Below are positions 1-64,000 of a stretch of DNA of 64,000 nt, one piece after another. The stretch is from the NCBI RefSeq assembly GCF_001514265.1, contig NZ_KQ948989.1, positions 753,610 to 817,609 of the forward strand, given 5' to 3'. Within the stretch, counting starts at the first letter, position 1. Each line of letters opens with the position of its first letter. The position numbers and the translations under genes are program-made. This stretch comes from Streptomyces resistomycificus (GTDB taxonomy: Bacteria > Actinomycetota > Actinomycetes > Streptomycetales > Streptomycetaceae). The notes beneath the pieces are model-generated. The model had not been told where the DNA came from, ran no database searches, and saw nothing but the letters and a program-made list of their open reading frames with translations.

Positions 1-127
1 GGGGGGATCCCGGAGCCCGTAACCGACGACGAACACCGGCGTGCGGGACGAACTCGACTGGGCCGCCGACCACCACGACGAGATCCGCCGACACCGGGAG
101 CGCTCCGCTGAGGCCGGGGGCCGCTGA
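1..127 (+). CDS. C-terminal tail of an upstream gene, possibly frameshifted
   Basis: A short hydrophilic reading frame ends at a TGA at 125-127 (tail reads DELDWAADHHDEIRRHRE). That frame has a TAA at 20-22, while frame 1 is open from the left edge and begins with IPEPVTDDEHRR. Joining frame 1 to frame 2 near position 40 would give one continuous coding-like tail. This may be the end of a truncated gene with a frameshift, or chance. A hairpin just downstream is consistent with a gene ending here. No function can be assigned. Confidence 0.25.
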
Positions 128-155
128 CCGGCGAACCGGCCGCCGGCTCGAGAAG

Positions 156-178
156 CCCGGGCCCGCCGCCGGCCCGGG
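156..178. terminator. GC-rich hairpin, probable terminator of the gene upstream
   Basis: Perfect 8-bp inverted repeat CCCGGGCC / GGCCCGGG with a 7-nt loop, 29 bp after the stop at 125-127. There is no T-run, as is usual in Streptomyces. Confidence 0.45.
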
Positions 179-295
179 GTGTCGCCGCCGACCCGGCACC
201 CCTCCCTGCGTGCCGCGGCCGCCGACTCCGAAGTCGCGGGCCGACGTGACGATGCCTGCGCGACATCTTGACGTGTACTTGGCATAGTGGCTTCA

Positions 296-309
296 TGGGA
301 GCGCTCCCA
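296..309. promoter_or_regulatory. CebR-type operator (LacI-family palindrome)
   Basis: The 14-bp perfect palindrome TGGGAGCGCTCCCA matches the CebR box of Streptomyces, the operator of the cellobiose/cello-oligosaccharide repressor. It lies 50 bp upstream of the GTG of the mannanase gene, and a TTGACG that could serve as -35 lies at 268-273, so a bound repressor would sit over the promoter or transcription start. Seen: the palindrome. Known: the CebR consensus. Inferred: that CebR controls this gene. Confidence 0.8.
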
Positions 310-358
310 TGACACTTCTGATGCCTGAGTTTCTCGGCGCTCACCCCCTGGAGTCGCA

Positions 359-2035
359 GTGAGGACAGCAAGAGGTACGACACGAAAGGATCCACTGGCC
401 CGTCTGCTGACCGGTCTGGCCGCCCTCCTGGGGCTCGCCGTGCTGGGCGTTCTGTGCCCGAGCGTCGCGCTGGCCCAGGCCGAGGCCCGCGCGACGCCCG
501 GTGTCCGCGCCGCCGGTCTGCACATCAGTGACGGCCGCCTCCTCGAAGGCAACGGCAACGACTTCGTGATGCGTGGCGTCAACCACGCCCACACCTGGTA
601 CCCGGGCGAGACGCAGTCACTGGCCGACGTCAAGGCGCTCGGCGCCAACAGCGTCCGCGTGGTCCTCTCGGACGGCCACCGCTGGACCGAGAACAGCCCC
701 GCCGACGTGGCGAACGTGGTCACCCAGTGCAAGGCCAACCGGCTGATCTGCGTACTGGAGGTGCACGACACCACCGGTTACGGAGAGGAGGCCGCGGCCG
801 GGACGCTCGACCACGCGGCCGACTACTGGATCGGCCTCAAGGACGTCCTCGCCGGCGAGGAGGACTACGTCATCATCAACATCGGCAACGAGCCCTGGGG
901 CAACACCGACCCCGCCGGCTGGACCGACCCCACCATCGCCGCCGTGAAGAAGCTGCGCGGTGCCGGGTTCGAGCACACGATCATGGTCGACGCGCCCAAC
1001 TGGGGCCAGGACTGGCAGAACGTCATGCGGACCAACGCCCGGTCCGTGTACGACGCCGACACCACAGGCAACCTGATCTTCTCGATCCACATGTACAGCG
1101 TCTACGACACCGCCCAGGAGATCACCGACTACCTGAACGCCTTCGTCGACGCCGGACTGCCCCTCCTCATCGGCGAGTTCGGAGGACCCGCCGACCAGTG
1201 GGGCGACCCGGACGAGGACACCATGATGGCCACCGCCCAGCGGCTCGACCTCGGCTATCTGGCCTGGTCCTGGAGCGGCAACACCGACCCGATCCTCGAC
1301 CTGGCGATCGGCTTCGACCCGGACCGGCTCAGCTCCTGGGGTGAGCGCATCTTCCACGGCGCCAACGGCATCGCCCAGACGTCGAAGGAAGCCACCGTCT
1401 TCGGCGGCACGAACCCTGGCGACACCCAGGCCCCGAGCGCCCCCGGCACCCCGACCGCCTCCTCCGTGACGGCCACCTCCGCGGCCCTCACCTGGACCGC
1501 GGCCACCGACAACGTCGGCGTCACCGGCTACGACGTGGTCCGCGTCGACGGCGGCTCCGAGACCAAGGCCGCCGCCTCCACCACCAACTCCGTCACCGTC
1601 ACCGGCCTCACCGCCGACACCGCGTACACCTTCGCCGTCTACGCCCGGGACGCGGCCGGCAACCGCTCCGCCCGCTCGGCCACCGTGAGCGTCACCACCG
1701 GCAGTGCCCCGGCCGGCAAGTGCTCCGTCGGCTACCGCGCGTCCGGGGAGTGGCCCGGCGGTTTCCAGGGCGAGATCGTCATCCGCAACACCGGCACCAC
1801 CGCCATCAGCGGCTGGACCCTGGCGTTCACCTTCGCCGACGGCCAGACCGTGTCCAACATGTGGGGCGGAACGCCCACCCAGACCGGCGGCAAGGTGAGC
1901 GTCACCCCCGCCTCCTACACCTCCACCATCCCCGCCGCCGGCTCGGTCACCCTCGGCTTCATCGCCGCCAAGGGGTCCAAGAACACCGCTCCGACGGCGT
2001 TCACGCTCAACGGATCGGCCTGCACCACCACTTGA
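359..2035 (+). CDS. Secreted GH5 endo-beta-1,4-mannanase with FnIII and CBM2
   Basis: Predicted extracellular mannanase (558 aa) cutting beta-1,4-mannan chains. Residues 1 to about 40 are a signal peptide (charged start, hydrophobic run, cleavage near VALAQA). The GH5 (subfamily 8-like) barrel covers about 50-350, with acid/base E178 in the NEPWG motif and nucleophile E273 in IGEFGG. A fibronectin-III domain (about 358-448) links to a C-terminal family 2 carbohydrate-binding module (about 453-558) with conserved Trp residues and paired Cys near both ends. The GTG start at 359 precedes a basic signal peptide. The CebR box upstream suggests induction by cello-oligosaccharides. It could also be a broader beta-1,4-glycanase, but the GH5 core reads as mannanase. 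Confidence 0.88.
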   Translation: MRTARGTTRKDPLARLLTGLAALLGLAVLGVLCPSVALAQAEARATPGVRAAGLHISDGRLLEGNGNDFVMRGVNHAHTWYPGETQSLADVKALGANSVRVVLSDGHRWTENSPADVANVVTQCKANRLICVLEVHDTTGYGEEAAAGTLDHAADYWIGLKDVLAGEEDYVIINIGNEPWGNTDPAGWTDPTIAAVKKLRGAGFEHTIMVDAPNWGQDWQNVMRTNARSVYDADTTGNLIFSIHMYSVYDTAQEITDYLNAFVDAGLPLLIGEFGGPADQWGDPDEDTMMATAQRLDLGYLAWSWSGNTDPILDLAIGFDPDRLSSWGERIFHGANGIAQTSKEATVFGGTNPGDTQAPSAPGTPTASSVTATSAALTWTAATDNVGVTGYDVVRVDGGSETKAAASTTNSVTVTGLTADTAYTFAVYARDAAGNRSARSATVSVTTGSAPAGKCSVGYRASGEWPGGFQGEIVIRNTGTTAISGWTLAFTFADGQTVSNMWGGTPTQTGGKVSVTPASYTSTIPAAGSVTLGFIAAKGSKNTAPTAFTLNGSACTTT

Positions 2036-2099
2036 CCAGGAAGACCGTGCCCGCCGACCAGGACGACCGTGCCCGCCGACCAGGACGACCGTGCCCGTT
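2034..2099. repeat. Three tandem 22-bp repeats at the mannanase stop codon
   Basis: Copies at 2034-2055, 2056-2077 and 2078-2099 share the core ACCAGGAMGACCGTGCCCG; the first overlaps the TGA stop. Each copy carries GACCGTGCCCG, which is complementary to the right arm of the terminator that follows, so each could form an alternative stem. Confidence 0.85.
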
Positions 2100-2137
2100 C
2101 GACCGGGGTGACCGCCCCGGTCGAACGGGCACGGTCG
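2086..2137. terminator. Very long perfect hairpin terminator after the mannanase gene
   Basis: Left arm 2086-2108 and right arm 2115-2137 are perfectly complementary over 23 bp with a 6-nt loop. It lies about 50 bp after the stop. The sequence from 2138 to 2417 that follows has no convincing gene; small open frames there lack ribosome binding sites and coding character. Confidence 0.8.
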
Positions 2138-2417
2138 TGGCCGCGGGCCGCCCACCCGCCCGCATGACGGCGGCCCGGACCGCCGCCATGTGGATCGGAC
2201 AGGAGTTGCCGGACCGGGCTGGAATGCGACTCCAACCACCCAACTACCCGACGATCACGCCGAGTCGGCCGCCGGCCGCCCTCGACGCGCCGGGACTCGA
2301 CGACGAGGCGGAGTCTCTGTTCCCGGAGCAAGACGCCCGCCCGGTCCTCGCACTCCGGGCGCACGCCACGCACGCGAGCAGCACTCATGCAGCCGCTGCA
2401 TCTCACATGCGCCGCCG

Positions 2418-2444
2418 ACATTGGTGTAGATGACACCCACATTG
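2418..2444. promoter_or_regulatory. Probable promoter/operator block of the ALA-synthase operon
   Basis: An AT-richer patch holds a direct repeat ACATTG at 2418-2423 and 2439-2444 (21 bp apart, two helical turns) flanking a perfect inverted repeat GGTGT-N5-ACACC at 2423-2437. This fits a regulator-binding region. The LysR gene at the end of the operon is a natural candidate, but the assignment is inference. Confidence 0.4.
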
Positions 2445-2445
2445 T

Positions 2446-2510
2446 TGTACTGCTCGGGACAGAGAGCCTGTCGTCGCCCTCGGGGGCGGACGAGGACAGA
2501 GAGCAGTACA
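2446..2510 (+). promoter_or_regulatory. Structured 5' leader before the ALA-synthase start codon
   Basis: Perfect 10-bp arms TGTACTGCTC (2446-2455) and GAGCAGTACA (2501-2510) close a 45-nt interior that itself can fold (GCCC/GGGC and GTC/GAC pairings). The 11-mer GGACAGAGAGC occurs twice inside (2457-2467, 2494-2504). The closing arm ends 7 nt before the ATG at 2518, and no usual Shine-Dalgarno sequence is visible, so folding should affect initiation. It could also be read as a DNA operator. Confidence 0.5.
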
Positions 2511-2517
2511 CCACCGT

Positions 2518-3777
2518 ATGTACTCCATGTACGAGGAATACCTGACCGGCAAGCTGGAAGACCTCCGCGAGCGCGGTCAGTACCGGGAGTTCGTCGACAT
2601 CAACCGGCGGGCGGGAGCCTACCCGGAAGCCGTGCACCGCGGCGTCGACGGCCGCCCGAAGCCCGTGACCGTCTGGTGCAGCAACGACTACCTCGGTATG
2701 TCGCAGCACCCGGACGTCCTCACCGCGATGCACCGCGCGGTCGACGAGTACGGCGCCGGCTCCGGCGGATCCCGCAACATCGGCGGCACGCACGCCCATT
2801 ACGCCGCGCTGGAGGCCTCGCTGGCCGACTGGCACGGCAAGGAGGCCGCGCTGGTCTTCCCCACCGGATACGGCTCGAACGACGCCACCCTGCAGTGCCT
2901 GCTGCGCGTCCTGCCGGACCCCGTCATCGTCTCCGACGAACTGAACCACGCCTCGATCATCAACGGCATCCGCAGCACCCGCGCGGACCGGGCGATCTTC
3001 CGTCACAACGACGTCGAGCACCTGGAGAGGATCCTCGCCGAACAGCCCGCGGACCGGCCGAAGATCGTCGCCTTCGAGTCCGTGTACTCCATGGACGGCG
3101 ACATCGCCCCGATCCGGGAGATCGTCGAAGTCGCCCGCAGGCACAACGCGTTGACCTACCTCGACGAGGTGCACGCCATCGGCATGTACGGCCCGCGCGG
3201 CGCCGGCATCGCCGCCGGTCTGGGCGTCGCCGGCCAGGTCGACATCATCCAGGGCACCATGGCGAAGGCCATCGGCGTGATCGGCGGTTACATCACCGGC
3301 TCGGCCACGCTGGTCGACGCGGTCCGCAGCTTCGCCTCCGGCTTCATCTTCACCACCTCGCTGCCGCCCGCCGTGGTCGCCGCCTGCCACACCAGCGTGC
3401 AGCACCTGAAGTCCTCCGAGGCCGAGCGCGAGGCCCTGCACCGCAAGACAGCCCAGCTGCGCACCGCGCTGCGGTCCGCCGGCATCGAGGTCATGCCGTG
3501 CAGCGACACGCACGTCCTGCCGGTGCTGGTCGGCGACGCCGACCTGTGCAAGCGGTCGGCCGCACGGCTCCTGGAGGAGTACGGCGTCTACCTCCAGCCC
3601 ATCAACTCCCCGACCGTCCCGGTGGGAACCGAGCGCTTCCGCATCAACGTCACCCCGAACCACACCGACGAGGACATCACCCACCTCGTCCGCTCCCTCA
3701 CCGCGGTCTTCGCCGACTTCCACGAGGTCCCGCAGCCCCTGGCCTCCGAGGCGGCGTCCGTGGGGCGGGCCGCGTGA
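2518..3777 (+). CDS. 5-aminolevulinate synthase (alpha-oxoamine synthase family)
   Basis: PLP enzyme (419 aa) predicted to condense glycine with succinyl-CoA to 5-aminolevulinate. Full-length family match: VWCSNDYLGM near the N-terminus, GGSRNIGGTH with S85 where Rhodobacter ALAS has the succinate-contacting Thr83, and N87; DEVHAIGMYGPRG, and PLP lysine K250 in GTMAKAIGVIGGY. Streptomyces normally makes ALA from glutamyl-tRNA, so an ALAS here suggests secondary metabolism, as with the ALAS of C5N-unit clusters. Unlike those clusters, no acyl-CoA ligase or amide synthetase is adjacent. The GTG of the next gene overlaps the stop. Another acyl-CoA substrate is possible. A second in-frame ATG lies at 2527. 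Confidence 0.88.
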   Translation: MYSMYEEYLTGKLEDLRERGQYREFVDINRRAGAYPEAVHRGVDGRPKPVTVWCSNDYLGMSQHPDVLTAMHRAVDEYGAGSGGSRNIGGTHAHYAALEASLADWHGKEAALVFPTGYGSNDATLQCLLRVLPDPVIVSDELNHASIINGIRSTRADRAIFRHNDVEHLERILAEQPADRPKIVAFESVYSMDGDIAPIREIVEVARRHNALTYLDEVHAIGMYGPRGAGIAAGLGVAGQVDIIQGTMAKAIGVIGGYITGSATLVDAVRSFASGFIFTTSLPPAVVAACHTSVQHLKSSEAEREALHRKTAQLRTALRSAGIEVMPCSDTHVLPVLVGDADLCKRSAARLLEEYGVYLQPINSPTVPVGTERFRINVTPNHTDEDITHLVRSLTAVFADFHEVPQPLASEAASVGRAA

Positions 3778-4370
3778 GCGCCGCCGAGACCTCCACCCCG
3801 GTGGTCCGGGCCGCCGTACCGGAGGACGTCGACGAACTGATCCGGCTGCGCGCGCTGCTGCTGGAGGACCCGGCGTCCGCCGCGCCGTACGCCGCCGGCA
3901 CCCCGGAGCAGAGCGCCGCCTGGCGGGGCCGCTACCGCGCGTGGCTGGCCGACCGGCTCGGCACGGCGGCGGACGTGCGGGTCGCCGTCGTGCCCGGGCC
4001 CGGCCGGCTGCGGGCCTGCGCCACCGCCGTCGTCGACCAGCGGGCACCCTCGCCCGCCTGTCCGAGCGGCCGTGCCGGATGGCTCCAGTCAGTGGTGACC
4101 GACCCCCGCGACCGCGGCCGGGGACTGGGCGCCGCCGTCCTCGACGACCTGGCCCGATGGCTGCAGGGGCAGGGCGCGGACGAAATCGTCCTGCAGACCA
4201 CGCCCACCGCCACCGAGTTCTACCGCCACCGCGGATTCCGGCCCACCGGCGAGGACCTGCTGTTCAAGCCGCTGCCCGCACCCGACGCCGCGCGCCCCGC
4301 CGGTGCACCCGCCCCCGCCCCGCTCGACGCGCGGCCCGCACGCCACGCCCGGGAGGAAAGCCCCGTATGA
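3774..4370 (+). CDS. GNAT-family N-acyltransferase
   Basis: 198-aa GNAT protein; the acetyl-CoA pyrophosphate loop is seen as R114-G-R-G-L-G119 after SVVTDP, followed by the helix LDDLARWLQGQGADE and the FYRHRGFRPTGEDLLFKPL C-terminal strand typical of the fold. The last 30 residues are a Pro/Ala-rich tail. GTG start overlaps the ALAS stop by 4 bp and its own stop overlaps the next ATG, so the three genes are translationally coupled. Inferred role: acetylating an amine made in this operon, possibly ALA or a product of it, as tailoring or self-protection. Substrate unknown. Confidence 0.8.
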   Translation: MSAAETSTPVVRAAVPEDVDELIRLRALLLEDPASAAPYAAGTPEQSAAWRGRYRAWLADRLGTAADVRVAVVPGPGRLRACATAVVDQRAPSPACPSGRAGWLQSVVTDPRDRGRGLGAAVLDDLARWLQGQGADEIVLQTTPTATEFYRHRGFRPTGEDLLFKPLPAPDAARPAGAPAPAPLDARPARHAREESPV

Positions 4371-5473
4371 ACCAGCCACCCCCCACCGAACCCGGCACGC
4401 TGCGCGTCCTCGTCGCGGGCATGGGATACGCCGGGTCCCGCTTCCTGACCGCCCTGCGCAGCCTCTCCGGCGACCTGGAGATCGGCGCCCGCCTGGAGGT
4501 CGCCTACCACGCACGCCACCAGGGCCGGCAGGACATCCCGTACTTCGCGTCCCTGCGCACGGCCCTGGACGAGTTCGCCCCGGACCTGGTCGTCGTCGCC
4601 GTCACCGACTCGGCCCACGCCGAGATCCTCACCGGCCTCGACGGCTACCAGGGCTTCGTCATCGCCGAGAAACCCCTCACCTCCGCCCGCGACGACCTCG
4701 ACGCGGTCGCGGGCGCGCTGCGCGGGGCGTCCGGGTTCGCGCTGGACCTCGTCGAGCGCTACTCGGACGCCACGACCGCCCTCCAGCAGTACGTACGCCA
4801 CCACGGTCTGACGCTGGTGCGCGCCCACGCCACCTGGGGCAAGGACCGAATCAACGACCACCGGCCCACGGTCGGCGTGACCAGCGAGGTCATCCACTCC
4901 CTGGACCTGCTGCGTCAACTCGGCCCGGTGGGCGCCCAGCTGCGTGTCCAGGACGCGGTCGGCGTCTGCTCGGACTTCTCGATCTCGGGGCCCGACGTCC
5001 TGGACAGTGTCGCCCTCACCGCCCGCCTCGGCGACGCGGTGGTCAGCGCCTACAGCAGCTTCACCAACATCGTCCGGCAACGCACGATCGACTGCGCCTT
5101 CCGCGCCCCCGACGGCGGACTCGTCTACGCGAGCACGGAGTACGACACCCCCGTGTGGGACGCCGACCACCTGCGTGTCTGGAAGCGGGAGAACGGCACC
5201 GAGGTCACCCTGTGTGAGGTCGACACCCGTGGCCGGGAGGCACCGGCCGACCTGCGCGGCGTCGTCAAACTCCGCCGCCTGACCGCGGACGTCCTGCGGT
5301 ACGTGCACCGGCGGCAGGAACCCTTCGTGCCGTTCGCCGGGCTCGACGAGTCGCTGGAACTGCAGCGGCTGCTCAACAAGATCGAAGCGACGGCCCACGT
5401 CACCGGCCCCGCCCGCTACTTCCCGGACGGACGCGCGGTGATCGCCGAAGCAGACTGGGAGCGACTGGGATGA
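4367..5473 (+). CDS. Gfo/Idh/MocA-family NAD(P)-dependent oxidoreductase
   Basis: 368 aa. N-terminal Rossmann fold with G18-x-G20-x-x-G23 in VLVAGMGYAGSRF, then the family E101-K102-P103 motif, whose lysine takes part in catalysis. The C-terminal alpha/beta domain carries GVTSEVIHSLDLL, which places the expected His and Asp of the active site. The family oxidises or reduces sugars, sugar nucleotides, imines and related carbonyls. Position 3 of a coupled ALAS-GNAT-oxidoreductase-exporter string suggests it modifies an ALA-derived carbonyl or imine; that is inference. ATGA overlaps at both ends. Confidence 0.82.
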   Translation: MNQPPPTEPGTLRVLVAGMGYAGSRFLTALRSLSGDLEIGARLEVAYHARHQGRQDIPYFASLRTALDEFAPDLVVVAVTDSAHAEILTGLDGYQGFVIAEKPLTSARDDLDAVAGALRGASGFALDLVERYSDATTALQQYVRHHGLTLVRAHATWGKDRINDHRPTVGVTSEVIHSLDLLRQLGPVGAQLRVQDAVGVCSDFSISGPDVLDSVALTARLGDAVVSAYSSFTNIVRQRTIDCAFRAPDGGLVYASTEYDTPVWDADHLRVWKRENGTEVTLCEVDTRGREAPADLRGVVKLRRLTADVLRYVHRRQEPFVPFAGLDESLELQRLLNKIEATAHVTGPARYFPDGRAVIAEADWERLG

Positions 5474-6762
5474 CCACCTCACCCACCACCGGAACACCGA
5501 ACAGCGCCACCCCGGGGACCGGAACCCCGGCCCCCCGCCCGCACAGCGGACGCTTCGTCCTCCTCCTCGCCCTGGGCGCCTTCGCCCTCGGCCTCGACGC
5601 CTACGTCATGGCCGGACTGCTGCCGGACGTCGCGGGCGACCTGAACGTCACCGAGTCGTCCGCCGGGCAGATGGTCACCGTCTTCACCCTCTGCTACGCC
5701 CTGGCGGCGCCCTTCTTCGCGACCGCCCTGGCCGGCCGCCCGGCCAAGGTCGTACTCGCCGTCGCGCTGGCCGTGTTCACCCTCGGCAACGCGCTCACCG
5801 CCCTCGCCCCCGCGCTGCCCGTCCTGCTGCTCGCCCGCGCGCTGGCGGGCATCGGCGCCGGTGTCTACTCGCCGATGGCCGCCGCCACCGCGGCCGGCCT
5901 CGCCGGGCCGGAGCGCCGCGGGCGCAGTCTGGCCCTGGTCATGGGCGGCATGAGCATCGGTACCGTCGTCGGCGTGCCCATCGGCGTGCTGCTCGCCGAA
6001 CAGGTCGGCTGGCGCGGCACCCTGTGGCTGATCACCGGCCTCGGAGCGCTCGCCCTCGCCGGCATCGCCGCCCTCCTGCCGCGCACCGAGGCCGCCCCTC
6101 CGCCGCCGCTGCGCGAACGCGCCCGCATCCTCACCGACGGCCGCGTCGCCGGCATCGCCTTCGTGTCCCTGCTCGGGGGAGTGGCCAGCCTCGGCCTGTA
6201 CACGTACCTCGCGCCGGTCCTGGAAGACGCCGCGCACCTGGACCAGAACGTCTGGGCGCTGTGGGCGTGGGGCGCGGGCGGCGTCCTGGGCAGCCTCCTC
6301 GTCGGCCCGCTGGTGGACCGTACGAAGCGGCCGTTCACCGTCGTCGGGGCGGTACTGCTGCTGGTCGTCCTGGCGCACCTGGCACTGCCGACCGCCGCAC
6401 CCGCCGCCTGGGCGCTCGTCGTGCCGCTGGTCGTCTGGGGTGCCGCAGGCTGGGCCCTGCAGGTGCCGCAGCAGCACCAGTTGATCGCCGCTCAGCCCCG
6501 CCACTCCGCTGTGGCTGTGTCGTTGAACAGCTCCGCCGTCTACCTCGGCAGTGCCATCGGCTCCGCCCTCGGCGGCATGGTGCTGGCCGCAGGACTGCGG
6601 CCCGCGTCCCTGCCGTACTGCACGGCGGCCCTGGCGGCCCTGGGGCTGGTGCTGCATCTGACGGTCGTACGGCGCTTCAGCCGCCGCACCGTCGACGACG
6701 GAGACGAGACCGGTGTCACCACGCCCGCTGCCGCACCCCGTGCGAGTGCGGCCCGGAGGTGA
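5470..6762 (+). CDS. MFS exporter (DHA1-type drug/metabolite efflux)
   Basis: 430-aa membrane protein with about 12 hydrophobic segments and DHA1-like features: FALGLDAYVMAGLLPDVA in TM1, loop 2-3 ending ALAGRPAKV, and RALAGIGAGVYSPMAAA in TM4. N- and C-terminal tails are short and hydrophilic. It overlaps the preceding gene by ATGA, so it belongs to the same transcript and is the likely exporter of, or resistance determinant for, the operon's product. Relatives include chloramphenicol and arabinose efflux pumps; substrate cannot be told. Confidence 0.85.
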   Translation: MTTSPTTGTPNSATPGTGTPAPRPHSGRFVLLLALGAFALGLDAYVMAGLLPDVAGDLNVTESSAGQMVTVFTLCYALAAPFFATALAGRPAKVVLAVALAVFTLGNALTALAPALPVLLLARALAGIGAGVYSPMAAATAAGLAGPERRGRSLALVMGGMSIGTVVGVPIGVLLAEQVGWRGTLWLITGLGALALAGIAALLPRTEAAPPPPLRERARILTDGRVAGIAFVSLLGGVASLGLYTYLAPVLEDAAHLDQNVWALWAWGAGGVLGSLLVGPLVDRTKRPFTVVGAVLLLVVLAHLALPTAAPAAWALVVPLVVWGAAGWALQVPQQHQLIAAQPRHSAVAVSLNSSAVYLGSAIGSALGGMVLAAGLRPASLPYCTAALAALGLVLHLTVVRRFSRRTVDDGDETGVTTPAAAPRASAARR

Positions 6763-6777
6763 ACTAACCTGACCAAT

Positions 6778-7680
6778 ATGGACATCGGCATACACCACCT
6801 GCGGTGCTTTCTCACGCTCGCCGAGGAACAGCACTTCACTTGGGCCGCCGACCGGCTCGGTGTCTCCCAGCCCACCCTCAGCCGCCAGATCCGGCGCCTG
6901 GAGGAGGCGCTGGGCCGGTCGCTGCTGGACCGCAGCACCCGCCACCCGCAGCTCACCGCGGAGGGACTGCGCCTCCAGGCCGAGCTCAAGGTGCTGCTGC
7001 CCCGGCTGGAGGCGGCACTCCGGCCGCCGGCCACCGACCGGCCGCTGCGGCTCGGCTACAGCTGGGGGTTCCCGATGCGGCGCGGCCGCCGGGCCGTCGA
7101 GCTGATGGAGCAGGAGCACCAGGTGCTGGTGGAGCTGGTCCGCCGCGACGACCCGACCGCGGGACTCGCCGACGGCTCGGTGGACGCCGCCCTGCTGTGG
7201 GGCCGCGTCGACGACCCGCGGTACACCGCGGTGGAGGTGCTGCGGGAGGAGCGGGTGGCGGCGATCTCGCACCGCTCCACGCTCGCCGTACGGGACTCGG
7301 TGACCTGGGGCGATCTGGGCCGCCGCTGCCTCGTACTGAACACGGTGAGCGGCACCCTCACGCCGGACGACTGGCCGACCGGGGCCCGGCCGGAGATCGG
7401 CGCGGAGGCCGCCAACCTCGACGAGTACCTGCACGCCGTCGCCGCCCGCCGCGGCGTCGGCGCGCTGCCCGCCTCGGTCGCGGCCGGACACCCCGACCCC
7501 GACGTCCGCTACCTCCCGGTGGCCGGTGCCCCACCCGCGGTCCTCTCCTACGTCCGTCCCCGCACCAACCCGCATCCGCACGCCGAACAGCTGGCGACCG
7601 TGCTGACCGAGGATGCCGCGCAGGACAGGCCGCGGGGCCGGAGCGCCGCGACGACACCGAGGACGACGCCGGCCTGCTGA
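6778..7680 (+). CDS. LysR-family transcriptional regulator
   Basis: 300 aa. N-terminal winged HTH (residues 1-60; HLRCFLTLAEEQHFTWAADR and SQPTLSRQIRRLEEALG), followed by a substrate-binding domain (about 85-265). Lies 15 bp after the exporter on the same strand, so it is probably the last gene of the operon rather than divergent from it, which is less usual for LysR. Probably the pathway-specific regulator; its co-inducer could be the operon's product. Candidate binding sites are the repeats at 2418-2444. Confidence 0.85.
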   Translation: MDIGIHHLRCFLTLAEEQHFTWAADRLGVSQPTLSRQIRRLEEALGRSLLDRSTRHPQLTAEGLRLQAELKVLLPRLEAALRPPATDRPLRLGYSWGFPMRRGRRAVELMEQEHQVLVELVRRDDPTAGLADGSVDAALLWGRVDDPRYTAVEVLREERVAAISHRSTLAVRDSVTWGDLGRRCLVLNTVSGTLTPDDWPTGARPEIGAEAANLDEYLHAVAARRGVGALPASVAAGHPDPDVRYLPVAGAPPAVLSYVRPRTNPHPHAEQLATVLTEDAAQDRPRGRSAATTPRTTPAC

Positions 7681-7761
7681 CGCCCGGCACGTGCCAACTG
7701 CCGCCCGCCCCTGCCGTTCCGGGCGCGTCGACCGTCCTCCGGGCGGGCGGCCGCGGCGCTC

Positions 7762-7790
7762 TTGACGCCCTACTCCGCCCGACTTACTGT
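7762..7790 (+). promoter_or_regulatory. Housekeeping-type promoter of the NCS1 permease gene
   Basis: TTGACG at 7762-7767, a 17-nt spacer and TACTGT at 7785-7790 match the Streptomyces HrdB-type consensus well. This also argues that coding starts at the ATG at 7822, not at earlier in-frame codons. Confidence 0.75.
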
Positions 7791-7810
7791 CCGCCGGACG
7801 CATACGGACA
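7788..7810. promoter_or_regulatory. Inverted repeat overlapping the -10 of the permease promoter
   Basis: TGTCCG (7788-7793) and CGGACA (7805-7810) are perfect 6-bp arms with an 11-bp spacer, beginning within the -10 hexamer. The placement suits a repressor site; the regulator is not identified. Confidence 0.4.
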
Positions 7811-7821
7811 GGCAGGCGGCG

Positions 7822-9342
7822 ATGGCAGACTCCGCAGACACGACGGACCGCACCGGTACAACCGGCGGCAGCCCCGCAGGCCGGCAGCTCCAGGTGGAGA
7901 CGCACGGTCTCGACGTGATCGGCGACGCCGACCGCAAGGGCACACCACGCACGCTGTTCTGGCCCTGGTTCGGCGCCAACGTCTCCGTCCTCGGGCTGAG
8001 TTACGGCGCCTTCGTGCTGGGCTTCGGCATCTCCTTCTGGCAGGCACTGGTCGCCGGAGTCATCGGCATCGTCTTCTCGTTCCTGCTGTGCGGCTTCGTC
8101 GGCGTCGCCGGCAAGCGCGGCTCCGCGCCGACCATGGTCCTCAGCCGCGCCGCGTACGGCGTGCGCGGCAACCGGCTGCCGTCGGTGGTCTCCTGGATGC
8201 TCACCGTCGGCTGGGAGACGGTCCTGTGCTCCCTCGCCACCTTGGCCACCGCGACCGTCTTCGACCGGCTCGGCTGGGGTGGCGGCACCGGGACCAAGGT
8301 CGTCGCCCTGGTCCTGGTCGGCGCGCTGACCGTCGTAGGCGGCGTGATGGGCTTCGACGTGATCATGCGCCTGCAGACCGTCATCACCGTGGTCACCGGT
8401 GTGCTCACGCTCGTCTACGTCGTGCTCGTCGCCGACCACGTCCACTGGAGCACCGTCAGCGCCGTACCGGCGGGCTCCGCACAGGAGTTCATCGGCGCGC
8501 TGGTGTTCATGATGACCGGCTTCGGGCTCGGCTGGGTCAACGCCGCCGCCGACTACTCCCGCTATCTGCCCCGCAGTTCGTCGAGCCGGGGCGTGGTCGG
8601 CTGGACCACCTTCGGCGCGTCCGTGGCGCCGCTGCTCCTGCTGGTCTTCGGCCTGCTGCTGGCCGGCTCCTCGGCCGGCCTCGAGACGGCCGTCGCCGCC
8701 GACCCGATCGGCGCGCTGACGACGATCCTGCCCACCTGGTTCCTGGTCCCCTTCGCCGTGGTCGCGGTGCTCGGCCTGGTCGGCGGCGCGGTCCTCGACA
8801 TCTACTCCTCCGGCCTCGCCCTGCTCTCCGCGGGCCTTCGGGTGCCCCGCTACCTGGCCGCCCTCGTGGACGGCGTCCTGATGATCGCGGGCTCGGTCTA
8901 CATCGTCTTCGTCGCGGACGACTTCCTCGGCCAGTTCATGGGCTTCCTGACCACGCTCGGCGTGCCCATCGCCGCATGGTGCGGGGTCATGCTCGCCGAC
9001 CTGCTGCTGCGCCGCCGCGACTACGACGAGGGGGACCTCTACCGGCCCGGGGGCCGCTACGGCGATCTCCCGGCCACCCCGCTGCTGCTCACCCTCGCCG
9101 CCACCGCCGCGGGCTGGGGCCTGGTCACCAACTCGGCCGCGAACTGGCTGGAGTGGCAGGGCTACCTGCTCGGCCCCCTGGGCCTGGGCGGCAGGTCCGG
9201 TTCCTGGGCGTACGCCAACCTCGGTGTCCTCATCGCCCTCGCGACCGGTTTCCTCGGCACCCTGGCGTTGGGACGCGGCCGCGTCCGTGCGCAGGAGGGA
9301 GCGCCGCCGAGTCCCGGCGCGGACGCGGGGACGATCGCGTGA
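7822..9342 (+). CDS. NCS1-family nucleobase:cation symporter
   Basis: 506-aa membrane protein with about 12 TM segments. The NCS1 signature FWPWFGANVSVLGLSYG lies in TM1, and a later segment reads WVNAAADYSRYLPR, as in cytosine/purine permeases. It should import a purine, pyrimidine, hydantoin or similar base. ATG 7822 has GGCAGGCGG upstream. It overlaps (GTGA) the downstream cysteine hydrolase, suggesting uptake and breakdown of one nitrogen compound. Confidence 0.85.
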   Translation: MADSADTTDRTGTTGGSPAGRQLQVETHGLDVIGDADRKGTPRTLFWPWFGANVSVLGLSYGAFVLGFGISFWQALVAGVIGIVFSFLLCGFVGVAGKRGSAPTMVLSRAAYGVRGNRLPSVVSWMLTVGWETVLCSLATLATATVFDRLGWGGGTGTKVVALVLVGALTVVGGVMGFDVIMRLQTVITVVTGVLTLVYVVLVADHVHWSTVSAVPAGSAQEFIGALVFMMTGFGLGWVNAAADYSRYLPRSSSSRGVVGWTTFGASVAPLLLLVFGLLLAGSSAGLETAVAADPIGALTTILPTWFLVPFAVVAVLGLVGGAVLDIYSSGLALLSAGLRVPRYLAALVDGVLMIAGSVYIVFVADDFLGQFMGFLTTLGVPIAAWCGVMLADLLLRRRDYDEGDLYRPGGRYGDLPATPLLLTLAATAAGWGLVTNSAANWLEWQGYLLGPLGLGGRSGSWAYANLGVLIALATGFLGTLALGRGRVRAQEGAPPSPGADAGTIA

Positions 9343-9881
9343 CCGCGGGCCTGCTCGCCGTCATCGACATGCAGCAGGTCTTCGCCGACCCCGGCAGTCC
9401 GTGGGCGGCCCCCCGCTTCGAGCAGGCGGCGCAGGGCGTACGACGGCTGCTGCCGGCGTTCGGGGACCGCGTCACCTTCACCCGCTTCCTGGCCCCCGAC
9501 GAGCCCACCGGCGCGTGGCGGGCCTACTACGAACGGTGGCCCTTCGCGCTGCGACCGCCCGACGCCCCGCTGTGGCGGCTGGCCGACGAGTTCGCCGCCC
9601 GGGCCGAGCAGGTGCTGGACGCCCCCACCTTCGGCAAGTGGACCCCCGAGCTCGCCGCCCGCACCCTCCCCGAAGGGCGCCTGGTCCTGGCCGGGGTCAG
9701 CACCGACTGCTGCGTCCTGTCCACCGCGCTGGCCGCGGCCGACGCCGGAGTGGAGGTCCTCGTGGCGGCCGACGCGTGCGCGGGCGCCGACGACACCTCG
9801 CACGCCCAGGCCCTCTCGTTGATGGACCTCTACCGTCCGCTCATCCGGGTGGTCACCGTCGAGGAACTGACCCGCGGCTGA
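9339..9881 (+). CDS. Isochorismatase-like cysteine hydrolase
   Basis: 180 aa. The cysteine hydrolase triad is visible: Asp in LAVIDMQQ, Lys in FGKWTPEL and Cys in GVSTDCCVLSTA. Members cleave amide or ureido bonds (nicotinamide, N-carbamoylsarcosine, ureidoacrylate) or isochorismate. Coupling by GTGA overlap to an NCS1 base permease favours amidohydrolysis of a base-derived compound over isochorismate cleavage, and no siderophore genes are next to it. Substrate unknown. Confidence 0.82.
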   Translation: MTAGLLAVIDMQQVFADPGSPWAAPRFEQAAQGVRRLLPAFGDRVTFTRFLAPDEPTGAWRAYYERWPFALRPPDAPLWRLADEFAARAEQVLDAPTFGKWTPELAARTLPEGRLVLAGVSTDCCVLSTALAAADAGVEVLVAADACAGADDTSHAQALSLMDLYRPLIRVVTVEELTRG

Positions 9882-9916
9882 ATCACGGTCGGTCCCGGCA
9901 CGGTCACCCCCGCGGA

Positions 9917-9940
9917 TCCGTGCGCGGGCCCGCGCACGGA
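9917..9940. terminator. Perfect 24-bp palindrome, terminator of the permease/hydrolase operon
   Basis: TCCGTGCGCGGG followed directly by its reverse complement, 36 bp after the hydrolase stop. As RNA it folds into a strong hairpin. The rest of 9882-10136 holds no gene. Confidence 0.65.
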
Positions 9941-10136
9941 CTCGGTCACGCGGGATGTGCGCAAGCACGTCAGCTCCGGCGTGCGCTCGTCCTCGCCGCT
10001 CCCTCGAGACCCTCACATCCACCGCGGTCCCACAGGATTGCTCCGGCCCCGGTCGGGTACGCGAGCAGGACCGCTCCCGGGGCGATCTTGTCCCGGGCGT
10101 GCCGCACTACCGCCGCTACCAGGGGAAACATCAATC

Positions 10137-10538
10137 ATGGACACACCCGCGTACGACAACACCGTCACACCTGCCCGGCGGGCGCTGGACGCGCTGGCCG
10201 AGAACACCGAGGACACCACGGCGCTGGCCACGCTCGCGAGCAGCGAGGTGCTGGTGCCGGTACCCGACGACGCCGGTCAGGAGGAGGCCGGTGACGCGAG
10301 CATCGTGGCGCTGCCGGTTCTCGAACAGACGGACGGCGCTCCGGTGGTGCCCGTGTTCACCTCCGAGCCGGAGATGGCCGAGCTCCTGCCGTACGTCTCC
10401 CGCTACCGTCTCGTCCCGCTGGGCGCTCTCGCCGCCCAGTGGCCCGCCGACGACCTGTCGCTCACCATCGACGCGAGCTCGGCGCACCCGCTGACGCTCA
10501 CCTCGGAGGGTGTGCGCACGCTCTTGGCCAGGCCTTAG
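10137..10538 (+). CDS. SseB N-terminal domain-like protein
   Basis: 133 aa, acidic, no signal or TM. The pattern VLVPVPDD...ASIVALPVLEQTDGAPVVPVFTSEPEM matches the SseB N-terminal domain found in many Streptomyces proteins of unknown role. ATG at 10137 is preceded by AGGGG at 10121-10125. The gene stands alone between two hairpins. Confidence 0.65.
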   Translation: MDTPAYDNTVTPARRALDALAENTEDTTALATLASSEVLVPVPDDAGQEEAGDASIVALPVLEQTDGAPVVPVFTSEPEMAELLPYVSRYRLVPLGALAAQWPADDLSLTIDASSAHPLTLTSEGVRTLLARP

Positions 10539-10539
10539 G

Positions 10540-10560
10540 CGTTCGGCCTCAGACCGAACG
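10540..10560. terminator. Hairpin between the SseB-like gene and a convergent MarR gene
   Basis: CGTTCGG / CCGAACG, 7-bp perfect stem with a 7-nt loop, directly after the SseB-like stop. Confidence 0.55.
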
Positions 10561-10715
10561 GGACGGAACCGGCCGCCGCCGAGCGGCCCGATGAGCGCCC
10601 GGACCCGGTCGGGTGTGGGCGGTATCCCGCGCCCGCACCCGGGTTCTCGCGCGCCGGGGCCCGAGTGGCGCCGACCGTCCCTCGGCGGCCTCCTATGGCA
10701 CGGTGCGAGGCGCGC

Positions 10716-11117
10716 TCAGGCGCCGGACGCCCGGCCCAGTGTGCGCGTCAGCACCTCGCGCTGCAGTGGCAGCACCTCGCTGTGCAGGTCGCGTCCCTTG
10801 CGGGTCAGGGCGACCCACACACCACGCCGGTCCTCCACGCAGACCGAGCGCTCCACCAGACCGTCCTTCTCCAGACGTCCGATGAGGCGCGACAACGCGC
10901 TCTGGCTGAGGTGGACCCGCCCGGCGAGGTTCTGCACCCGGCACTGGTCGCCTTCCCGGGGAGCCTCCGAGGCGAGGACGTCGAGCACCTCGAAGTCGCT
11001 GGCGCCCAGCCCGTGCGGATGCAGCGCGCGGTCGATCTCGCACATCGTGCGCGCGTGCACGGACAGGATGTCCCGCCACTGTTCTTCGAGCCGGGTGTCG
11101 GCCGCGTTCACTGCCAT
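10716..11117 (-). CDS. MarR-family regulator
   Basis: 133 aa with the MarR winged helix: LAGRVHLSQSALSRLIGRLE is the recognition region and DRRGVWVALTRKGRD the wing. Second in a likely two-gene unit with the VOC protein encoded 49 bp upstream. An inverted repeat at 11125-11148 sits over its ribosome binding site region, suggesting autoregulation. The ligand is unknown. Confidence 0.85.
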   Translation of the reverse strand: MAVNAADTRLEEQWRDILSVHARTMCEIDRALHPHGLGASDFEVLDVLASEAPREGDQCRVQNLAGRVHLSQSALSRLIGRLEKDGLVERSVCVEDRRGVWVALTRKGRDLHSEVLPLQREVLTRTLGRASGA

Positions 11118-11124
11118 ACACCTG

Positions 11125-11148
11125 ATGTTAATGCGTGTGCATCGACAT
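11125..11148. promoter_or_regulatory. Putative MarR operator
   Basis: Inverted repeat ATGTTAATGC-GTGT-GCATCGACAT (8 of 10 pairs), 8 bp upstream of the MarR start codon and between it and the VOC gene. Size and placement are typical of an autoregulatory MarR site. Confidence 0.5.
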
Positions 11149-11166
11149 GCGGACGGGCGAAGCGTC

Positions 11167-11511
11167 TCAGGCGTCCTGGAGGAGGCCGACGAGGTTGCCG
11201 TCCGGGTCCTTCACGAAGGCGATCAGCCTGCCGCCGCCGACGTCCTGGACGTCCTGGACCGTCTGAGCCCCGGCGGCCAGCAGCGCCGACAGCGTCGTCC
11301 TGATGTCGGTCACCTGCCAGTAGGGCACGGGCCCGGTCATGCCCTTCGCGTGTCCGTTGGGGTCGAGGCCGACCTCCTGCCCGGCCGCCCGGAATCCGAC
11401 GTAATACGGTTCGTCGGTGTACGGCTCCACCCCCAGCAGGGCGCTGAACAGCGACTTCGCCGGGGCGAGGTCCTTGACGGGGTAGATGATCGTCCTGAGT
11501 CCGGCGGTCAT
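11167..11511 (-). CDS. VOC-superfamily (glyoxalase/dioxygenase fold) protein
   Basis: 114 aa, one pair of beta-alpha-beta-beta-beta modules: TIIYPVKDLAPAKSLFSALL at the start and FVKDPDGNLVGLLQD at the end. The family includes glyoxalase, dioxygenases and antibiotic-binding resistance proteins; metal ligands are not clear enough to choose. Followed on the same strand by MarR, so a regulated detoxification role is plausible but inferred. Confidence 0.78.
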   Translation of the reverse strand: MTAGLRTIIYPVKDLAPAKSLFSALLGVEPYTDEPYYVGFRAAGQEVGLDPNGHAKGMTGPVPYWQVTDIRTTLSALLAAGAQTVQDVQDVGGGRLIAFVKDPDGNLVGLLQDA

Positions 11512-11660
11512 GGCGTTCTCCTCGGCGGGGTGTCGTCGACGGATTTCGTCGGTGGTTCCACGCTAGGGCGGGGGAGCGCGGTGCCGCTTCTTCGATCCTG
11601 ACCGGTTCCGCGGCGCGGACTCGGTCCAGCGCCGACAGGCGGCGGCATCGCCGGCGGGTA

Positions 11661-11894
11661 TCAGGCGTCCGCGGTCACCTTGGCGTTCTCCTCGGCCTCA
11701 TAGCGCAGCAGGTCGCCCGGCTGGCAGTCGAGTGCCTCGCAGAGCGCGGCGAGCGTCGTGAAGCGCACCGCCTTGGCCCTGCCGTTCTTGAGCACCGCCA
11801 GGTTGGCGGGTGTGATCCCGACGCGTTCCGCGAGCTCGCCCACCGGCATCTTCCGCCTGGCCAGCATCATGTCGATGTCGACGACGATCGGCAT
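11661..11894 (-). CDS. Small XRE/Cro-type HTH regulator
   Basis: 77-aa protein, nearly all HTH: MLARRKMPVGELAERVGITPANL, then FTTLAALCEALDCQPGDLL, as in the YozG-like regulators paired with DUF2975 proteins. ATG overlaps the stop of the membrane gene by one base (TGATG), so the pair is coupled. It probably binds the twin ATCG/CGAT operators upstream of the pair. Confidence 0.85.
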   Translation of the reverse strand: MPIVVDIDMMLARRKMPVGELAERVGITPANLAVLKNGRAKAVRFTTLAALCEALDCQPGDLLRYEAEENAKVTADA

Positions 11895-12391
11895 CAGATC
11901 ACCTCGGCCAGCTCGGCCTGCATCCGCGTCGCCTGGATGTCCCGCGCGACGGCCTGGGCGAGCAGCATGCGCAGCACGAGCACGATGAGCGCCACGCCCA
12001 GGACGGCCAGGCCGACCCCGCCCAGCAGGAGCACGACGCCCGGGGCCACGGCCTCGCCCGGCGCCAGGACCACTCCGAGTGCGAACACCAGCGCCGCGGC
12101 CGCCAGGAAGGCGCCGATCACGACGTCGACGTACCGGAAGGCGCCGTGGGAGAACACCGTTCCGCGCCGCACCATCGTGACCAGCCGCCACACGCAGACC
12201 AGCACGACCTGGACCGCCACCACCCCCAGGACGACGATCACCAGCGTCGGTGTGCGCACGTGTGCGGCGTCCGCGTCCAGATCGTCGAGATCCGCGGCCA
12301 GCAGCGGCACCATCACCGCCTGCACGAACACGGTGCCGGCCAGCAACGCCCCGAGCACTCCGCGCAGCGCGAGTACGGTCAGCTTTCCCAT
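11894..12391 (-). CDS. DUF2975 membrane protein
   Basis: 165 aa, four hydrophobic segments in the DUF2975 pattern, with [15 protein letters not shown] in the first cytoplasmic loop. The ATG at 12391 is preferred because GGAGGGAGAGG precedes it; an upstream in-frame ATG at 12406 has no ribosome binding site. Always-paired small XRE genes are typical of the family, whose function is unknown; a membrane-linked switch for the regulator is an inference. Confidence 0.82.
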
Positions 12392-12402
12392 CGCCTCTCC
12401 CT

Positions 12403-12440
12403 CCATCGAACAACGATGGAAATCTATCGAAATTCGATAG
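12403..12440. promoter_or_regulatory. Twin operators of the DUF2975/XRE pair
   Basis: Two 17-bp inverted repeats, CCATCG-N5-CGATGG (12403-12419) and CTATCGAAATTCGATAG (12424-12440), have centres exactly 21 bp apart. They lie just upstream of the DUF2975 start on the minus strand, so bound dimers would sit on the same DNA face over the promoter. Confidence 0.65.
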
Positions 12441-12545
12441 GTGGGGCAAGGCGTGAGCCCACCCCCGCCAGGTGGGACGGGGTCAGGGGGATCGTTCCGG
12501 TCGAGCCTCGCGCCGAACCCGGGGGTCAGGCCCCCGGGCGCCGCC

Positions 12546-13571
12546 TCACGTCGACTGTCGCTTCACCAGTTCCGTGGGCAGGATGACCGCCGCCGGATCC
12601 TCGCCCCCGATCTGGGCCAGCAGCACGCGGACCATCTCGGCGCTGATGCGGTCCCAGGGCTGCCGGATCGTCGTCAGTTCGGGGCGGGTGGCCAGGGCGG
12701 CGGGTGAGTCGTCGAAGCCGCCCACCGCCACGTCCTGGGGGACTCGGCGTCCGGCCCGTTCGAGGGCCGTCAGGACGCCCTGGGCCATCAGGTCGGACGC
12801 GACGAAGACGGCGTCGATGTCCGGAGCCTGTGCGAGCAGTCGCTCGGCGCCCGTCTCGCCGCTGAGGCGGCTGTAGTCGCCCGGGACGACGAGCCGCTCG
12901 TCGATCCCGACACCCGCGTCGGTGAGCACCTCCTTGTAGCCCGCGAGGCGCTCCACACCGCCCGGGGTGTCCAGCGGGCCGGTGACCACGCCGATGCGGC
13001 GGCGGCCCAGGGACAGCAGGTGGCGCACCATGTCCCGGGCGCCGTCCCGGTCGTCGGCCGCCACGTAGCTCACCCGGGAGCCGAGTCCTATGGGCTTGCC
13101 GCAGGCGACCAGCGGCACGCCCGCCTCGCGCAGCTCCTCGGCGATCGGGTCCCCGGAGCGGCTGGAGACGAGCAGCACACCGTCGACGTGCCCGGCGGTG
13201 ATGTACCGCGTGATGCGCCGCCGTTCGTCCTCGGTCCCGGCGAGCATCAGCAGCAGCGGGACGTCGTGCGCGGCCAGCGCCTGCGTGCAGCCGCGCAACA
13301 GGACGTTGAAGTTGGGATCCTCGAAGAACCGCTCCTGTGGTTCGGTCAGCAGGAAGCCGACGGAGTCGGAACGCCCGGTGATCAGCGAACGGGCGTGCCG
13401 GTTGACGACGTAACCCGTCTTGCGGATGGCGGCGTTGACCGCCTCCTGCGCGGCGGGGCTGACGTAGTGCCCGCCGTTGAGCACGCGTGAGACGGTGCCG
13501 CGCGAGACCCCTGCCTCCCGCGCCACGTCGTGGATCGTCGGCGGCCTGCGCCGGCCCCCCGCATTGTTCAT
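12546..13571 (-). CDS. LacI-family repressor of the beta-galactosidase gene
   Basis: 341 aa. N-terminal LacI HTH ([20 protein letters not shown]) with hinge, then a periplasmic-binding-like sugar domain ([16 protein letters not shown] to the end). ATG at 13571 is the first residue before a short basic lead. Divergent from the GH42 gene with 216 bp between; an inverted repeat at the beta-galactosidase promoter is the likely operator. Effector is probably a galactoside. Confidence 0.88.
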
Positions 13572-13683
13572 GGTCACGACTCTAAGGCCCCCGAGGGCGG
13601 ATGGCCGCTGCCATAGCCGTGAGACGTCCCCCGGAGCCTCTGATCGCCTGTGATCGTGCACAGCAATGACCGAGAAGGAATAC

Positions 13684-13733
13684 TTGGCAAGCGTCACCTC
13701 GGTACGGTTATCTTGGGCTGGGCGCCGCCCAAG
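13684..13733 (+). promoter_or_regulatory. Promoter and candidate LacI operator of the beta-galactosidase gene
   Basis: TTGGCA at 13684-13689 and TATCTT at 13709-13714 (19-nt spacer) form a weak promoter. The perfect 7-bp inverted repeat CTTGGGC-N8-GCCCAAG at 13712-13733 overlaps its -10 and start region, the expected place for a repressor site. Further upstream, CTGTG-N6-CACAG at 13648-13663 is a weaker alternative. Confidence 0.45.
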
Positions 13734-13787
13734 CGGTGTGTGCACGTTCCCAATATGCTTCCCAACCACCAGAAACGGGAGAGACCC

Positions 13788-15809
13788 ATGCCGGAGACCA
13801 CCCCCAGGGGCCTCACCAGGCTCGCCTTCGGCGGGGACTACAACCCGGAGCAGTGGCCGGAGAGCGTCTGGGAGGAGGACGTACGGCTGATGCGGGAGGC
13901 CGGCGTCACCATGGTGAGCGTCGGGATCTTCTCCTGGGCCCTGCTGGAGCCCGAACCGGGCGTGTACGACTTCGGCTGGCTCGACCGGGTCCTGGACCTG
14001 CTGCACACCAACGGCGTCCGTGTGGACCTCGGCACGCCCACCGTGGTGCCCCCGGCCTGGTTCTACCGTGACCACCCCGACGCACTGCCCGTGACGGCCG
14101 ACGGCGTCCGCCTCGCGTTCGGCTCGCGCGGCGCGATCTGCCACAGCAACGCCGACTACCGGGCGGCCGCCGCGAACATCACCACCAGGCTCGCCGAGCG
14201 CTACGCCGGCCACCCGGCCCTGGCCATGTGGCACGTGCACAACGAGTACGGCGTCCCCGTCTCCGCCTGCTACTGCGACTCCTGCGCCGCCCACTTCCGC
14301 CGCTGGCTGGCCTCGACGTACGGCACGGTCGAGGGGGTCAACGCGGCCTGGGGCACCGCCTTCTGGGGCCAGCGCTACGCCGACCTCGGCCAGATCAACC
14401 CGCCGCGCACGGCACCCACCGTCGGCAACCCCGGCCAGGCGCTGGACTACAAGCGGTTCGCCGACGCCACCATGCGCGAGAACTTCGTGATGGAGCGGGA
14501 CATCCTGCACCGCCTCTCGCCCGGCGTCCCGGTCACCACCAACTTCATGACCGCGCTCAGCCAGTGCGACTCGGTGGACTACTGGGCCTGGGGCCGCGAG
14601 GTCGACCTGGTCACCAACGACCACTACCTGATCACCGACGGCCGCCGCACCCACGTGAACCTCGCGATGGCCGCAGACCTCACCCGCTCGGTCGCGGGCG
14701 GTGCCCCCTGGCTGCTGCTCGAACACTCCACCTCGGGGGTCAACTGGCAGCCCCGCAACCCCGCGAAGGCGCCCGGCCAGATGGCCCGCAACTCCCTCGC
14801 CCACGTGGCCCGCGGCTCCGAGGGCGCCATGTTCTTCCAGTGGCGCCAGTCGCGGCGAGGCGCCGAGAAGTTCCACTCGTCGATGGTCCCGCACGGCGGC
14901 ACGGACACCAGGGTGTGGCGCGAAGTGGTCCGACTGGGCGCCTGGCTCGACTCGTTGAGCACCGTCCGTGACACCCGCACCGTCGCCGACGTGGCCGTCC
15001 TGTGGGACTGGCAGTCCTGGTGGGCACAGAACCTCCAGTGGCGCCCCAGCGAGGACCACGACCCGCGCGAACGCGCCGACGCCTTCTACGAGGCGCTGTA
15101 CGACCGTCACCTCACCGTCGACTTCGCCCACCCGGAAGCCGACTTGTCGAGGTATCCCCTTGTCGTCGTGCCGGCGCTGTACCTGATGACGGAGGCGGCC
15201 GGCCGCAACATCGCGGAGTACGTCGAGAACGGCGGCACCCTCGTCGTGTCGTACTTCTCGGGCATCGTCGACGAGCACGACGCCGTCCACGAGGGTGCCT
15301 ACCCGGGGCCGCTCAGGGACGTGCTCGGCCTGACCGTCGAGGAGTTCTCGCCCCTCCTCCGGGACCAGTCGGTGCGCATCACCGGGCCCGACGGCTCGGA
15401 GCTCACCGCGGACGTGTGGACCGAGTTCGTGGTGCCGCGCGGCGCCGAGACCGTGTGGACGTACGCCGACGGTCCGGCCGCGGGACACCCGGCCGTCACC
15501 CGGCACCGCCTCGGCGCGGGCACCGCCTGGTACGTCTCCACCCGCCTGCCCGTCCAGGGCCTGGACGTCCTGCTGGGCTGGGCCGTGGAGGACGCGGACG
15601 TCAGCACGCGCGCCGACCTGCCCCGCGACGTCGAGGTGGTGCGGCGCACCGGCGAGTCCGGCACCTACCTGTTCGCCGTGAACCACACGGCCTCGGACGT
15701 CAAGGTGCCCCTCGGCGCGGACGGCACCGAGCTGCTGACCGGTGAGCGCGCCGCGGGCCGTCTGCCGGTCCCGGCGGGCGCCGTCCGGGTCGTGCGACTC
15801 GACGGCTGA
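13788..15809 (+). CDS. GH42 beta-galactosidase
   Basis: 673 aa, usual length for the family. Catalytic domain about 1-390 with acid/base E153 in HVHNEYG and nucleophile E312 in LLLEHSTSG; the zinc-type Cys cluster (ICHSNA, then ACYCDSC) is present. Then a trimerisation domain (DTRTVADVAVLWDWQSWWAQ) and a short C-terminal beta domain. No signal peptide, so intracellular. Start ATG 13788 has GGGAGAG 5-11 bp upstream. Divergent LacI gene suggests induction by galactosides. Confidence 0.92.
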   Translation: MPETTPRGLTRLAFGGDYNPEQWPESVWEEDVRLMREAGVTMVSVGIFSWALLEPEPGVYDFGWLDRVLDLLHTNGVRVDLGTPTVVPPAWFYRDHPDALPVTADGVRLAFGSRGAICHSNADYRAAAANITTRLAERYAGHPALAMWHVHNEYGVPVSACYCDSCAAHFRRWLASTYGTVEGVNAAWGTAFWGQRYADLGQINPPRTAPTVGNPGQALDYKRFADATMRENFVMERDILHRLSPGVPVTTNFMTALSQCDSVDYWAWGREVDLVTNDHYLITDGRRTHVNLAMAADLTRSVAGGAPWLLLEHSTSGVNWQPRNPAKAPGQMARNSLAHVARGSEGAMFFQWRQSRRGAEKFHSSMVPHGGTDTRVWREVVRLGAWLDSLSTVRDTRTVADVAVLWDWQSWWAQNLQWRPSEDHDPRERADAFYEALYDRHLTVDFAHPEADLSRYPLVVVPALYLMTEAAGRNIAEYVENGGTLVVSYFSGIVDEHDAVHEGAYPGPLRDVLGLTVEEFSPLLRDQSVRITGPDGSELTADVWTEFVVPRGAETVWTYADGPAAGHPAVTRHRLGAGTAWYVSTRLPVQGLDVLLGWAVEDADVSTRADLPRDVEVVRRTGESGTYLFAVNHTASDVKVPLGADGTELLTGERAAGRLPVPAGAVRVVRLDG

Positions 15810-15816
15810 CCAGGCT

Positions 15817-15857
15817 CCCCTCCGCCCGTGCGAGCGCGCGAGCCGCGGGCGGAGGGG
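15817..15857. terminator. Terminator of the beta-galactosidase gene
   Basis: CCCCTCCGCCCG (15817-15828) and its perfect reverse complement at 15846-15857, 17-nt loop, right after the stop. Confidence 0.65.
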
Positions 15858-15896
15858 GCACGTCACTCCTCCAGGACCCCCACCCGGAAGGCGCGT

Positions 15897-15933
15897 GTAC
15901 CGAACCCCCTTGTGTCGCAAGGGAGTTCGATAC
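15897..15933. promoter_or_regulatory. Long inverted repeat upstream of the ArsR-like gene
   Basis: Arms of 15 bp (GTACCGAACCCCCTT and its partner at 15919-15933) pair at 13 of 15 positions around a 7-nt loop, 93 bp before the ATG. It could be an operator for the ArsR-like protein or a second terminator facing the gene upstream. Confidence 0.45.
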
Positions 15934-16025
15934 CGGACAACGTCGAGGACTCCGGTGCGGGGCGGCGTCGACTGCGCCACAGTGGGAAGACGCGGTAAGA
16001 GGAGCCCCGGACGGAGGGGAACGGC

Positions 16026-16313
16026 ATGCTGAGGACTCCCACCGGCCACAGGCGCCTGGACATCCTGGAATGGCTGACGGACCCCGCTGCGCACTTCCCG
16101 CCGCAGCGGCACGCCGATCTCGTCACGGACGGCGTGACCGCCGAGGCCGTCGCCCGCAAGCTCGGGGTGCGCCGCGCCGTCGCCGAGACCCACCTCGACC
16201 TGCTCGCGGACCTCGGCCTGCTCCGCACCACCCGGATCCGGCGCCGCACCCACTACCGGCGCGACGACATACGGATCGCCGAGGTGGCCCGCATGTTCGA
16301 GAAAGGCTGGTAG
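16026..16313 (+). CDS. ArsR-like winged-helix regulator
   Basis: 95 aa. Winged helix with LDILEWLTDPAAHFP as helix 1 and VTAEAVARKLGVRRAVAETH as the HTH, ending in a wing (TRIRRRTHYRRDD). No Cys or His cluster typical of metal sensing is visible, so it may sense something other than a metal. Followed 71 bp later by the SMP-30-like gene, which it may control. Confidence 0.78.
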   Translation: MLRTPTGHRRLDILEWLTDPAAHFPPQRHADLVTDGVTAEAVARKLGVRRAVAETHLDLLADLGLLRTTRIRRRTHYRRDDIRIAEVARMFEKGW

Positions 16314-16384
16314 GCGGCAGGCCCACGCGGTACCCGCCCGCCAGGAGGACCCGACTGTGACAGCACAGCGAAGGGCAGGCACGC

Positions 16385-17347
16385 ATGCACCGTCCCGCGG
16401 CTCTGATCCCCCGCCACTACGTCGCGATCGGCGGCCGTGGACCCGAGGACGTCGTCGCCGACGCCCGCGGACGGGTGCTGACCGGGCTGGAGGACGGCCG
16501 TATCCTGCGGCTGGACGGCCTGGCCGAGCCCTTCGCGCCCCGTGTCGAAGTGATCACCAGGACCGGTGGCCGACCGCTCGGACTGCAACTCCTGCCGGAC
16601 GACGGCCTGTTGGTCTGTGACGCGGAGCGGGGGCTGCTCGGCGTGGATGTGGCCGACGGCACGGTACGCGTCCTCGCCGACACGGTGGCGGGGGAGCGGC
16701 TGCGGTTCTGCAGCAACGTGGTCGCCCTGTCCGACGGGACCGTGTACTTCACCGTCTCCAGCCGCCGCTACCCGTTGGAGGAGTGGATCGGCGACATCGT
16801 CGAACACACCGGCACCGGCCGCCTGCTGCGCCTGGCGCCGGGCAGCGACACACCCGAAGTCCTGCTGGAGGGACTGCAGTTCGCCAACGGTCTCGCGCCG
16901 AGCGCCGACGAGAGGTTCCTGATCGTCGCCGAGACCGGCGCCTGCCGGCTGACCCGTTTCTGGCTCACCGGACCGAAGGCGGGCCACCGCGAACCCTTCG
17001 TCGACCGTCTCCCGGGCATGCCCGACAACCTCTGGCGCGGCGCCCCCGACGGTCCCGTCTGGGTCTCGCTGGCAGGCCCCCGTGTCCCGCCCCTCGACCT
17101 GTTGCACCGAGCCACCCCCGACGTCCGCCGTGCCGCCGCCCGCGTCGCCGTGCGCGCACCGTTCCGCCCCTCGGGGGCCGTCGGGGTCCTCGCGGTCGAC
17201 GACCACGGCGAGATCGTCCACCACCTCACCCGCCGCCACTCCGGCTTCCGCATGGTCACCAGCGTCTGCGAGGCCGCGGGCGGGCTGATCCTGGGAAGCC
17301 TGTGGGAGCGGGGCGTCGCCGTCTGCGAGGCGCCGAGCACGAAGTGA
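16385..17347 (+). CDS. SMP-30/strictosidine-synthase-like beta-propeller protein
   Basis: 320 aa without signal peptide. Six-bladed propeller repeats are visible (GPEDVVADARGRVLTGLEDG, LGLQLLPDDGLLVCDAERGL, FANGLAPSADERFLIVAET), with the strictosidine-synthase-like GMPDNLWRGAPDG block. Family members are lactonases or hydrolases of unknown substrate. AGGGCAGG precedes the ATG. A short hairpin (17348-17365) follows the stop. Confidence 0.75.
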   Translation: MHRPAALIPRHYVAIGGRGPEDVVADARGRVLTGLEDGRILRLDGLAEPFAPRVEVITRTGGRPLGLQLLPDDGLLVCDAERGLLGVDVADGTVRVLADTVAGERLRFCSNVVALSDGTVYFTVSSRRYPLEEWIGDIVEHTGTGRLLRLAPGSDTPEVLLEGLQFANGLAPSADERFLIVAETGACRLTRFWLTGPKAGHREPFVDRLPGMPDNLWRGAPDGPVWVSLAGPRVPPLDLLHRATPDVRRAAARVAVRAPFRPSGAVGVLAVDDHGEIVHHLTRRHSGFRMVTSVCEAAGGLILGSLWERGVAVCEAPSTK

Positions 17348-17512
17348 CCCGGGCACAGCCCCGGGATACCCTGTGGAGCAGCCGCGATCACCTCGCGGCG
17401 CGGCGGTGGGGCCCGCCGTACCCGAACCGCGGCTCGGTCGCCGCCAACGGTCCCTACTTGCGATGGAGCGCGCCCGCACACCAGGGCCCCGGCGAGTAGG
17501 AGACGTACGACG

Positions 17513-17974
17513 ATGACAGCGCAGCACACCGACAGCCTCGGCGCTCCCGCGGCACCGCGGCGCAAGTCCGACCTGCGCGGCCAGGCCCCTGTCGTCGCGG
17601 TGGTCGCGCTCGGCGGCGTCATCGGCGCCTGCGCCCGGTACGGGCTCTCGCTCGGATGGCCCACCCCACCAGGTCGCTTCCCCTGGTCCACGTTCTGGAC
17701 CAACGTCGTCGGCTGCGCCGTGATCGGCGTGTTCATGGTGGTCATCACGGAGGTGTGGGCCGCCCACCGGCTCGTCCGCCCGTTCTTCGGCACCGGAGTG
17801 CTCGGCGGCTTCACCACCTTCTCGACGTACGCCGTGGACGTCCAGAAACTGCTCGACGCCGGCCACCCGCGCACCGGCCTGGCCTACCTCGCAGCGACCC
17901 TCCTCGCGGCGCTGACGGCGGTGTGGCTCGCGGCCTCGGCCACCCGCCGCGTACTGAAGTGGAGGCAGCGATGA
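17513..17974 (+). CDS. crcB: Fluoride channel CrcB/Fluc, subunit 1
   Basis: 153 aa with four TM segments and the Fluc signatures [26 protein letters not shown] and [11 protein letters not shown] (Phe box and Ser/Thr track). The N-terminal 20 residues are an extra hydrophilic tail. TAGGAG precedes the ATG. Its stop overlaps the DUF190 ATG. Many Gram-positives need two crcB products that form a heterodimer, as this pair suggests. I looked for a fluoride riboswitch in 17348-17512 and found none. Confidence 0.9.
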
Positions 17975-18351
17975 CCCGGCTCACCGGCCGTGCCCTGCGC
18001 GTCACCGTCCTCGTCGGCGAGCACGACACCTGGCACCGCAGGCCCCTCTACACCGAGATCGTGCACCGCGCCCACGCTACCGGCCTCGCCGGAGCCAGCG
18101 TCTTCCGCGGCATCGAGGGCTTCGGCGCCTCCTCCCTGATCCACACCTCCCGGCTGCTGTCGCTGAGCGAGGACCTGCCGGTGGCGATCGTGATCGTGGA
18201 CGACGAGGAGCGGGTCCGGGCCTTCCTGCCGCAGCTCGACGAACTCGTCACCGAGGGACTGGTGATCCTCGACGACTGCGAGGTCATCAGGTACGCCGGC
18301 CGGGAGAGCGAAAAGGGCAATCCGGACACGAAGGGTAAGAAGTGGTTGTGA
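17971..18351 (+). CDS. DUF190 protein of the fluoride-export operon
   Basis: 126 aa, PII-like fold family DUF190: [35 protein letters not shown] and [14 protein letters not shown] are typical. Lies between the two crcB genes with overlaps on both sides. Co-occurrence with crcB is common; a role as channel partner or regulator is inferred. The last residues ([12 protein letters not shown]) are coded over the start of crcB2. Confidence 0.85.
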
Positions 18352-18722
18352 ACTGGCTGCTGGTCGTCGCGGGGGCGGCCGTCGGTGCGCCGCTCCGCTA
18401 TCTCACCGACCGGGCCGTGCAGTCCCGGCACGACTCGGTCTTCCCCTGGGGCACCTTCGCGGTGAACGTCGTGGGCTGTCTCGTCCTCGGCCTGCTGACG
18501 GGCGCGGCAGCCTCCCAAGCCGCCGGTTCCCACCTCCAACTGCTCCTGGGCACCGGCCTGTGCGGGGCGCTGACCACGTACTCGACCTTCTCGTACGAGA
18601 CGCTCCGGCTGACCGAGACGGGCGCGGGGTTCCATGCCGCGGTGAACGTGATCGGCAGCGTGGCCGCGGGTCTGGGGGCCGCCTTCGCGGGCGTGGCGGT
18701 GGCGCAGGCGGTGTGGGGCTAG
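18342..18722 (+). CDS. crcB: Fluoride channel CrcB/Fluc, subunit 2
   Basis: 126 aa, four TM segments; [25 protein letters not shown] and [12 protein letters not shown] are the Fluc motifs. GTG at 18342 overlaps the DUF190 stop; a second GTG at 18348 is equally possible. AAGGG lies 8 bp upstream. Works with subunit 1 to expel fluoride. Confidence 0.9.
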
Positions 18723-18814
18723 GCGGCTGCGCGTGATCGCGTGTGGGCCGGCTCTCGTCCGCGTGTAGTAAGACAGAGCCCGCCGCACCCGCCCCCTGAG
18801 CAGAACTGGATCCC

Positions 18815-19651
18815 ATGAGCGTCATCAGCGTCGGTCAGGCCGTCGTCCTCGGAGTGGTCGAGGGTGTGACCGAGTTCCTTCCCGTCTCCTCCACGGGGCA
18901 TCTGAAGATCGTCGAAGGGCTGATGGGGATCCCGGTCGACGACGACTCCGTCGTCGGGTTCTCGGCCGTGATCCAGGTCGGGGCGATCGCCGCCGTGCTC
19001 GTGTACTTCTTCAAGGACATCGTGCGGATCGTCTCCGCCTGGGGCCGCGGGCTCGTCAACCGGGAGGAGCGCTACCACCACGACTACAGGTTCGCCTGGT
19101 GGGTGATCTGCGCGACGATCCCGATCGTCGTGGTGGGGCTGGCCGCCAAGCCGCTCATCGAGGGGCCGCTCGCCTCGCTGTGGGTGGTGGCGGGCTCGTT
19201 GATCGTCGGCAGCGGCGTGATGTGGGCGGCGGACCAGATGGGGCGGCACAAGCGGGGCGAGGACGACACCTCGTTCAAGGACGCCATGCTGGTGGGCGGT
19301 TCGCAGATCCTCGCGCTGCTCTTCCCGGGCTTCTCGCGCTCCGGCGCCACCATGTCCACGGCGCTGATCCTGGACCTGGACCGCGTCGCCGCCACCCGGC
19401 TCTCCTTCTTCCTCGGCATTCCGGCCCTGACCGGCGCCGGCCTGTACGAACTCAAGGACGCCCTCGGTGCCGGGGTGGGCGCGGCCCCGCTCGCCGTCGG
19501 GACCGTCGTCTCCTTCGGCGTGGCCTACGCGTCCATCGCCTGGCTGCTGAAGTTCGTCGCCAAGCACTCCTTCAACGCCTTCGTGGTGTACCGGATCTTC
19601 GTGGGCGTGCTGCTGTTCGGGCTGCTGGCCACGGGCGGACTGAGCGGCTGA
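18815..19651 (+). CDS. uppP: Undecaprenyl-diphosphatase UppP (BacA)
   Basis: 278-aa integral membrane enzyme that recycles undecaprenyl pyrophosphate for cell-wall synthesis. Active-site motif EGVTEFLPVSSTGH (E16, E20, H28) and second motif FPGFSRSGATM are intact. About eight TM segments. Also a bacitracin-tolerance factor in other bacteria. The ribosome binding site is weak. It stands alone, 92 bp after crcB2, and probably has its own promoter. Confidence 0.93.
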   Translation: MSVISVGQAVVLGVVEGVTEFLPVSSTGHLKIVEGLMGIPVDDDSVVGFSAVIQVGAIAAVLVYFFKDIVRIVSAWGRGLVNREERYHHDYRFAWWVICATIPIVVVGLAAKPLIEGPLASLWVVAGSLIVGSGVMWAADQMGRHKRGEDDTSFKDAMLVGGSQILALLFPGFSRSGATMSTALILDLDRVAATRLSFFLGIPALTGAGLYELKDALGAGVGAAPLAVGTVVSFGVAYASIAWLLKFVAKHSFNAFVVYRIFVGVLLFGLLATGGLSG

Positions 19652-19680
19652 CAGCAGCGCTGTCCCGACGCCGCGCACAC

Positions 19681-19731
19681 GGGGTGTGAAATCTGTTTCA
19701 GAGTTCACGCCCCGTGAATTTTCTGTTTCAG
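19681..19731. promoter_or_regulatory. Repeated operator upstream of the GntR/asparagine operon
   Basis: The 10-mer TCTGTTTCAG occurs at 19692-19701 and 19722-19731, 30 bp apart. Each copy ends an inverted repeat: TGAAA-TCTG-TTTCA (19687-19700, perfect) and TGAAT-N6-TTTCA (19715-19730). A wider pairing, 19681-19690 with 19703-19712 (9 of 10), could also act as the uppP terminator. Likely GntR binding sites. Confidence 0.5.
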
Positions 19732-19773
19732 CGACCTTGACACGGGCCGCGTGCCCCCCGGAGTATCACTCCC

Positions 19774-20505
19774 GTGAACCTGTCAGACAGCCAGACAGCC
19801 AGTCAGGGCCCGCGGCGCGTCAGTGCCATGGAGGCGGTGCTCGGGCATCTGCGCGGCGCCATCGAGCGCGGCGACTACGCGATCGGCGACAAGCTCCCCT
19901 CCGAGGCGGAGCTGTGCCGCTTGCTCGAGGTCTCCCGGCCCGTGCTGCGCGAGGCCCTCAGGGCCCTGCAGACCATGGGACTGACCGTGTCCAAGACCGG
20001 CAAGGGCACCTTCGTCCTCGCCAACGCCGTCGAGGACCCCACCTTCGGCGACTACGCGGCCAGCGACCTGCTGGAGGTGCGCCGCCATGTCGAGATCCCG
20101 GTCGCCGGGTACGCGGCCCGCCGCCGCAGCCACGAGAACCTGGACCACCTGGCCCACCTCCTGGACCGGATGGAACGGGAGACCGACACCACGGCCTGGG
20201 TCGCGATGGACACGCTGTTCCACCTCGGTGTGGCCGAGGCCGCCCAGAACCCGGTGTTCCGCCGGGTCATCGAGGAGATCCGTGACGCGCTGGCCCGCCA
20301 GTCCGCGTTCCTCAACGAGCTCGGCGGCCGGCGCGAGCAGTCCAACCGCGAGCACCGGGCGATCGTCGAGGCGCTGATCGACGGTTCCGAATCCGACGCG
20401 GTGGAGGCCATGGCCCACCACCTCGACCGCGTCGAGACCACCCTCACCGACATCGTGCGCCCCCAGCGCGCGGACACCCCCCTGGAAGGCGGACCCGAGG
20501 CGTGA
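19774..20505 (+). CDS. GntR (FadR subfamily) regulator of asparagine catabolism
   Basis: 243 aa. GntR HTH at 16-85 ([29 protein letters not shown]) and an all-helical FCD domain with metal-ligand type residues ([25 protein letters not shown]). GTG start at 19774 has no good ribosome binding site. Overlaps the permease gene by 4 bp, so it is the first gene of the operon it most likely controls; effector may be asparagine, aspartate or fumarate. Confidence 0.85.
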
Positions 20506-21944
20506 GCGAGCAGCACCTCCAAGAGGCGACCCCCAAACGGACCGTGCACGTCGACGCCGGAGACGAGGGCTACAGCAAGTCCCTGAAGTCCCGGCACGTC
20601 AACATGATCGCCATCGGCGGCGCGATCGGCACCGGGCTCTTCCTCGGCGCCGGCGGCCGCCTCGCCGAGGCCGGCCCGTCCCTGTTCATCGCCTACGCGG
20701 TCTGCGGCATCTTCGCCTTCCTCGTCGTGCGCGCCCTCGGCGAACTCGTCCTGTACCGGCCCTCGTCCGGCGCCTTCGTGTCGTACGCCCGCGAGTTCCT
20801 GGGCGAGAAGGGCGCGTACACCGCGGGCTGGATGTACTTCCTCAACTGGGCCACCACCGGCATCGCCGACATCACCGCGGTGGCCACGTACACCCACTAC
20901 TGGGGCATGTTCTCCGACATCCCGCAGTGGGTGATCGCGCTGATAGCCCTGGCCGTGGTCCTCACCGTGAACCTGATCTCGGTGAAGATCTTCGGCGAAC
21001 TGGAGTTCTGGTTCGCCATCGTCAAGGTCAGCGCGCTCGTGATCTTCATGTGTATCGGCATCTTCCTGCTGGTCACCCAGCACCCGGTGGACGGCGCCAC
21101 TCCCGGCCCTTCCCTGATCACCGACAATGGCGGCGTCTTCCCCAGCGGCCTGCTGCCCATGCTGCTGATCATCCAGGGCGTCGTCTTCGCCTACGCCTCC
21201 GTCGAGCTGGTCGGTGTCGCCGCCGGTGAGACCGAGAACCCCGAGAAGATCATGCCGAAGGCGATCAACTCGATCATGTGGCGGGTCGGCCTGTTCTACG
21301 TCGGCTCGGTGGTCCTGCTGTCGATGCTGCTGCCCTGGAACAGGTACACGGCCGGCGAGAGCCCCTTCGTGACGGTGCTGTCCAACATCGGCATCCCCGC
21401 GGCCGGCGGCGTGATGAACCTGGTCGTGCTGACCGCCGCCATGTCCTCGCTCAACTCCGGCCTGTACTCCACCGGCCGCATCCTGCGCTCCATGGCGATG
21501 TCCGGCTCCGCCCCGAAGTTCACCGGAGTGATGAGCCGCAGCCAGGTCCCCTACGGCGGCATCCTGCTCACCAGCGGTATCTGCGTGCTCGGCGTCGGCC
21601 TCAACTTCGTCGTGCCCGCCGACGCCTTCGAGATCGTGCTCAACTTCGCCGCGATCGGCATCCTCGCCACCTGGGGCATGATCATGATCTGCCACCTGAT
21701 GTTCTGGCAGAAGACCCAGAGGGGCGAACTCGACCGCCCCGGCTACCGGTTGCCGGGCTCCCCCTGGACCGAACTCGTGACGCTGGCCTTCCTCGCCTCC
21801 GTCCTGGTCCTCATGTACGCCGACGGCGGCGCCGGACGCACCACCGTGCTGTGCCTGCCGCTGATCGTCGGGGCGCTGGTCGCCGGATGGTTCGCCGTCC
21901 GCGGCCGTACGGCGCGCAAGTCCACCACCGGAGCCGACGCGTGA
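20502..21944 (+). CDS. ansP: L-asparagine permease-like amino-acid transporter
   Basis: 480 aa, APC superfamily AAT family: [20 protein letters not shown] in TM1 and [22 protein letters not shown] in TM6, twelve TM segments. Sequence style and position directly before an asparaginase point to asparagine; substrate is inferred from context. GTG start overlaps the regulator stop, and the stop overlaps the asparaginase GTG. Confidence 0.85.
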
Positions 21945-22993
21945 GCCACGCGCCGGCCGACCCACACCAGGCAGTGATGAACAGCAGTTCCGTCGCGGAC
22001 GCACCCCTGATCCGTGAGCCCCTCCACGCTCCCGTCGCCCACCTCATACGCGGCGGGGTCGTCGAGGGCATCCACTACGGCTCCGTCGTCGTCCTCGACG
22101 ACGACGGCGGAGTCCGGTTCCAACTCGGCGACATCGAGGCCGCGTTCTACCCACGCTCGGCCCTCAAGCCCGTACAGGCCGTGGCCATGGTCAGGGCGGG
22201 CCTCCCACTCGACGGCGAGCTGCTCTCGCTCGCCGCGGCCAGCCACTCCGGAGAGGAACGCCACCTCGCCGGCACCCGGCGCATCCTGGAGCTCGCCGGA
22301 CTCACCGAGGACCACCTGCTCAACGTCGCCGACCTGCCCTTCGACCCGGTCGTCCGGGACGACTGGGTCCGGGCGGGCCGGCTGCCCTCCAGGCTCGCCC
22401 AGAACTGCTCCGGCAAGCACGCGGCCATGCTGTACGTCTGCATGCTCAACAACTGGTCCCTGGACGACTACCTCGATCCCGCGCACCCGCTGCAGCAGGC
22501 GATCGCGGAGATCGTCGAAGACCTCACCGGGCAGCGCATCGCCCAGGTGACCGTCGACGGCTGCGGCGCGCCCCTGTTCTCCGTCTCCCTGCACGGTCTG
22601 GCGCGGGCCACCGCCCGCATCACCGAGGCCGCACCACTCACCCCCGAGGCGCGCGTCGCCGACGCGATGCGCGAGCACGCGGAGATGGCCTCCGGTTCCG
22701 GCCGGGACGTCGCCGCGCTGATGCGGGCCGTGCCGGGGCTGCTGGCCAAGGACGGGTTCGAGGGCGTCCAGGTCGCCGCGCTGCCGGATGGCCGCGCCGT
22801 GGCCGTGAAGATCGCCGACGGGGCGAACCGGGCCCGGATCCCGGTGGCCGCGGCCGCCCTCGCCCGGGCCGGCGTCGACCCGGACCTGCTGACCGAGTTC
22901 GCGGGGGAGTCACTGCTCGGGGGCGGCACACCGGTCGGGTGCGTACGCCCGGTCCGGGCGCTCGCCCCGGTGACCTTGTCGGCCTGTGCCTGA
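21941..22993 (+). CDS. Asparaginase II-family L-asparaginase
   Basis: 350 aa of the asparaginase_II family (unrelated to E. coli AnsA/B): [36 protein letters not shown], the [10 protein letters not shown] block and [16 protein letters not shown]. Hydrolyses asparagine to aspartate and ammonia. Cytoplasmic. GTG 21941 overlaps the permease stop; an ATG at 21977 is an alternative start. Lies between the permease and aspartase, completing the route. Confidence 0.85.
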
Positions 22994-23124
22994 CGGTCCG
23001 CTCCCACACCCGGGCGGCAGGCCGGCCGAGCGACGCGGGCGCTGTGTCCGACCGGTTGCGGCTGCCCCGTGACGGGTCGCACCCACGCGGCCCGGCCGCA
23101 GCAGGTCACAGCCCCGCCCGTCCG

Positions 23125-23154
23125 GGGCGATACGCCCCCGGAGGCGTGTCGCCC
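23125..23154. terminator. Hairpin between asparaginase and aspartase genes
   Basis: GGGCGATACGCC and GGCGTGTCGCCC (11 of 12 plus one G-U pair) with a 6-nt loop, 60 bp before aspA. It may end the upstream transcript or attenuate read-through into aspA. The rest of 22994-23213 has no gene. Confidence 0.5.
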
Positions 23155-23213
23155 GGCCTCTCCCTGTCCACCTGCTCCCTCACCCCCGCCCGTCAGAAAG
23201 AGGCCGCACCCTC

Positions 23214-24626
<1,413 letters not shown>

Positions 24627-24630
24627 GGTG

Positions 24631-24691
24631 CGGCACCCCGCGAGCGGCTCGGCGCCCCGGTGCGGGCGCCGGGCTGACACGCGGGGTGCCG
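24631..24691. terminator. Branched terminator of the aspartase gene
   Basis: CGGCACCCCGCG (24631-24642) and its perfect reverse complement at 24680-24691 enclose a smaller GGCGCC-based hairpin, directly after the stop. Confidence 0.6.
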
Positions 24692-24950
24692 TCACACCCA
24701 CGGATGAAGCGTCGCAGGCGTTCTGCGGGCGTCACCGCCGAGTGGCCGGGGAATTCGGCGGCTTGGCACCGGCGGGGTGGTACCGCTGATCGGCGCAGCC
24801 CGCCCCGCCATTCTCCAGAAAATGCTACTAATGCTCCTATGCTGCATTCGCGGCTTCTCGTAAGGGCCGTCTCCTGCCCTGGTGAACGTTCTCCTATGCA
24901 CCCCGCGCCGGGCGGAGTGATGGAATCCTTCGGCGAATCCAGGAGAATTC
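24692..24950 (+). promoter_or_regulatory. Upstream region of the polysaccharide locus
   Basis: No gene. An AT-richer patch (24810-24865) holds three ATGCT copies, and the 9-mer CTCCTATGC is repeated at 24834-24842 and 24891-24899. AGGAGA at 24941-24946 is a strong ribosome binding site for the gene at 24951. The repeats may be regulator sites; a promoter is expected here but no clear -35/-10 is visible. Confidence 0.35.
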
Positions 24951-25979
24951 ATGCGTGTGGCCGTGACAGGTGGCGGCGGTTTTCTCGGCTCGCATCTGTG
25001 CGAAGCACTTCTGAGGCGCGGCGACCAGGTCGTGTGTCTCGACGACTTCTCGACCGGTGATCCCGCGAACATCGCGCCCTTTCTGGGAGATCCGGCTTTC
25101 GAACTCGTCCGCGGTGACGTCAGCCGGTCGGTCGAGGTGCCCGGCACCGTCGACGCGGTGGCCCACCTGGCCAGCCCCGCCTCGCCTCCCGACTACCTCG
25201 CACGTCCGCTGGAGACGCTCGCCGTGGGCAGCCGTGGCACGGAGAACGCGCTGCGACTCGCGGCGCGCCACGACGCCCGCTTCGTCCTCGCCTCCACGAG
25301 TGAGGTGTACGGAGACCCCGAGGTCCACCCCCAGGACGAGTCGTACTGGGGCCACGTGAATCCCATCGGGCCGCGCAGCGTCTACGACGAGGCGAAAAGG
25401 TTCTCCGAGGCCCTGACCGAGGCCTACCGGACGAACCGTGGCACCAACACGGGAATTCTGCGGATTTTCAACACCTATGGTCCGCGCATGCGACCGCACG
25501 ACGGTCGGGTCGTCTCCAGTTTCGTCGTCCAGGCGCTCGCCGGAGAGCCTTTGACCGTCTACGGCGACGGAAAGCAGACCCGCAGTTTCTGCTACGTCGA
25601 CGATCTGGTGCGCGGCATCGTGGCCATGCTCGACCACGACGAACCCGGGCCGGTGAACCTCGGCAACCCCGTCGAACTGACGGTTCTGCAACTGGCCGAA
25701 CTCGTCCTGAACCTGACGGGATCCCAGGCCGAGGTCCAGTTCCACCCGCTGCCCGTCGACGACCCCACCCGGCGGCGCCCGGTCATCGCCCGCGCGGCGG
25801 AACGCCTGGGGTGGAGCCCCGAGGTCGGCATCGAGGAAGGGCTGCGCCGCACCGTGCGGTGGTTCGCCTCCCGCCCGGACGACGTCGCCGCCGCACTCTC
25901 CGCGATCCGGGGCGGGCAGCAGGACGGCGTCGTCACCGCCGGGTCCTGCCCGGCCGGCGCGACCACCGCCGCGTCGTGA
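24951..25979 (+). CDS. UDP-glucuronate decarboxylase (UDP-xylose synthase)
   Basis: 342-aa extended SDR. GGGGFLGSH NAD motif at 8-15, T116/E118 in ASTSEVYGDP, and Y145-x3-K149 in VYDEAKRF. The blocks QDESYWGHVNPIGPRS and DGRVVSSFVVQALAGEP are closely like UXS enzymes, which oxidise and decarboxylate UDP-glucuronate to UDP-xylose. The substrate would come from the UDP-glucose dehydrogenase encoded 3 kb downstream. First of a run of polysaccharide genes; GTGA overlap with the GT2 gene. Confidence 0.82.
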   Translation: MRVAVTGGGGFLGSHLCEALLRRGDQVVCLDDFSTGDPANIAPFLGDPAFELVRGDVSRSVEVPGTVDAVAHLASPASPPDYLARPLETLAVGSRGTENALRLAARHDARFVLASTSEVYGDPEVHPQDESYWGHVNPIGPRSVYDEAKRFSEALTEAYRTNRGTNTGILRIFNTYGPRMRPHDGRVVSSFVVQALAGEPLTVYGDGKQTRSFCYVDDLVRGIVAMLDHDEPGPVNLGNPVELTVLQLAELVLNLTGSQAEVQFHPLPVDDPTRRRPVIARAAERLGWSPEVGIEEGLRRTVRWFASRPDDVAAALSAIRGGQQDGVVTAGSCPAGATTAAS

Positions 25980-27847
25980 CCCAGACGGACCACGGCCGCC
26001 CGCGCGGCCCCGCCCGAAGCGGCGGGCCGCTGCGCGCGGACCCCGACGAGGCGATGCTGAGAACCCACCTGTGGACCCTCTCCGCGGGCAACGTCGTCGA
26101 CGCGCCCCCGGACGGACCGGTCTTCGGCAAACCGCGCCGAGCGCTCACCCCCGGGGCCGCGTCCTGGATCCCCCGGCTGGGACGTCTCGACCGGATCAAG
26201 GTGTCCCTGCTCGCGGTGTGCTGGTGGACCGCCCTGGTCTGCTTCTGGGAGTGGTGGCTGCGCCCGGAGCACCGGGCCGGTCTGGCGGGCTTCGCGGTGA
26301 ACAGCGCGCTCCTGCTGTACCTGTCCGTGCTGCCGCTGTACTTCGTGGTCGTCATGGTGCGGCTGCGCACGTTCGACCCGAGCGTCGAGGTGCCCCGGCT
26401 GCGCACCGCGTTCGTCGTCACCCGGGCGCCGTCCGAGCCCTGGAGCGTCGCCCGCACCACCCTGAGCGCCATGCTGCGGCAGGATTTCCCGCAGCCCTAC
26501 GACGTCTGGCTGTGCGACGAGGATCCCAGCCAGGAGACCCTGGAGTGGTGCCGGAGCAACGCCGTGAGCGTGTCCTGCCGACGCGGTGTCGCGTCGTACC
26601 ACCGGGACGCCTGGCCCCGCCGCACCCGGTGCAAGGAGGGCAACCTCGCGCACTTCTACGACAACTGGGGCTACGCCGAGTACGACGTGGTCGCCCAGCT
26701 CGACGTCGACCACGTGCCCCACCCCCGCTACCTGCAGGAGGTGGTCCGGCCGTTCGCCGATCCGGCCGTCGGCTACGTCTCCGCCCCCAGCGTGTGCGAC
26801 GCCAACGCCACCACGTCGTGGTCGGCTCGCGGCCGGCTGCACCGCGAGGCCACCTTCCACGGCCCGATGCAGCTGGGGCACTCCGACGGCCTGGCACCCC
26901 TGTGCATCGGATCCCACTACGCCGTACGCACCCGCGCCCTGCAGGACATCGGCGGGCTCGGGCCCGAGCTGGCCGAGGACTTCTCGACCACGTTCCTGCT
27001 GAACTCCGCGGGCTGGCACGGGGCGTTCGCCATCGACGCGGAGGCGCACGGGGACGGCCCCATCACCTTCGCCGCCATGGTGACGCAGGAGTTCCAGTGG
27101 TCACGCAGCCTGGTCTTCATGCTGCTGGGCATGCTTCCCCGGCACCTGCGGCGCATGCCGGGCCGGCTGCGGGTCCGGTTCGCGTTCGCCCTCTCGTACT
27201 ACCCGCTGCTCGCCCTGACCACCACCGCGGGCCTGCTGCTGCCACCGATCGCCGCGGTCACCGGCCAACCCTGGATCAACGTCAACTACGGCGCCTTCCT
27301 GCTGCACTTCTGGGCCATGTCGTTCTTCCTGGTGGTGCTGACCGCGCTGCTGCGCCGGCGCGGCCTGCTGCGCCCCGTGGACGCGCCGCTGCTGAGCTGG
27401 GAGGGGTGGCTGTTCGGGCTGACCCGCTGGCCGTACGTGGCCTGGGGAGCCGCGGCCGCCGTGACGCAGCGTCTGCGGCCGAAGAAGGTCGTCTTCAAGG
27501 TGACGCCCAAGCGCCGCAGCGGCATCGAGCCGTTGCCGCTGCGCCTGATGCTTCCCTACCTCCTGATCACCGTCGTCCTGTCCGGCGCGGCCGTGGTCGG
27601 GGAGCTGACAGGACCCGCGATCGGCTACGTGTTCCTGTGCCTGCTCGGTGCCCTCTCCTACGCGCTGGTGACCCTCTCCGTCAGCGTCCTGCACGTGCGG
27701 GAGAGCGCGAGGTCGGCGGGCGTCGGCGCGCACCGCGCACTGCGCAGCGCCGCCCTGCCGCTGTTCGCGGGCCTGGTCGCCCTGGCGCCGCTGGCCTGGG
27801 CGCTGATGCTGTTCCCCGCCTACGCCCGCGGCTTCCTCACCGGCTGA
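25976..27847 (+). CDS. Cellulose-synthase-like GT2 glycosyltransferase
   Basis: 623-aa membrane glycosyltransferase. Two TM segments (about 75-125), then the GT-A domain with D243-x-D245 (LDVDHVPHP) for metal/UDP binding, catalytic E334-D335 (LAEDFSTTF), and Q371-E-F-Q-W375 where processive synthases have QxxRW; then five or so TM segments that would form a translocation channel. Expected to polymerise sugars from UDP donors and export the chain. GTG start overlaps the UXS stop. Polymer unknown; UDP-GlcA, -Xyl, -Glc and -Gal are all provided by neighbours. Confidence 0.8.
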   Translation: MTQTDHGRPRGPARSGGPLRADPDEAMLRTHLWTLSAGNVVDAPPDGPVFGKPRRALTPGAASWIPRLGRLDRIKVSLLAVCWWTALVCFWEWWLRPEHRAGLAGFAVNSALLLYLSVLPLYFVVVMVRLRTFDPSVEVPRLRTAFVVTRAPSEPWSVARTTLSAMLRQDFPQPYDVWLCDEDPSQETLEWCRSNAVSVSCRRGVASYHRDAWPRRTRCKEGNLAHFYDNWGYAEYDVVAQLDVDHVPHPRYLQEVVRPFADPAVGYVSAPSVCDANATTSWSARGRLHREATFHGPMQLGHSDGLAPLCIGSHYAVRTRALQDIGGLGPELAEDFSTTFLLNSAGWHGAFAIDAEAHGDGPITFAAMVTQEFQWSRSLVFMLLGMLPRHLRRMPGRLRVRFAFALSYYPLLALTTTAGLLLPPIAAVTGQPWINVNYGAFLLHFWAMSFFLVVLTALLRRRGLLRPVDAPLLSWEGWLFGLTRWPYVAWGAAAAVTQRLRPKKVVFKVTPKRRSGIEPLPLRLMLPYLLITVVLSGAAVVGELTGPAIGYVFLCLLGALSYALVTLSVSVLHVRESARSAGVGAHRALRSAALPLFAGLVALAPLAWALMLFPAYARGFLTG

Positions 27848-27937
27848 ACCGGCTGACGCCACGTGCCCGCCCGGCGCGCCCGAGCGGCCCGTCCCGCCGC
27901 CAACGTCCCACCCTCCCCGACGAAAACGAGGTCCCCG

Positions 27938-28960
27938 ATGCCCGAAACGGTCCTGGTGACAGGCGGCGCAGGCTTCATCGGCAGCCACACCTGCGTCGAA
28001 CTGCTCGCCCACGGCTACGAAGTCATCGTGGTCGACAACCACGTCAACAGCTCCCCGCACGCCCTGGAACGCATCGCCAAGACGGCGGGACGGCCGCTCA
28101 CCGCCGCCTACCGCGTCGACGTGCGCGACCGAGCGGCCCTCGCCCAGGTGTTCGCCTCCCACCAGGTGGACGCCGTCATCCACTTCGCGGCCCACAAGGC
28201 GGTCGGCGAGTCGGTGGCGCTGCCGGTCGAGTACTACGACACGAACGTCGGCGGCACCTGCGCCCTGCTGTCCGTCATGCGTGAACACGGCGTCCACCGA
28301 CTGGTCTTCTCCTCGTCCTGCTCCGTCTACGGCGACGCGCAGACCATGCCGCTGACCGAGCTGAGCCCGGTCGCCCCCACGAACCCCTACGCCCACACCA
28401 AGCTGATGTGCGAGCGGATCCTGGAGGACGTCTGCGACCACCTGGTGGAGATGAAGGTGCTCGCCCTGCGCTACTTCAACCCGGTCGGAGCCCATCCCGG
28501 CGGTTTGCTCGGCGAGGACCCGCGGGGCGTCCCCGACAACGTCATGCCGTACGTCGCCCAAGTCGCCGTGGGCCGCCGCGAGGTGCTGAGCGTCTTCGGG
28601 GACGACTACCCCACACCCGACGGCACCGGGGTGCGGGACTACATCCACGTCATGGACGTCGCCGAGGGACACCGGGTCGCCGTCGAGCACCTGGACGACC
28701 GGACGGGCATGAGGGTGTTCAACCTCGGCACCGGCACCGGCACCTCCGTGCTCCAACTGGTCGCGGCCTTCGGCGAGGCGAGCGGCCGCCCCGTTCCCTA
28801 CCGGATCGTCGACCGCAGACCCGGCGACGTCGCCGAGCTCGTCGCCGACCCGAGCGCGGTGGCCGCGGCCTGGGACTGGACCACCACGCGTGACCTCGAC
28901 GCCATGTGCCGTGACGCCTGGCGGTTCCAGGAACGCAACCCGCACGGCTACGCCCGCTGA
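27938..28960 (+). CDS. galE: UDP-glucose 4-epimerase
   Basis: 340 aa SDR: TGGAGFIGSHTCVELL at the start, SSSCSVYG, Y151-x3-K155 in NPYAHTKLMCE and GVRDYIHVMDVAEGH, the GalE pattern. Interconverts UDP-glucose and UDP-galactose. Start ATG 27938 has GAGG 9-12 bp upstream; 90 bp after the GT2 gene on the same strand, so probably the same unit. Confidence 0.9.
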   Translation: MPETVLVTGGAGFIGSHTCVELLAHGYEVIVVDNHVNSSPHALERIAKTAGRPLTAAYRVDVRDRAALAQVFASHQVDAVIHFAAHKAVGESVALPVEYYDTNVGGTCALLSVMREHGVHRLVFSSSCSVYGDAQTMPLTELSPVAPTNPYAHTKLMCERILEDVCDHLVEMKVLALRYFNPVGAHPGGLLGEDPRGVPDNVMPYVAQVAVGRREVLSVFGDDYPTPDGTGVRDYIHVMDVAEGHRVAVEHLDDRTGMRVFNLGTGTGTSVLQLVAAFGEASGRPVPYRIVDRRPGDVAELVADPSAVAAAWDWTTTRDLDAMCRDAWRFQERNPHGYAR

Positions 28961-28999
28961 ACCCGTCGACGCCGGCGGCCCCACGACAGGAGAACCTCC

Positions 29000-30427
29000 A
29001 TGCGGTTGACCGTCATCGGTACGGGATACCTCGGAGCCGTGCACGCCGCGTGCATGGCGGACCTCGGACACGACGTCCTCGGCGTCGACACCGACACCCG
29101 GAAGATCGAGGCACTCGCCGCAGGCCGGGCACCCTTCTACGAACCCGGCCTGGCGGAACTCCTCACCAGGAACACCCGGTCCGGGCGACTGCGTTTCACC
29201 ACCTCACTCCAGGAGGCGGCCGACTTCGCCGACCTGCACTTCGTATGTGTCGGCACACCGCAGCGCCCCGACTCCCTCGCCGCCGACCTGAGCCATGTCG
29301 AGGCGGTCGTCGACGGTCTGGCACCGCTCCTGACCCGCGACAGCCTCGTCGTCGGCAAGTCGACCGTGCCGGTGGGCACCACCCGCTCGCTCAGCCGCAG
29401 ACTGGCCGCACGGCTGCGCCCCGGCGTCACCGCCGAGATCGCCTGGAACCCGGAGTTCCTGCGCGAGGGATACGCCGTCCAGGACACCCTGCGGCCCGAC
29501 CGGCTCGTCGTGGGCGCCACCTCGGCCCACGCCGACGGGCTGCTGCGGACCGTCTACGAGCCGATGCTGCGATCCGGCGTGGCCTACGTCGGCACCGACC
29601 CGGCCACCGCCGAACTGGTGAAGGTGGCCGCCAACTCCTTCCTGGCGACGAAGATCTCGTTCATCAACGCCATGGCGGAGGTCTGCGACGCCTCCGGAGC
29701 CGACGTGGTGACCCTCGCCGACGCCCTCGGCCACGACGTGCGCATCGGGCGCCGGTTCCTCTCCGCCGGTCTCGGGTTCGGCGGCGGCTGCCTGCCCAAG
29801 GACATCCGCGCCTTCCTCGCCCGGGCCGAGGAACTGGAGGTGGGCGAGGCGGTGTCCTTCCTGCGCCAGATCGACCGGATCAACGAGCGGCAGCGCCGGC
29901 GCACGGTCGACCTCGCACGTCACCTCCTGGGCGGCACGTTCGCGGGCCGGCGGGTCGCCGTGCTGGGCGCCACCTTCAAACCCGACAGCGACGACGTGCG
30001 CGACTCACCGGCCCTGGCCGTCGCCGCGCAGATCGTCGCGGCGGACGCCGACGTCCGCGTGCACGACCCGGAAGGCCTCGACAACGCGCGGGCCGCGCTG
30101 CCCGGGCCGGCGTACTGCCCCGACGTCGTGGAGGCGTGCCGGGACGCGGACCTGGTGCTGCACCTGACCGAGTGGCGCCAGTACCGCGCACTCGACCCGG
30201 CGCACCTGTCGGAGGTCGTCCGGGCGCCGCGCCTGCTCGACGCCCGCAACGCCCTGGACCCGGCGGCCTGGCGGGCGGCCGGCTGGCAGGTCCGCGCCCT
30301 GGGACGCCCCGCGCCGGTGCCGCCGCCCGGCACCGGCGAGGCGTTGCGGGTGACGATTCCTCAGGCCGTCGGACCGAACTGCACCGCCCCCACGCCGGGG
30401 GACCCGCTCAGCGGCGTCCCGAAGTAG
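29000..30427 (+). CDS. UDP-glucose 6-dehydrogenase
   Basis: 475 aa. Rossmann motif GTGYLGAVHAACMA at 7-20, WNPEFLREGYAV, K208 in ELVKVAANSF, and catalytic C264 in GFGGGCLPKDIRA. Oxidises UDP-glucose twice to UDP-glucuronate, the substrate of the UXS encoded in this locus. AGGAG precedes the ATG. The last 67 bp overlap, tail to tail, the beta-helix lipoprotein gene. Confidence 0.92.
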   Translation: MRLTVIGTGYLGAVHAACMADLGHDVLGVDTDTRKIEALAAGRAPFYEPGLAELLTRNTRSGRLRFTTSLQEAADFADLHFVCVGTPQRPDSLAADLSHVEAVVDGLAPLLTRDSLVVGKSTVPVGTTRSLSRRLAARLRPGVTAEIAWNPEFLREGYAVQDTLRPDRLVVGATSAHADGLLRTVYEPMLRSGVAYVGTDPATAELVKVAANSFLATKISFINAMAEVCDASGADVVTLADALGHDVRIGRRFLSAGLGFGGGCLPKDIRAFLARAEELEVGEAVSFLRQIDRINERQRRRTVDLARHLLGGTFAGRRVAVLGATFKPDSDDVRDSPALAVAAQIVAADADVRVHDPEGLDNARAALPGPAYCPDVVEACRDADLVLHLTEWRQYRALDPAHLSEVVRAPRLLDARNALDPAAWRAAGWQVRALGRPAPVPPPGTGEALRVTIPQAVGPNCTAPTPGDPLSGVPK

Positions 30428-32076
30428 TCCACCGGCCCCGGGTCGACGCCCAGAACGCGCAGATCCACCGCGGCACCGGTCAGCACGGGGGTGCACTGGG
30501 CAGCCAGTGCGCCGCGCGTGGGACCGGTGCCGTTCAGGTTCGGGCCGGCCGTGGACAGCGGGACCGGGGCGAGACACGGGTCGCGGTCGGTACCGAGGGG
30601 CCGCGGCCCCAGCGTCTCCTGCCCGGTCGCCTGACGCCAGGCGTCCAGACCGGTGTACGAGAGCTCCCCCCACTGCAGGTTCCAGCCCCGCGGACTGTGG
30701 TAGTCGTTGCCCTGCAGCAGCACGTCCGATGATGCGAACGCGTTTTGGGACACCACCAGGGGCGGACCGTCCGTGACGAACACGTTGTTGCGGACGGTGA
30801 CGGCGCCAAGGCTGGACAGGAGCCGCAGGGCAGGTGGGCGGACGGGGCCGTTCGCCCTGGTCAGCACCGTGTTCTGGTAGATGTCGAGGTCGGTGACCCG
30901 CGATCCGAACGCGACGATGCCGCCGTAGTCCTGGAGCTTGCGGCTGTCGTCGTGGCTGATGTTGTACCGGACCGTGTTGTCCGTGTGCGCCCTGTTCGGG
31001 ACGGCCGAGTAGATCAGGTAGCCCGCGCCGTCGTTGCCGTAGGACAGGTTGTACTGCATCACCGAGTGGGACACGTTGTTGTCCAGGCCGAACCCGCCGC
31101 CGTCCACTTCGGAACCCGTGTGGTTGGCGTAGGCGACGTTCCGCTGGAACGTCATCCGCGTCGAGTCGTACGTCCAGATGCCCTCGGGGCCCTCCGCGGC
31201 GTCGGGCGAGGACAAGCGCCCGTTGTCGTGGGCTACCGACTGCTCCACCAGGCCTTGCCGGACGCTGCCCAGGACGATGCCGCTGCCGGTGTTGCGGCGG
31301 GACGCCCGGGGGTCGCCGACGTTCTTGTACGCCGTCACCCTCGACACGGTCACCCGCTCGTGTGCCCAGGCGGGTGCCGCCGAGTCGAAGGCGGGGCCGT
31401 CCGCCACCAGCCCCGCGTCCTGGTTGCCGTGCAGCGCGCAGTCGCGGATCACCACGTCCCGGAAACCGGACGCGTCGGCGCCGCCGTGCAGCCGGATGCC
31501 GTTGCGGAAACCGCGCACCTCGACACCCGAGACCCGGACGTACGGCAGTTTCCGGCTGCCCGGCAGATCGCTGGTGAACGCGATGCCCTCGTGCGACCGG
31601 TAGGCCGCGGGGTCACCGGCGACCACCAGGTCGCGGATGACGACGCCGCTGGTGTTGTGCACCTCGATGCCCCGTGTCCCGCGGGCCGTGATCACCCCGC
31701 GCCCCGTGCCGTACGACTCGACGACGACGGGCTTGCGGGCGCTCCCGGCGTCCCCCTGACCGATGCTCAGGGTGCCCGGGAACCTGGCGCCGCCCTTCAG
31801 CCGCAGCCGGTCGCCCGGCTCGAACCGCACGGTGTCGGCACGCCGGAGCGTGCGCCAGGCGGTCTGCGGGGTCCGCCCGTCGTCGCTGTCGTCACCCCCC
31901 GGACTCAGATAGAACGTCCGTCCGCCCTGAGGGTTCTCCCGCGGGGGGACGTAGGGGGTGGGCATGCTGCAACCCGCCAGCAGCACCGCCGCGGCGCACA
32001 GGCCAGCCGCGCCCCTGCTCCTGTTGCCCCGCAGCATCAAGTCGGCGGCTGTGGTGCCTTCGTTCCGCTGGCGCAA
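30361..32076 (-). CDS. Right-handed beta-helix lipoprotein
   Basis: 571 aa. Lipobox LLAGC with C36 as the lipid-anchored Cys, then a parallel beta-helix with many repeats (VHNTSGVVIRDLVVAGDP, IRDCALHGNQDAGLVADG, VRYNISHDDSRKLQDYGG), as in polysaccharide lyases and C5-epimerases. A TTG at 32076 with GGGAG 5 bp before it is a good start; ATG at 32037 would give a shorter, more usual signal peptide. Convergent with, and overlapping, the UDP-glucose dehydrogenase gene; it may process the polymer made by this locus. Catalytic residues not identified. Confidence 0.72.
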   Translation of the reverse strand: MRQRNEGTTAADLMLRGNRSRGAAGLCAAAVLLAGCSMPTPYVPPRENPQGGRTFYLSPGGDDSDDGRTPQTAWRTLRRADTVRFEPGDRLRLKGGARFPGTLSIGQGDAGSARKPVVVESYGTGRGVITARGTRGIEVHNTSGVVIRDLVVAGDPAAYRSHEGIAFTSDLPGSRKLPYVRVSGVEVRGFRNGIRLHGGADASGFRDVVIRDCALHGNQDAGLVADGPAFDSAAPAWAHERVTVSRVTAYKNVGDPRASRRNTGSGIVLGSVRQGLVEQSVAHDNGRLSSPDAAEGPEGIWTYDSTRMTFQRNVAYANHTGSEVDGGGFGLDNNVSHSVMQYNLSYGNDGAGYLIYSAVPNRAHTDNTVRYNISHDDSRKLQDYGGIVAFGSRVTDLDIYQNTVLTRANGPVRPPALRLLSSLGAVTVRNNVFVTDGPPLVVSQNAFASSDVLLQGNDYHSPRGWNLQWGELSYTGLDAWRQATGQETLGPRPLGTDRDPCLAPVPLSTAGPNLNGTGPTRGALAAQCTPVLTGAAVDLRVLGVDPGPVDYFGTPLSGSPGVGAVQFGPTA

Positions 32077-32276
32077 CGTCGCTCCCGTCTGCTCGATGGT
32101 CGAACGGGCCCCGCATCACGGAGACCGCGGATCCTCACCCTGACGTGCGGGCCCGCGATCGGCGGCCCAGCACGCGGAGTGCGGCCCAAGACACGCCTGA
32201 TTGGACGGCACGGCAGAGATGGGCGCCGTCGGCCCCGGCGCGGCCCGGGCGCACTCGTGCGGCATGATGATGAGCC

Positions 32277-33194
32277 ATGTCCGCGCAGTTCCAGCCCGTC
32301 CTCGACCGCATCGCCGACGAGATCGGCCGCACCCCCGGCCGCGGCCGGCCCGCCGACTACATCCCGGCGCTCGCGGTCCGCGACCCGCGCAGCTTCGGCA
32401 TGGCCGTCGCCGAACTGGACGGCACGGTGTACGGCGTGGGGGACTGGCGCGAGCCGTTCTCCACGCAGTCCATCACCAAGGTCTTCACCCTCGCTCTCGA
32501 CCTGGCCCGCGAGGGCGACGAACTCTGGGAGCACGTGGGCCGCGAACCCTCCGGCAACCCCTTCAACTCCCTGGTCCAGCTGGAGTACGAGAACGGCATC
32601 CCGCGCAACCCGTTCATCAACGCGGGCGCGCTCGTCGTCACCGACCGCCTCCACACCCGTACCGGGGACGCGGCCGACTCGCTGCTGACCTTCCTGCGCT
32701 CGGAGAGCGGCAACCACGCTCTGGACTTCGACCAGGAGGTCGCCGCCTCCGAGGCCGCGCACGGCGACCGCAACGCCGCCCTGGCCCACTTCATGGCGTC
32801 CTACGGCAACATCGACAACCCCGTTCCGGTCCTGCTCGACCAGTACTTCCGCCAGTGCTCCCTCACGGCCTCCTGCGCCGACCTCGCCCTGGCCACCACC
32901 TTCCTGGCCCGCCACGGCATCCGCGCCGACGGCACCCGGCTGCTCAGCCGAAGCCAGGCCAAACAGGTCAACGCGGTGCTGCTGACATGCGGGACCTACG
33001 ACGCGGCGGGCGACTTCGCCTACCGGGTGGGACTGCCGGGCAAGAGCGGTGTGGGCGGTGGCATCATCGCGGTGGTGCCCGGGCGGTGCACGCTGTGTGT
33101 GTGGAGCCCGGGCCTGGACGAGCGGGGCAACTCCGTGGCGGGCGTGGCGGCGCTGGACAGGTTCACGACCCTGACGGGCCTGTCGGTGTTCTGA
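32277..33194 (+). CDS. glsA: Glutaminase
   Basis: 305 aa of the beta-lactamase-fold glutaminase family. Catalytic S65-I-T-K68 in FSTQSITKVFT; EPSGNPFNSLVQLE, NPFINAGALV and LPGKSGVGGGIIA are conserved. Hydrolyses glutamine to glutamate and ammonia. No signal peptide. The 200 bp upstream has no gene and no clear promoter. Confidence 0.92.
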   Translation: MSAQFQPVLDRIADEIGRTPGRGRPADYIPALAVRDPRSFGMAVAELDGTVYGVGDWREPFSTQSITKVFTLALDLAREGDELWEHVGREPSGNPFNSLVQLEYENGIPRNPFINAGALVVTDRLHTRTGDAADSLLTFLRSESGNHALDFDQEVAASEAAHGDRNAALAHFMASYGNIDNPVPVLLDQYFRQCSLTASCADLALATTFLARHGIRADGTRLLSRSQAKQVNAVLLTCGTYDAAGDFAYRVGLPGKSGVGGGIIAVVPGRCTLCVWSPGLDERGNSVAGVAALDRFTTLTGLSVF

Positions 33195-33224
33195 GGGCGC
33201 CGCCCGCGGTGTGGGCGACCGACC

Positions 33225-34703
<1,479 letters not shown>

Positions 34704-34708
34704 CTACC

Positions 34709-34729
34709 GGGGCCTTGCCGCAAGTCCCC
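34709..34729 (-). promoter_or_regulatory. Rifamycin-associated element (RAE) upstream of rox
   Basis: On the minus strand the site reads GGGACTTGCGGCAAGGCCC (34710-34728), an inverted repeat around CTTGC-G-GCAAG, 45 bp before the rox start codon. It matches the RAE described upstream of rifamycin-inactivating genes in actinomycetes. An AT-rich TTATAG lies at 34737-34742, just upstream. Confidence 0.8.
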
Positions 34730-35034
34730 CGGTGCGCTATAAGTTGAGAGTGGCAAGGAGAGCGTGACGTCCTTGCCCTTTCCTTTTGCGCCGCCTCCGC
34801 GCAGCCCGCACCCACCATGACGGCTCGGCCGGGCGCCTGAGCTACTCGAACGGCGCACGCAAGGTCGGCCATCCCGACCCGACGCCAGCGAATCGGCTTC
34901 GCGGGCGCTCCACAGCGACCTGACCGGTCGCGGGGTCCCGAGCCGCCGGACGACCACGCGTCGGTCACACGCCGGCCGCCGTTCGGAGGGCGTCAGGTCG
35001 CCTTCCGGCCATCCGTCCTTGCCACGCTTCCCGA
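34730..35034. other. Intergenic region between rox and a divergent glycosyltransferase gene
   Basis: About 300 bp without a supported gene. The end next to rox is AT-richer (34737-34760) and should hold the rox promoter. I see no further repeat or hairpin, and no clear ribosome binding site before the next gene. Confidence 0.5.
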
Positions 35035-35043
35035 GTGTTGGCC

Positions 35044-36438
35044 ATGGCTTTCCCCGTCGCTCTCCGCCGCTGCCAGGTGCTCGGTCTGGCCGGAACCGCC
35101 TCCCTAGCGGCGGGAGGTGAGACCGCCGGAGCCCTGCCCGTCCGGGAGCTCCTCGCCCCTTCGTCCGCCCACGCCGCCCTCGGTCTGGTCGGCGTGTACT
35201 TCGGACTCGTGCTGCTGATCGCGGCCTGGGCCCTGCTGGGCCGCCTGGTGCGTGGCCCCGAGCCGCCCACCCCGCGCGAGCTGCTGGTGGTCCTCGCGGT
35301 CTGGGCCGCACCGCTGCTGATCGCACCGCCGCTCTTCAGCCGGGACGTGTACAGCTACCTCGCCCAGGGCGCCATGGTGGACGCGCACATCGACGTCTAC
35401 GCACACGGGCCCGCCCAGCTCGGCGGCCCGCTCGCCGACGAGGTCTCCCCGCTGTGGCGGCACACCGCAGCGCCGTACGGCCCGGTCTTCCTCGGCGTCG
35501 CCTCCGCGCTGTCCGCACTGACCCGGGGCGAACTCCCCGCCGGCGTCTTCGGCATGCGGCTCGTCGCCGTGCTCGGCGTCGGCCTGATGGCGGCCGCGCT
35601 GCCCCGGCTGGCCCGCCACAGCGGCGCCGACCCGTCGGCCGCGCTGTGGCTCGGCGCGCTCAACCCGCTCGTCCTGCTCCACCTGGTGGCGGGCGCCCAC
35701 AACGACGCCGTCATGCTCGGCCTGCTCGGCCTCGGCCTGGTCGCGGCACTCGGCCGGTGGCCGGTCCTCGGCGCCGTGCTGGTCACGCTCGCAGCCCTGG
35801 TCAAGGCCCCTGCCGTGCTCGGGCTCGTCACGGTCGTCGCCCTCCAGGTGCGTGCGGGCCGTCATCCGGCGCGGGCGGTGGCGACCACCGCTGTCGCGAC
35901 CGCGGTCACCACCGTCGCCGCGACGACGGCCGCCGGCACGGGGTACGGCTGGACAGGCGCCCTCGACACTCCCGTCTCCCCGCAGAACTGGGCCCTCACC
36001 AGCCTCCTGGGCCGGGCCACCCGCGCCGTGCTGGTGCGGCTCGGCAGCGATCTGGCACCGTTGGCCGTACCCGCCTGGCACGCCCTGGGCATCGTGGCCG
36101 CCGCAGGCGTGGTCCTCGCGATATGGCTGCGGCTGCGCCTTCGGCCCGTGTACGCGCTCGGCCTGAGCCTGCTGGCGGTGGCAGCCCTCGGCCCGGCGAT
36201 CCGCCCCTGGTACGCCCTGTGGGGGCTGTTCCTCGTCGCCGCCGCCGCGCCCAGCACATCGGTTCGGCACCGGGTGGCGGCCGTGACCGGCGTGCTCGCG
36301 CTCCTCGCCCTGCCGAGCGGCGGCCCCGCGGATGCCGGACAACTCGTGACGGCCGTCTCCGGCGGTGTGCTGGCCCTGGTCTTCCTGTGGCAGGCCCACC
36401 AGGCGCGGCTCGCCACGATGTCGGGGCGTACGGCATGA
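35044..36438 (+). CDS. MptB-like polyprenol-phosphomannose alpha-1,6-mannosyltransferase
   Basis: 464-aa GT-C membrane protein with about 12 TM segments. PPLFSRDVYSYLAQG carries the expected catalytic Asp in the first outer loop, and LVAGAHNDAVMLGLLGLGL is typical of the MptA/MptB family, which extends lipomannan in mycobacteria. In Streptomyces the acceptor is unknown. ATG 35044 or GTG 35035; neither has a clear ribosome binding site. ATGA overlap with the next gene's original ATG at 36435. Confidence 0.78.
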   Translation: MAFPVALRRCQVLGLAGTASLAAGGETAGALPVRELLAPSSAHAALGLVGVYFGLVLLIAAWALLGRLVRGPEPPTPRELLVVLAVWAAPLLIAPPLFSRDVYSYLAQGAMVDAHIDVYAHGPAQLGGPLADEVSPLWRHTAAPYGPVFLGVASALSALTRGELPAGVFGMRLVAVLGVGLMAAALPRLARHSGADPSAALWLGALNPLVLLHLVAGAHNDAVMLGLLGLGLVAALGRWPVLGAVLVTLAALVKAPAVLGLVTVVALQVRAGRHPARAVATTAVATAVTTVAATTAAGTGYGWTGALDTPVSPQNWALTSLLGRATRAVLVRLGSDLAPLAVPAWHALGIVAAAGVVLAIWLRLRLRPVYALGLSLLAVAALGPAIRPWYALWGLFLVAAAAPSTSVRHRVAAVTGVLALLALPSGGPADAGQLVTAVSGGVLALVFLWQAHQARLATMSGRTA

Positions 36439-36515
36439 GGCCGCCGCGCTCCGAGTGAGGGCGGCTGCTGCTCGCCCTCGCCCTCGTCGCCGCCGTCACC
36501 GCGTTCACGGCGACC

Positions 36516-37838
36516 GTGCCTCTGCTGCGTGACTGGTTCGACCTGCGCGTCTACCACGGAGCGGTGGACAGTTGGGTCCACCACGGCGGACGGCTCTACG
36601 ACTACCGGGTGCCCGGGACGACGTACGGCTTCACCTATCCGCCCTTCGCCGCGCTCGCCATGCTGCCGATGTCCCTGCTCGGCCTGCGCGCCACGATAGT
36701 GGTCGCCCTGCTGCTCGACCTGGTGGCCCTGGCCGCGGTGCTGCGCATCCTCGTGGGGCCCGGCTGGCGGGGCCACGGCTGGTACGGCTGCGTCCTGGGC
36801 GCCTGTGCGCTCGCGCTGTTCGAACCGCTGCGGGACACCTTCAGTTTCGGCCAGGTCAACATCCTGCTGCTGGCCCTGGTGCTCGCGGACGCGTGGCTGC
36901 TGGCCAACGGCCGGGCGCGGTGGGCGGGCGTCGGGATCGGGATCGCGGCCGCGGTGAAACTCACGCCGGCGCTCTTCATCGGTCTGCTGCTCCTCGCCCG
37001 GCGGTGGCGGGCCGCCGCCGTGGCGAGCGCGGTCACCGCCGCGGCCACCGCGCTCGCGGCCCGGGCGGCTCCCGATGCCTCGCGCTTCTACTGGACCGAG
37101 GCACTGTGGGACACGAACCGCGTGGGGCGACTGGACTATGTCTCCAACCAGTCGCTGCAGGGGATCCTGGCCCGGCTGGGCGTGGCGGACCGGCCGGTGT
37201 GGGCCGTGGCGGTCCTGCTGACCCTGTGCGTGTGGGCGTTCCGTACCCGCAGGGCGGTCGTGGCGGGGGAGTGGACGACCGCCTTCGCACTCACCGCTCT
37301 GACCGCCTGTCTCGTCAGCCCGATCACCTGGGTGCACCACCTGGTGTGGCTGCTGCCGTCCTTCGCCGTGCTGGTGCGTACAGGGCACCCGCGCATCGCG
37401 GGCGCCCTGTACGCGGTGCTGTGCACCAGCGTGGTGTGGCTGTGGTTCGACGACGCGTCAGGCGTCGACGGATTCCTCGGCGGCAACACCTACACCTGGA
37501 TCACACTCGGCCTGCTGCTGTGGCTGCCGGCCGGTCAACTCCCGGCCGAGCGTGCGCGCTTGCGCCGCACCGCCACGGCGAGGGCACCGGCGCCCAGCCC
37601 AGCGGCTCCCGCGATCACCCCCGTCGCCGGCCACGCGGCACCGCCCTCGGGCGGCTTCGGCGCGACGGCAGCGGGCACAGCGGCCGGTTGGGCCGCGGGT
37701 CCGGCGGCGGGCCGCGCGGCCGGCCTGACCCGCGGCGCCTCCAGCGAGCCCACCGGTTCGACCCGCCCGTCCGCGTCGAACCCCCAGTCGAGCAGTTCGC
37801 GCGCCTCCTCGTACACGGCGAAGCCACCGCCCGCCTGA
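36516..37838 (+). CDS. GT87 (DUF2029) mannosyltransferase with an in-frame TGA near its start
   Basis: GT-C membrane protein; RDWFDLRVYHGAVDSWVHHG, YGFTYPPFAALAMLP and SFGQVNILLLALVLADAW are the GT87 pattern (PimE-like). The natural start appears to be ATG 36435, overlapping the preceding stop, but codon 8 is TGA (36456-36458). The frame then continues with the hydrophobic LLLALALVAAVTAFTATV, the expected first TM helix. The first usual start after the TGA is GTG 36516, which would drop most of that helix. The C-terminal 100 residues are Ala/Pro/Ser-rich and lie antisense to the carboxypeptidase gene. Possibly a pseudogene or a sequence error. Confidence 0.65.
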   Translation: MPLLRDWFDLRVYHGAVDSWVHHGGRLYDYRVPGTTYGFTYPPFAALAMLPMSLLGLRATIVVALLLDLVALAAVLRILVGPGWRGHGWYGCVLGACALALFEPLRDTFSFGQVNILLLALVLADAWLLANGRARWAGVGIGIAAAVKLTPALFIGLLLLARRWRAAAVASAVTAAATALAARAAPDASRFYWTEALWDTNRVGRLDYVSNQSLQGILARLGVADRPVWAVAVLLTLCVWAFRTRRAVVAGEWTTAFALTALTACLVSPITWVHHLVWLLPSFAVLVRTGHPRIAGALYAVLCTSVVWLWFDDASGVDGFLGGNTYTWITLGLLLWLPAGQLPAERARLRRTATARAPAPSPAAPAITPVAGHAAPPSGGFGATAAGTAAGWAAGPAAGRAAGLTRGASSEPTGSTRPSASNPQSSSSRASSYTAKPPPA

Positions 37839-38734
37839 GGGTTCATCACCGTCACGACGAGGGTGCGGCCGTCCCGCCGGGCGGCGGTCACGAGGGTGTG
37901 GCCGGCCTTGCTGGTGTATCCGTTCTTGATGCCGACCAGCCCCGGGTAGGGCTCCACGCCGTCGTCACCCGAAAGCAGCCGGTTGGTGTTGCGGATCTCG
38001 TACGACCCACCGTCGCGGCCCGGGAAGTCCGCCTGGACCGTGCCGCAGTACCGCGCGAAGTCCGCACTGCGCAGCCCCGCCCGGCCGAACACGGCAAGGT
38101 CGTAGGCCGACGACACCTGGCCCGGTGTGTCGTAGCCGTCCGGTGACAGCACGCGGGTGTCGCGGGCCCCCAGGGAGCGGGCCTTGGCCTGCATGCGCGC
38201 GGCGGTCGAGCGCCAGCCGCCGCTCAGCTCGGCCAGCACGTGCACGGCGTCGTTGCCGGAGTTGAGGAACACCCCGCGCCACAGGTCGGAGACGCGGTAC
38301 GTACGCCCTTCGGCGACCCCGACCAGGCTGCTGCCGGCACCGATGCCGGCGAGCTCCTCCTCCCGGACGGTGTGGCGGATGCCGCCCGGCAGGACCGGCA
38401 GGACCGTCAGGGCGAACAGGGTCTTGAGGGTGCTGGCGGGCGGCAGTTCGCGGTGCGCGTTGTGCGCGGCGAGCACCTCCCCGCTGTCGGCGTCGGCCAC
38501 CAGCCACGACAGCGCCGAGACCTCCGGCACCTCGGGAGCGCCGGCACGCGGCCGTACCTGGGTGCCCGAGCGATACAGGAGGGAGGGCTGGGGTGCCGCC
38601 GCCCTCGGCCCACCGTGCGTACCAGGGTCCGCTCCGCCGCCGCCGGCCACGGCGGCCGGTGCGAGGGCGAGCAGGCCCGCCGCACACATCGCGCAGGTGG
38701 ACACGACAGCCCGGGAAGTCAATCCGATTGTCAT
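37535..38734 (-). CDS. D-alanyl-D-alanine carboxypeptidase (PBP, S11 family)
   Basis: 399 aa. Signal peptide (1 to about 30), then the S11 domain with S101-T-L-K104 (SxxK), S159-G-N161 (SxN) and KNGYTSKAG near 240 (KxG). A Pro/Ala-rich linker leads to a C-terminal TM helix ending in RRKRARSAGS, so it is anchored outside the membrane. Trims the terminal D-Ala of peptidoglycan pentapeptides. The C-terminal third of the gene is overlapped by the convergent glycosyltransferase frame. Confidence 0.9.
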   Translation of the reverse strand: MTIGLTSRAVVSTCAMCAAGLLALAPAAVAGGGGADPGTHGGPRAAAPQPSLLYRSGTQVRPRAGAPEVPEVSALSWLVADADSGEVLAAHNAHRELPPASTLKTLFALTVLPVLPGGIRHTVREEELAGIGAGSSLVGVAEGRTYRVSDLWRGVFLNSGNDAVHVLAELSGGWRSTAARMQAKARSLGARDTRVLSPDGYDTPGQVSSAYDLAVFGRAGLRSADFARYCGTVQADFPGRDGGSYEIRNTNRLLSGDDGVEPYPGLVGIKNGYTSKAGHTLVTAARRDGRTLVVTVMNPQAGGGFAVYEEARELLDWGFDADGRVEPVGSLEAPRVRPAARPAAGPAAQPAAVPAAVAPKPPEGGAAWPATGVIAGAAGLGAGALAVAVRRKRARSAGS

Positions 38735-38862
38735 ACTGTCAACGTAGGAACGGGACGGCTCCCAGCGGCGCTGGCCGGGCCGGGCGGGGGCGTGCGAGCA
38801 CCCGGATGCCGCACATGGGCGACGTGACGAGCCGTCAACCGTGAGCGGTCAGCCGTCAGCCG

Positions 38863-40005
38863 TCAGTCAGCGGGCAGGGTCGGCTGGATGCGGCGCAGGA
38901 ACGTCGCGTTGTCCGGGGTCTCACGCAGACGCTCCAGCAGGGTCTCCAGGCTGGGCCGGCCGTCCCGGGCCTGGAGAGCCCGGCGCAGGCCGTGGACGGC
39001 GGTCAACTCGGCCCGGGGCACGAGCAGTTCCTCGCGGCGGGTGCCGGAGGGGTTGATGTCGACGGCCGGGAAGACACGGCGGGTGGCAAGGTCGCTGCTC
39101 AGGCGCAACTCCATGTTCCCGGTGCTCTTGAGCTCCTCGAAGTAGAAGTCGTCGGCGCGGGAGCCGGTCTCCACCAGCGCGGTCGCGAGGATGGTGAGCG
39201 AGCCGCCCTCCTCGGCCAGACGGGCGGCACCGAAGAACCGCTTGGGCCCGATCAGGGCGGTCGCGTCGACACCGCCGCTGAGGGTGCGGCCCCCCGCAGC
39301 GGCCGCGTTGTTGTGGGCGCGGCACAGCCGGGTCAGGGAGTCCAGCAGGATGACGACGTCCTCGCCCGCTTCGACGAGCCGCTTGGCCCGCTCGATGACG
39401 AGCTCGGCGAGCGCGATGTGCTGCCGGGGGGTCTTGTCGAAGGTCGAGGCGTACACCTCGCCGCGCACCGAGCGCCGCATGTCGGTGACCTCCTCGGGGC
39501 GTTCGTCGAGGAGCACCACCATCAGCCGTGCCTCGGGGTGGTTGCCGGAGACGGCGGCGGCGATCTGCTGGAGCAGGACGGTCTTGCCGGTCTTCGGCGG
39601 GGCGACGACGAGTCCGCGCTGGCCCTTGCCGACGGGGGCGAGCAGGTCGGTGACACGGCCGGTGAGGCCGGCAGCCGGGTGTTCGAGGCGCAGCCGCTCC
39701 CGGGGGTGCAGCGGTGTCAGGTCGCGGAAGTGGCGGCGGCGCCGCTGCTCTTCGGGGGTGTGCCCGTTGATCCGGGCCACCTCCGTGAGGGCGCGCTGGG
39801 TGCCGCGTACTCCGTCGACCAGGTCGCCCTTGCGCAGACCGTACCGGCGGATCAGCTGGGGAGGGACCTGGAGGTCGGAGGGTGAGGGCAGCAGGTCCAG
39901 GGAGCGCAGGTGGCCCTTCCCGTTCGCGTCGATGTCGAGGACGCCGGTGGCGACCCGGGCGGGGAGCTGCTCCTGGACGGGAGGGTGTTCGAGTGTGGTG
40001 GTCAT
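38863..40005 (-). CDS. Compact second transcription termination factor Rho
   Basis: 380 aa. N-terminal OB fold (18-66, GVLDIDANGKGHLR to GLRKGDLVDGV), Walker A 135-APPKTGKT-142, Walker B ending ILLDSLTR at 226, Q-loop LSGGVDATAL and R-loop PKRFFGAARLAEEGGS all intact, so an RNA-dependent ATPase is expected. It lacks the long N-terminal insert of the usual Streptomyces Rho (well over 600 aa), so it is a paralogue. The RNP1 aromatic pair of E. coli Rho (GFGF) is GKGH here. ATG 40005 is chosen because the OB fold starts soon after; the upstream frame is not protein-like. Confidence 0.88.
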   Translation of the reverse strand: MTTTLEHPPVQEQLPARVATGVLDIDANGKGHLRSLDLLPSPSDLQVPPQLIRRYGLRKGDLVDGVRGTQRALTEVARINGHTPEEQRRRRHFRDLTPLHPRERLRLEHPAAGLTGRVTDLLAPVGKGQRGLVVAPPKTGKTVLLQQIAAAVSGNHPEARLMVVLLDERPEEVTDMRRSVRGEVYASTFDKTPRQHIALAELVIERAKRLVEAGEDVVILLDSLTRLCRAHNNAAAAGGRTLSGGVDATALIGPKRFFGAARLAEEGGSLTILATALVETGSRADDFYFEELKSTGNMELRLSSDLATRRVFPAVDINPSGTRREELLVPRAELTAVHGLRRALQARDGRPSLETLLERLRETPDNATFLRRIQPTLPAD

Positions 40006-40262
40006 GATGGCCGGTCCTTTCACGGACGGAGGGCATGAGGCATGCGAAGGAAGGAAGGGAGTGAAGTCGCGAGGGGAGGCGGTGCCAGGCACAGGCCTCG
40101 GCGACGGGAAACAGCACCTCGGGTACGGCGACGAAAGCCTTCGACGAGTGGTGCTGGGAAGCCGGCCTGCCGACCGGAAGAGCGGCGGCGGTTCGACTGA
40201 CTGAGGAGGAACTGCACCGGCGCCCACAGCGGGGCGTACACAAGTGCTAGCGGTACTTTACC
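40006..40262 (-). promoter_or_regulatory. Long leader and likely promoter of the second rho gene
   Basis: No gene. The only AT-rich patch, around 40241-40262, reads on the minus strand TAAAGTACCGCTAGCACTTG and is the likely promoter, giving a leader of over 200 nt. Rho genes are often autoregulated through long leaders; that this applies here is inference. Confidence 0.35.
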
Positions 40263-40295
40263 ACGCGGGGCGCGGTCGGGTCTGTGGGACCGGAC

Positions 40296-41123
40296 TCAAC
40301 GGCCGGCGAGCAGGCCGTACAGAAGGGGGATGCGCGGCTCGGTCAGCCGCCACCAGCCGGACGATGTACGGACCATCTGCGGCCAGCGCTGCCAGGGCAG
40401 CTCGTCGCTCTCCGTCAGGCGCTGGACGGTCAGTCCCGCGCTCGTCAACGCGCCGATCACCTCTCCTATTCCATGCATCCACTCGTAGCTGTCGGTGGCC
40501 CCCTCGACGGGCGGGCCGTCGGTGTAGGTGTGGGTCGCGTCCCGGTGCACGGGGCCGTCGCCGCCCAGGTAGTCGTGGCGCAGCAGCAGTTCGGGTCCCT
40601 CGCCCGGGGCGGGCTTGGGGCCCAGCGAGTTGAGGAGCGGATGGAACTCGACGATGTACAACCGGCCGCCCGGCCGCAGGAGTTGCGCCACGACGCCCGC
40701 CCAGCGCTCCAGGTCGGGCAGGTAGCACAGGGCGCCCTTGCCGGTGTAGACGACGTCGAACCGCCGCCCGTTCAGGGCCTCGACCGCGTCGTACACGTTC
40801 GCCCGCACGAATGCGACGTCGAGTTCCGCCCGCGCCGCGATGCCGGTCGCCGCCGCCACGGACGCCTCGGAGAAGTCGAGGCCGACGGCCCTGGCGCCGC
40901 GCCGGGCGAAGGCGAGCGTCTCGGTGCCGAGGTGGCACTGCAGATGGAGCACGTCGCGGCCGCCGAGCTCGCCGAGGTCGTCCCACTCGAAGGGGGCGAA
41001 CCAGCGCTCCGGGTCGAGGTCCTGGTCGAGCCCGTAGAACCGGCTGGCGAGGTGGACGGGAGTGCGAGCGTCCCAGTTCGCCTGGTTGACCCGCATCAGC
41101 CGCGCGTGCTCGTCGGTGGTCAT
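40296..41123 (-). CDS. SAM-dependent methyltransferase
   Basis: 275 aa. Class I fold: LHLQCHLGTETLAFARRGAR is motif I with G-x-E-T replacing GxGxG, GLDFSEASVAAA motif II, RRFDVVYTGKGALCYLPDL motif IV and LLRPGGRLYIVEFHPLL motif V. The ending (PWQRWPQMVRTSSGWWRLTE) is typical of a common actinobacterial family of unknown substrate. ATG 41123 or 41135. Confidence 0.8.
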   Translation of the reverse strand: MTTDEHARLMRVNQANWDARTPVHLASRFYGLDQDLDPERWFAPFEWDDLGELGGRDVLHLQCHLGTETLAFARRGARAVGLDFSEASVAAATGIAARAELDVAFVRANVYDAVEALNGRRFDVVYTGKGALCYLPDLERWAGVVAQLLRPGGRLYIVEFHPLLNSLGPKPAPGEGPELLLRHDYLGGDGPVHRDATHTYTDGPPVEGATDSYEWMHGIGEVIGALTSAGLTVQRLTESDELPWQRWPQMVRTSSGWWRLTEPRIPLLYGLLAGR

Positions 41124-41227
41124 GGCGCCATCCAATCACCCTGCGCCGTCTACGACCCGGTGTCCCGGCGCCGCACCCTCACCCGCGCCGGGCGCCCCCT
41201 CACCCGCGCTGGGCACCCGACGGAACG

Positions 41228-41551
41228 GTGGAGTTCGTCGATCTGCCCTCGGGGGCGCCGCTAGGGCTCGGCGGGATGCCCTTCGAGGCCATCGAGCTCG
41301 AACTGGCCGAGGGCAGCCCACTCGTGCTGTACACCGACGGTCTGATCGAGGACCGGCACCGGGACATCGACTCCGGCCTCGAACAGCTGCGGGACGTCCT
41401 GCCCGGGCGGGTCGCCCAGTGGGATCTGCCCTGCGACCCGGCGACCCGGCGGCCGTCTCCGGCATCCGCGCCGCGTCACCGCTGGGGGACCCGATACACC
41501 CCGAACGCGAAGATCATCTGGACTGAGCAGCCGCTGCCCCGCGCTTCCTGA
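41228..41551 (+). pseudogene. Remnant of a SpoIIE-type (PP2C) phosphatase
   Basis: The reading frame FVDLPSGAPLGLGGMPFEAI then GSPLVLYTDGLIEDRHRDID is the C-terminal core of a SpoIIE domain and parallels ELPTGAPLGVGG and LVLYTDGLVETRQ in the complete phosphatase at 50.5-52.6 kb. Nothing like the rest of the domain is found upstream, where a CTCACCCGCGC repeat (about 41178-41208) occurs, and the end loses similarity. No start or ribosome binding site. A decayed gene end. Confidence 0.6.
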
Positions 41552-41561
41552 GGCGTCCGGC

Positions 41562-41960
41562 TCAGCCGAGCCGCGCCTCGGCCTCCTTGGCGATCTCCTC
41601 GAACCGCGCGCCCATCGCCTCCGCCAGCGCCTGCGCCCCCGACAGCGGCCGCACCATGACCATGAAGTCGTCGATCAGGCCGTCCTCGTCGAGGTGGATG
41701 AAGTCGCAGCCGCTGATCTCACGCTCGCCCACCCGGGCGGTGAAGACCAGCGCATGGTCGCGGCCGTCCGCGCCGCTCAGCTCGCGGACGTAGCGGAAGT
41801 CCTCGAAGACCCGGGACACCCCGCGCAGGATCGCCGCCGTCATGGCTTTGCCGGCGTACGGCTTGAACACCACCGGGCTCGTGAACACCACGTTCTCGGC
41901 CAGCAACGCCTCGGCGGCGTCGAGATCGTGTGCCTCGATCGCCTCGCGGAACGCGCGCAT
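41562..41960 (-). CDS. SnoaL-like (NTF2-fold) protein
   Basis: 132 aa. AFREAIEAHDLDAAEALLAE and RDHALVFTARVGEREISGCD, then FIHLDEDGLIDDFMVMVRPL are the SnoaL-like pattern. ATG 41960 is chosen because GGGGAGG lies 6 bp before it. Divergent from a PadR gene across 81 bp, so PadR may control it. Ligand unknown. Confidence 0.78.
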   Translation of the reverse strand: MRAFREAIEAHDLDAAEALLAENVVFTSPVVFKPYAGKAMTAAILRGVSRVFEDFRYVRELSGADGRDHALVFTARVGEREISGCDFIHLDEDGLIDDFMVMVRPLSGAQALAEAMGARFEEIAKEAEARLG

Positions 41961-42041
41961 CGGATCCTCCCCAGTCAGCTTGCTACGCAATTATTTGAAT
42001 AGGTGCGGAGTAGACTAGTCAACGGCTGCTAGCGTGTCCAC

Positions 42042-42605
42042 ATGTCACTGAAGTACGCCGTGCTGGCCGCCCTGTTGGAGGGCGAGGCCTCGGGCTACGA
42101 GCTGTCCAAGCTCTTCGACGCGTCGCTCGCCAACTTCTGGCCGGCCACGCCGCAGCAGCTCTACCGGGAGCTCGAGCGCCTGGCGCAGGACGGGCTGGTC
42201 GAGGCCCGGGTGGTGCAGCAGGAACGGCGGCCCAACAAGCGGCTGTTCACGCTCACCGAGACCGGCCGGCAGGAGCTCGGCGGCTTCGCCGCCCAACCGG
42301 TCCGGCGTCCCGCCGCGCTTCGCGACGAACTCCTGATCAAGATCCAGGCCATGGACGGCACCGACCCGGAGGCCGCCCGCGCCCTGGTGGAGGAGCGCCT
42401 GTCTTGGGCGCGCGCCAAGCTGGCCCGCTACGAGCGCCTGCGCGACCGGCTCCTCGCCGGTCGGACCGAGGAGGAGTACCTGCGGGAGGCAGACCGACTC
42501 GGCCCCTATCTGACGCTCATGGGAGGCATCGGCTTCGAGACGGAGAACGTGCGCTGGTGCGAGCGCGTTCTCGTCCTCCTCGGACAGCGCGCTCGCCTAA
42601 GCTGA
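42042..42605 (+). CDS. PadR-family regulator
   Basis: 187 aa. PadR winged HTH (YAVLAALLEGEASGYELSKL, FWPATPQQLYRELERLAQDG) and a C-terminal helical dimerisation domain. The region before it has GACTAGTC (42013-42020) and an AT-rich stretch (41988-42003) where divergent promoters should lie. Likely regulates the SnoaL-like gene and itself. Confidence 0.85.
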   Translation: MSLKYAVLAALLEGEASGYELSKLFDASLANFWPATPQQLYRELERLAQDGLVEARVVQQERRPNKRLFTLTETGRQELGGFAAQPVRRPAALRDELLIKIQAMDGTDPEAARALVEERLSWARAKLARYERLRDRLLAGRTEEEYLREADRLGPYLTLMGGIGFETENVRWCERVLVLLGQRARLS

Positions 42606-42610
42606 CCCGG

Positions 42611-43336
42611 ATGTTCAGCCCTGAAGGCCCCAGTCTCCGCGAACTCGCCGTCCAGGCGCTGTCGTCGGTCGAGCACGGCTACGACCTGCTCGCCCCCAAG
42701 TTCGACCACACCCCGTTCCGCACGCCCGACGCTGTGCTGGAAGCGGTGGCCTCGGCGCTCCGGCGCATCGGCCCCTTCGAGGCCGGACTCGACCTGTGCT
42801 GCGGTACCGGCGCCGGTCTCGACGTGCTGGCACAGGTGTGCCGGCGCAGTGTCACCGGGGTCGACTTCAGCGCGGGCATGCTCGAGGTCGCACGCGAGCG
42901 GACCCGCCCCGCCGGCCGGCAGGTCTCCTGGGTGCGTGCGGACGCCCGCGCCCTGCCGTTCGGCCCCGCGTTCGACCTCGTCGTGAGCTTCGGGGCGTTC
43001 GGTCACTTCCTGCCACGCGAGCTGCCGGGCCTGTTCGCCCAGGTCCACTCCGTACTGCGCCCCGGCGGGAGCTTCGCCTTCCCCGTGCTCGCCCCGCCGC
43101 GCCCCACCTCGCGCGCCTACTGGATGCTGCTGGGCTTCGACGCGGTGATGCGCGTGCGCAACGCGGTGTGGCGTCCGCCGTTCGTCATGTACTACCGGGC
43201 CTTCCGGCTCTCGGACGTACGCGGGGACCTCGAACGCACCGGATTCGAGGTGGACCTGCACACCCTGCCCGAGTTCGGGCGGCGGCGGGACGGCAGCCCG
43301 CGGGTCCGGATGGTGGTGGCCCGCCGGCTGTCGTAG
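42611..43336 (+). CDS. SAM-dependent methyltransferase
   Basis: 241 aa. LDLCCGTGAGLDVLAQV is motif I, GVDFSAGMLEVARERTR motif II, and HSVLRPGGSFAFPVLAPP motif V; the N-terminal ALSSVEHGYDLLAPKFDHTP is seen in related ubiE/phospholipid-type methyltransferases. ATG 42611 lies 6 bp after the PadR stop, so the two are probably co-transcribed. Substrate unknown. Confidence 0.8.
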   Translation: MFSPEGPSLRELAVQALSSVEHGYDLLAPKFDHTPFRTPDAVLEAVASALRRIGPFEAGLDLCCGTGAGLDVLAQVCRRSVTGVDFSAGMLEVARERTRPAGRQVSWVRADARALPFGPAFDLVVSFGAFGHFLPRELPGLFAQVHSVLRPGGSFAFPVLAPPRPTSRAYWMLLGFDAVMRVRNAVWRPPFVMYYRAFRLSDVRGDLERTGFEVDLHTLPEFGRRRDGSPRVRMVVARRLS

Positions 43337-43350
43337 CCGGACCCGCGGTC

Positions 43351-44517
43351 TCACACCACCCGGTACAGGGCGTCGACCAGTGCCATCTTCCGTGGGTCGT
43401 CCGCGATGTGCGGCCCCATCCGGTTCATCACGTACCCCAGCGACACCCCGGCCTCCGGATCGGCGAGGCCGCAGGAGCCGCCGAACCCGTCGTGTCCGAA
43501 CGCCCGCGGGTTGGGCCCGTACGACCCGTTCGGCCCGCTGAGCCACAGCCCGAGCCCGGTCTCCGTCTCGCTCTCGAAGCCGGCGCCCAGCACCAGGTCG
43601 CGGCAGCTGCCCTGCCCCTCGCGGGCCCGCTCGGCGGCCTCCGGGGAGAGGATCCGGTGGCCGTCGTACGACCCCCGGCCGGCGAAGATGCCGTAGAGCG
43701 CGGCGATGGCCCGCGCGGTGCCGTGACCGTTGGCCGCGGGGATCTCGGCGGCCCGCCACCGGGGCGTGTTGGCCTCGGCCGCACCCACCAGGGGATTGGT
43801 CAGGGAGGCGAGCGCGGCGGGCGACAACTGGCTGAAGACCGCCGCCTGTTCACTGCGCGACGCGGCGGGTGGATGGACCAGCTCGGCGGCCCGCCCGGCC
43901 TCCGTCTCCGGCAGCCCGACGGTGAAGTCGATGCCGAGCGGACGGGTCACCTCCCGCTCCAGGAACGCTCCGGGCAGCAGCCCCGAGACGCGCCGCACGA
44001 CCTCCCCGACCAGGAAGCCGTACGTCAGCGCGTGATAGCCGGACCGGGTGCCCGGTTCCCACCAGGGTTCCGTGGCGGCGAGCCGCTCCACGGTCAGCCG
44101 CCAGTCGCAGAGCTGGGCGAGGCTGTGCGGTTCCCGCAGGCCCGACAGGCCGGCCCGGTGCGACAGCAGATGCCGCACGAGGACCTTCTCCTTGCCGGCC
44201 GCGGCGAACTCCGGCCAGTACGCGGCCACCGGTGCGTCGAGGTCGAGCAGCCCCCGGTCGGCGAGGATGTGTGCGCACAGGGCGACCGGGCCCTTGGTGG
44301 TCGACCACACGTTGACCAGGGTGTCCCGCTCCCAGAGCCGGGTGCCCGCCGCGTCGGCGTGGCCGCCCCACAGGTCCACCACGGTCTCGCCGTCGGCCAC
44401 GACGGTGACCGCGGCCCCCAGCTCCCCACGGTCGCGGAAGTTCTCCTCGAACGCCGCCCGCACGGGGGCGAATCGCTCGTCGCAGTGACCGTGCACCGCT
44501 GACTCGGTCTGGGACAT
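43351..44517 (-). CDS. Beta-lactamase-fold serine esterase (EstB-like)
   Basis: 388 aa, class C beta-lactamase-like. S72-T-T-K75 nucleophile/base in VNVWSTTKG and Y161 in SGYHALTYGFLVGE; HDGFGGSCGLADPEAGVSLG resembles the third motif of EstB-type esterases. No signal peptide, so intracellular. GGAGGATTC precedes ATG 44517. Hydrolyses esters or beta-lactam-like amides; substrate unknown. Confidence 0.82.
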   Translation of the reverse strand: MSQTESAVHGHCDERFAPVRAAFEENFRDRGELGAAVTVVADGETVVDLWGGHADAAGTRLWERDTLVNVWSTTKGPVALCAHILADRGLLDLDAPVAAYWPEFAAAGKEKVLVRHLLSHRAGLSGLREPHSLAQLCDWRLTVERLAATEPWWEPGTRSGYHALTYGFLVGEVVRRVSGLLPGAFLEREVTRPLGIDFTVGLPETEAGRAAELVHPPAASRSEQAAVFSQLSPAALASLTNPLVGAAEANTPRWRAAEIPAANGHGTARAIAALYGIFAGRGSYDGHRILSPEAAERAREGQGSCRDLVLGAGFESETETGLGLWLSGPNGSYGPNPRAFGHDGFGGSCGLADPEAGVSLGYVMNRMGPHIADDPRKMALVDALYRVV

Positions 44518-44655
44518 GAATCCTCCGTCGTCCGCCGGAAACCCGGCCGCCACACCGCGGCCGGGCCCGAAGAACATACCGACTGGTCGGACTGGACGGA
44601 AGGGTGTCCGCTCCGACCGGCCGGGAGGAGTGCCCGGCCGGTCGCTGTTCCGCGG

Positions 44656-45060
44656 TCACAGGAAGAACAGCGACCCCGTCGGTTCCCGCCCGCCCGCGAC
44701 CGTGTGCCAGTAGTCGCGGGTCTCCACGGCCGCGCCGGCGGCGTCGAACCGCACGAAGACGCAGCCGGCGAGGGTGGACGGCTCGCCGCACTCGGTCGCC
44801 AGGACCCGGAACTCGGCCACCGCGACCCCGCCCGGGCCGACCAGCGGCGGCGAGAACCGTACGTCGGTCACCCGCTCCTCGGCGAACGACCGGCGCAGAT
44901 ATCCGGCGAGTTCGGCCCGCCCGCGGTGCGGCTCGCGGAACGGCATCGAACGGTGGACGCAGTCCTCGGCGTACAGCTCCAGCAGGGCGTCCACGTCGTG
45001 TCCGGCCCAGCCGCGCTCCCACACCCGCACGAACCGCTCGGCGGCCTCACGCGTCTGCAC
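44656..45060 (-). CDS. SnoaL-like (NTF2-fold) protein
   Basis: 134 aa. RFVRVWERGWAGHDVDALLE, LYAEDCVHRSMPFREPHRG and RFDAAGAAVETRDYWHTV match the SnoaL-like polyketide-cyclase fold. GTG 45060 has GAGGA 4 bp before it, overlapping the stop of the acetylxylan esterase gene upstream; the two form an operon. Function unknown. Confidence 0.75.
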   Translation of the reverse strand: MQTREAAERFVRVWERGWAGHDVDALLELYAEDCVHRSMPFREPHRGRAELAGYLRRSFAEERVTDVRFSPPLVGPGGVAVAEFRVLATECGEPSTLAGCVFVRFDAAGAAVETRDYWHTVAGGREPTGSLFFL

Positions 45061-45067
45061 CGGGTCC

Positions 45068-46036
45068 TCAGCCGAGCGACCGCAGCCAGCGCACCTTGGC
45101 GGCCTCGTGGTAGGGGCCGCCGCCCTCGTGGTCGTTGAAGTCGTACACCTCGATCGTCTTGTCGTCGTGCGCCCACTCGTTGAAGGCCGCGAAGACGGTG
45201 GACGGCGGGCAGGTCTGGTCCTCCAGGGCCACCGAGAACAGGGCGGGCGCCCGGCCGCGGGCCGCGAAGTGGACGCCGTCGAAGTAGGAGAGGGTGCGCA
45301 GGGCGTCCTCGCTGCGGCCTCGGTGCGTCTTGAGGTAGAGGCCGATCTCGCGGTACGGGTGGCGGTCCGTGAGCGTGGCCGCGCGCGGGAAGTCGCACAG
45401 GAACGGCACGTCCGGGGCGATGGCCGCCAGATCCGGGACCAGACCGCCCACCGCGATCGTGATACCGCCGCCCTGGCTGGCACCGAGCGCCACCGTGCGC
45501 GCGGGATCGGCCAGGGGGTGCGAGCGGGCGGCCTCCACCGCGCGCACCGCGTCCGTGAACACCCGGCGGTAGTAGTAGTTGTCGGGGGCGTCGATGCCCC
45601 GCGTCATGAAACCGGGGTACGCGGGCGCGCCGCCCACCGGATCCGCGGTCCCGCCACCGCCGCCCCAGGCGCTGCCCTGACCGCGGGTGTCCATCACGAA
45701 GTGCGCCCGACCCGTGGACGCCCACAGCAGGTGCTCGTGGGGCAGCCCCCGGCCGCCGCCGTACCCGACGAACTCCACCACCAGCGGGATCGGCGCCGAG
45801 ACCTCGGCGGGAATCGTGAACCAGCCCTTCACCGGGTGACCGCCGAACCCGGCGAAGGTCACGTCGTACACCTTCACCGTGGACAGACCCGTGTCGACGA
45901 GTTCGAAACGGGCGTCCAGGTCGTGCTCGCGAGCCTCCCCGAGCGTCTTGGACCAGAACGCGTCGAAGTCCTCGGGCTCGGTCGACTTGCTGCGGTACTC
46001 ACGGAGCTCGTCGAGCGGAAGGTCGAACAGGGCCAT
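45068..46036 (-). CDS. Acetylxylan esterase / cephalosporin-C deacetylase family
   Basis: 322 aa alpha/beta hydrolase of the AXE1 (CE7) family. Nucleophile S187 in LGASQGGGI, the CE7 RGQGSAW block (118-124), the Asp in LEDQTCPPST and His in NDHEGGGPYHE complete the triad. Cytoplasmic (no signal). Removes acetyl groups from small xylo-oligosaccharides or other acetylated compounds. ATG 46036 is the start of the conserved ALFDLPLDELREY lead. Confidence 0.9.
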   Translation of the reverse strand: MALFDLPLDELREYRSKSTEPEDFDAFWSKTLGEAREHDLDARFELVDTGLSTVKVYDVTFAGFGGHPVKGWFTIPAEVSAPIPLVVEFVGYGGGRGLPHEHLLWASTGRAHFVMDTRGQGSAWGGGGGTADPVGGAPAYPGFMTRGIDAPDNYYYRRVFTDAVRAVEAARSHPLADPARTVALGASQGGGITIAVGGLVPDLAAIAPDVPFLCDFPRAATLTDRHPYREIGLYLKTHRGRSEDALRTLSYFDGVHFAARGRAPALFSVALEDQTCPPSTVFAAFNEWAHDDKTIEVYDFNDHEGGGPYHEAAKVRWLRSLG

Positions 46037-46300
46037 CTGGGACCGCCTTCGTGGAGAGAGCGTGCGGATGATCACACCGTACGTGGATGGTCGGACGAAT
46101 CGCCAGGCCTTCTGTCCGGGAGCGAGCCCACGACGACAGCGTGACGCCTGCCGCCGCAGACAGAACTACTGGTCAGTGGCGCCGAGTTGCCTCATGTGGA
46201 CGCGGGGCGGGCGATCCGGGACGGCCGGGGGATCGTCACAGGTGATCGGGTCACCCCGCGCGCCGGACACTCCTGGGGACGGTCGGCTGCTCGGTGGTGG

Positions 46301-46885
46301 TCAGGCCCGCCTGCGGGTCCACTGCGGTTCGGTGAGGGCCCAGTCACGCTCCCACTCGGCCATCCGGTGGCGGTTGGCCGCGCCTCGTACGGCGGCGTGG
46401 CCGAGGAACACCACGAGGACCGCACCGCCCGCCGCGCACACGCCCATGGTCAGCGTGTGCTGCCAGACCGCCGTCTCGTCGGCGGGCGGGGCCACGCTGC
46501 GGCCCTTGGAGTCGAACCACACGTCCACGCTCTCGCCCCGGTGCGTGCCCGCCGGGACCCGTGCGGTCGCCGTCCGCTGCCCGGTGCCGGGCTCCGTCCA
46601 GCGCACCGTCGCCCGGTACGCGCGCTCATGGCCGCCCTGCACCGAGGGCAGCGAGTCAGGTGTTCTGCCGACGACCTCGACGCGGACGCGATGGCGGTCG
46701 GCGCGTTGCTCCTTCGCCACCGCACGGGCCTCGGAGTGTGCCCACGAGGCCGCGAACGCCCCCACGAGGGGAGCACCCACACAGATCAGCACCGTGACGG
46801 CCAGAACCGTCCACGCCTCCACGACGTCCGACCGGCGCCGCAGGGGACTGCGCCGCCAGCGCCAGCCGCGCACCCGGGTTCGCAT
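46301..46885 (-). CDS. Rv1733c-like two-helix membrane protein
   Basis: 194 aa. Basic N-terminus, TM at about 22-45 (AWTVLAVTVLICVGAPLVGA), an external beta-rich domain with VPAGTHRGESVDVWFDSKG, and a second TM at about 145-165. The layout matches the Rv1733c family, numerous in Streptomyces and of unknown function. GGAGAGG precedes ATG 46885. Confidence 0.75.
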   Translation of the reverse strand: MRTRVRGWRWRRSPLRRRSDVVEAWTVLAVTVLICVGAPLVGAFAASWAHSEARAVAKEQRADRHRVRVEVVGRTPDSLPSVQGGHERAYRATVRWTEPGTGQRTATARVPAGTHRGESVDVWFDSKGRSVAPPADETAVWQHTLTMGVCAAGGAVLVVFLGHAAVRGAANRHRMAEWERDWALTEPQWTRRRA

Positions 46886-47124
46886 GTCGACCTCTCCGCA
46901 CCGCGCACGCTTGCGAGTGCCCACACGGAGCTAGTACCCGTCCACCGGCATCGTTCACCAAGGGCCCCCGCACAGGGCCGCCGCAGGAGTGCCCAGCGGG
47001 TCGCCGCCGAAACGGGGCGAGGAGCGGGGGAGACGCGGGCACGGAGAACCGGCCACGAGAGCGCGGCCACGAGGGCGCGGAGAGGGCAGGGCCGCCGCTT
47101 GCGCGAACCGCCCCGCCCCGCCCG

Positions 47125-47887
47125 TCAGCCGAAGCGTTCGATGCGGATGCGGTCCACCGGCTGACCGGCCTCGACCAGCAGCCGGGAGGCGTGCTCGGCG
47201 AACGCGTTCGAGCCGCACACATAGGCCTCCCACCCGCCGGGCGGCTGTTCGGCCAGGAGCGGCGCCACATGTGCGGCCGCCATACGTCCCACCGGCACAC
47301 CCTCCGGCGCGCTCCGGGTGAACACAGGCGCCGTCTCGGCGCCCAGTTCCCGCGCGTAGATGAGGTCCTCCGGGCCGCGCGCGGACACCAGCATCCGCAG
47401 CGGTACGGACAGGTCCCGCGCGCGGTGGTGCCGCACCATCGACATCAGCGGCACGACCCCGGAGCCGGCGCCGACCAGCAGCGCGGGGCGGTCGCCCGGC
47501 CAGGCGAAGAAGCCGCTCAGCGGACCGCGCACCTCGACCTCGTCGCCGGGCTTCGCCACGGTGTGGAACCAGCCCGAGACCTCACCGCCCTCGACATGGT
47601 CCAGGGTCAGCTCGATGTGCCCCGGGTCGTCGGGTGCCGACGCGATCGAGTAGTGGCGCTGGGTCGAGTAACCGTCCTCGGCGGTCAGCCGCAGCATCAG
47701 ATGCTGGCCAGGGAGATGGCCCGCCCAGTCCGGCACCGCGAACCGGTACGTGGCGGCGCGCGGGGTCTCGCGGCGGACCTCGGTGAGTGTGGCGGTCTGC
47801 CACAGTGCCGCGGCCTGGGCGCTCACCGCGATCCGCCCGGGCACGGCGAACCGCGTCTCGGGAGTGAAGCCGGGGGGAGGGGAGGTC

Positions 47888-47895
<8 letters not shown>
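47125..47895 (-). CDS. Ferredoxin-NADP reductase-like flavoprotein
   Basis: 256 aa. FAD-binding barrel with RHYSIASAP (RxYS motif) and EVSGWFHTVAKPGDEVEVRG, then NAD(P) domain LLVGAGSGVVPLMSMVRHH and CGSNAFAEH at the end. No iron-sulfur cluster. GTG 47895 overlaps the stop of the molybdopterin oxidoreductase gene, so it is the likely electron partner of that enzyme. Confidence 0.85.
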
Positions 47896-48493
<598 letters not shown>

Positions 48494-48605
48494 ATGGGTC
48501 CAGCGTGACAGTGACGACAGTTGCTCAGCCATTCAACCGTACGCGCATGTCAGACCTGCCCGACCCCGGGGCCGCACACGCTAGCCGAGAGTGCGACGCC
48601 CGCGG

Positions 48606-49046
48606 TCACTCCTCGGGCTCGGACGACGGCAGGGTGTTGTACCGCACGAGGTACCCGGCGAACCGCTCCAGGTCCTCCGCCGCCCAGTCCTCCAGCCGCT
48701 CCAGGACGGCTGCCCGCCGGCGGTCGGTGACCTGGGCGAGGATGCTCCGGCCGGCCTCGGTGAGGCCCAGGACGTGCACGCGGTGGTCCTCCGGGTCCTG
48801 GCGCCGCACGACGAGCCCGGCGCGTTCCAGGGCGGTCACCTGGCGGCTGACCGTGGACTTGTCGAGGGCATAGTGCGCGGCCAGGTCGGTGGCGCGGCAG
48901 CCGTCGACCTCCTCCAGATGCCCGAGCAGGGTGTACGACACCAGCGACAGCTCCGGGTGCAGGCGCCCGGCCGACGCGCGGGCCCGCCGGGCGAACGCCG
49001 TCATCTCCCGCTGGATGGTCTCCACGGCCGTTTCGGTCGCTTTCAC
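48606..49046 (-). CDS. MarR-family regulator
   Basis: 146 aa. MarR fold with RATDLAAHYALDKSTVSRQV as recognition helix and DPEDHRVHVLGLTEAGR wing. GTG 49046 is preferred because AGGGAGG lies 5 bp before it; an ATG at 49073 is weaker. Upstream of the redox pair on the same strand but 112 bp from it. An inverted repeat over the start region suggests autoregulation. Confidence 0.85.
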   Translation of the reverse strand: MKATETAVETIQREMTAFARRARASAGRLHPELSLVSYTLLGHLEEVDGCRATDLAAHYALDKSTVSRQVTALERAGLVVRRQDPEDHRVHVLGLTEAGRSILAQVTDRRRAAVLERLEDWAAEDLERFAGYLVRYNTLPSSEPEE

Positions 49047-49066
49047 AGGGCCTCCCTCGGGTTCTG

Positions 49067-49081
49067 GTTGCATAGTACAAC
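49067..49081. promoter_or_regulatory. Putative MarR operator
   Basis: GTTGCATAGTACAAC has GTTG/CAAC arms around 7 bp, typical of MarR boxes, just upstream of the MarR start. The half GTTGCATA recurs at 54287-54294. Confidence 0.45.
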
Positions 49082-49273
49082 TTGAGGTGCGGGGGCGGTC
49101 GGCAGCTGATCGTCGGTGTAGTGTGACCGGGCTGTCCGAGTCGTGAACCACCGAGGAGGTGAGACCCATTACCGCTGTGTCAGGTCGGGTGCTCTCTCCT
49201 CGAACCGGTGCGGACCACCGCCGGTAGGCGGCCGCGAGAGCGCCCTTCGGCTCCCGAAAGGCCCTCGGCTTCC

Positions 49274-50098
49274 ATGCCTCCACGTTCCCCTGCCTCACCT
49301 TCCTTCCCGTCTTCCTCCTCTCCGTTGTCCTCCTCCCCCGACTCCGTCGTGGCTGCGCTGCGCGCCGCCGGCTGTGTCTTCGCCGAGGACGAGGCCCGGC
49401 TGATCCTGGCCGCCGCCCGCACGCCGGACGAACTGGCCGCCATGGTCGACGGCCGTGTCGGCGGCAGACCCCTCGAACTCGTCCTGGGCTGGGCCGAGTT
49501 CCGGGGACTGCGCATCACGGTGGAACCCGGCGTCTTCGTCCCCCGCCGCCGTACCGAGTTCCTCGTCGAACAGGCCCTCGCCCAGGTGCCCGACGCCTCG
49601 GTGGTGGTGGACCTGTGCTGCGGCTCGGGTGCCGTCGGCGCCGCCCTCGCCGCCACGCTGGGTCACGTCGAACTCCACGCCGCCGACATCGAACCGGCCG
49701 CTGTGCACTGCGCCCGCGGCAACGTCGCCGAGTTCGGCGGTCATGTCCATGCGGGCGACCTGTTCGACGCCCTCCCTCGCGAACTGCGCGGCCGTGTCGA
49801 CATCCTGGCCGCCAACGTGCCGTACGTCCCCACCGGCGAGGTCGACTTCCTGCCCGCCGAGGCCCGAGAGCACGAGCCGCTGGTCGCCCTCGACGGCGGA
49901 GCGGACGGCCTGGACGTCCTGCGCAGGGTCACGGCCGAGGCGACCCGATGGCTCGCCCCCGGCGGCTGCCTGCTCGTCGAGACGAGCGAACGGCAGGCGC
50001 CGACGGCCGTCGAGGTCTTCCGGAACTGCGGCCTGCGACCCCGCCTGGCCGTCTCGGAGGAGCTGTACGCCAACGTGGTGGTCGGAACCCGGCCGTAG
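49274..50098 (+). CDS. HemK-like protein N5-glutamine methyltransferase paralogue
   Basis: 274 aa. N-terminal helical domain (ALRAAGCVFAEDEARLILAA, RPLELVLGWAEFRG), SAM motif VVVDLCCGSGAVGAALA, and NVPY in DILAANVPYVPTGEVDF where HemK/PrmC enzymes have NPPY. The genuine prmC is elsewhere in Streptomyces genomes, so this is a paralogue whose target is uncertain. ATG 49274 begins a Ser/Pro-rich lead of 20 residues. Confidence 0.78.
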   Translation: MPPRSPASPSFPSSSSPLSSSPDSVVAALRAAGCVFAEDEARLILAAARTPDELAAMVDGRVGGRPLELVLGWAEFRGLRITVEPGVFVPRRRTEFLVEQALAQVPDASVVVDLCCGSGAVGAALAATLGHVELHAADIEPAAVHCARGNVAEFGGHVHAGDLFDALPRELRGRVDILAANVPYVPTGEVDFLPAEAREHEPLVALDGGADGLDVLRRVTAEATRWLAPGGCLLVETSERQAPTAVEVFRNCGLRPRLAVSEELYANVVVGTRP

Positions 50099-50209
50099 CG
50101 GCGTCACACGCTGATCGGCGGCGGTGCCGCGCGGATTGGGGCCGGTGACGCGCGAGCCGGGGCCGGTGTCGCGTGGACCGGCGGTGGTGCCGGCCCCGCG
50201 CCGCCGCCG

Positions 50210-50344
50210 CTCGGGCTGGTCACCTGTGCGGGCGTCTTCGACCCGGTACTCGCCACCTACAGGGCCCACCACACCCCGACGGACCGCGTCGCCCGTGCCC
50301 GGCCGCGTGGTCCGTCTCCGGCGGACTCACCGTCGCGGCGCTGA
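50210..50344 (+). pseudogene. Possible sortase-like remnant
   Basis: In frame from 50210 the sequence reads LGLVTCAGVFDPVLATYRAH, like the LxTCxGxFD...Y end of class E/F sortases, and stops at 50344 without the rest of the domain. The flanks 50099-50209 and 50345-50518 hold no gene. Weak evidence; chance similarity is possible. Confidence 0.25.
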
Positions 50345-50518
50345 CCGCCCTGTGGGGCCCGTCGGCCCATCCCGGCGGCACCGTACCGCGATCGGGGTCG
50401 CCGGGAGTGCTGCTGTCGGCGACCCCGCTGCCGTTCCGCTCCCGCTCCCCGCAGGCGAGGCACGGCACGGACCGCGACCGCAGCCCTACCCCACCCGCGC
50501 CTGACACCGCGCGGACGG

Positions 50519-52609
50519 TCAGTCGGGTGTCTGCACGCGGGCGATGAGCAGGGCCACGTCGTCGGAGTTGTCGGGCTGGTGCAGGGTGCGCAGCAGAAGG
50601 TCGCAGACCTCCTCCAGAGGCCGGTCGGGACCGTCGAGCAGGGCCAGCAGGGCGTCCAGACGCTCGTCCAGCGGGTGCTGCCGGGTCTCGACGAGCCCGT
50701 CGGTGTAGAGCACCAGCCGGTCGCCGGGCTCCAGATCGACGGTGGTGGTGGAGAACGCGACACCCCCCACGCCCAGCGGCGCCCCGGTGGGCAGTTCGAG
50801 CAGCTCCGGCGGACGGCCGGGACGCAGCCGGGCGGGCGGGAGGTGTCCGGCGTTGGCGATCCGGCACTGCCGCGTCTCCGGGTCGTGGACCACGTACACA
50901 CAGGTCGCGATCGAGTGATCGAGGCCCTCGGTGATCCGGTCGAGGTGCTCCAGGAGCCGGGCCGGGTCGAGGTCGAGGGAGGCCAGGGTGTTCGTCGCGG
51001 TACGCAGCCGGCCCATCGTGGCCGCCGCGTTGAGGCCGCTGCCCATCACGTCGCCCACCACGAGCGCGGTCTTTCCGCCGTCCAGCGGGATCACGTCGAA
51101 CCAGTCGCCGCCGACCTCGGCGGTGGCGCCCGCGGGCTGGTAGCGCGAGGCGACCTCCAGGCCGCCCGTCACGGGCGGATGGCTCGGCAGCAGGCTGCGC
51201 TGGAGGGTGACCGCGGTGTCACGGGCGTTCTGGTACCAGCGCGCGTTGTCGATTTGCACGGCCGCGCGGGACGCCAGCTCGCGGGCGAGCAGCAGGTCGT
51301 CCTCGGTGAACGGCAGCGGGTTGCGGGTCCGCTTGAGGTCGAGGGCGCCGAGCACCTCGCCGCGCGCGATCAGAGGGACCGCCAGATAGGAGTGCACCCC
51401 GGCCCGGGTGAGCAGCTCCACCGCCTCGGGGGAGCGGGCGATGCGGGGCAGGTCCGCGGCCTCGACGTGCGCCACCAGGACCGGCCGGCCGGAGCGCACG
51501 CACTCGGTGACGAGGCGGTCGGGAGCGTAACTGGCCACCTCGCCGGGCGGGTCGGCGGCACGGAGGGCGTCAGGGGCGTGGTCCGCCTGCACGGCCAGCG
51601 CCCGGATGACGGCCGCCTCGGCGGGGCCGAGGGTGCTGGGCCTGCCCTGCACCACCGCCTCCAGCAGATCCACGGCCGCGATGTCGGCGAGGGCGGGCAC
51701 GGCGACCTCGGCCAGCTCCCGGGCGGTGCGGTCCAGGTCCAGGGTGGTGCCGATCCGGGCGGAGGCGTCGGCGACCAGCGCCAGGTGCCGCCGGGCGCCC
51801 TCGGCCTCGACGGCCGCCCGGTGCTGCTCGGTGACGTCGACGATCGAGCAGGCCACGCCCAGTACGTTGCCCAGCGCGTCCTCCAGCCGGTAGAGCGAGA
51901 CCGACCAGGCGTGCTCCTGGTGCGGATCGGCCGGGGTGCGGCCCATGGTCTTCTGGTCGATGAGCGGCTGCCCGGTCTCCAGCACCCGGCGCGCCGCCGA
52001 CTCGACGGCGTCGGCGTCGACGTCCGGCAGGACCTCGACGATCCTGCGCCCGATGTGCTCCTCGGCCGGAACGCCGTTGAGCCGCTCCAGCGCCGGGTTG
52101 ACGGAGACGTACCGCAGGTCGGTGTCGAACACGGCCAGCCCGATCGGGGACTGTGCGACCATTCGCGTGGCCAACGCCACGTCCCGCTCCAGCCGGCGCA
52201 CCGTCGACTGGTCCGCGGCGAGGCCCAGGGCGAAGGTGTCGCCCCGGGCGTCGAGCAGCCGCATGTTGCGGAACTCCACGAGCTTGGTGGTGCCGTCCTT
52301 GTGGCGGACGGGGAACGCGCCGGCCCAGCCCTCGCCGGTCTCCATGACGTCGGCGAACAGCTTGACCACCAGGTCGGCATTTTGTTCGTGGATCATCAGA
52401 TGGGCCGCGTACCGCCCGAGGGCCTCCTGCGCCGGGTAGCCGAACAGCTCCTCGGCCTGCGGGCTCCAGAAGACGATCCGGCCCTCGTTGTCCAGGACGA
52501 TCGAGGCCACGCCGAGCACGTCGAGCAGCCCGCTCGGCTGCACCGGTCCACGCACCGGCCCGCCGGCGGGGCCGCTCGGCCATGTCCGCCGCTCGTCGTC
52601 TTCGGTCAC
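50519..52609 (-). CDS. PAS-PAS-GAF-SpoIIE phosphatase
   Basis: 696 aa signalling protein. PAS 1 at about 28-150 (IVLDNEGRIVFWSPQAEELF), PAS 2 at about 160-265 (GLAVFDTDLRYVSVNPALER), GAF at about 280-450, then PP2C/SpoIIE phosphatase at about 475-690 with EVGGDWFDVIPLDGG and VVGDVMGSGLNAAATM (metal Asp residues). No kinase domain and no TM. Such proteins dephosphorylate anti-sigma antagonists; partners are not next to it. Confidence 0.9.
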   Translation of the reverse strand: MTEDDERRTWPSGPAGGPVRGPVQPSGLLDVLGVASIVLDNEGRIVFWSPQAEELFGYPAQEALGRYAAHLMIHEQNADLVVKLFADVMETGEGWAGAFPVRHKDGTTKLVEFRNMRLLDARGDTFALGLAADQSTVRRLERDVALATRMVAQSPIGLAVFDTDLRYVSVNPALERLNGVPAEEHIGRRIVEVLPDVDADAVESAARRVLETGQPLIDQKTMGRTPADPHQEHAWSVSLYRLEDALGNVLGVACSIVDVTEQHRAAVEAEGARRHLALVADASARIGTTLDLDRTARELAEVAVPALADIAAVDLLEAVVQGRPSTLGPAEAAVIRALAVQADHAPDALRAADPPGEVASYAPDRLVTECVRSGRPVLVAHVEAADLPRIARSPEAVELLTRAGVHSYLAVPLIARGEVLGALDLKRTRNPLPFTEDDLLLARELASRAAVQIDNARWYQNARDTAVTLQRSLLPSHPPVTGGLEVASRYQPAGATAEVGGDWFDVIPLDGGKTALVVGDVMGSGLNAAATMGRLRTATNTLASLDLDPARLLEHLDRITEGLDHSIATCVYVVHDPETRQCRIANAGHLPPARLRPGRPPELLELPTGAPLGVGGVAFSTTTVDLEPGDRLVLYTDGLVETRQHPLDERLDALLALLDGPDRPLEEVCDLLLRTLHQPDNSDDVALLIARVQTPD

Positions 52610-52809
52610 CGGACTCTCCCGGCTGCACTCATGTCACGCACCGCCTTCGACCGTACCCGCGGCACGCCGTTCCCCCGTGCCGACTTCCCTGTTCTACCGC
52701 GCCCAGCCGTCTCCGCGACGCCTCCCGCCGCATCTTCCACCATCCCTTGACGCGGCGGCTGCCATCCGGAGAAGCCGCGACACGGGGTCGTGACCGGGCA
52801 GACGTCCCC

Positions 52810-52837
52810 GTCATGATTTTGGTCTGTACATGACCAA
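52810..52837. promoter_or_regulatory. Interlaced inverted repeats upstream of a secreted-protein gene
   Basis: Two perfect pairs overlap: GTCATG (52810-52815) with CATGAC (52829-52834), and TTGGTC (52819-52824) with GACCAA (52832-52837). They lie 55 bp before the ATG at 52892 in the only AT-rich patch. The second resembles a DasR site but its halves are 7 bp apart instead of 2. Confidence 0.4.
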
Positions 52838-52891
52838 CCGAACGGGCCACACTGTGCGCCGAGTACGCCCCACCCCCGGAGGAGCCCTGCC

Positions 52892-53764
52892 ATGCCCCTG
52901 CGTGCCCGGCGACGTCGTCACACGGCCCTCGCCGCCGTCGCCCTCACCGCCGCCAGCCTGCTGGCCACCGCCCCGCCCGCCTCCGCCGCGGACACCTGGA
53001 CCGAGGTGGGCTTCGACCGGGCCGACCCGCTGACCGAGAGCCAGGGGCTCACCTCGGTCGAGGTGCCCGCCGGAGCCGCCAACCGGTACACCGGGATCGG
53101 CACCATCCCTCTCGGCCTGACCAGCCGCGGCTGGAACCACGTGGGTGACCCCGACGCCTCGTACGACGGCCACTACATCGAGCCCTACCAGCGGGACTCC
53201 GGCACCACGAAGATGTTCCGCGTGCAGTCGCCGGACGGGACCTGGTCGGAGTACGTCCACACGCTGAGCTCGGGGGAGGCGCTGAACAACTCCTGGGTCG
53301 CCGTCGCGCCCGGCGGGCAGTGGATGCTGGCGGGGGAGTACGGCACGATGAGCCGGCTGCTGGTCTTCCCCACCCCGGACGTCAACGCGAGCACCTCGCC
53401 CGCGGCGAACCTCCCCCAGGCGGCGACCGTCCGCCTCGACCGTGCCGTGCGGGACGTACAGGGCTGCGACTTCCTGAGCGCGACCCGGCTGCTGTGCTCC
53501 TCCGACGACCCCGCGGGCACGCTGTTCGGCATGACCAAGCCGCTGCTCCAGGTCGACCTCTCCGCCGAACCGGACGGCACCTCCGACGTCACCGGGCAGG
53601 TCACCGCGCTCCGTCAGCTGCCGCTGCGCAGCTCCTGCCCGGGCACCTTCGAGGTGGAGGGCGTCGACTACGACCGCCGCAGCGCGACCCTGCGCGTGAT
53701 CGTCGTGTCGCCGGGGTTCTGTGTCCTGACGGACAGCAGGACGTACCGGTTCACCCGCGGCTGA
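52892..53764 (+). CDS. Secreted protein of unknown function
   Basis: 290 aa. Signal peptide 1-32 (RARRRRHTALAAVALTAASL, cut after ASAA). Mature part is beta-rich with four Cys, probably two disulfides (GCDF, LLCSS, SSCPG, GFCVL), and repeats of propeller type (VAVAPGGQWMLAGEYG). No catalytic motif recognised. GGAGGAG lies 8 bp before the ATG. Confidence 0.72.
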   Translation: MPLRARRRRHTALAAVALTAASLLATAPPASAADTWTEVGFDRADPLTESQGLTSVEVPAGAANRYTGIGTIPLGLTSRGWNHVGDPDASYDGHYIEPYQRDSGTTKMFRVQSPDGTWSEYVHTLSSGEALNNSWVAVAPGGQWMLAGEYGTMSRLLVFPTPDVNASTSPAANLPQAATVRLDRAVRDVQGCDFLSATRLLCSSDDPAGTLFGMTKPLLQVDLSAEPDGTSDVTGQVTALRQLPLRSSCPGTFEVEGVDYDRRSATLRVIVVSPGFCVLTDSRTYRFTRG

Positions 53765-53880
53765 GAGCCGGTTCGGCTCCCGGTGGTGCCCGGTGCCGGA
53801 AGTGGTGCTTTTCTGGGGATGTGGCGCGGTTCGCGGGGAGCCCGCGGCGCCGCGCCGCCGCCACGAGAGGAGCGATCACG

Positions 53881-54249
53881 ATGGATCGCGAGCGATCGCA
53901 CGAGGAGTCCGTCTCCGTCGAGATCAGCGGATGCAGCAAGGAGGATGCCCGGATCGTGTTCGACACGCTGGGCACGTGCTTCGAGTCCGACCGGGGTGCC
54001 GACGAGGCGCCGCAGCAGCTCCACGAGACCCGCCCGATGGTGTGGCTCGGCACGTTCGAGGTCACCGACACGCACGAGTGCCCGAGCCCGGCCCGGCTCT
54101 CGTCCTCGGTGGAGGCGGACGCGCAGGGCAGCTACTGGGCGATCGAGCGGCTGCGCGGCACGCTGGACTCGATGTTCGCGGTGCGTGACCTCTCCTCGGC
54201 CTCCGGGGACCAGGAGCGGGAGCTGCACGTACTGCTGGAAAGCCGGTGA
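53881..54249 (+). CDS. Small acidic protein of unknown function
   Basis: 122 aa, acidic, no signal or TM. Sequence SVEISGCSKEDARIVFDTLG and later ELHVLLESR read as one small alpha/beta domain. GAGAGGAG precedes the ATG. Between the secreted protein and the flavoenzyme; no family recognised. Confidence 0.6.
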   Translation: MDRERSHEESVSVEISGCSKEDARIVFDTLGTCFESDRGADEAPQQLHETRPMVWLGTFEVTDTHECPSPARLSSSVEADAQGSYWAIERLRGTLDSMFAVRDLSSASGDQERELHVLLESR

Positions 54250-54278
54250 CCTGCGGCACATCACACCAGGGGTTCTTG

Positions 54279-54292
54279 TGCAACTAGTTGCA
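54279..54292. promoter_or_regulatory. Perfect 14-bp palindrome upstream of the flavoenzyme gene
   Basis: TGCAACTAGTTGCA, extended to 18 of 20 symmetric bases (TTG...TAA flanks), 57 bp before the start. It contains GTTGCATA on one side, shared with the MarR box at 49067-49081. Confidence 0.55.
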
Positions 54293-54295
54293 TAA

Positions 54296-56365
<2,070 letters not shown>

Positions 56366-56396
56366 GGGCCCCGCGCGGCGTCCCTAGGATGAGGCC

Positions 56397-56957
56397 ATGT
56401 CACTCCCGCACGCGATTCTCATCGCCCTGCTCGAAAGGCCGTCGTCCGGACTCGAGCTGACCCGCCGGTTCGACAGGTCGATCGGCTACTTCTGGTCGGC
56501 GACGCATCAGCAGATCTATCGCGAGCTGGGAAAACTGGAGGCGGAGGGACACATCCGCGCGCTGCCCGCCCAGCAGCCGGCCCGCGGGCAGAAGAAGCGC
56601 TACGAGGTCCTGCCCGCGGGCCGTGCCGAGCTCGGGCGGTGGACTGCCGCATCGCAGGACCCCAAGCCGCACCGCGACGCGATGCTGCTGCGGCTGCGGG
56701 CCGCGGCGGTCGTCGGAACGGCCGGCCTCGAGGCCGACCTGCGTCGCCATCTCGACCTGCACCGGCTGCAGTTGGCGGAGTACCAGGAGATCGAGAAGCG
56801 CGACTTCCCGCCCGGCAACGACAGCGCGCAGGCCAGGCTTCAGCACCTGGTCCTGCGCGCGGGCATCGAGCTGGAGACCTTCTGGACACAGTGGCTCGCC
56901 GAGGCGCTGGCGGAACTGCCCGACGCGCAGCCGCCCGTTGCCGACGACCGGCCCTAG
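56397..56957 (+). CDS. PadR-family regulator
   Basis: 186 aa. PadR HTH (HAILIALLERPSSGLELTRR, FWSATHQQIYRELGKLEAEG) and a C-terminal helical domain. Follows the flavoenzyme gene and probably controls that unit, perhaps at the palindrome at 54279-54292 or together with a MarR protein. Confidence 0.85.
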   Translation: MSLPHAILIALLERPSSGLELTRRFDRSIGYFWSATHQQIYRELGKLEAEGHIRALPAQQPARGQKKRYEVLPAGRAELGRWTAASQDPKPHRDAMLLRLRAAAVVGTAGLEADLRRHLDLHRLQLAEYQEIEKRDFPPGNDSAQARLQHLVLRAGIELETFWTQWLAEALAELPDAQPPVADDRP

Positions 56958-56993
56958 GAGCGGGGCCCGGAGAGGCTGCGGACACCCCTGGAG

Positions 56994-57527
56994 CTAGAGG
57001 CGGTAGGGCTTCGAGCGGCGGCGCAGGAACCAGGCCGTGGCCAGGACGCCCGCTCCCACCAGGCTCCCGCCGACCGCCAGCGTCAGGGTGCCGTAGTCCT
57101 TCGAGGCGCCGCCCAAGCCGCCCATGACGCCGCGCGAGGGCGAGGCCGTGGGGGAGGCCGTGGGAGTGGACACGGGGGTGACGATGACCGACTGGGTGCC
57201 CGCGGTGGTGCCGTTCGAGCACATGACGATCACGGTGTACGTGCCCGCGCTCACGCTGGACCAGGCCGCCGACTGGAGGTTGCTCGCCCCCGACAGCGCC
57301 ACCTGGCGTCCTTGGGAGAAGTTCGCCTGGCTGCTGTTGAGGAGCGAGGCGGTGCCCCAACTGCCGTTGACCTGCGTGCAGGCGCTGGTCGTCACGGAGA
57401 CCGTGGAGCCGGTGGTGCTCACGGAGATGCCCGAGACGGCGGCGGCCGGCATGGCGGTCAGGGTGAGCGGCAGCGCGGCGGCGGCCACGGTCAGGCCGGA
57501 GCGGAGGAGTAGCTGATGTGTGTGCAT
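56994..57527 (-). CDS. Cell-surface protein with C-terminal TM anchor
   Basis: 177 aa. Signal peptide 1 to about 31 (LTVAAAALPLTLTAMPAAA), a short beta domain with Cys pair (SACTQVNGSW, VIVMCSNGTT), a Pro/Thr/Ser-rich stalk, and a C-terminal TM (LTLAVGGSLVGAGVLATAWF) followed by RRRSK. No LPXTG or LAXTG motif, so not an evident sortase substrate. ATG 57527. Confidence 0.72.
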   Translation of the reverse strand: MHTHQLLLRSGLTVAAAALPLTLTAMPAAAVSGISVSTTGSTVSVTTSACTQVNGSWGTASLLNSSQANFSQGRQVALSGASNLQSAAWSSVSAGTYTVIVMCSNGTTAGTQSVIVTPVSTPTASPTASPSRGVMGGLGGASKDYGTLTLAVGGSLVGAGVLATAWFLRRRSKPYRL

Positions 57528-57690
57528 GGACCTGTCCTCCGGCGGCACGGTTGGCGGTACATCCCTAGCGCCGCCGAGGGTCGGGGAACGCCCGTGCTGC
57601 CCTCAGAGGCAGCCAACGCGCCCCCGGCCCGGTCCGCATGCGGACCGCCACCGGCCAGGTGACGGATTCCATCGTCCGGCGCAAGCGAGG

Positions 57691-57737
57691 GCGTGAGCGG
57701 ATGCGGATCACGGTGCGTGAGCGGACGCGGATCACGG
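57691..57737. repeat. 24-bp tandem duplication at the end of the FnIII lipoprotein gene
   Basis: GCGTGAGCGGATGCGGATCACGG at 57691 is repeated from 57715 with one base change; the second copy overlaps the TGA of the FnIII gene. Possibly a slipped-strand duplication. Confidence 0.75.
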
Positions 57738-58742
57738 CCGCGGTTTCACGCCCGTCGTCACCGTCCGCTCCGCCGAGAACCCGCCCCAGGTGCCGTCCGG
57801 CAGCTTCGCCCGGATCCGCACCCGGTGGGTGACGCCCGCCTCCCGTCCCAGATAGAAGCCGTACGTCGCCCGGTCGCGCGGCGCGGACCCGCCGAACACC
57901 AGCGAGGTCGCCGGCCGGCCGTCGAGGTGGACCTGGTACTCGGTGACCACGCCGTCCGTGCGGGGCGGCACCCAGGCGAGGTCGAGGTGGTACGCCCCGT
58001 CGGCGCGGCGGGTCGTCGCCTCGAAGCGGGTGGGGGCGGTGGCCCGGCCGTCGTCGGTGCCGCTGCCGGTGGTGGTGAGGCGGAGCGGGCCTGCGGCGGA
58101 CGAGACGTTGTCGGCCGCGTCCCTCGCCCGCACGGTGAAGGAGTAGCGGGTGCCCGGCCGCAGCCCGGTGACCACGGCCGCGGTCTGGCCCCCGCCCACG
58201 CTGTGGATCTTCGTCGGGCCCTGGTGGATGTCGTAGGACGCCACGTCCCGGTCGTCCGTCGAGGCGTCCCAGGACAGCTGGACGGCGCGGCTGCCGGCCG
58301 TCCGCCCGCGCAGCCTCCCCGGTCGTGAGGGGGCCGAACGGTCCGCCGCCACGGCCGCCGGGGTCGTCGCCCGCACCTCCCGGCTCCGGGGCCCGCGGCG
58401 CCCTTCGGAGTCGCGCGCCCGCACGGTGAAGACGTACCGGGTCGACGGCTTCAGCCCGGTGATGTCGACCATGTGCCGTGAAGCCGGCACCTCCTCGATC
58501 TTCGTGGTGCCGCGATACACCTCGTAGCGGCTGATCCCGGCGCTCAGGGCCATCGCGTTCCACATCACGTGCACGCTGGTGGCACTGCCGGCGGCGGCGG
58601 TGACGCCCGTCGGCGCCCCGGGAAGCCGCTCGCTCTCGTGCTCCCCGCCGCCGCTCCCTCCGCAGGCCGTGGCCAACGCGAGCGCCGACACCCATACCCC
58701 GAGGAGGCGGAACAGGGCAGCGGGGGCGGGGACAGGTCGCAC
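57732..58742 (-). CDS. Lipoprotein with three fibronectin-III domains
   Basis: 336 aa. Lipobox-like ALATAC near 27 after a hydrophobic run, then three FnIII domains (about 42-130, 140-225, 235-335) with typical YEVYRGTTKI and LKPSTRYVFTVRARDSEGRR blocks. No catalytic domain. GTG 58742 is chosen because GGGAGG lies 5 bp before it and it leads directly into the signal peptide. Probably binds cell-wall or extracellular polysaccharide; the DasR-like site upstream suggests chitin. Confidence 0.78.
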   Translation of the reverse strand: MRPVPAPAALFRLLGVWVSALALATACGGSGGGEHESERLPGAPTGVTAAAGSATSVHVMWNAMALSAGISRYEVYRGTTKIEEVPASRHMVDITGLKPSTRYVFTVRARDSEGRRGPRSREVRATTPAAVAADRSAPSRPGRLRGRTAGSRAVQLSWDASTDDRDVASYDIHQGPTKIHSVGGGQTAAVVTGLRPGTRYSFTVRARDAADNVSSAAGPLRLTTTGSGTDDGRATAPTRFEATTRRADGAYHLDLAWVPPRTDGVVTEYQVHLDGRPATSLVFGGSAPRDRATYGFYLGREAGVTHRVRIRAKLPDGTWGGFSAERTVTTGVKPRP

Positions 58743-58775
58743 GGCTGCCTCCCGGAGGACGCGAGGGAAGAGCAA

Positions 58776-58787
58776 TGGTCCGGACCA
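58776..58787. promoter_or_regulatory. DasR-like (dre) palindrome
   Basis: TGGTCCGGACCA differs from the dre core TGGTCTAGACCA only in its two central bases, and flanks AA/AT extend the symmetry partly. It is 34 bp upstream of the lipoprotein start and overlaps an AT-rich CATATT on the minus strand, so it would overlap the promoter. Confidence 0.55.
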
Positions 58788-58952
58788 ATATGGCGCGACC
58801 GGCGCGATCACATCAAGAGGGCGGCGATCGGAACCTGTGGGCCGCTGGGCCCGGTGGGCGCCACCCGGCGCGCCGTGCGGCCCCCGCGGTCGGCGCCTGC
58901 CCGCCGGGGTGCTCGCCGACCCTCTGTGCGGGTTTCGTATGCTGAATCCCTT

Positions 58953-58994
58953 CGCGACCGAACTCGCCCTGGGAGAGGGTGAGTTCGCTCCGCG
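58953..58994. other. Strong two-part hairpin in an intergenic region
   Basis: GAACTCGCCCT (58960-58970) pairs with AGGGTGAGTTC (58976-58986; ten Watson-Crick pairs and one G-U), and outer CGCG/CGCG arms extend it. The gene-free region 58788-59062 holds nothing else evident. It may be a terminator or part of a small RNA; neither is shown. Confidence 0.35.
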
Positions 58995-59062
58995 ACGCGC
59001 GGACCGCTGTCGTCGCTGATCCCGCGCCGGTGCGGGCGGCCGGGAGGCCGGGACCTCTGGTG

Positions 59063-59098
59063 GGTCCGAGCCCCCGGCCCCCGTCGGGGGTTCGGGCC
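59063..59098 (-). terminator. Terminator of the dhaKLM operon
   Basis: GGTCCGAGCCCCCG (59063-59076) and CGGGGGTTCGGGCC (59085-59098) pair over 14 positions with two G-U pairs and an 8-nt loop, 87 bp after the dhaM stop on the minus strand. Confidence 0.6.
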
Positions 59099-59184
59099 GT
59101 GCACATGCTCCGGCCCTCTCTCGGTGGCCCCCTGAGCCGACAGGGCGTCAGAGGGAAGGGCTCACCCGGCCGTCCGGGCGGGCG

Positions 59185-59595
59185 TCACACCTTCCGGTAG
59201 GTGTAGGCCTCGGCGGCCGCCGCCTCCACTGCCGGGAGGTCGGCGCCGGTGGCCGCCGTGACGACCGCGGCCACCGCGCCCTCGACGAACGGGGCGTCCA
59301 CCAGGCGGGTGCCGTCCGGGAGTTCGTCGCCCTCGGCGAGCAGCGCCTTCACGGTGAGGACCGCGCTGCCGAGGTCGGCGAGGACGGCGACGCCGGCTCC
59401 CCGGTCCACGGACGCGGCCGCGGCGGCGATCAGTTCCGCGCTGGTGCCGAGCCCACCGCCCTCGGTCCCACCCGCCGGGGCGATCGGCGGTGCGTTGCCG
59501 CCGCCCACCAGCCCTTTGGCCAGCTCGGCCACCGACGCGGCGACCTCCGCGCTGTGCGACACGAGCACGATCCCGACCAGCTCCGCGTCACTCAC
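59185..59595 (-). CDS. dhaM: DhaM, PTS-linked phosphotransfer subunit of dihydroxyacetone kinase
   Basis: 136 aa. EIIA-like domain with phospho-His H14 in GIVLVSHSAEVA; no HPr or EI domains fused, unlike E. coli DhaM. Passes phosphate from the PTS to the ADP held on DhaL. Its ATG lies within the end of dhaL (8-bp overlap). Last gene of the operon. Confidence 0.9.
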   Translation of the reverse strand: MSDAELVGIVLVSHSAEVAASVAELAKGLVGGGNAPPIAPAGGTEGGGLGTSAELIAAAAASVDRGAGVAVLADLGSAVLTVKALLAEGDELPDGTRLVDAPFVEGAVAAVVTAATGADLPAVEAAAAEAYTYRKV

Positions 59596-60187
59596 CGGCG
59601 GCCTCCACGAGCCCCGCGACCAGCAGCGACGCCGAGGTGGCCCCGGGATCCTGGTGCCCGATACTGCGCTCCCCGAGGTAGCTCGCCCGGCCCTTGCGGG
59701 CCTGCAACGGCGTGGTCGCCACAGCGCCCTCCTCGGCGGCGGCCCGGGCGGCGGCGAAGCCGTCGCCGAGCGCGTCCAGGGCCGGGACCAGCGAATCGAT
59801 CATGGTCTTGTCGCCGGGTGCGGCACCGCCGAGAGCCATGACCGCGTCCACGCCCTCACGCAGCGCCGCGGCGAACCGCTCCTCGGAGACCTCGGCGGCG
59901 TCCCCGAGCGCCTTTCCGGTGCGGCGCAGCAAGGTGCCGTACAGCGGCCCCGAGGCGCCACCGACCGTCGAGATGAGAACGCGTCCGGCGAGCGTGAGGA
60001 CCGCGCCGGGCGTGTCCGGCGCCTCCTTCTCCAGCGTCGCGGTCACCGCGGTGAACCCGCGCTGCAGATTGCTGCCGTGGTCGGCGTCCCCGATGGGCGA
60101 GTCGAGAGCGGTGAGCCGTTCCGCCTCACGGTCGACGGACGCGGCGGTCGCCGTCATCCAACGGCGGAAGAAGTCGGCGTCGAGCAC
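59588..60187 (-). CDS. dhaL: DhaL, ADP-binding subunit of dihydroxyacetone kinase
   Basis: 199 aa. LDSPIGDADHGSNL gives the Mg/ADP-binding Asp set (D29, D34, D36), and GGASGPLYGTLLRR and GDKTMIDSLVPA are conserved. GTG 60187 with AAGGAG 6 bp before it is the right start. ADP stays bound as a cofactor in PTS-dependent enzymes. Confidence 0.92.
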   Translation of the reverse strand: MLDADFFRRWMTATAASVDREAERLTALDSPIGDADHGSNLQRGFTAVTATLEKEAPDTPGAVLTLAGRVLISTVGGASGPLYGTLLRRTGKALGDAAEVSEERFAAALREGVDAVMALGGAAPGDKTMIDSLVPALDALGDGFAAARAAAEEGAVATTPLQARKGRASYLGERSIGHQDPGATSASLLVAGLVEAAGE

Positions 60188-60237
60188 TGGATCTCCTTGC
60201 GTGGTCGGTACGTTCGGTTCGCCGGCTCCCGGCGTGT

Positions 60238-61230
60238 TCACACTCCCCAGCGCAGCCCCGCCGTCTTCACCGGCGCGTTCCACAGACGCAGCAGCTCCTC
60301 GTCGATCTGACACAGGGTGACCGAGGCGCCCGCCATGTCGAGCGAGGTGACGTAGTTGCCGACCAGGGTGTGGGCGACGCCGACACCACGCTCGGTGAGC
60401 ACCCGCTGCACCTCGGCGTTGAAGCCGTACAGCTCCAGCAGCGGGGTGGCGCCCATACCGTTGACCAGGACGAGTACGGGGTTGCGCGGGGTCATGTCGT
60501 CGAGGATCGCGCCGACCGCGAAGTCGGCGATCTCCCGCGAGGTCATCATGGCCCGCCGCTCCCGGCCCGGCTCGCCGTGGATGCCGACCCCCAACTCCAG
60601 CTCGCCGGGCGGCAGATCGAAGGTCGGGCTGCCCTTGGCGGGCGTGGTGCAGGCGCTGAGCGCCACGCCGAAGCTGCGCGAGTTCGCGTTGACCTGCTGG
60701 GCGATCGCCTGCACCCGCTCCAGCGGCTGCCCCTCTTCGGCCGCGGCGCCCGCGATCTTCTCCACGAACAGCGTCGCGCCCATGCCCCGCCGACCGGCCG
60801 TGTAGAGGCTGTCGGTCACGGCCACGTCGTCGTCGACCAGCACCTTGGCGACCTGGATGCCCTCGTCCTCGGCGAGTTCGGCCGCCATGTCGAAGTTGAG
60901 CACGTCACCGGTGTAGTTCTTCACGATGAACAGCACCCCGGCGCCGCTGTCCACGGCCGCCGCGGCACGCACCATCTGGTCCGGCACCGGAGAGGTGAAC
61001 ACCTCGCCGGGGCAGGCCCCCGACAGCATCCCGGGCCCCACGAAACCACCGTGCAGCGGCTCGTGCCCCGAACCGCCGCCGGAGACGAGCGCGACCTTCC
61101 CCGCCACGGGCGCGTCCCGCCGTACGATCACCCGGTTCTCGACGTCCACGGTCAACTCGGGATGGGCGGCCGCCAGCCCACGCAGCGCGTCGGCGACCAC
61201 GGTCTCGGGGACGTTGATCAACATCTTCAC
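60238..61230 (-). CDS. dhaK: DhaK, dihydroxyacetone-binding subunit
   Basis: 330 aa. H56 in GGGSGHEP and H218 in GIHGEPG are at the same positions as in E. coli DhaK, where they bind dihydroxyacetone (H218 covalently). GTG 61230 is chosen because GGAGG lies 5 bp before it. With DhaL and DhaM phosphorylates dihydroxyacetone to DHAP, feeding glycolysis. Confidence 0.94.
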   Translation of the reverse strand: MKMLINVPETVVADALRGLAAAHPELTVDVENRVIVRRDAPVAGKVALVSGGGSGHEPLHGGFVGPGMLSGACPGEVFTSPVPDQMVRAAAAVDSGAGVLFIVKNYTGDVLNFDMAAELAEDEGIQVAKVLVDDDVAVTDSLYTAGRRGMGATLFVEKIAGAAAEEGQPLERVQAIAQQVNANSRSFGVALSACTTPAKGSPTFDLPPGELELGVGIHGEPGRERRAMMTSREIADFAVGAILDDMTPRNPVLVLVNGMGATPLLELYGFNAEVQRVLTERGVGVAHTLVGNYVTSLDMAGASVTLCQIDEELLRLWNAPVKTAGLRWGV

Positions 61231-61398
61231 GGGTACCTCCTGAGCGATGGCAGATGAGCGTCCGACCCGACCGTTTCGGATGCCTGCTCTGGGAAGTATC
61301 GACGTTGAGGGAGCGCGGGTCACGTGTGCGGGCCCCCGGGCGCGTTCATCGGCGTGCTGCGCGCCGAATCCTCCCGGCTCGGCCTCGCCGCGGCGCGT

Positions 61399-61434
61399 CC
61401 GGAGTACTCCGGGGCGCGCCGGCCCGGCGCGCCC
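61399..61434 (-). terminator. Palindrome and hairpin downstream of cchA
   Basis: CCGGAGTACTCCGG (61399-61412, perfect palindrome) adjoins GGGCGCGCCGG / CCGGCGCGCCC (61412-61434). Both lie about 30-65 bp after the cchA stop on the minus strand. The rest of 61231-61463 has no gene. Confidence 0.5.
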
Positions 61435-61463
61435 GGTCACGGCCGGGGGCGTGAGTCTGCTGC

Positions 61464-62411
61464 TCAGGGGTGAGTCGTGAGGTAGCCGCCCATCGCGGTG
61501 AAGTACTCGGTTCCCGTCAACTCCCTTCCCTCCTCGGTCCGTACGCGTGTGATGGCCAGCCCGTGGTTGCGTCCGGTACGGGCGTCGGCGCCGGCGACGA
61601 TCACCACGCCGTCGCCCTCGCGGTAGAAGATGCGCCCGGGGGTACCGCCGTAGCGGCCCTGGGACACCACCGCGGCCAGGACCTCGAGCCGCTTGCCCTT
61701 GTGGAAGGTGTAGGCGCTGGGGTAGGGCGCGGACTGCGCGCGGACGAGGCGCTGCAGATCCTCGGCCGGCCAGGTCCAGTCGATGCGGCTGTCCTCGATG
61801 GACCGCTTGTGGAAGAAGCTGGCCCGGGAGCGGTCCTGTCGGGTGAACTCCGTCTGTCCGGACGCGATGAGGCCGAGGGCCTCGGTGGTGACCGGCGCGA
61901 TCAGGTCGACGGTCTTGTGGAACAGGTCGGTGGCCGTGTCCGTCGGCTCGACCGGGACCGCGCGCTGGAGGACGATGTCGCCGGCGTCGAGCTCCTCGTC
62001 CATGAGGTGGGCGGTGACGCCGACTTCGCTCTCGCCGTTGATGAGGGCCCAGATCAGCGGGGAGAAGCCGGCGTACTTCGGCAGCAGGGAGTCGTGGACG
62101 TTCAGCGTGCCGTGGCGGGGCAGGCCGAAGATGTGCGGGGGGATCCAGGTCCGCCAGTTGTTGGCGACGATGATGTCCGGGTCGGAGTCCTTGAGCCGTT
62201 CGAACAGCTCGTCGTCGTCGGGGCGGTTGCGCAGGAGGACGGGGACGCCGTGCTCCTCGGCCAGATCGGCGACCGAGTCGCTCCAGATCTTCTCGTAGAC
62301 GTGTTCGCTCTTGGGGTGCGTCACGACCGTCACCACGTCGTGCTCGGAATCCAGGAGTGCCTGCAGGGTGCGGTGACCCCAGGTCTGATAGCCGAACATG
62401 ACGACCCGCAT
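61464..62411 (-). CDS. cchA: Formyltransferase of coelichelin-type siderophore synthesis (CchA)
   Basis: 315 aa, methionyl-tRNA formyltransferase fold. Catalytic N104, H106 and D142 in LNVHDSLLP and LDAGDIVLQ are intact. The C-terminal domain is shorter than in Fmt and fits formylation of N5-hydroxyornithine. Divergent from an ornithine N5-hydroxylase gene over an iron box, the arrangement of the coelichelin cluster. The other genes lie beyond the window. Confidence 0.87.
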   Translation of the reverse strand: MRVVMFGYQTWGHRTLQALLDSEHDVVTVVTHPKSEHVYEKIWSDSVADLAEEHGVPVLLRNRPDDDELFERLKDSDPDIIVANNWRTWIPPHIFGLPRHGTLNVHDSLLPKYAGFSPLIWALINGESEVGVTAHLMDEELDAGDIVLQRAVPVEPTDTATDLFHKTVDLIAPVTTEALGLIASGQTEFTRQDRSRASFFHKRSIEDSRIDWTWPAEDLQRLVRAQSAPYPSAYTFHKGKRLEVLAAVVSQGRYGGTPGRIFYREGDGVVIVAGADARTGRNHGLAITRVRTEEGRELTGTEYFTAMGGYLTTHP

Positions 62412-62564
62412 GAAGTTCCTCCTCAGGGCAGGCTGACGGGCCGTCAGTTCGAATAGGCGTCCTGTTGGACTCGAACACCACGCACACAGTGGCTGTTTGA
62501 CGACTCGTCAGTCATTTTCCGTCTGGTTGTCTGTCCGTTTCGTCCTATCGACAGTTCCACAGCA

Positions 62565-62583
62565 TAAGCTTAGGCTTCCCTAA
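62565..62583. promoter_or_regulatory. Iron box (DmdR/DtxR-type operator)
   Basis: TAAGCTTAGGCTTCCCTAA matches 15 of 19 positions of the DmdR1 consensus TTAGGTTAGGCTCACCTAA as I recall it. It is placed between the divergent cchA and cchB genes, 154 and 84 bp from their starts. Confidence 0.8.
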
Positions 62584-62666
62584 GTTCTAGGGGTTCGCAG
62601 TGTTGCGTGCTCCCCTCCCGCTGTCTCCGAGGCCGGGCTCACCGGCCGCCGCAAGATGGGAGTGAC

Positions 62667-64000
62667 ATGGCTCAGGATCTTCCGGGCGACACACCTCCGG
62701 TACACGACCTCATAGGCATCGGCTTCGGCCCTTCCAACGTGGCCATGGCGATAGCACTCAGCGAGCACAACGCGGGCGTCGGCAGGCAGCAGGCGGTCAC
62801 CGCCCACTTCTTCGAGCGGCAGCCCCGATTCGGCTGGCACCGCGGCATGCTGATCGACGACGCGACCATGCAGGTGTCGTTCCTCAAGGACCTGGTGACA
62901 CTCCGCAACCCCACCAGCGAGTTCAGCTTCCTGTGCTATCTGCAGAGCCGGGGACGGCTGATCGACTTCGTCAACCACAAGAACTTCTTCCCGTTACGGA
63001 TGGAGTTCCACGACTACTTCGAGTGGGCCGCCGCCAAGATCGACGACATGGTCTCCTACGGCCATCAGGTAGTCGCCGTCGATCCCGTGGTGCGCGACGG
63101 AGTGGTGGAGTACCTGGACGTGACCGCCCGGTCGGGGGAGGAACTGGTCGTCCACCGGGCCCGGAACATCGTGATCGGCACCGGGCTGAAGCCTCGCATG
63201 CCGGACGGCGTCGAGCGCACCGACCGCATCTGGCACAACGCCGACCTGCTGAGCAAGGTGGACCTGTTGGAGGGCGCGAGCCCCACCCGGCTCGTCGTGG
63301 TCGGCGCCGGCCAGAGCGCCGCCGAGAACGTGGCCTACCTGCACAGCCGCTTCCCCGGCGCCGAGGTCCACGCAGTCTTCTCCCGCTACGGCTACAGCCC
63401 CGCCGACGACAGCAGCTTCGCCAACCGCATCTTCGACCCCGAGGCGGTGGACGAGTACTTCGCCGCTCCCGAGGGCGTCAAACGGAAGTTGATGGACTAT
63501 CACGCGAACACCAACTACTCCGTGGTCGACATCGATCTGATCGACGACCTGTACCGCCGGGTGTACCAGGAGAAGGTCCTGGGCACCGAGCGGCTCAGGT
63601 TCCACAACGTCTCCCGGCTCACCGACGTCGTTCAGACGCCGGACAGGGTCCGGGCGACCGTCCGCTCCCTGGTCACCGGCGAGGAGACCCTGCTGGACGC
63701 CGACGTCGTCGTCTTCGCCACGGGCTACCGGCCCGACGACGGCCTCGCCCTCCTGGGCGAGGTGGGCGGCCTGTGCCACCGTGACGAAGAGGGCCGCGTC
63801 CGGGTGGAGCGGGACTACCGGGTGGCCGTACGCCCCGAACTGCGCTGCGGCATCTACCTGCAGGGCGGCACCGAGCACACCCACGGCATCACCTCCGACC
63901 TGTTGTCCAACACCGCGATCAGAGTCGGCGAGATCCTGGCCTCCATCCTCGACCGGGGACCGGGGGCAGCCACCGAGTCCCGCCCGCTCACGGACGGGAT
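62667..64000 (+). CDS. cchB: L-ornithine N5-monooxygenase (CchB), truncated by the window end
   Basis: 444 codons seen without a stop, so the C-terminus is missing. FAD motif G17-x-G19-x-G21-P-S-N24, the HRGMLIDDATMQVSFLKDLV block, NADPH motif VVVGAGQSAAENVAYLHSRF and FATGYRP are typical of siderophore N-hydroxylating monooxygenases. Hydroxylates ornithine before formylation by CchA. GGGAG lies 5 bp before ATG 62667. Iron-repressed through the box upstream. Confidence 0.9.
   Translation, partial: MAQDLPGDTPPVHDLIGIGFGPSNVAMAIALSEHNAGVGRQQAVTAHFFERQPRFGWHRGMLIDDATMQVSFLKDLVTLRNPTSEFSFLCYLQSRGRLIDFVNHKNFFPLRMEFHDYFEWAAAKIDDMVSYGHQVVAVDPVVRDGVVEYLDVTARSGEELVVHRARNIVIGTGLKPRMPDGVERTDRIWHNADLLSKVDLLEGASPTRLVVVGAGQSAAENVAYLHSRFPGAEVHAVFSRYGYSPADDSSFANRIFDPEAVDEYFAAPEGVKRKLMDYHANTNYSVVDIDLIDDLYRRVYQEKVLGTERLRFHNVSRLTDVVQTPDRVRATVRSLVTGEETLLDADVVVFATGYRPDDGLALLGEVGGLCHRDEEGRVRVERDYRVAVRPELRCGIYLQGGTEHTHGITSDLLSNTAIRVGEILASILDRGPGAATESRPLTDG

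Follow-up and report, generated by a model that had tools for sequence, protein, structure and literature searches.

The five-gene operon at positions 2518-7680 of the 64,000-nucleotide stretch of Streptomyces resistomycificus DNA analyzed here (hereafter, the window) very likely directs the synthesis and export of alaremycin or of a very close analogue, judging from its predicted proteins and their counterparts in an alaremycin producer. That is, we very probably have another strain with an alaremycin operon, a type already described, and the pathway itself is not new. The sequence-only reading of the same DNA had taken the operon for an uncharacterised unit whose pathway matched none known; this part has to be given up, since Streptomyces sp. 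A012304, which produces alaremycin, has a matching operon. S. resistomycificus is therefore a further probable producer of an inhibitor of heme synthesis. What is new, as far as the literature searched under these names goes, is the wide mobile distribution of the gene set and its amide sub-type.

The operon and its counterpart in the producer

The five genes lie head to tail on the forward strand, all in frames without internal stops:

2518-3777, + strand: ALAS-type alpha-oxoamine synthase (AlmA-like); TIGR01821, 557 bits vs. a cut-off of 338.55; Ser85 corresponds to position 83 of the R. capsulatus ALAS; PLP lysine Lys250; 82% identity to, and in a clade with, the A012304 enzyme
3774-4370, + strand: GNAT N-acetyltransferase (AlmB-like), GTG start; PF00583; 61% identity to the A012304 gene product
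4367-5473, + strand: Gfo/Idh/MocA-fold enzyme (AlmC-like), proposed dehydratase; PF01408; 71% identity to the A012304 gene product; structure model with pLDDT 88 and a Gfo/Idh fold
5470-6762, + strand: MFS exporter (AlmE-like), with predicted product export and probable self-protection; PF07690 (MFS_1); 77% identity to the A012304 gene product
6778-7680, + strand: LysR-type regulator of the operon; PF00126 and PF03466; 73% identity to the A012304 gene product

The ALAS was called by its TIGR01821 score, and the GNAT, Gfo/Idh, MFS_1 and LysR proteins by Pfam. Three 4-bp overlaps (GTGA or ATGA) couple the first four genes, and 15 nt separate the MFS stop from the LysR gene, in agreement with the earlier description of five same-strand, overlapping genes ending in a LysR regulator; the ALAS ATG sits 100 bases downstream of position 2418, where that description began. 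Third-position GC is 0.91-0.95 across the five genes, and none of them contains a TTA codon of the kind associated with bldA control. The upstream flank (359-2035) is occupied by the gene for a GH5 cellulase that includes fibronectin III and CBM2 domains, which is also the neighbor in the closest relative, locus L041 (87% identity), and the downstream flank by an NCS1-type nucleobase transporter gene (7822 to 9342), the end of which is overlapped by an isochorismatase-family gene (PF00857; ending at 9881). More than 40 loci from several phyla contain this gene set, and the association of the five genes is, on comparative grounds, not due to chance. It is a true operon and very probably a functional one.

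Streptomyces sp. A012304 (locus L042), among the nearest relatives of the window, carries all five genes, their order and strand unchanged, with 61-82% protein identity, an ALAS of the same clade and the same Ser at position 83; the strain and the flanking genes differ. The features that we take to mark the alaremycin (alm) operon type, i.e., ALAS, N-acetyltransferase, Gfo/Idh and MFS proteins homologous to those of the producer, Ser at position 83 as the sign of a substrate amino acid different from glycine, and an ALAS within the producer's clade, are all found in the window. In the A012304 genome, no match apart from the operon ALAS exceeds the ALAS cut-off; two more genes matched, both with scores far below it. 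Okui et al. 2025, as cited in PMC12670364 and PMC13402209, give A012304 in their title as the strain that produces alaremycin. We connect the A012304 operon to alaremycin through the strain name, this uniqueness of the gene, the chemistry outlined below and the reported almA, almB, almC and almE assignments.

Proposed pathway and the readings it competes with

In those assignments, made by Okui and colleagues in 2025, AlmA is reportedly an ALAS-like enzyme acting on L-serine and succinyl-CoA, AlmB an N-acetyltransferase, AlmC the enzyme of a dehydration and AlmE an exporter. The pathway that we infer for S. resistomycificus, in part from these assignments, would start with the ALAS-like enzyme joining L-serine and succinyl-CoA to form 5-amino-6-hydroxy-4-oxohexanoate, which the GNAT enzyme would N-acetylate and from which the Gfo/Idh-fold enzyme would then take out water across C5-C6 to yield 5-acetamido-4-oxo-5-hexenoic acid (alaremycin). 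The MFS protein would export the product and, we propose, thereby protect the producer. Alaremycin is a known antibiotic that resembles ALA and blocks porphobilinogen synthase, and hence heme synthesis, in competitors; according to PMC12670364, it displaces ALA in the active site of that enzyme.

The first step draws on the active site of the ALAS, for which we number residues by the R. capsulatus enzyme (positions 83, 149 and 365 are Ser85, Ile151 and Thr366 of the window protein). The window enzyme and every other operon ALAS examined have Ser at position 83, where the three heme ALASs used for comparison have Thr. Thr83 directs the amino acid specificity of ALAS (PMC4525017), and serine palmitoyltransferase and AONS also have Ser at this place (PMC11906848). 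Since Ser at 83 is thus shared with relatives that use L-serine or L-alanine, the window enzyme probably makes a serine-derived ALA analogue and not ALA itself; that is, its amino acid is probably L-serine rather than glycine. Ser83 alone cannot tell serine use from C5N cyclisation, the marks of cyclising ALASs being T83S, I149L/V and T365S (PMC4525017). The window enzyme keeps Ile149 and Thr365; in seven Streptomyces ALASs these residues are Leu and Ser, respectively. In the tree, the ALASs of the window, A012304, Bacillota and the Pseudomonas-type loci form one clade of 17 rows (support 100/100), including a Streptomyces subclade of six rows (93/85), while the heme ALASs, the Leu149/Ser365 ALASs and those of actinomycete operons in which the ALAS gene is divergent fall outside. 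Active-site residues and tree taken together favor an enzyme that uses serine and does not cyclise as the best reading of the window ALAS.

The Gfo/Idh-fold enzyme has no match among curated NCBIfam models and only weak sequence matches in the PDB. Nonetheless, the lysine of its EKP motif (Lys102) is invariant among 24 aligned relatives, as is a block of the form W-G-K-D-R...N-D...R...T.G...S-E..H..D; this conservation suggests an active enzyme with a family of its own. Dehydration would be unusual for a Gfo/Idh fold, which normally serves redox chemistry; however, the C5 proton of the N-acetylated beta-hydroxy ketone is acidic, so that no net redox change is needed. The sequence-only reading had this enzyme alter the acylated product; the reaction is most likely a dehydration. 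We also considered an opine or metallophore pathway, given the pairing of Gfo/Idh and MFS genes, and rejected it: in the Pseudomonas loci, the extra gene encodes an asparagine synthase rather than a TonB receptor, and the operon matches that of the alaremycin producer.

The redox character of most Gfo/Idh proteins, which are mainly NAD(P) oxidoreductases, bears on an alternative to alaremycin itself, namely a relative built from L-alanine (dihydroalaremycin) or glycine (N-acetyl-ALA), with the Gfo/Idh enzyme serving as a reductase or dehydrogenase. Ser at 83 would suit alanine as well as serine, given that AONS, an alanine-using enzyme, has Ser at this position, and an alaremycin derivative appears in the title of Okui et al. 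(PMC12670364). We consider this alternative improbable, though, because the window has its whole gene set in common with the alaremycin producer and identity is high for each of the proteins.

Two further readings are, in our view, less probable still. If the ALAS supplied a C5N (2-amino-3-hydroxycyclopent-2-enone) unit assembled at another place in the genome, as in the asukamycin/manumycin type of cluster, the shared ALAS family and the T83S change, which marks cyclising ALASs too (PMC4525017), would be explained. The other two marks are absent, however (Ile151 and Thr366), no amide synthetase or acyl-CoA ligase gene of the C5N type is found in the operon or adjoining it, as the sequence-only reading had already remarked for both enzymes, and the comparison with C5N ALASs that it had proposed sets the window apart from the Streptomyces ALASs bearing both 149L and 365S. 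Nor is the ALAS likely to be a heme-supply gene gained by transfer next to unrelated neighbors, even though TIGR01821 recognizes it as a true ALAS and its catalytic residues are kept. A heme-type ALAS would be expected to have Thr83 and to be the only source of ALA; here Thr83 is lost, the neighbors are conserved with the ALAS across phyla, and a glutamyl-tRNA reductase (GluTR) gene is present elsewhere in the genome. The latter means that the ALAS is not needed for heme, in line with the earlier view that heme ALA comes from the glutamyl-tRNA route. A dedicated operon for the biosynthesis and export of a small molecule, apart from both heme synthesis and the C5N clusters, was in this respect correctly anticipated.

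The GluTR gene and the single porphobilinogen synthase gene are close together on another contig. A second porphobilinogen synthase was considered as a means of self-resistance and rejected, since there is one PF00490 gene here and one in 10 of the 11 other cluster-bearing genomes, the second match in the eleventh being weak.

Distribution, plasmids and the amidotransferase-bearing sub-type

When genomes were scanned at one per species, the Gfo/Idh protein matched at 44 loci, against which the window proteins were then run by tblastn. ALAS, GNAT and Gfo/Idh genes, usually with MFS and LysR genes, occur together in Streptomyces, Kitasatospora, Marinactinospora, Bacillus and Paenibacillus, as well as in Pseudomonas, Stutzerimonas, Halomonadaceae, Brenneria and others. 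The gene set thus recurs in Actinomycetota, Bacillota and Pseudomonadota, plasmids included, and the gene order, which the sequence-only reading had singled out for checking in other genomes, is conserved. Neither outcome that this reading had named as speaking against it, a genome lacking the glutamyl-tRNA route or a gene order without counterparts among relatives, was thus obtained. Within Streptomyces the operon is rare: a strong Gfo/Idh match is found in 8/393 genomes, only four of which have the full set. Based on these data, we lean towards the view that the operon is a member of a mobile, cross-phylum antibiotic cassette, with one lineage using an added asparagine-synthase-like enzyme to make the (primocarcin-like) amide of alaremycin, complete copies on plasmids including a mobilisable 9.3-kb plasmid of Staphylococcus capitis, and immunity remnants consisting of exporter and regulator alone in some Streptomyces.

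The plasmid-borne sets are those of Parageobacillus thermoglucosidasius (pGEOTH01), Rahnella aquatilis and S. capitis. The plasmid of S. capitis DSM 20326 (L138, 1-9275) carries a complete but distant set of ALAS (with Ser83), GNAT, Gfo/Idh, MFS and LysR genes, with 56% (ALAS) and 31% (Gfo/Idh) identity to the window; its MFS gene runs across the start of the record. Two Pseudomonas-type operons (L083, 4917-8110; L053, 3533-8143) have a divergent MmyB-like regulator and lie beside a DUF3363/relaxase-like gene, accompanied in L053 by a ParA-like gene, and are probably on a mobile element. A cyanobacterial locus (L055), whose XRE and AsnB proteins are 84-90% identical to those of Pseudomonas, may represent contamination of a MAG. 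Petrickova et al. 2015 describe "blue branch" hemA loci of Streptomyces whose ALAS, like that of the window, is non-cyclising, and similar loci in Chromobacterium and Geobacillus thermoglucosidasius; the loci are given no product there and a role in secondary metabolism is called speculative (PMC4525017). As pGEOTH01 of Parageobacillus carries the window gene set, these loci and the window operon probably belong to the same family.

In two Streptomyces genomes, G165 (L127, 6349-9389) and G246 (L130, 8078-10699), most of the ALAS, GNAT and Gfo/Idh genes has been removed by different internal deletions, while the MFS and LysR frames are still open. These two cases are possible immunity remnants and would fit an exporter kept for protection, although their number is small. 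Separately, locus L125 (7443-8690; genome G019) has an ALAS-like gene beside GNAT and LysR genes and without a Gfo/Idh gene; its product has lost the PLP lysine (K248M) and shows other active-site changes, and is therefore not a normal ALAS.

Some actinomycete loci and the Pseudomonas-type loci have an additional, asparagine-synthase-like gene, which follows the Gfo/Idh gene in the latter (L083, L053, L057 and L078) and in L046, L047, L049 and L126. The added amidotransferase would turn the carboxylate into an amide, so that a primocarcin-like product is predicted; the amide of alaremycin is primocarcin, an old Nocardia product, on which the literature searched yielded nothing useful. This sub-type offers a testable biosynthetic proposal for primocarcin-like amides. 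Such an amidotransferase is absent from the window operon, and its best match in the genome reaches 37%; in the absence of a close relative, the free acid is expected here.

The alaremycin gene set is a compact cassette of Streptomyces, Bacillota, Pseudomonadota and plasmids, and its spread implies that an ALAS annotated as "hemA" in bacteria with the glutamyl-tRNA route can be an antibiotic gene. Ser at position 83 together with an adjacent pair of GNAT and Gfo/Idh genes provides a simple rule for its recognition.

Upstream region

Two features precede or lead into the ALAS gene, the expression of which, with that of the rest of the operon, would be regulated by the LysR protein:

2443-2455 and 2501-2513 (span 2443-2513), + strand: leader with a 13-nt inverted repeat and a 45-nt spacer
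2387-2401, no strand: palindrome ATGCAGC-c-GCTGCAT (ATGCAGCcGCTGCAT), candidate LysR operator

The leader repeat is largely kept in L041 and was not found in L042 or L043. The palindrome occurs nowhere else in the window, its own reverse complement aside, and an ATGCA-like dyad is present at the corresponding place upstream of the ALAS gene in the other five Streptomyces loci aligned; it may serve as the operator for the LysR regulator.

Follow-up and report, generated by a model that had tools for sequence, protein, structure and literature searches.

A private in-frame TGA at codon 8 of a GT87 mannosyltransferase gene in Streptomyces resistomycificus: recent silencing or a displaced start?

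We analysed a 64,000-nucleotide stretch of Streptomyces resistomycificus DNA (the window; positions 753,610-817,609 of contig C2 in a 35-contig draft genome of 9.18 Mb) that contains a GT87 gene interrupted close to its start. The gene lies on the forward strand directly behind an MptB/MptA-like polyprenol-phosphomannose mannosyltransferase gene (35035..36438, forward strand), which scores 175.9 bits against the NCBIfam MptB model NF038066 (cut-off 40) and aligns without stops to two relatives, G140 and G124. The ATG of the GT87 gene (36435-36437) forms an ATGA overlap with the TGA (36436-36438) that ends this upstream gene. As the start of one gene overlaps the stop of the other, the two are probably translationally coupled. 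A convergent gene for an S11 D-Ala-D-Ala carboxypeptidase, itself open, occupies 37535..38734 on the reverse strand.

The part of the GT87 gene that follows the interruption (36459..37838, forward strand) scored 183 bits against PF09594 (GT87; cut-off 25), matching the full profile with an E-value of 9.8e-54. In a phmmer alignment to mycobacterial PimE (PDB 9dm5), query residues 5-307 were matched (E 2.6e-23), including the region of the catalytic Asp. By this sequence alignment only, D28 of the query (codon 36, 36540..36542, forward strand) corresponds to the catalytic D58 of PimE, the Asp in the first external loop after helix 1. The predicted product is a PimE-related mannosyltransferase of the GT-C type and of family GT87. 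The two share the GT87 type, and PimE is a polyprenyl-phosphomannose-dependent alpha-1,2-mannosyltransferase (PMC12041525). By contrast, the Streptomyces gene adjoins an MptB-like gene, carries a stop at codon 8 and stays far below the cut-off of the NCBIfam PimE-type mannosyltransferase equivalog NF009915 (145.2 against 413 bits). For S. coelicolor, PMC5882110 says of a distant PimE homologue no more than that it might use polyprenol phosphate mannose. A predicted structure (mean pLDDT 55) placed a helix at residues 2-22, with block pLDDT values of 43, 36 and 31 there, and was too weak for use.

Read from the ATG at 36435, the frame encodes MRPPRSE, meets a TGA at codon 8 (36456-36458, forward strand) and then runs open for 459 codons up to a TGA at 37836-37838. 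Both the TGA within the GT87 frame and the overlap of the start with the previous stop, as originally described, were confirmed from the sequence. The frame past the TGA is coding, as the Pfam match to the post-stop part shows. The first in-frame GTG past the TGA is at 36516..36518 (forward strand), and a start at this codon would lose helix 1. No ATG, GTG or TTG was found in frame between the TGA and this GTG. Past the TGA, two in-frame CTG codons, at 36465 and 36468 (36465..36470, forward strand), may allow weak re-initiation with helix 1 retained. The original prediction overlooked these two CTG codons as well as a cluster of private changes around the stop.

Orthologs were collected from genus draws of 150 and 392 genomes, together with 61 relatives and a scan of genome contigs from which the best 80 of 489 were taken, all 80 titled Streptomyces; the search for closer relatives took in a further draw of 326 genomes, the later draws largely repeating the earlier. 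Codon 8 was compared across 158 loci at E <= 1e-60, and removal of 44 loci of identical sequence left 114 distinct ones, of which the window is one. A stop at codon 8 occurs in the window and in none of the others, nor does any other of the 114 have a stop in frame in the 40 codons that precede the aligned Gly next to codon 8. The remaining 113 loci carry Arg at codon 8 in 103 cases, Gly in 4, Ala in 2, Leu in 2, Pro in 1 and Lys in 1; for protein matches that start late, codon 8 was extrapolated without gaps, which may have put a few of the rare residues in the wrong place. The counts agree with the expectation that homologues would carry Trp, Arg or Gly at this codon, with Arg in 103/113, Gly in 4/113 and Trp in none.

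Among 110 loci with 70% identity or more, the window included, 68 have a start-stop overlap at the same position (ATGA in 62, GTGA in 6), and ATG 36435 is therefore taken as the conserved start; GTG 36516 is an internal codon in 93 of the 110. These alignments show a conserved start position together with a stop that, of all loci compared, only this lineage carries. Our searches turned up no genome of the same species, and in the set used for the analysis of private changes the nearest relative with the same N-terminal length stands at a DNA distance of 12% (about 88% identical). The length of the N-terminus before helix 1 appears to vary: across the 110 loci, the nearest in-frame NTGA overlap, a putative start, is found between 5 and 35 codons ahead of the aligned Gly.

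The stop does not stand by itself. At codons 6-8 (36450-36458, forward strand) the window reads Ser-Glu-stop in place of the Thr-Asp-Arg of nearly all relatives of the same N-terminal length (n=62; Thr in 62, Asp in 58 and Arg in 59), and four of the nine bases are private to the window. In the other 62 loci, these three codons hold no private change in 51, one in 10 and two in one. This is the densest private cluster in the gene, as 2 of 365 windows of 12 nt reach four changes, both of them here, and none goes higher. Ranked simply by divergence from 15 near relatives, codons 6-9 come third among 365 windows, after codons 107-110 and the overlapping window at codons 5-8. Against the 22 private changes in 1080 post-stop bases, the cluster gave a Fisher p of 3e-5 for a region that was chosen after being seen. 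Codons 2-5 are still like those of the relatives. The cluster argues against a lone miscalled base, and it would fit a multi-base mutation, change that came after the stop, or an N-terminus that has ceased to be coding. We also asked whether the pattern had been copied from a nearly identical sequence in another part of the window, and rejected this because it matched nowhere but at its own place with up to 3 mismatches allowed.

We then compared constraint past the stop over 360 gap-free codons, using only pairs with dS above 0.3. The mean dN/dS between the window and its 40 nearest relatives was 0.23 (rank 12 of 41), against 0.206-0.307 (median 0.243) for the other relatives. One substitution in the window, G288A, falls at a column that does not otherwise vary among 99 proteins; by the same count, 77 of the 99 have none, 19 have one and 3 have two or more. 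Private changes past the stop comprise 13 silent and 9 nonsynonymous ones, a nonsynonymous fraction of 0.41 versus a median of 0.57 in comparable relatives, that is, those with at least 10 private changes (32 pooled, Fisher p 0.19). Neither dN/dS nor the private-change fraction detected relaxed selection after the stop, and a very recent event would show none either. Because dN/dS is ordinary and private amino-acid changes are not in excess, the gene bears no sign of decay, which means that the loss is recent, that the protein is still made, or that the base is wrong.

The last of these readings, that the gene is intact and the TGA an error of sequencing or assembly, is unlikely in our judgement. 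The genome is a 35-contig draft and the rest of the gene is open and constrained, as an error would leave it. The site, however, lies well inside the large contig C2, and the four clustered private substitutions would all need to be errors. Nor was another broken frame found where one or both of the relatives G140 and G124 cover the window. In that scan, stop-to-stop open reading frames of the two genomes were compared with the window (110 composition-filtered queries, 72 with a hit), and rows of at least 55% identity and at least 50 residues covered 42,686 of the 64,000 bases; the GT87 gene is absent from these rows. Of the candidates raised by the scan, the split near 28,965 separates two adjacent genes, the stops near 52,636 lie upstream of a start at 52,609, and the one at 21,553 lies antisense to a gene for an amino-acid permease. 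The other listed stops, judged by position alone, fall at the N-terminal or C-terminal edge of queries that are over-long, precede a listed start, or are antisense to another row. It is far less probable still that the TGA is read through or recoded by selenocysteine, a suppressor tRNA or programmed readthrough. The open frame past the TGA is what recoding would need, but no tRNA-Sec in the genome scored above the cut-off, and the stop is not shared by any of the 113 other ortholog loci, which mostly have Arg. On these two grounds recoding is held to be unlikely. Six tRNA-Sec matches lay below the cut-off, the best at 45.8 against 47 bits, and the two that were examined are a tRNA-Ser and a tRNA-Trp(CCA).

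A protein that is still made could have a displaced start. As a start codon GTG is normal in bacteria, and the one at 36516 is the first past the TGA, but we consider it scarcely credible that the working protein is the short form beginning there. Such a start deletes helix 1, lowering the best 19-residue hydropathy near the N-terminus from 2.18 to 0.15, and leaves only eight residues before the predicted catalytic Asp. The 22 bases upstream of the GTG hold no Shine-Dalgarno (SD) sequence evident by eye, and most orthologs retain the upstream start overlap. PimE activity is abolished by D58A and by D58N (PMC12041525); given this, the missing helix and the few residues before the D58 equivalent, a protein started at the GTG is unlikely to function. 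The CTG codons offer a more credible restart, possible though not what we expect. Ribosomes from the upstream gene and from the seven-codon mini-ORF would re-initiate at 36465 or 36468, yielding a working protein minus its first 10-11 residues. Helix 1 would be kept (best hydropathy unchanged at 2.18), and codons 6-8 are altered at otherwise nearly invariant positions, as though non-coding, while the rest of the gene is constrained. The changed stretch is also purine-rich, with a predicted anti-SD pairing energy of -8.3 kcal/mol (rank 5 of 63), where the 62 relatives have a median of -2.35. The SD-like site is nevertheless weak evidence and was rejected as proof of a restart, since pairing this strong is reached by 9.3% of the gene's 20-nt windows. 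Codons 2-5, moreover, still resemble those of relatives, which speaks against a moved start, and CUG is a poor start codon, with E. coli initiation complexes less stable than on AUG, GUG or UUG (PMC11497404). With a shade less credence again, we suggest as a specific scenario that the old N-terminus has become a seven-codon leader mini-ORF overlapping the preceding gene, with GT87 translation arising by CTG re-initiation beside the newly formed purine-rich site, a relocation of the start in one lineage. Re-initiation after early nonsense codons is classically known from lacI. The resemblance lies in a stop very close to the start and in possible downstream restarts; the difference is that only CTG codons are suitably placed here and that the restart is a candidate from sequence alone.

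With moderate confidence, we favour a recent, real nonsense mutation that silenced an accessory mannosyltransferase gene, an ordinary event in bacteria. The assembly contains the TGA, and no other locus compared has it; its reality in the strain, its recent date and the absence of enzyme are what we infer. Ribosomes starting at the conserved ATG would halt after seven residues, little or no functional enzyme would be produced, and the gene would stand at the start of decay. Such silencing is suggested by the conserved start position, by a stop in the window alone among 114 loci and by Arg in 59 of the 62 same-length relatives. It is also consistent with the lack of a usual start codon before GTG 36516, whose use would cost helix 1, and with an open, ordinarily constrained downstream frame, as expected for a recent loss. 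On the other side, the ordinary dN/dS and the lack of an excess of private changes would be equally expected if the protein were still made, and four changes in nine bases are more than one fresh point mutation, hinting at older local change or a shifted start. Loss of the gene is plausibly tolerable, because its distribution in the genus is patchy (a DNA match at E <= 1e-60 in 145 of 392 genomes) and the genome also holds three further GT87 genes that exceed the Pfam cut-off. An early nonsense codon in an otherwise open frame is an ordinary kind of bacterial pseudogene. The present gene is like others of that kind in its single in-frame stop, its open remainder and its patchy distribution with paralogues, and differs in the extra private changes beside the stop and in a loss of expression that is so far presumed. 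Among the options originally offered, new disruption is thus the best supported, while the later start at the GTG, with helix 1 lost and the catalytic Asp so near the N-terminus, fared poorly. The consequence is mostly one of annotation: the gene should be marked as probably disrupted, and not as a shorter enzyme starting at GTG 36516. Were the CTG restart true, it would be a small case of a start codon moving after an early stop.

At its other end, the GT87 frame meets no stop of its own before a 304-nt antisense run (37535-37838) through the convergent carboxypeptidase gene. Such a tail-to-tail overlap was seen in all 109 of the 114 distinct ortholog loci in which the carboxypeptidase was found, with a median of 277 nt. 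In the 15 loci listed, the carboxypeptidase stop falls at one fixed place, the GT87 codons for GQ, and this GQ is invariant in 23 aligned GT87 proteins. The first 20 tail residues beyond the GQ point are poorly conserved in five relatives, and for this reason the antisense tail looks incidental.
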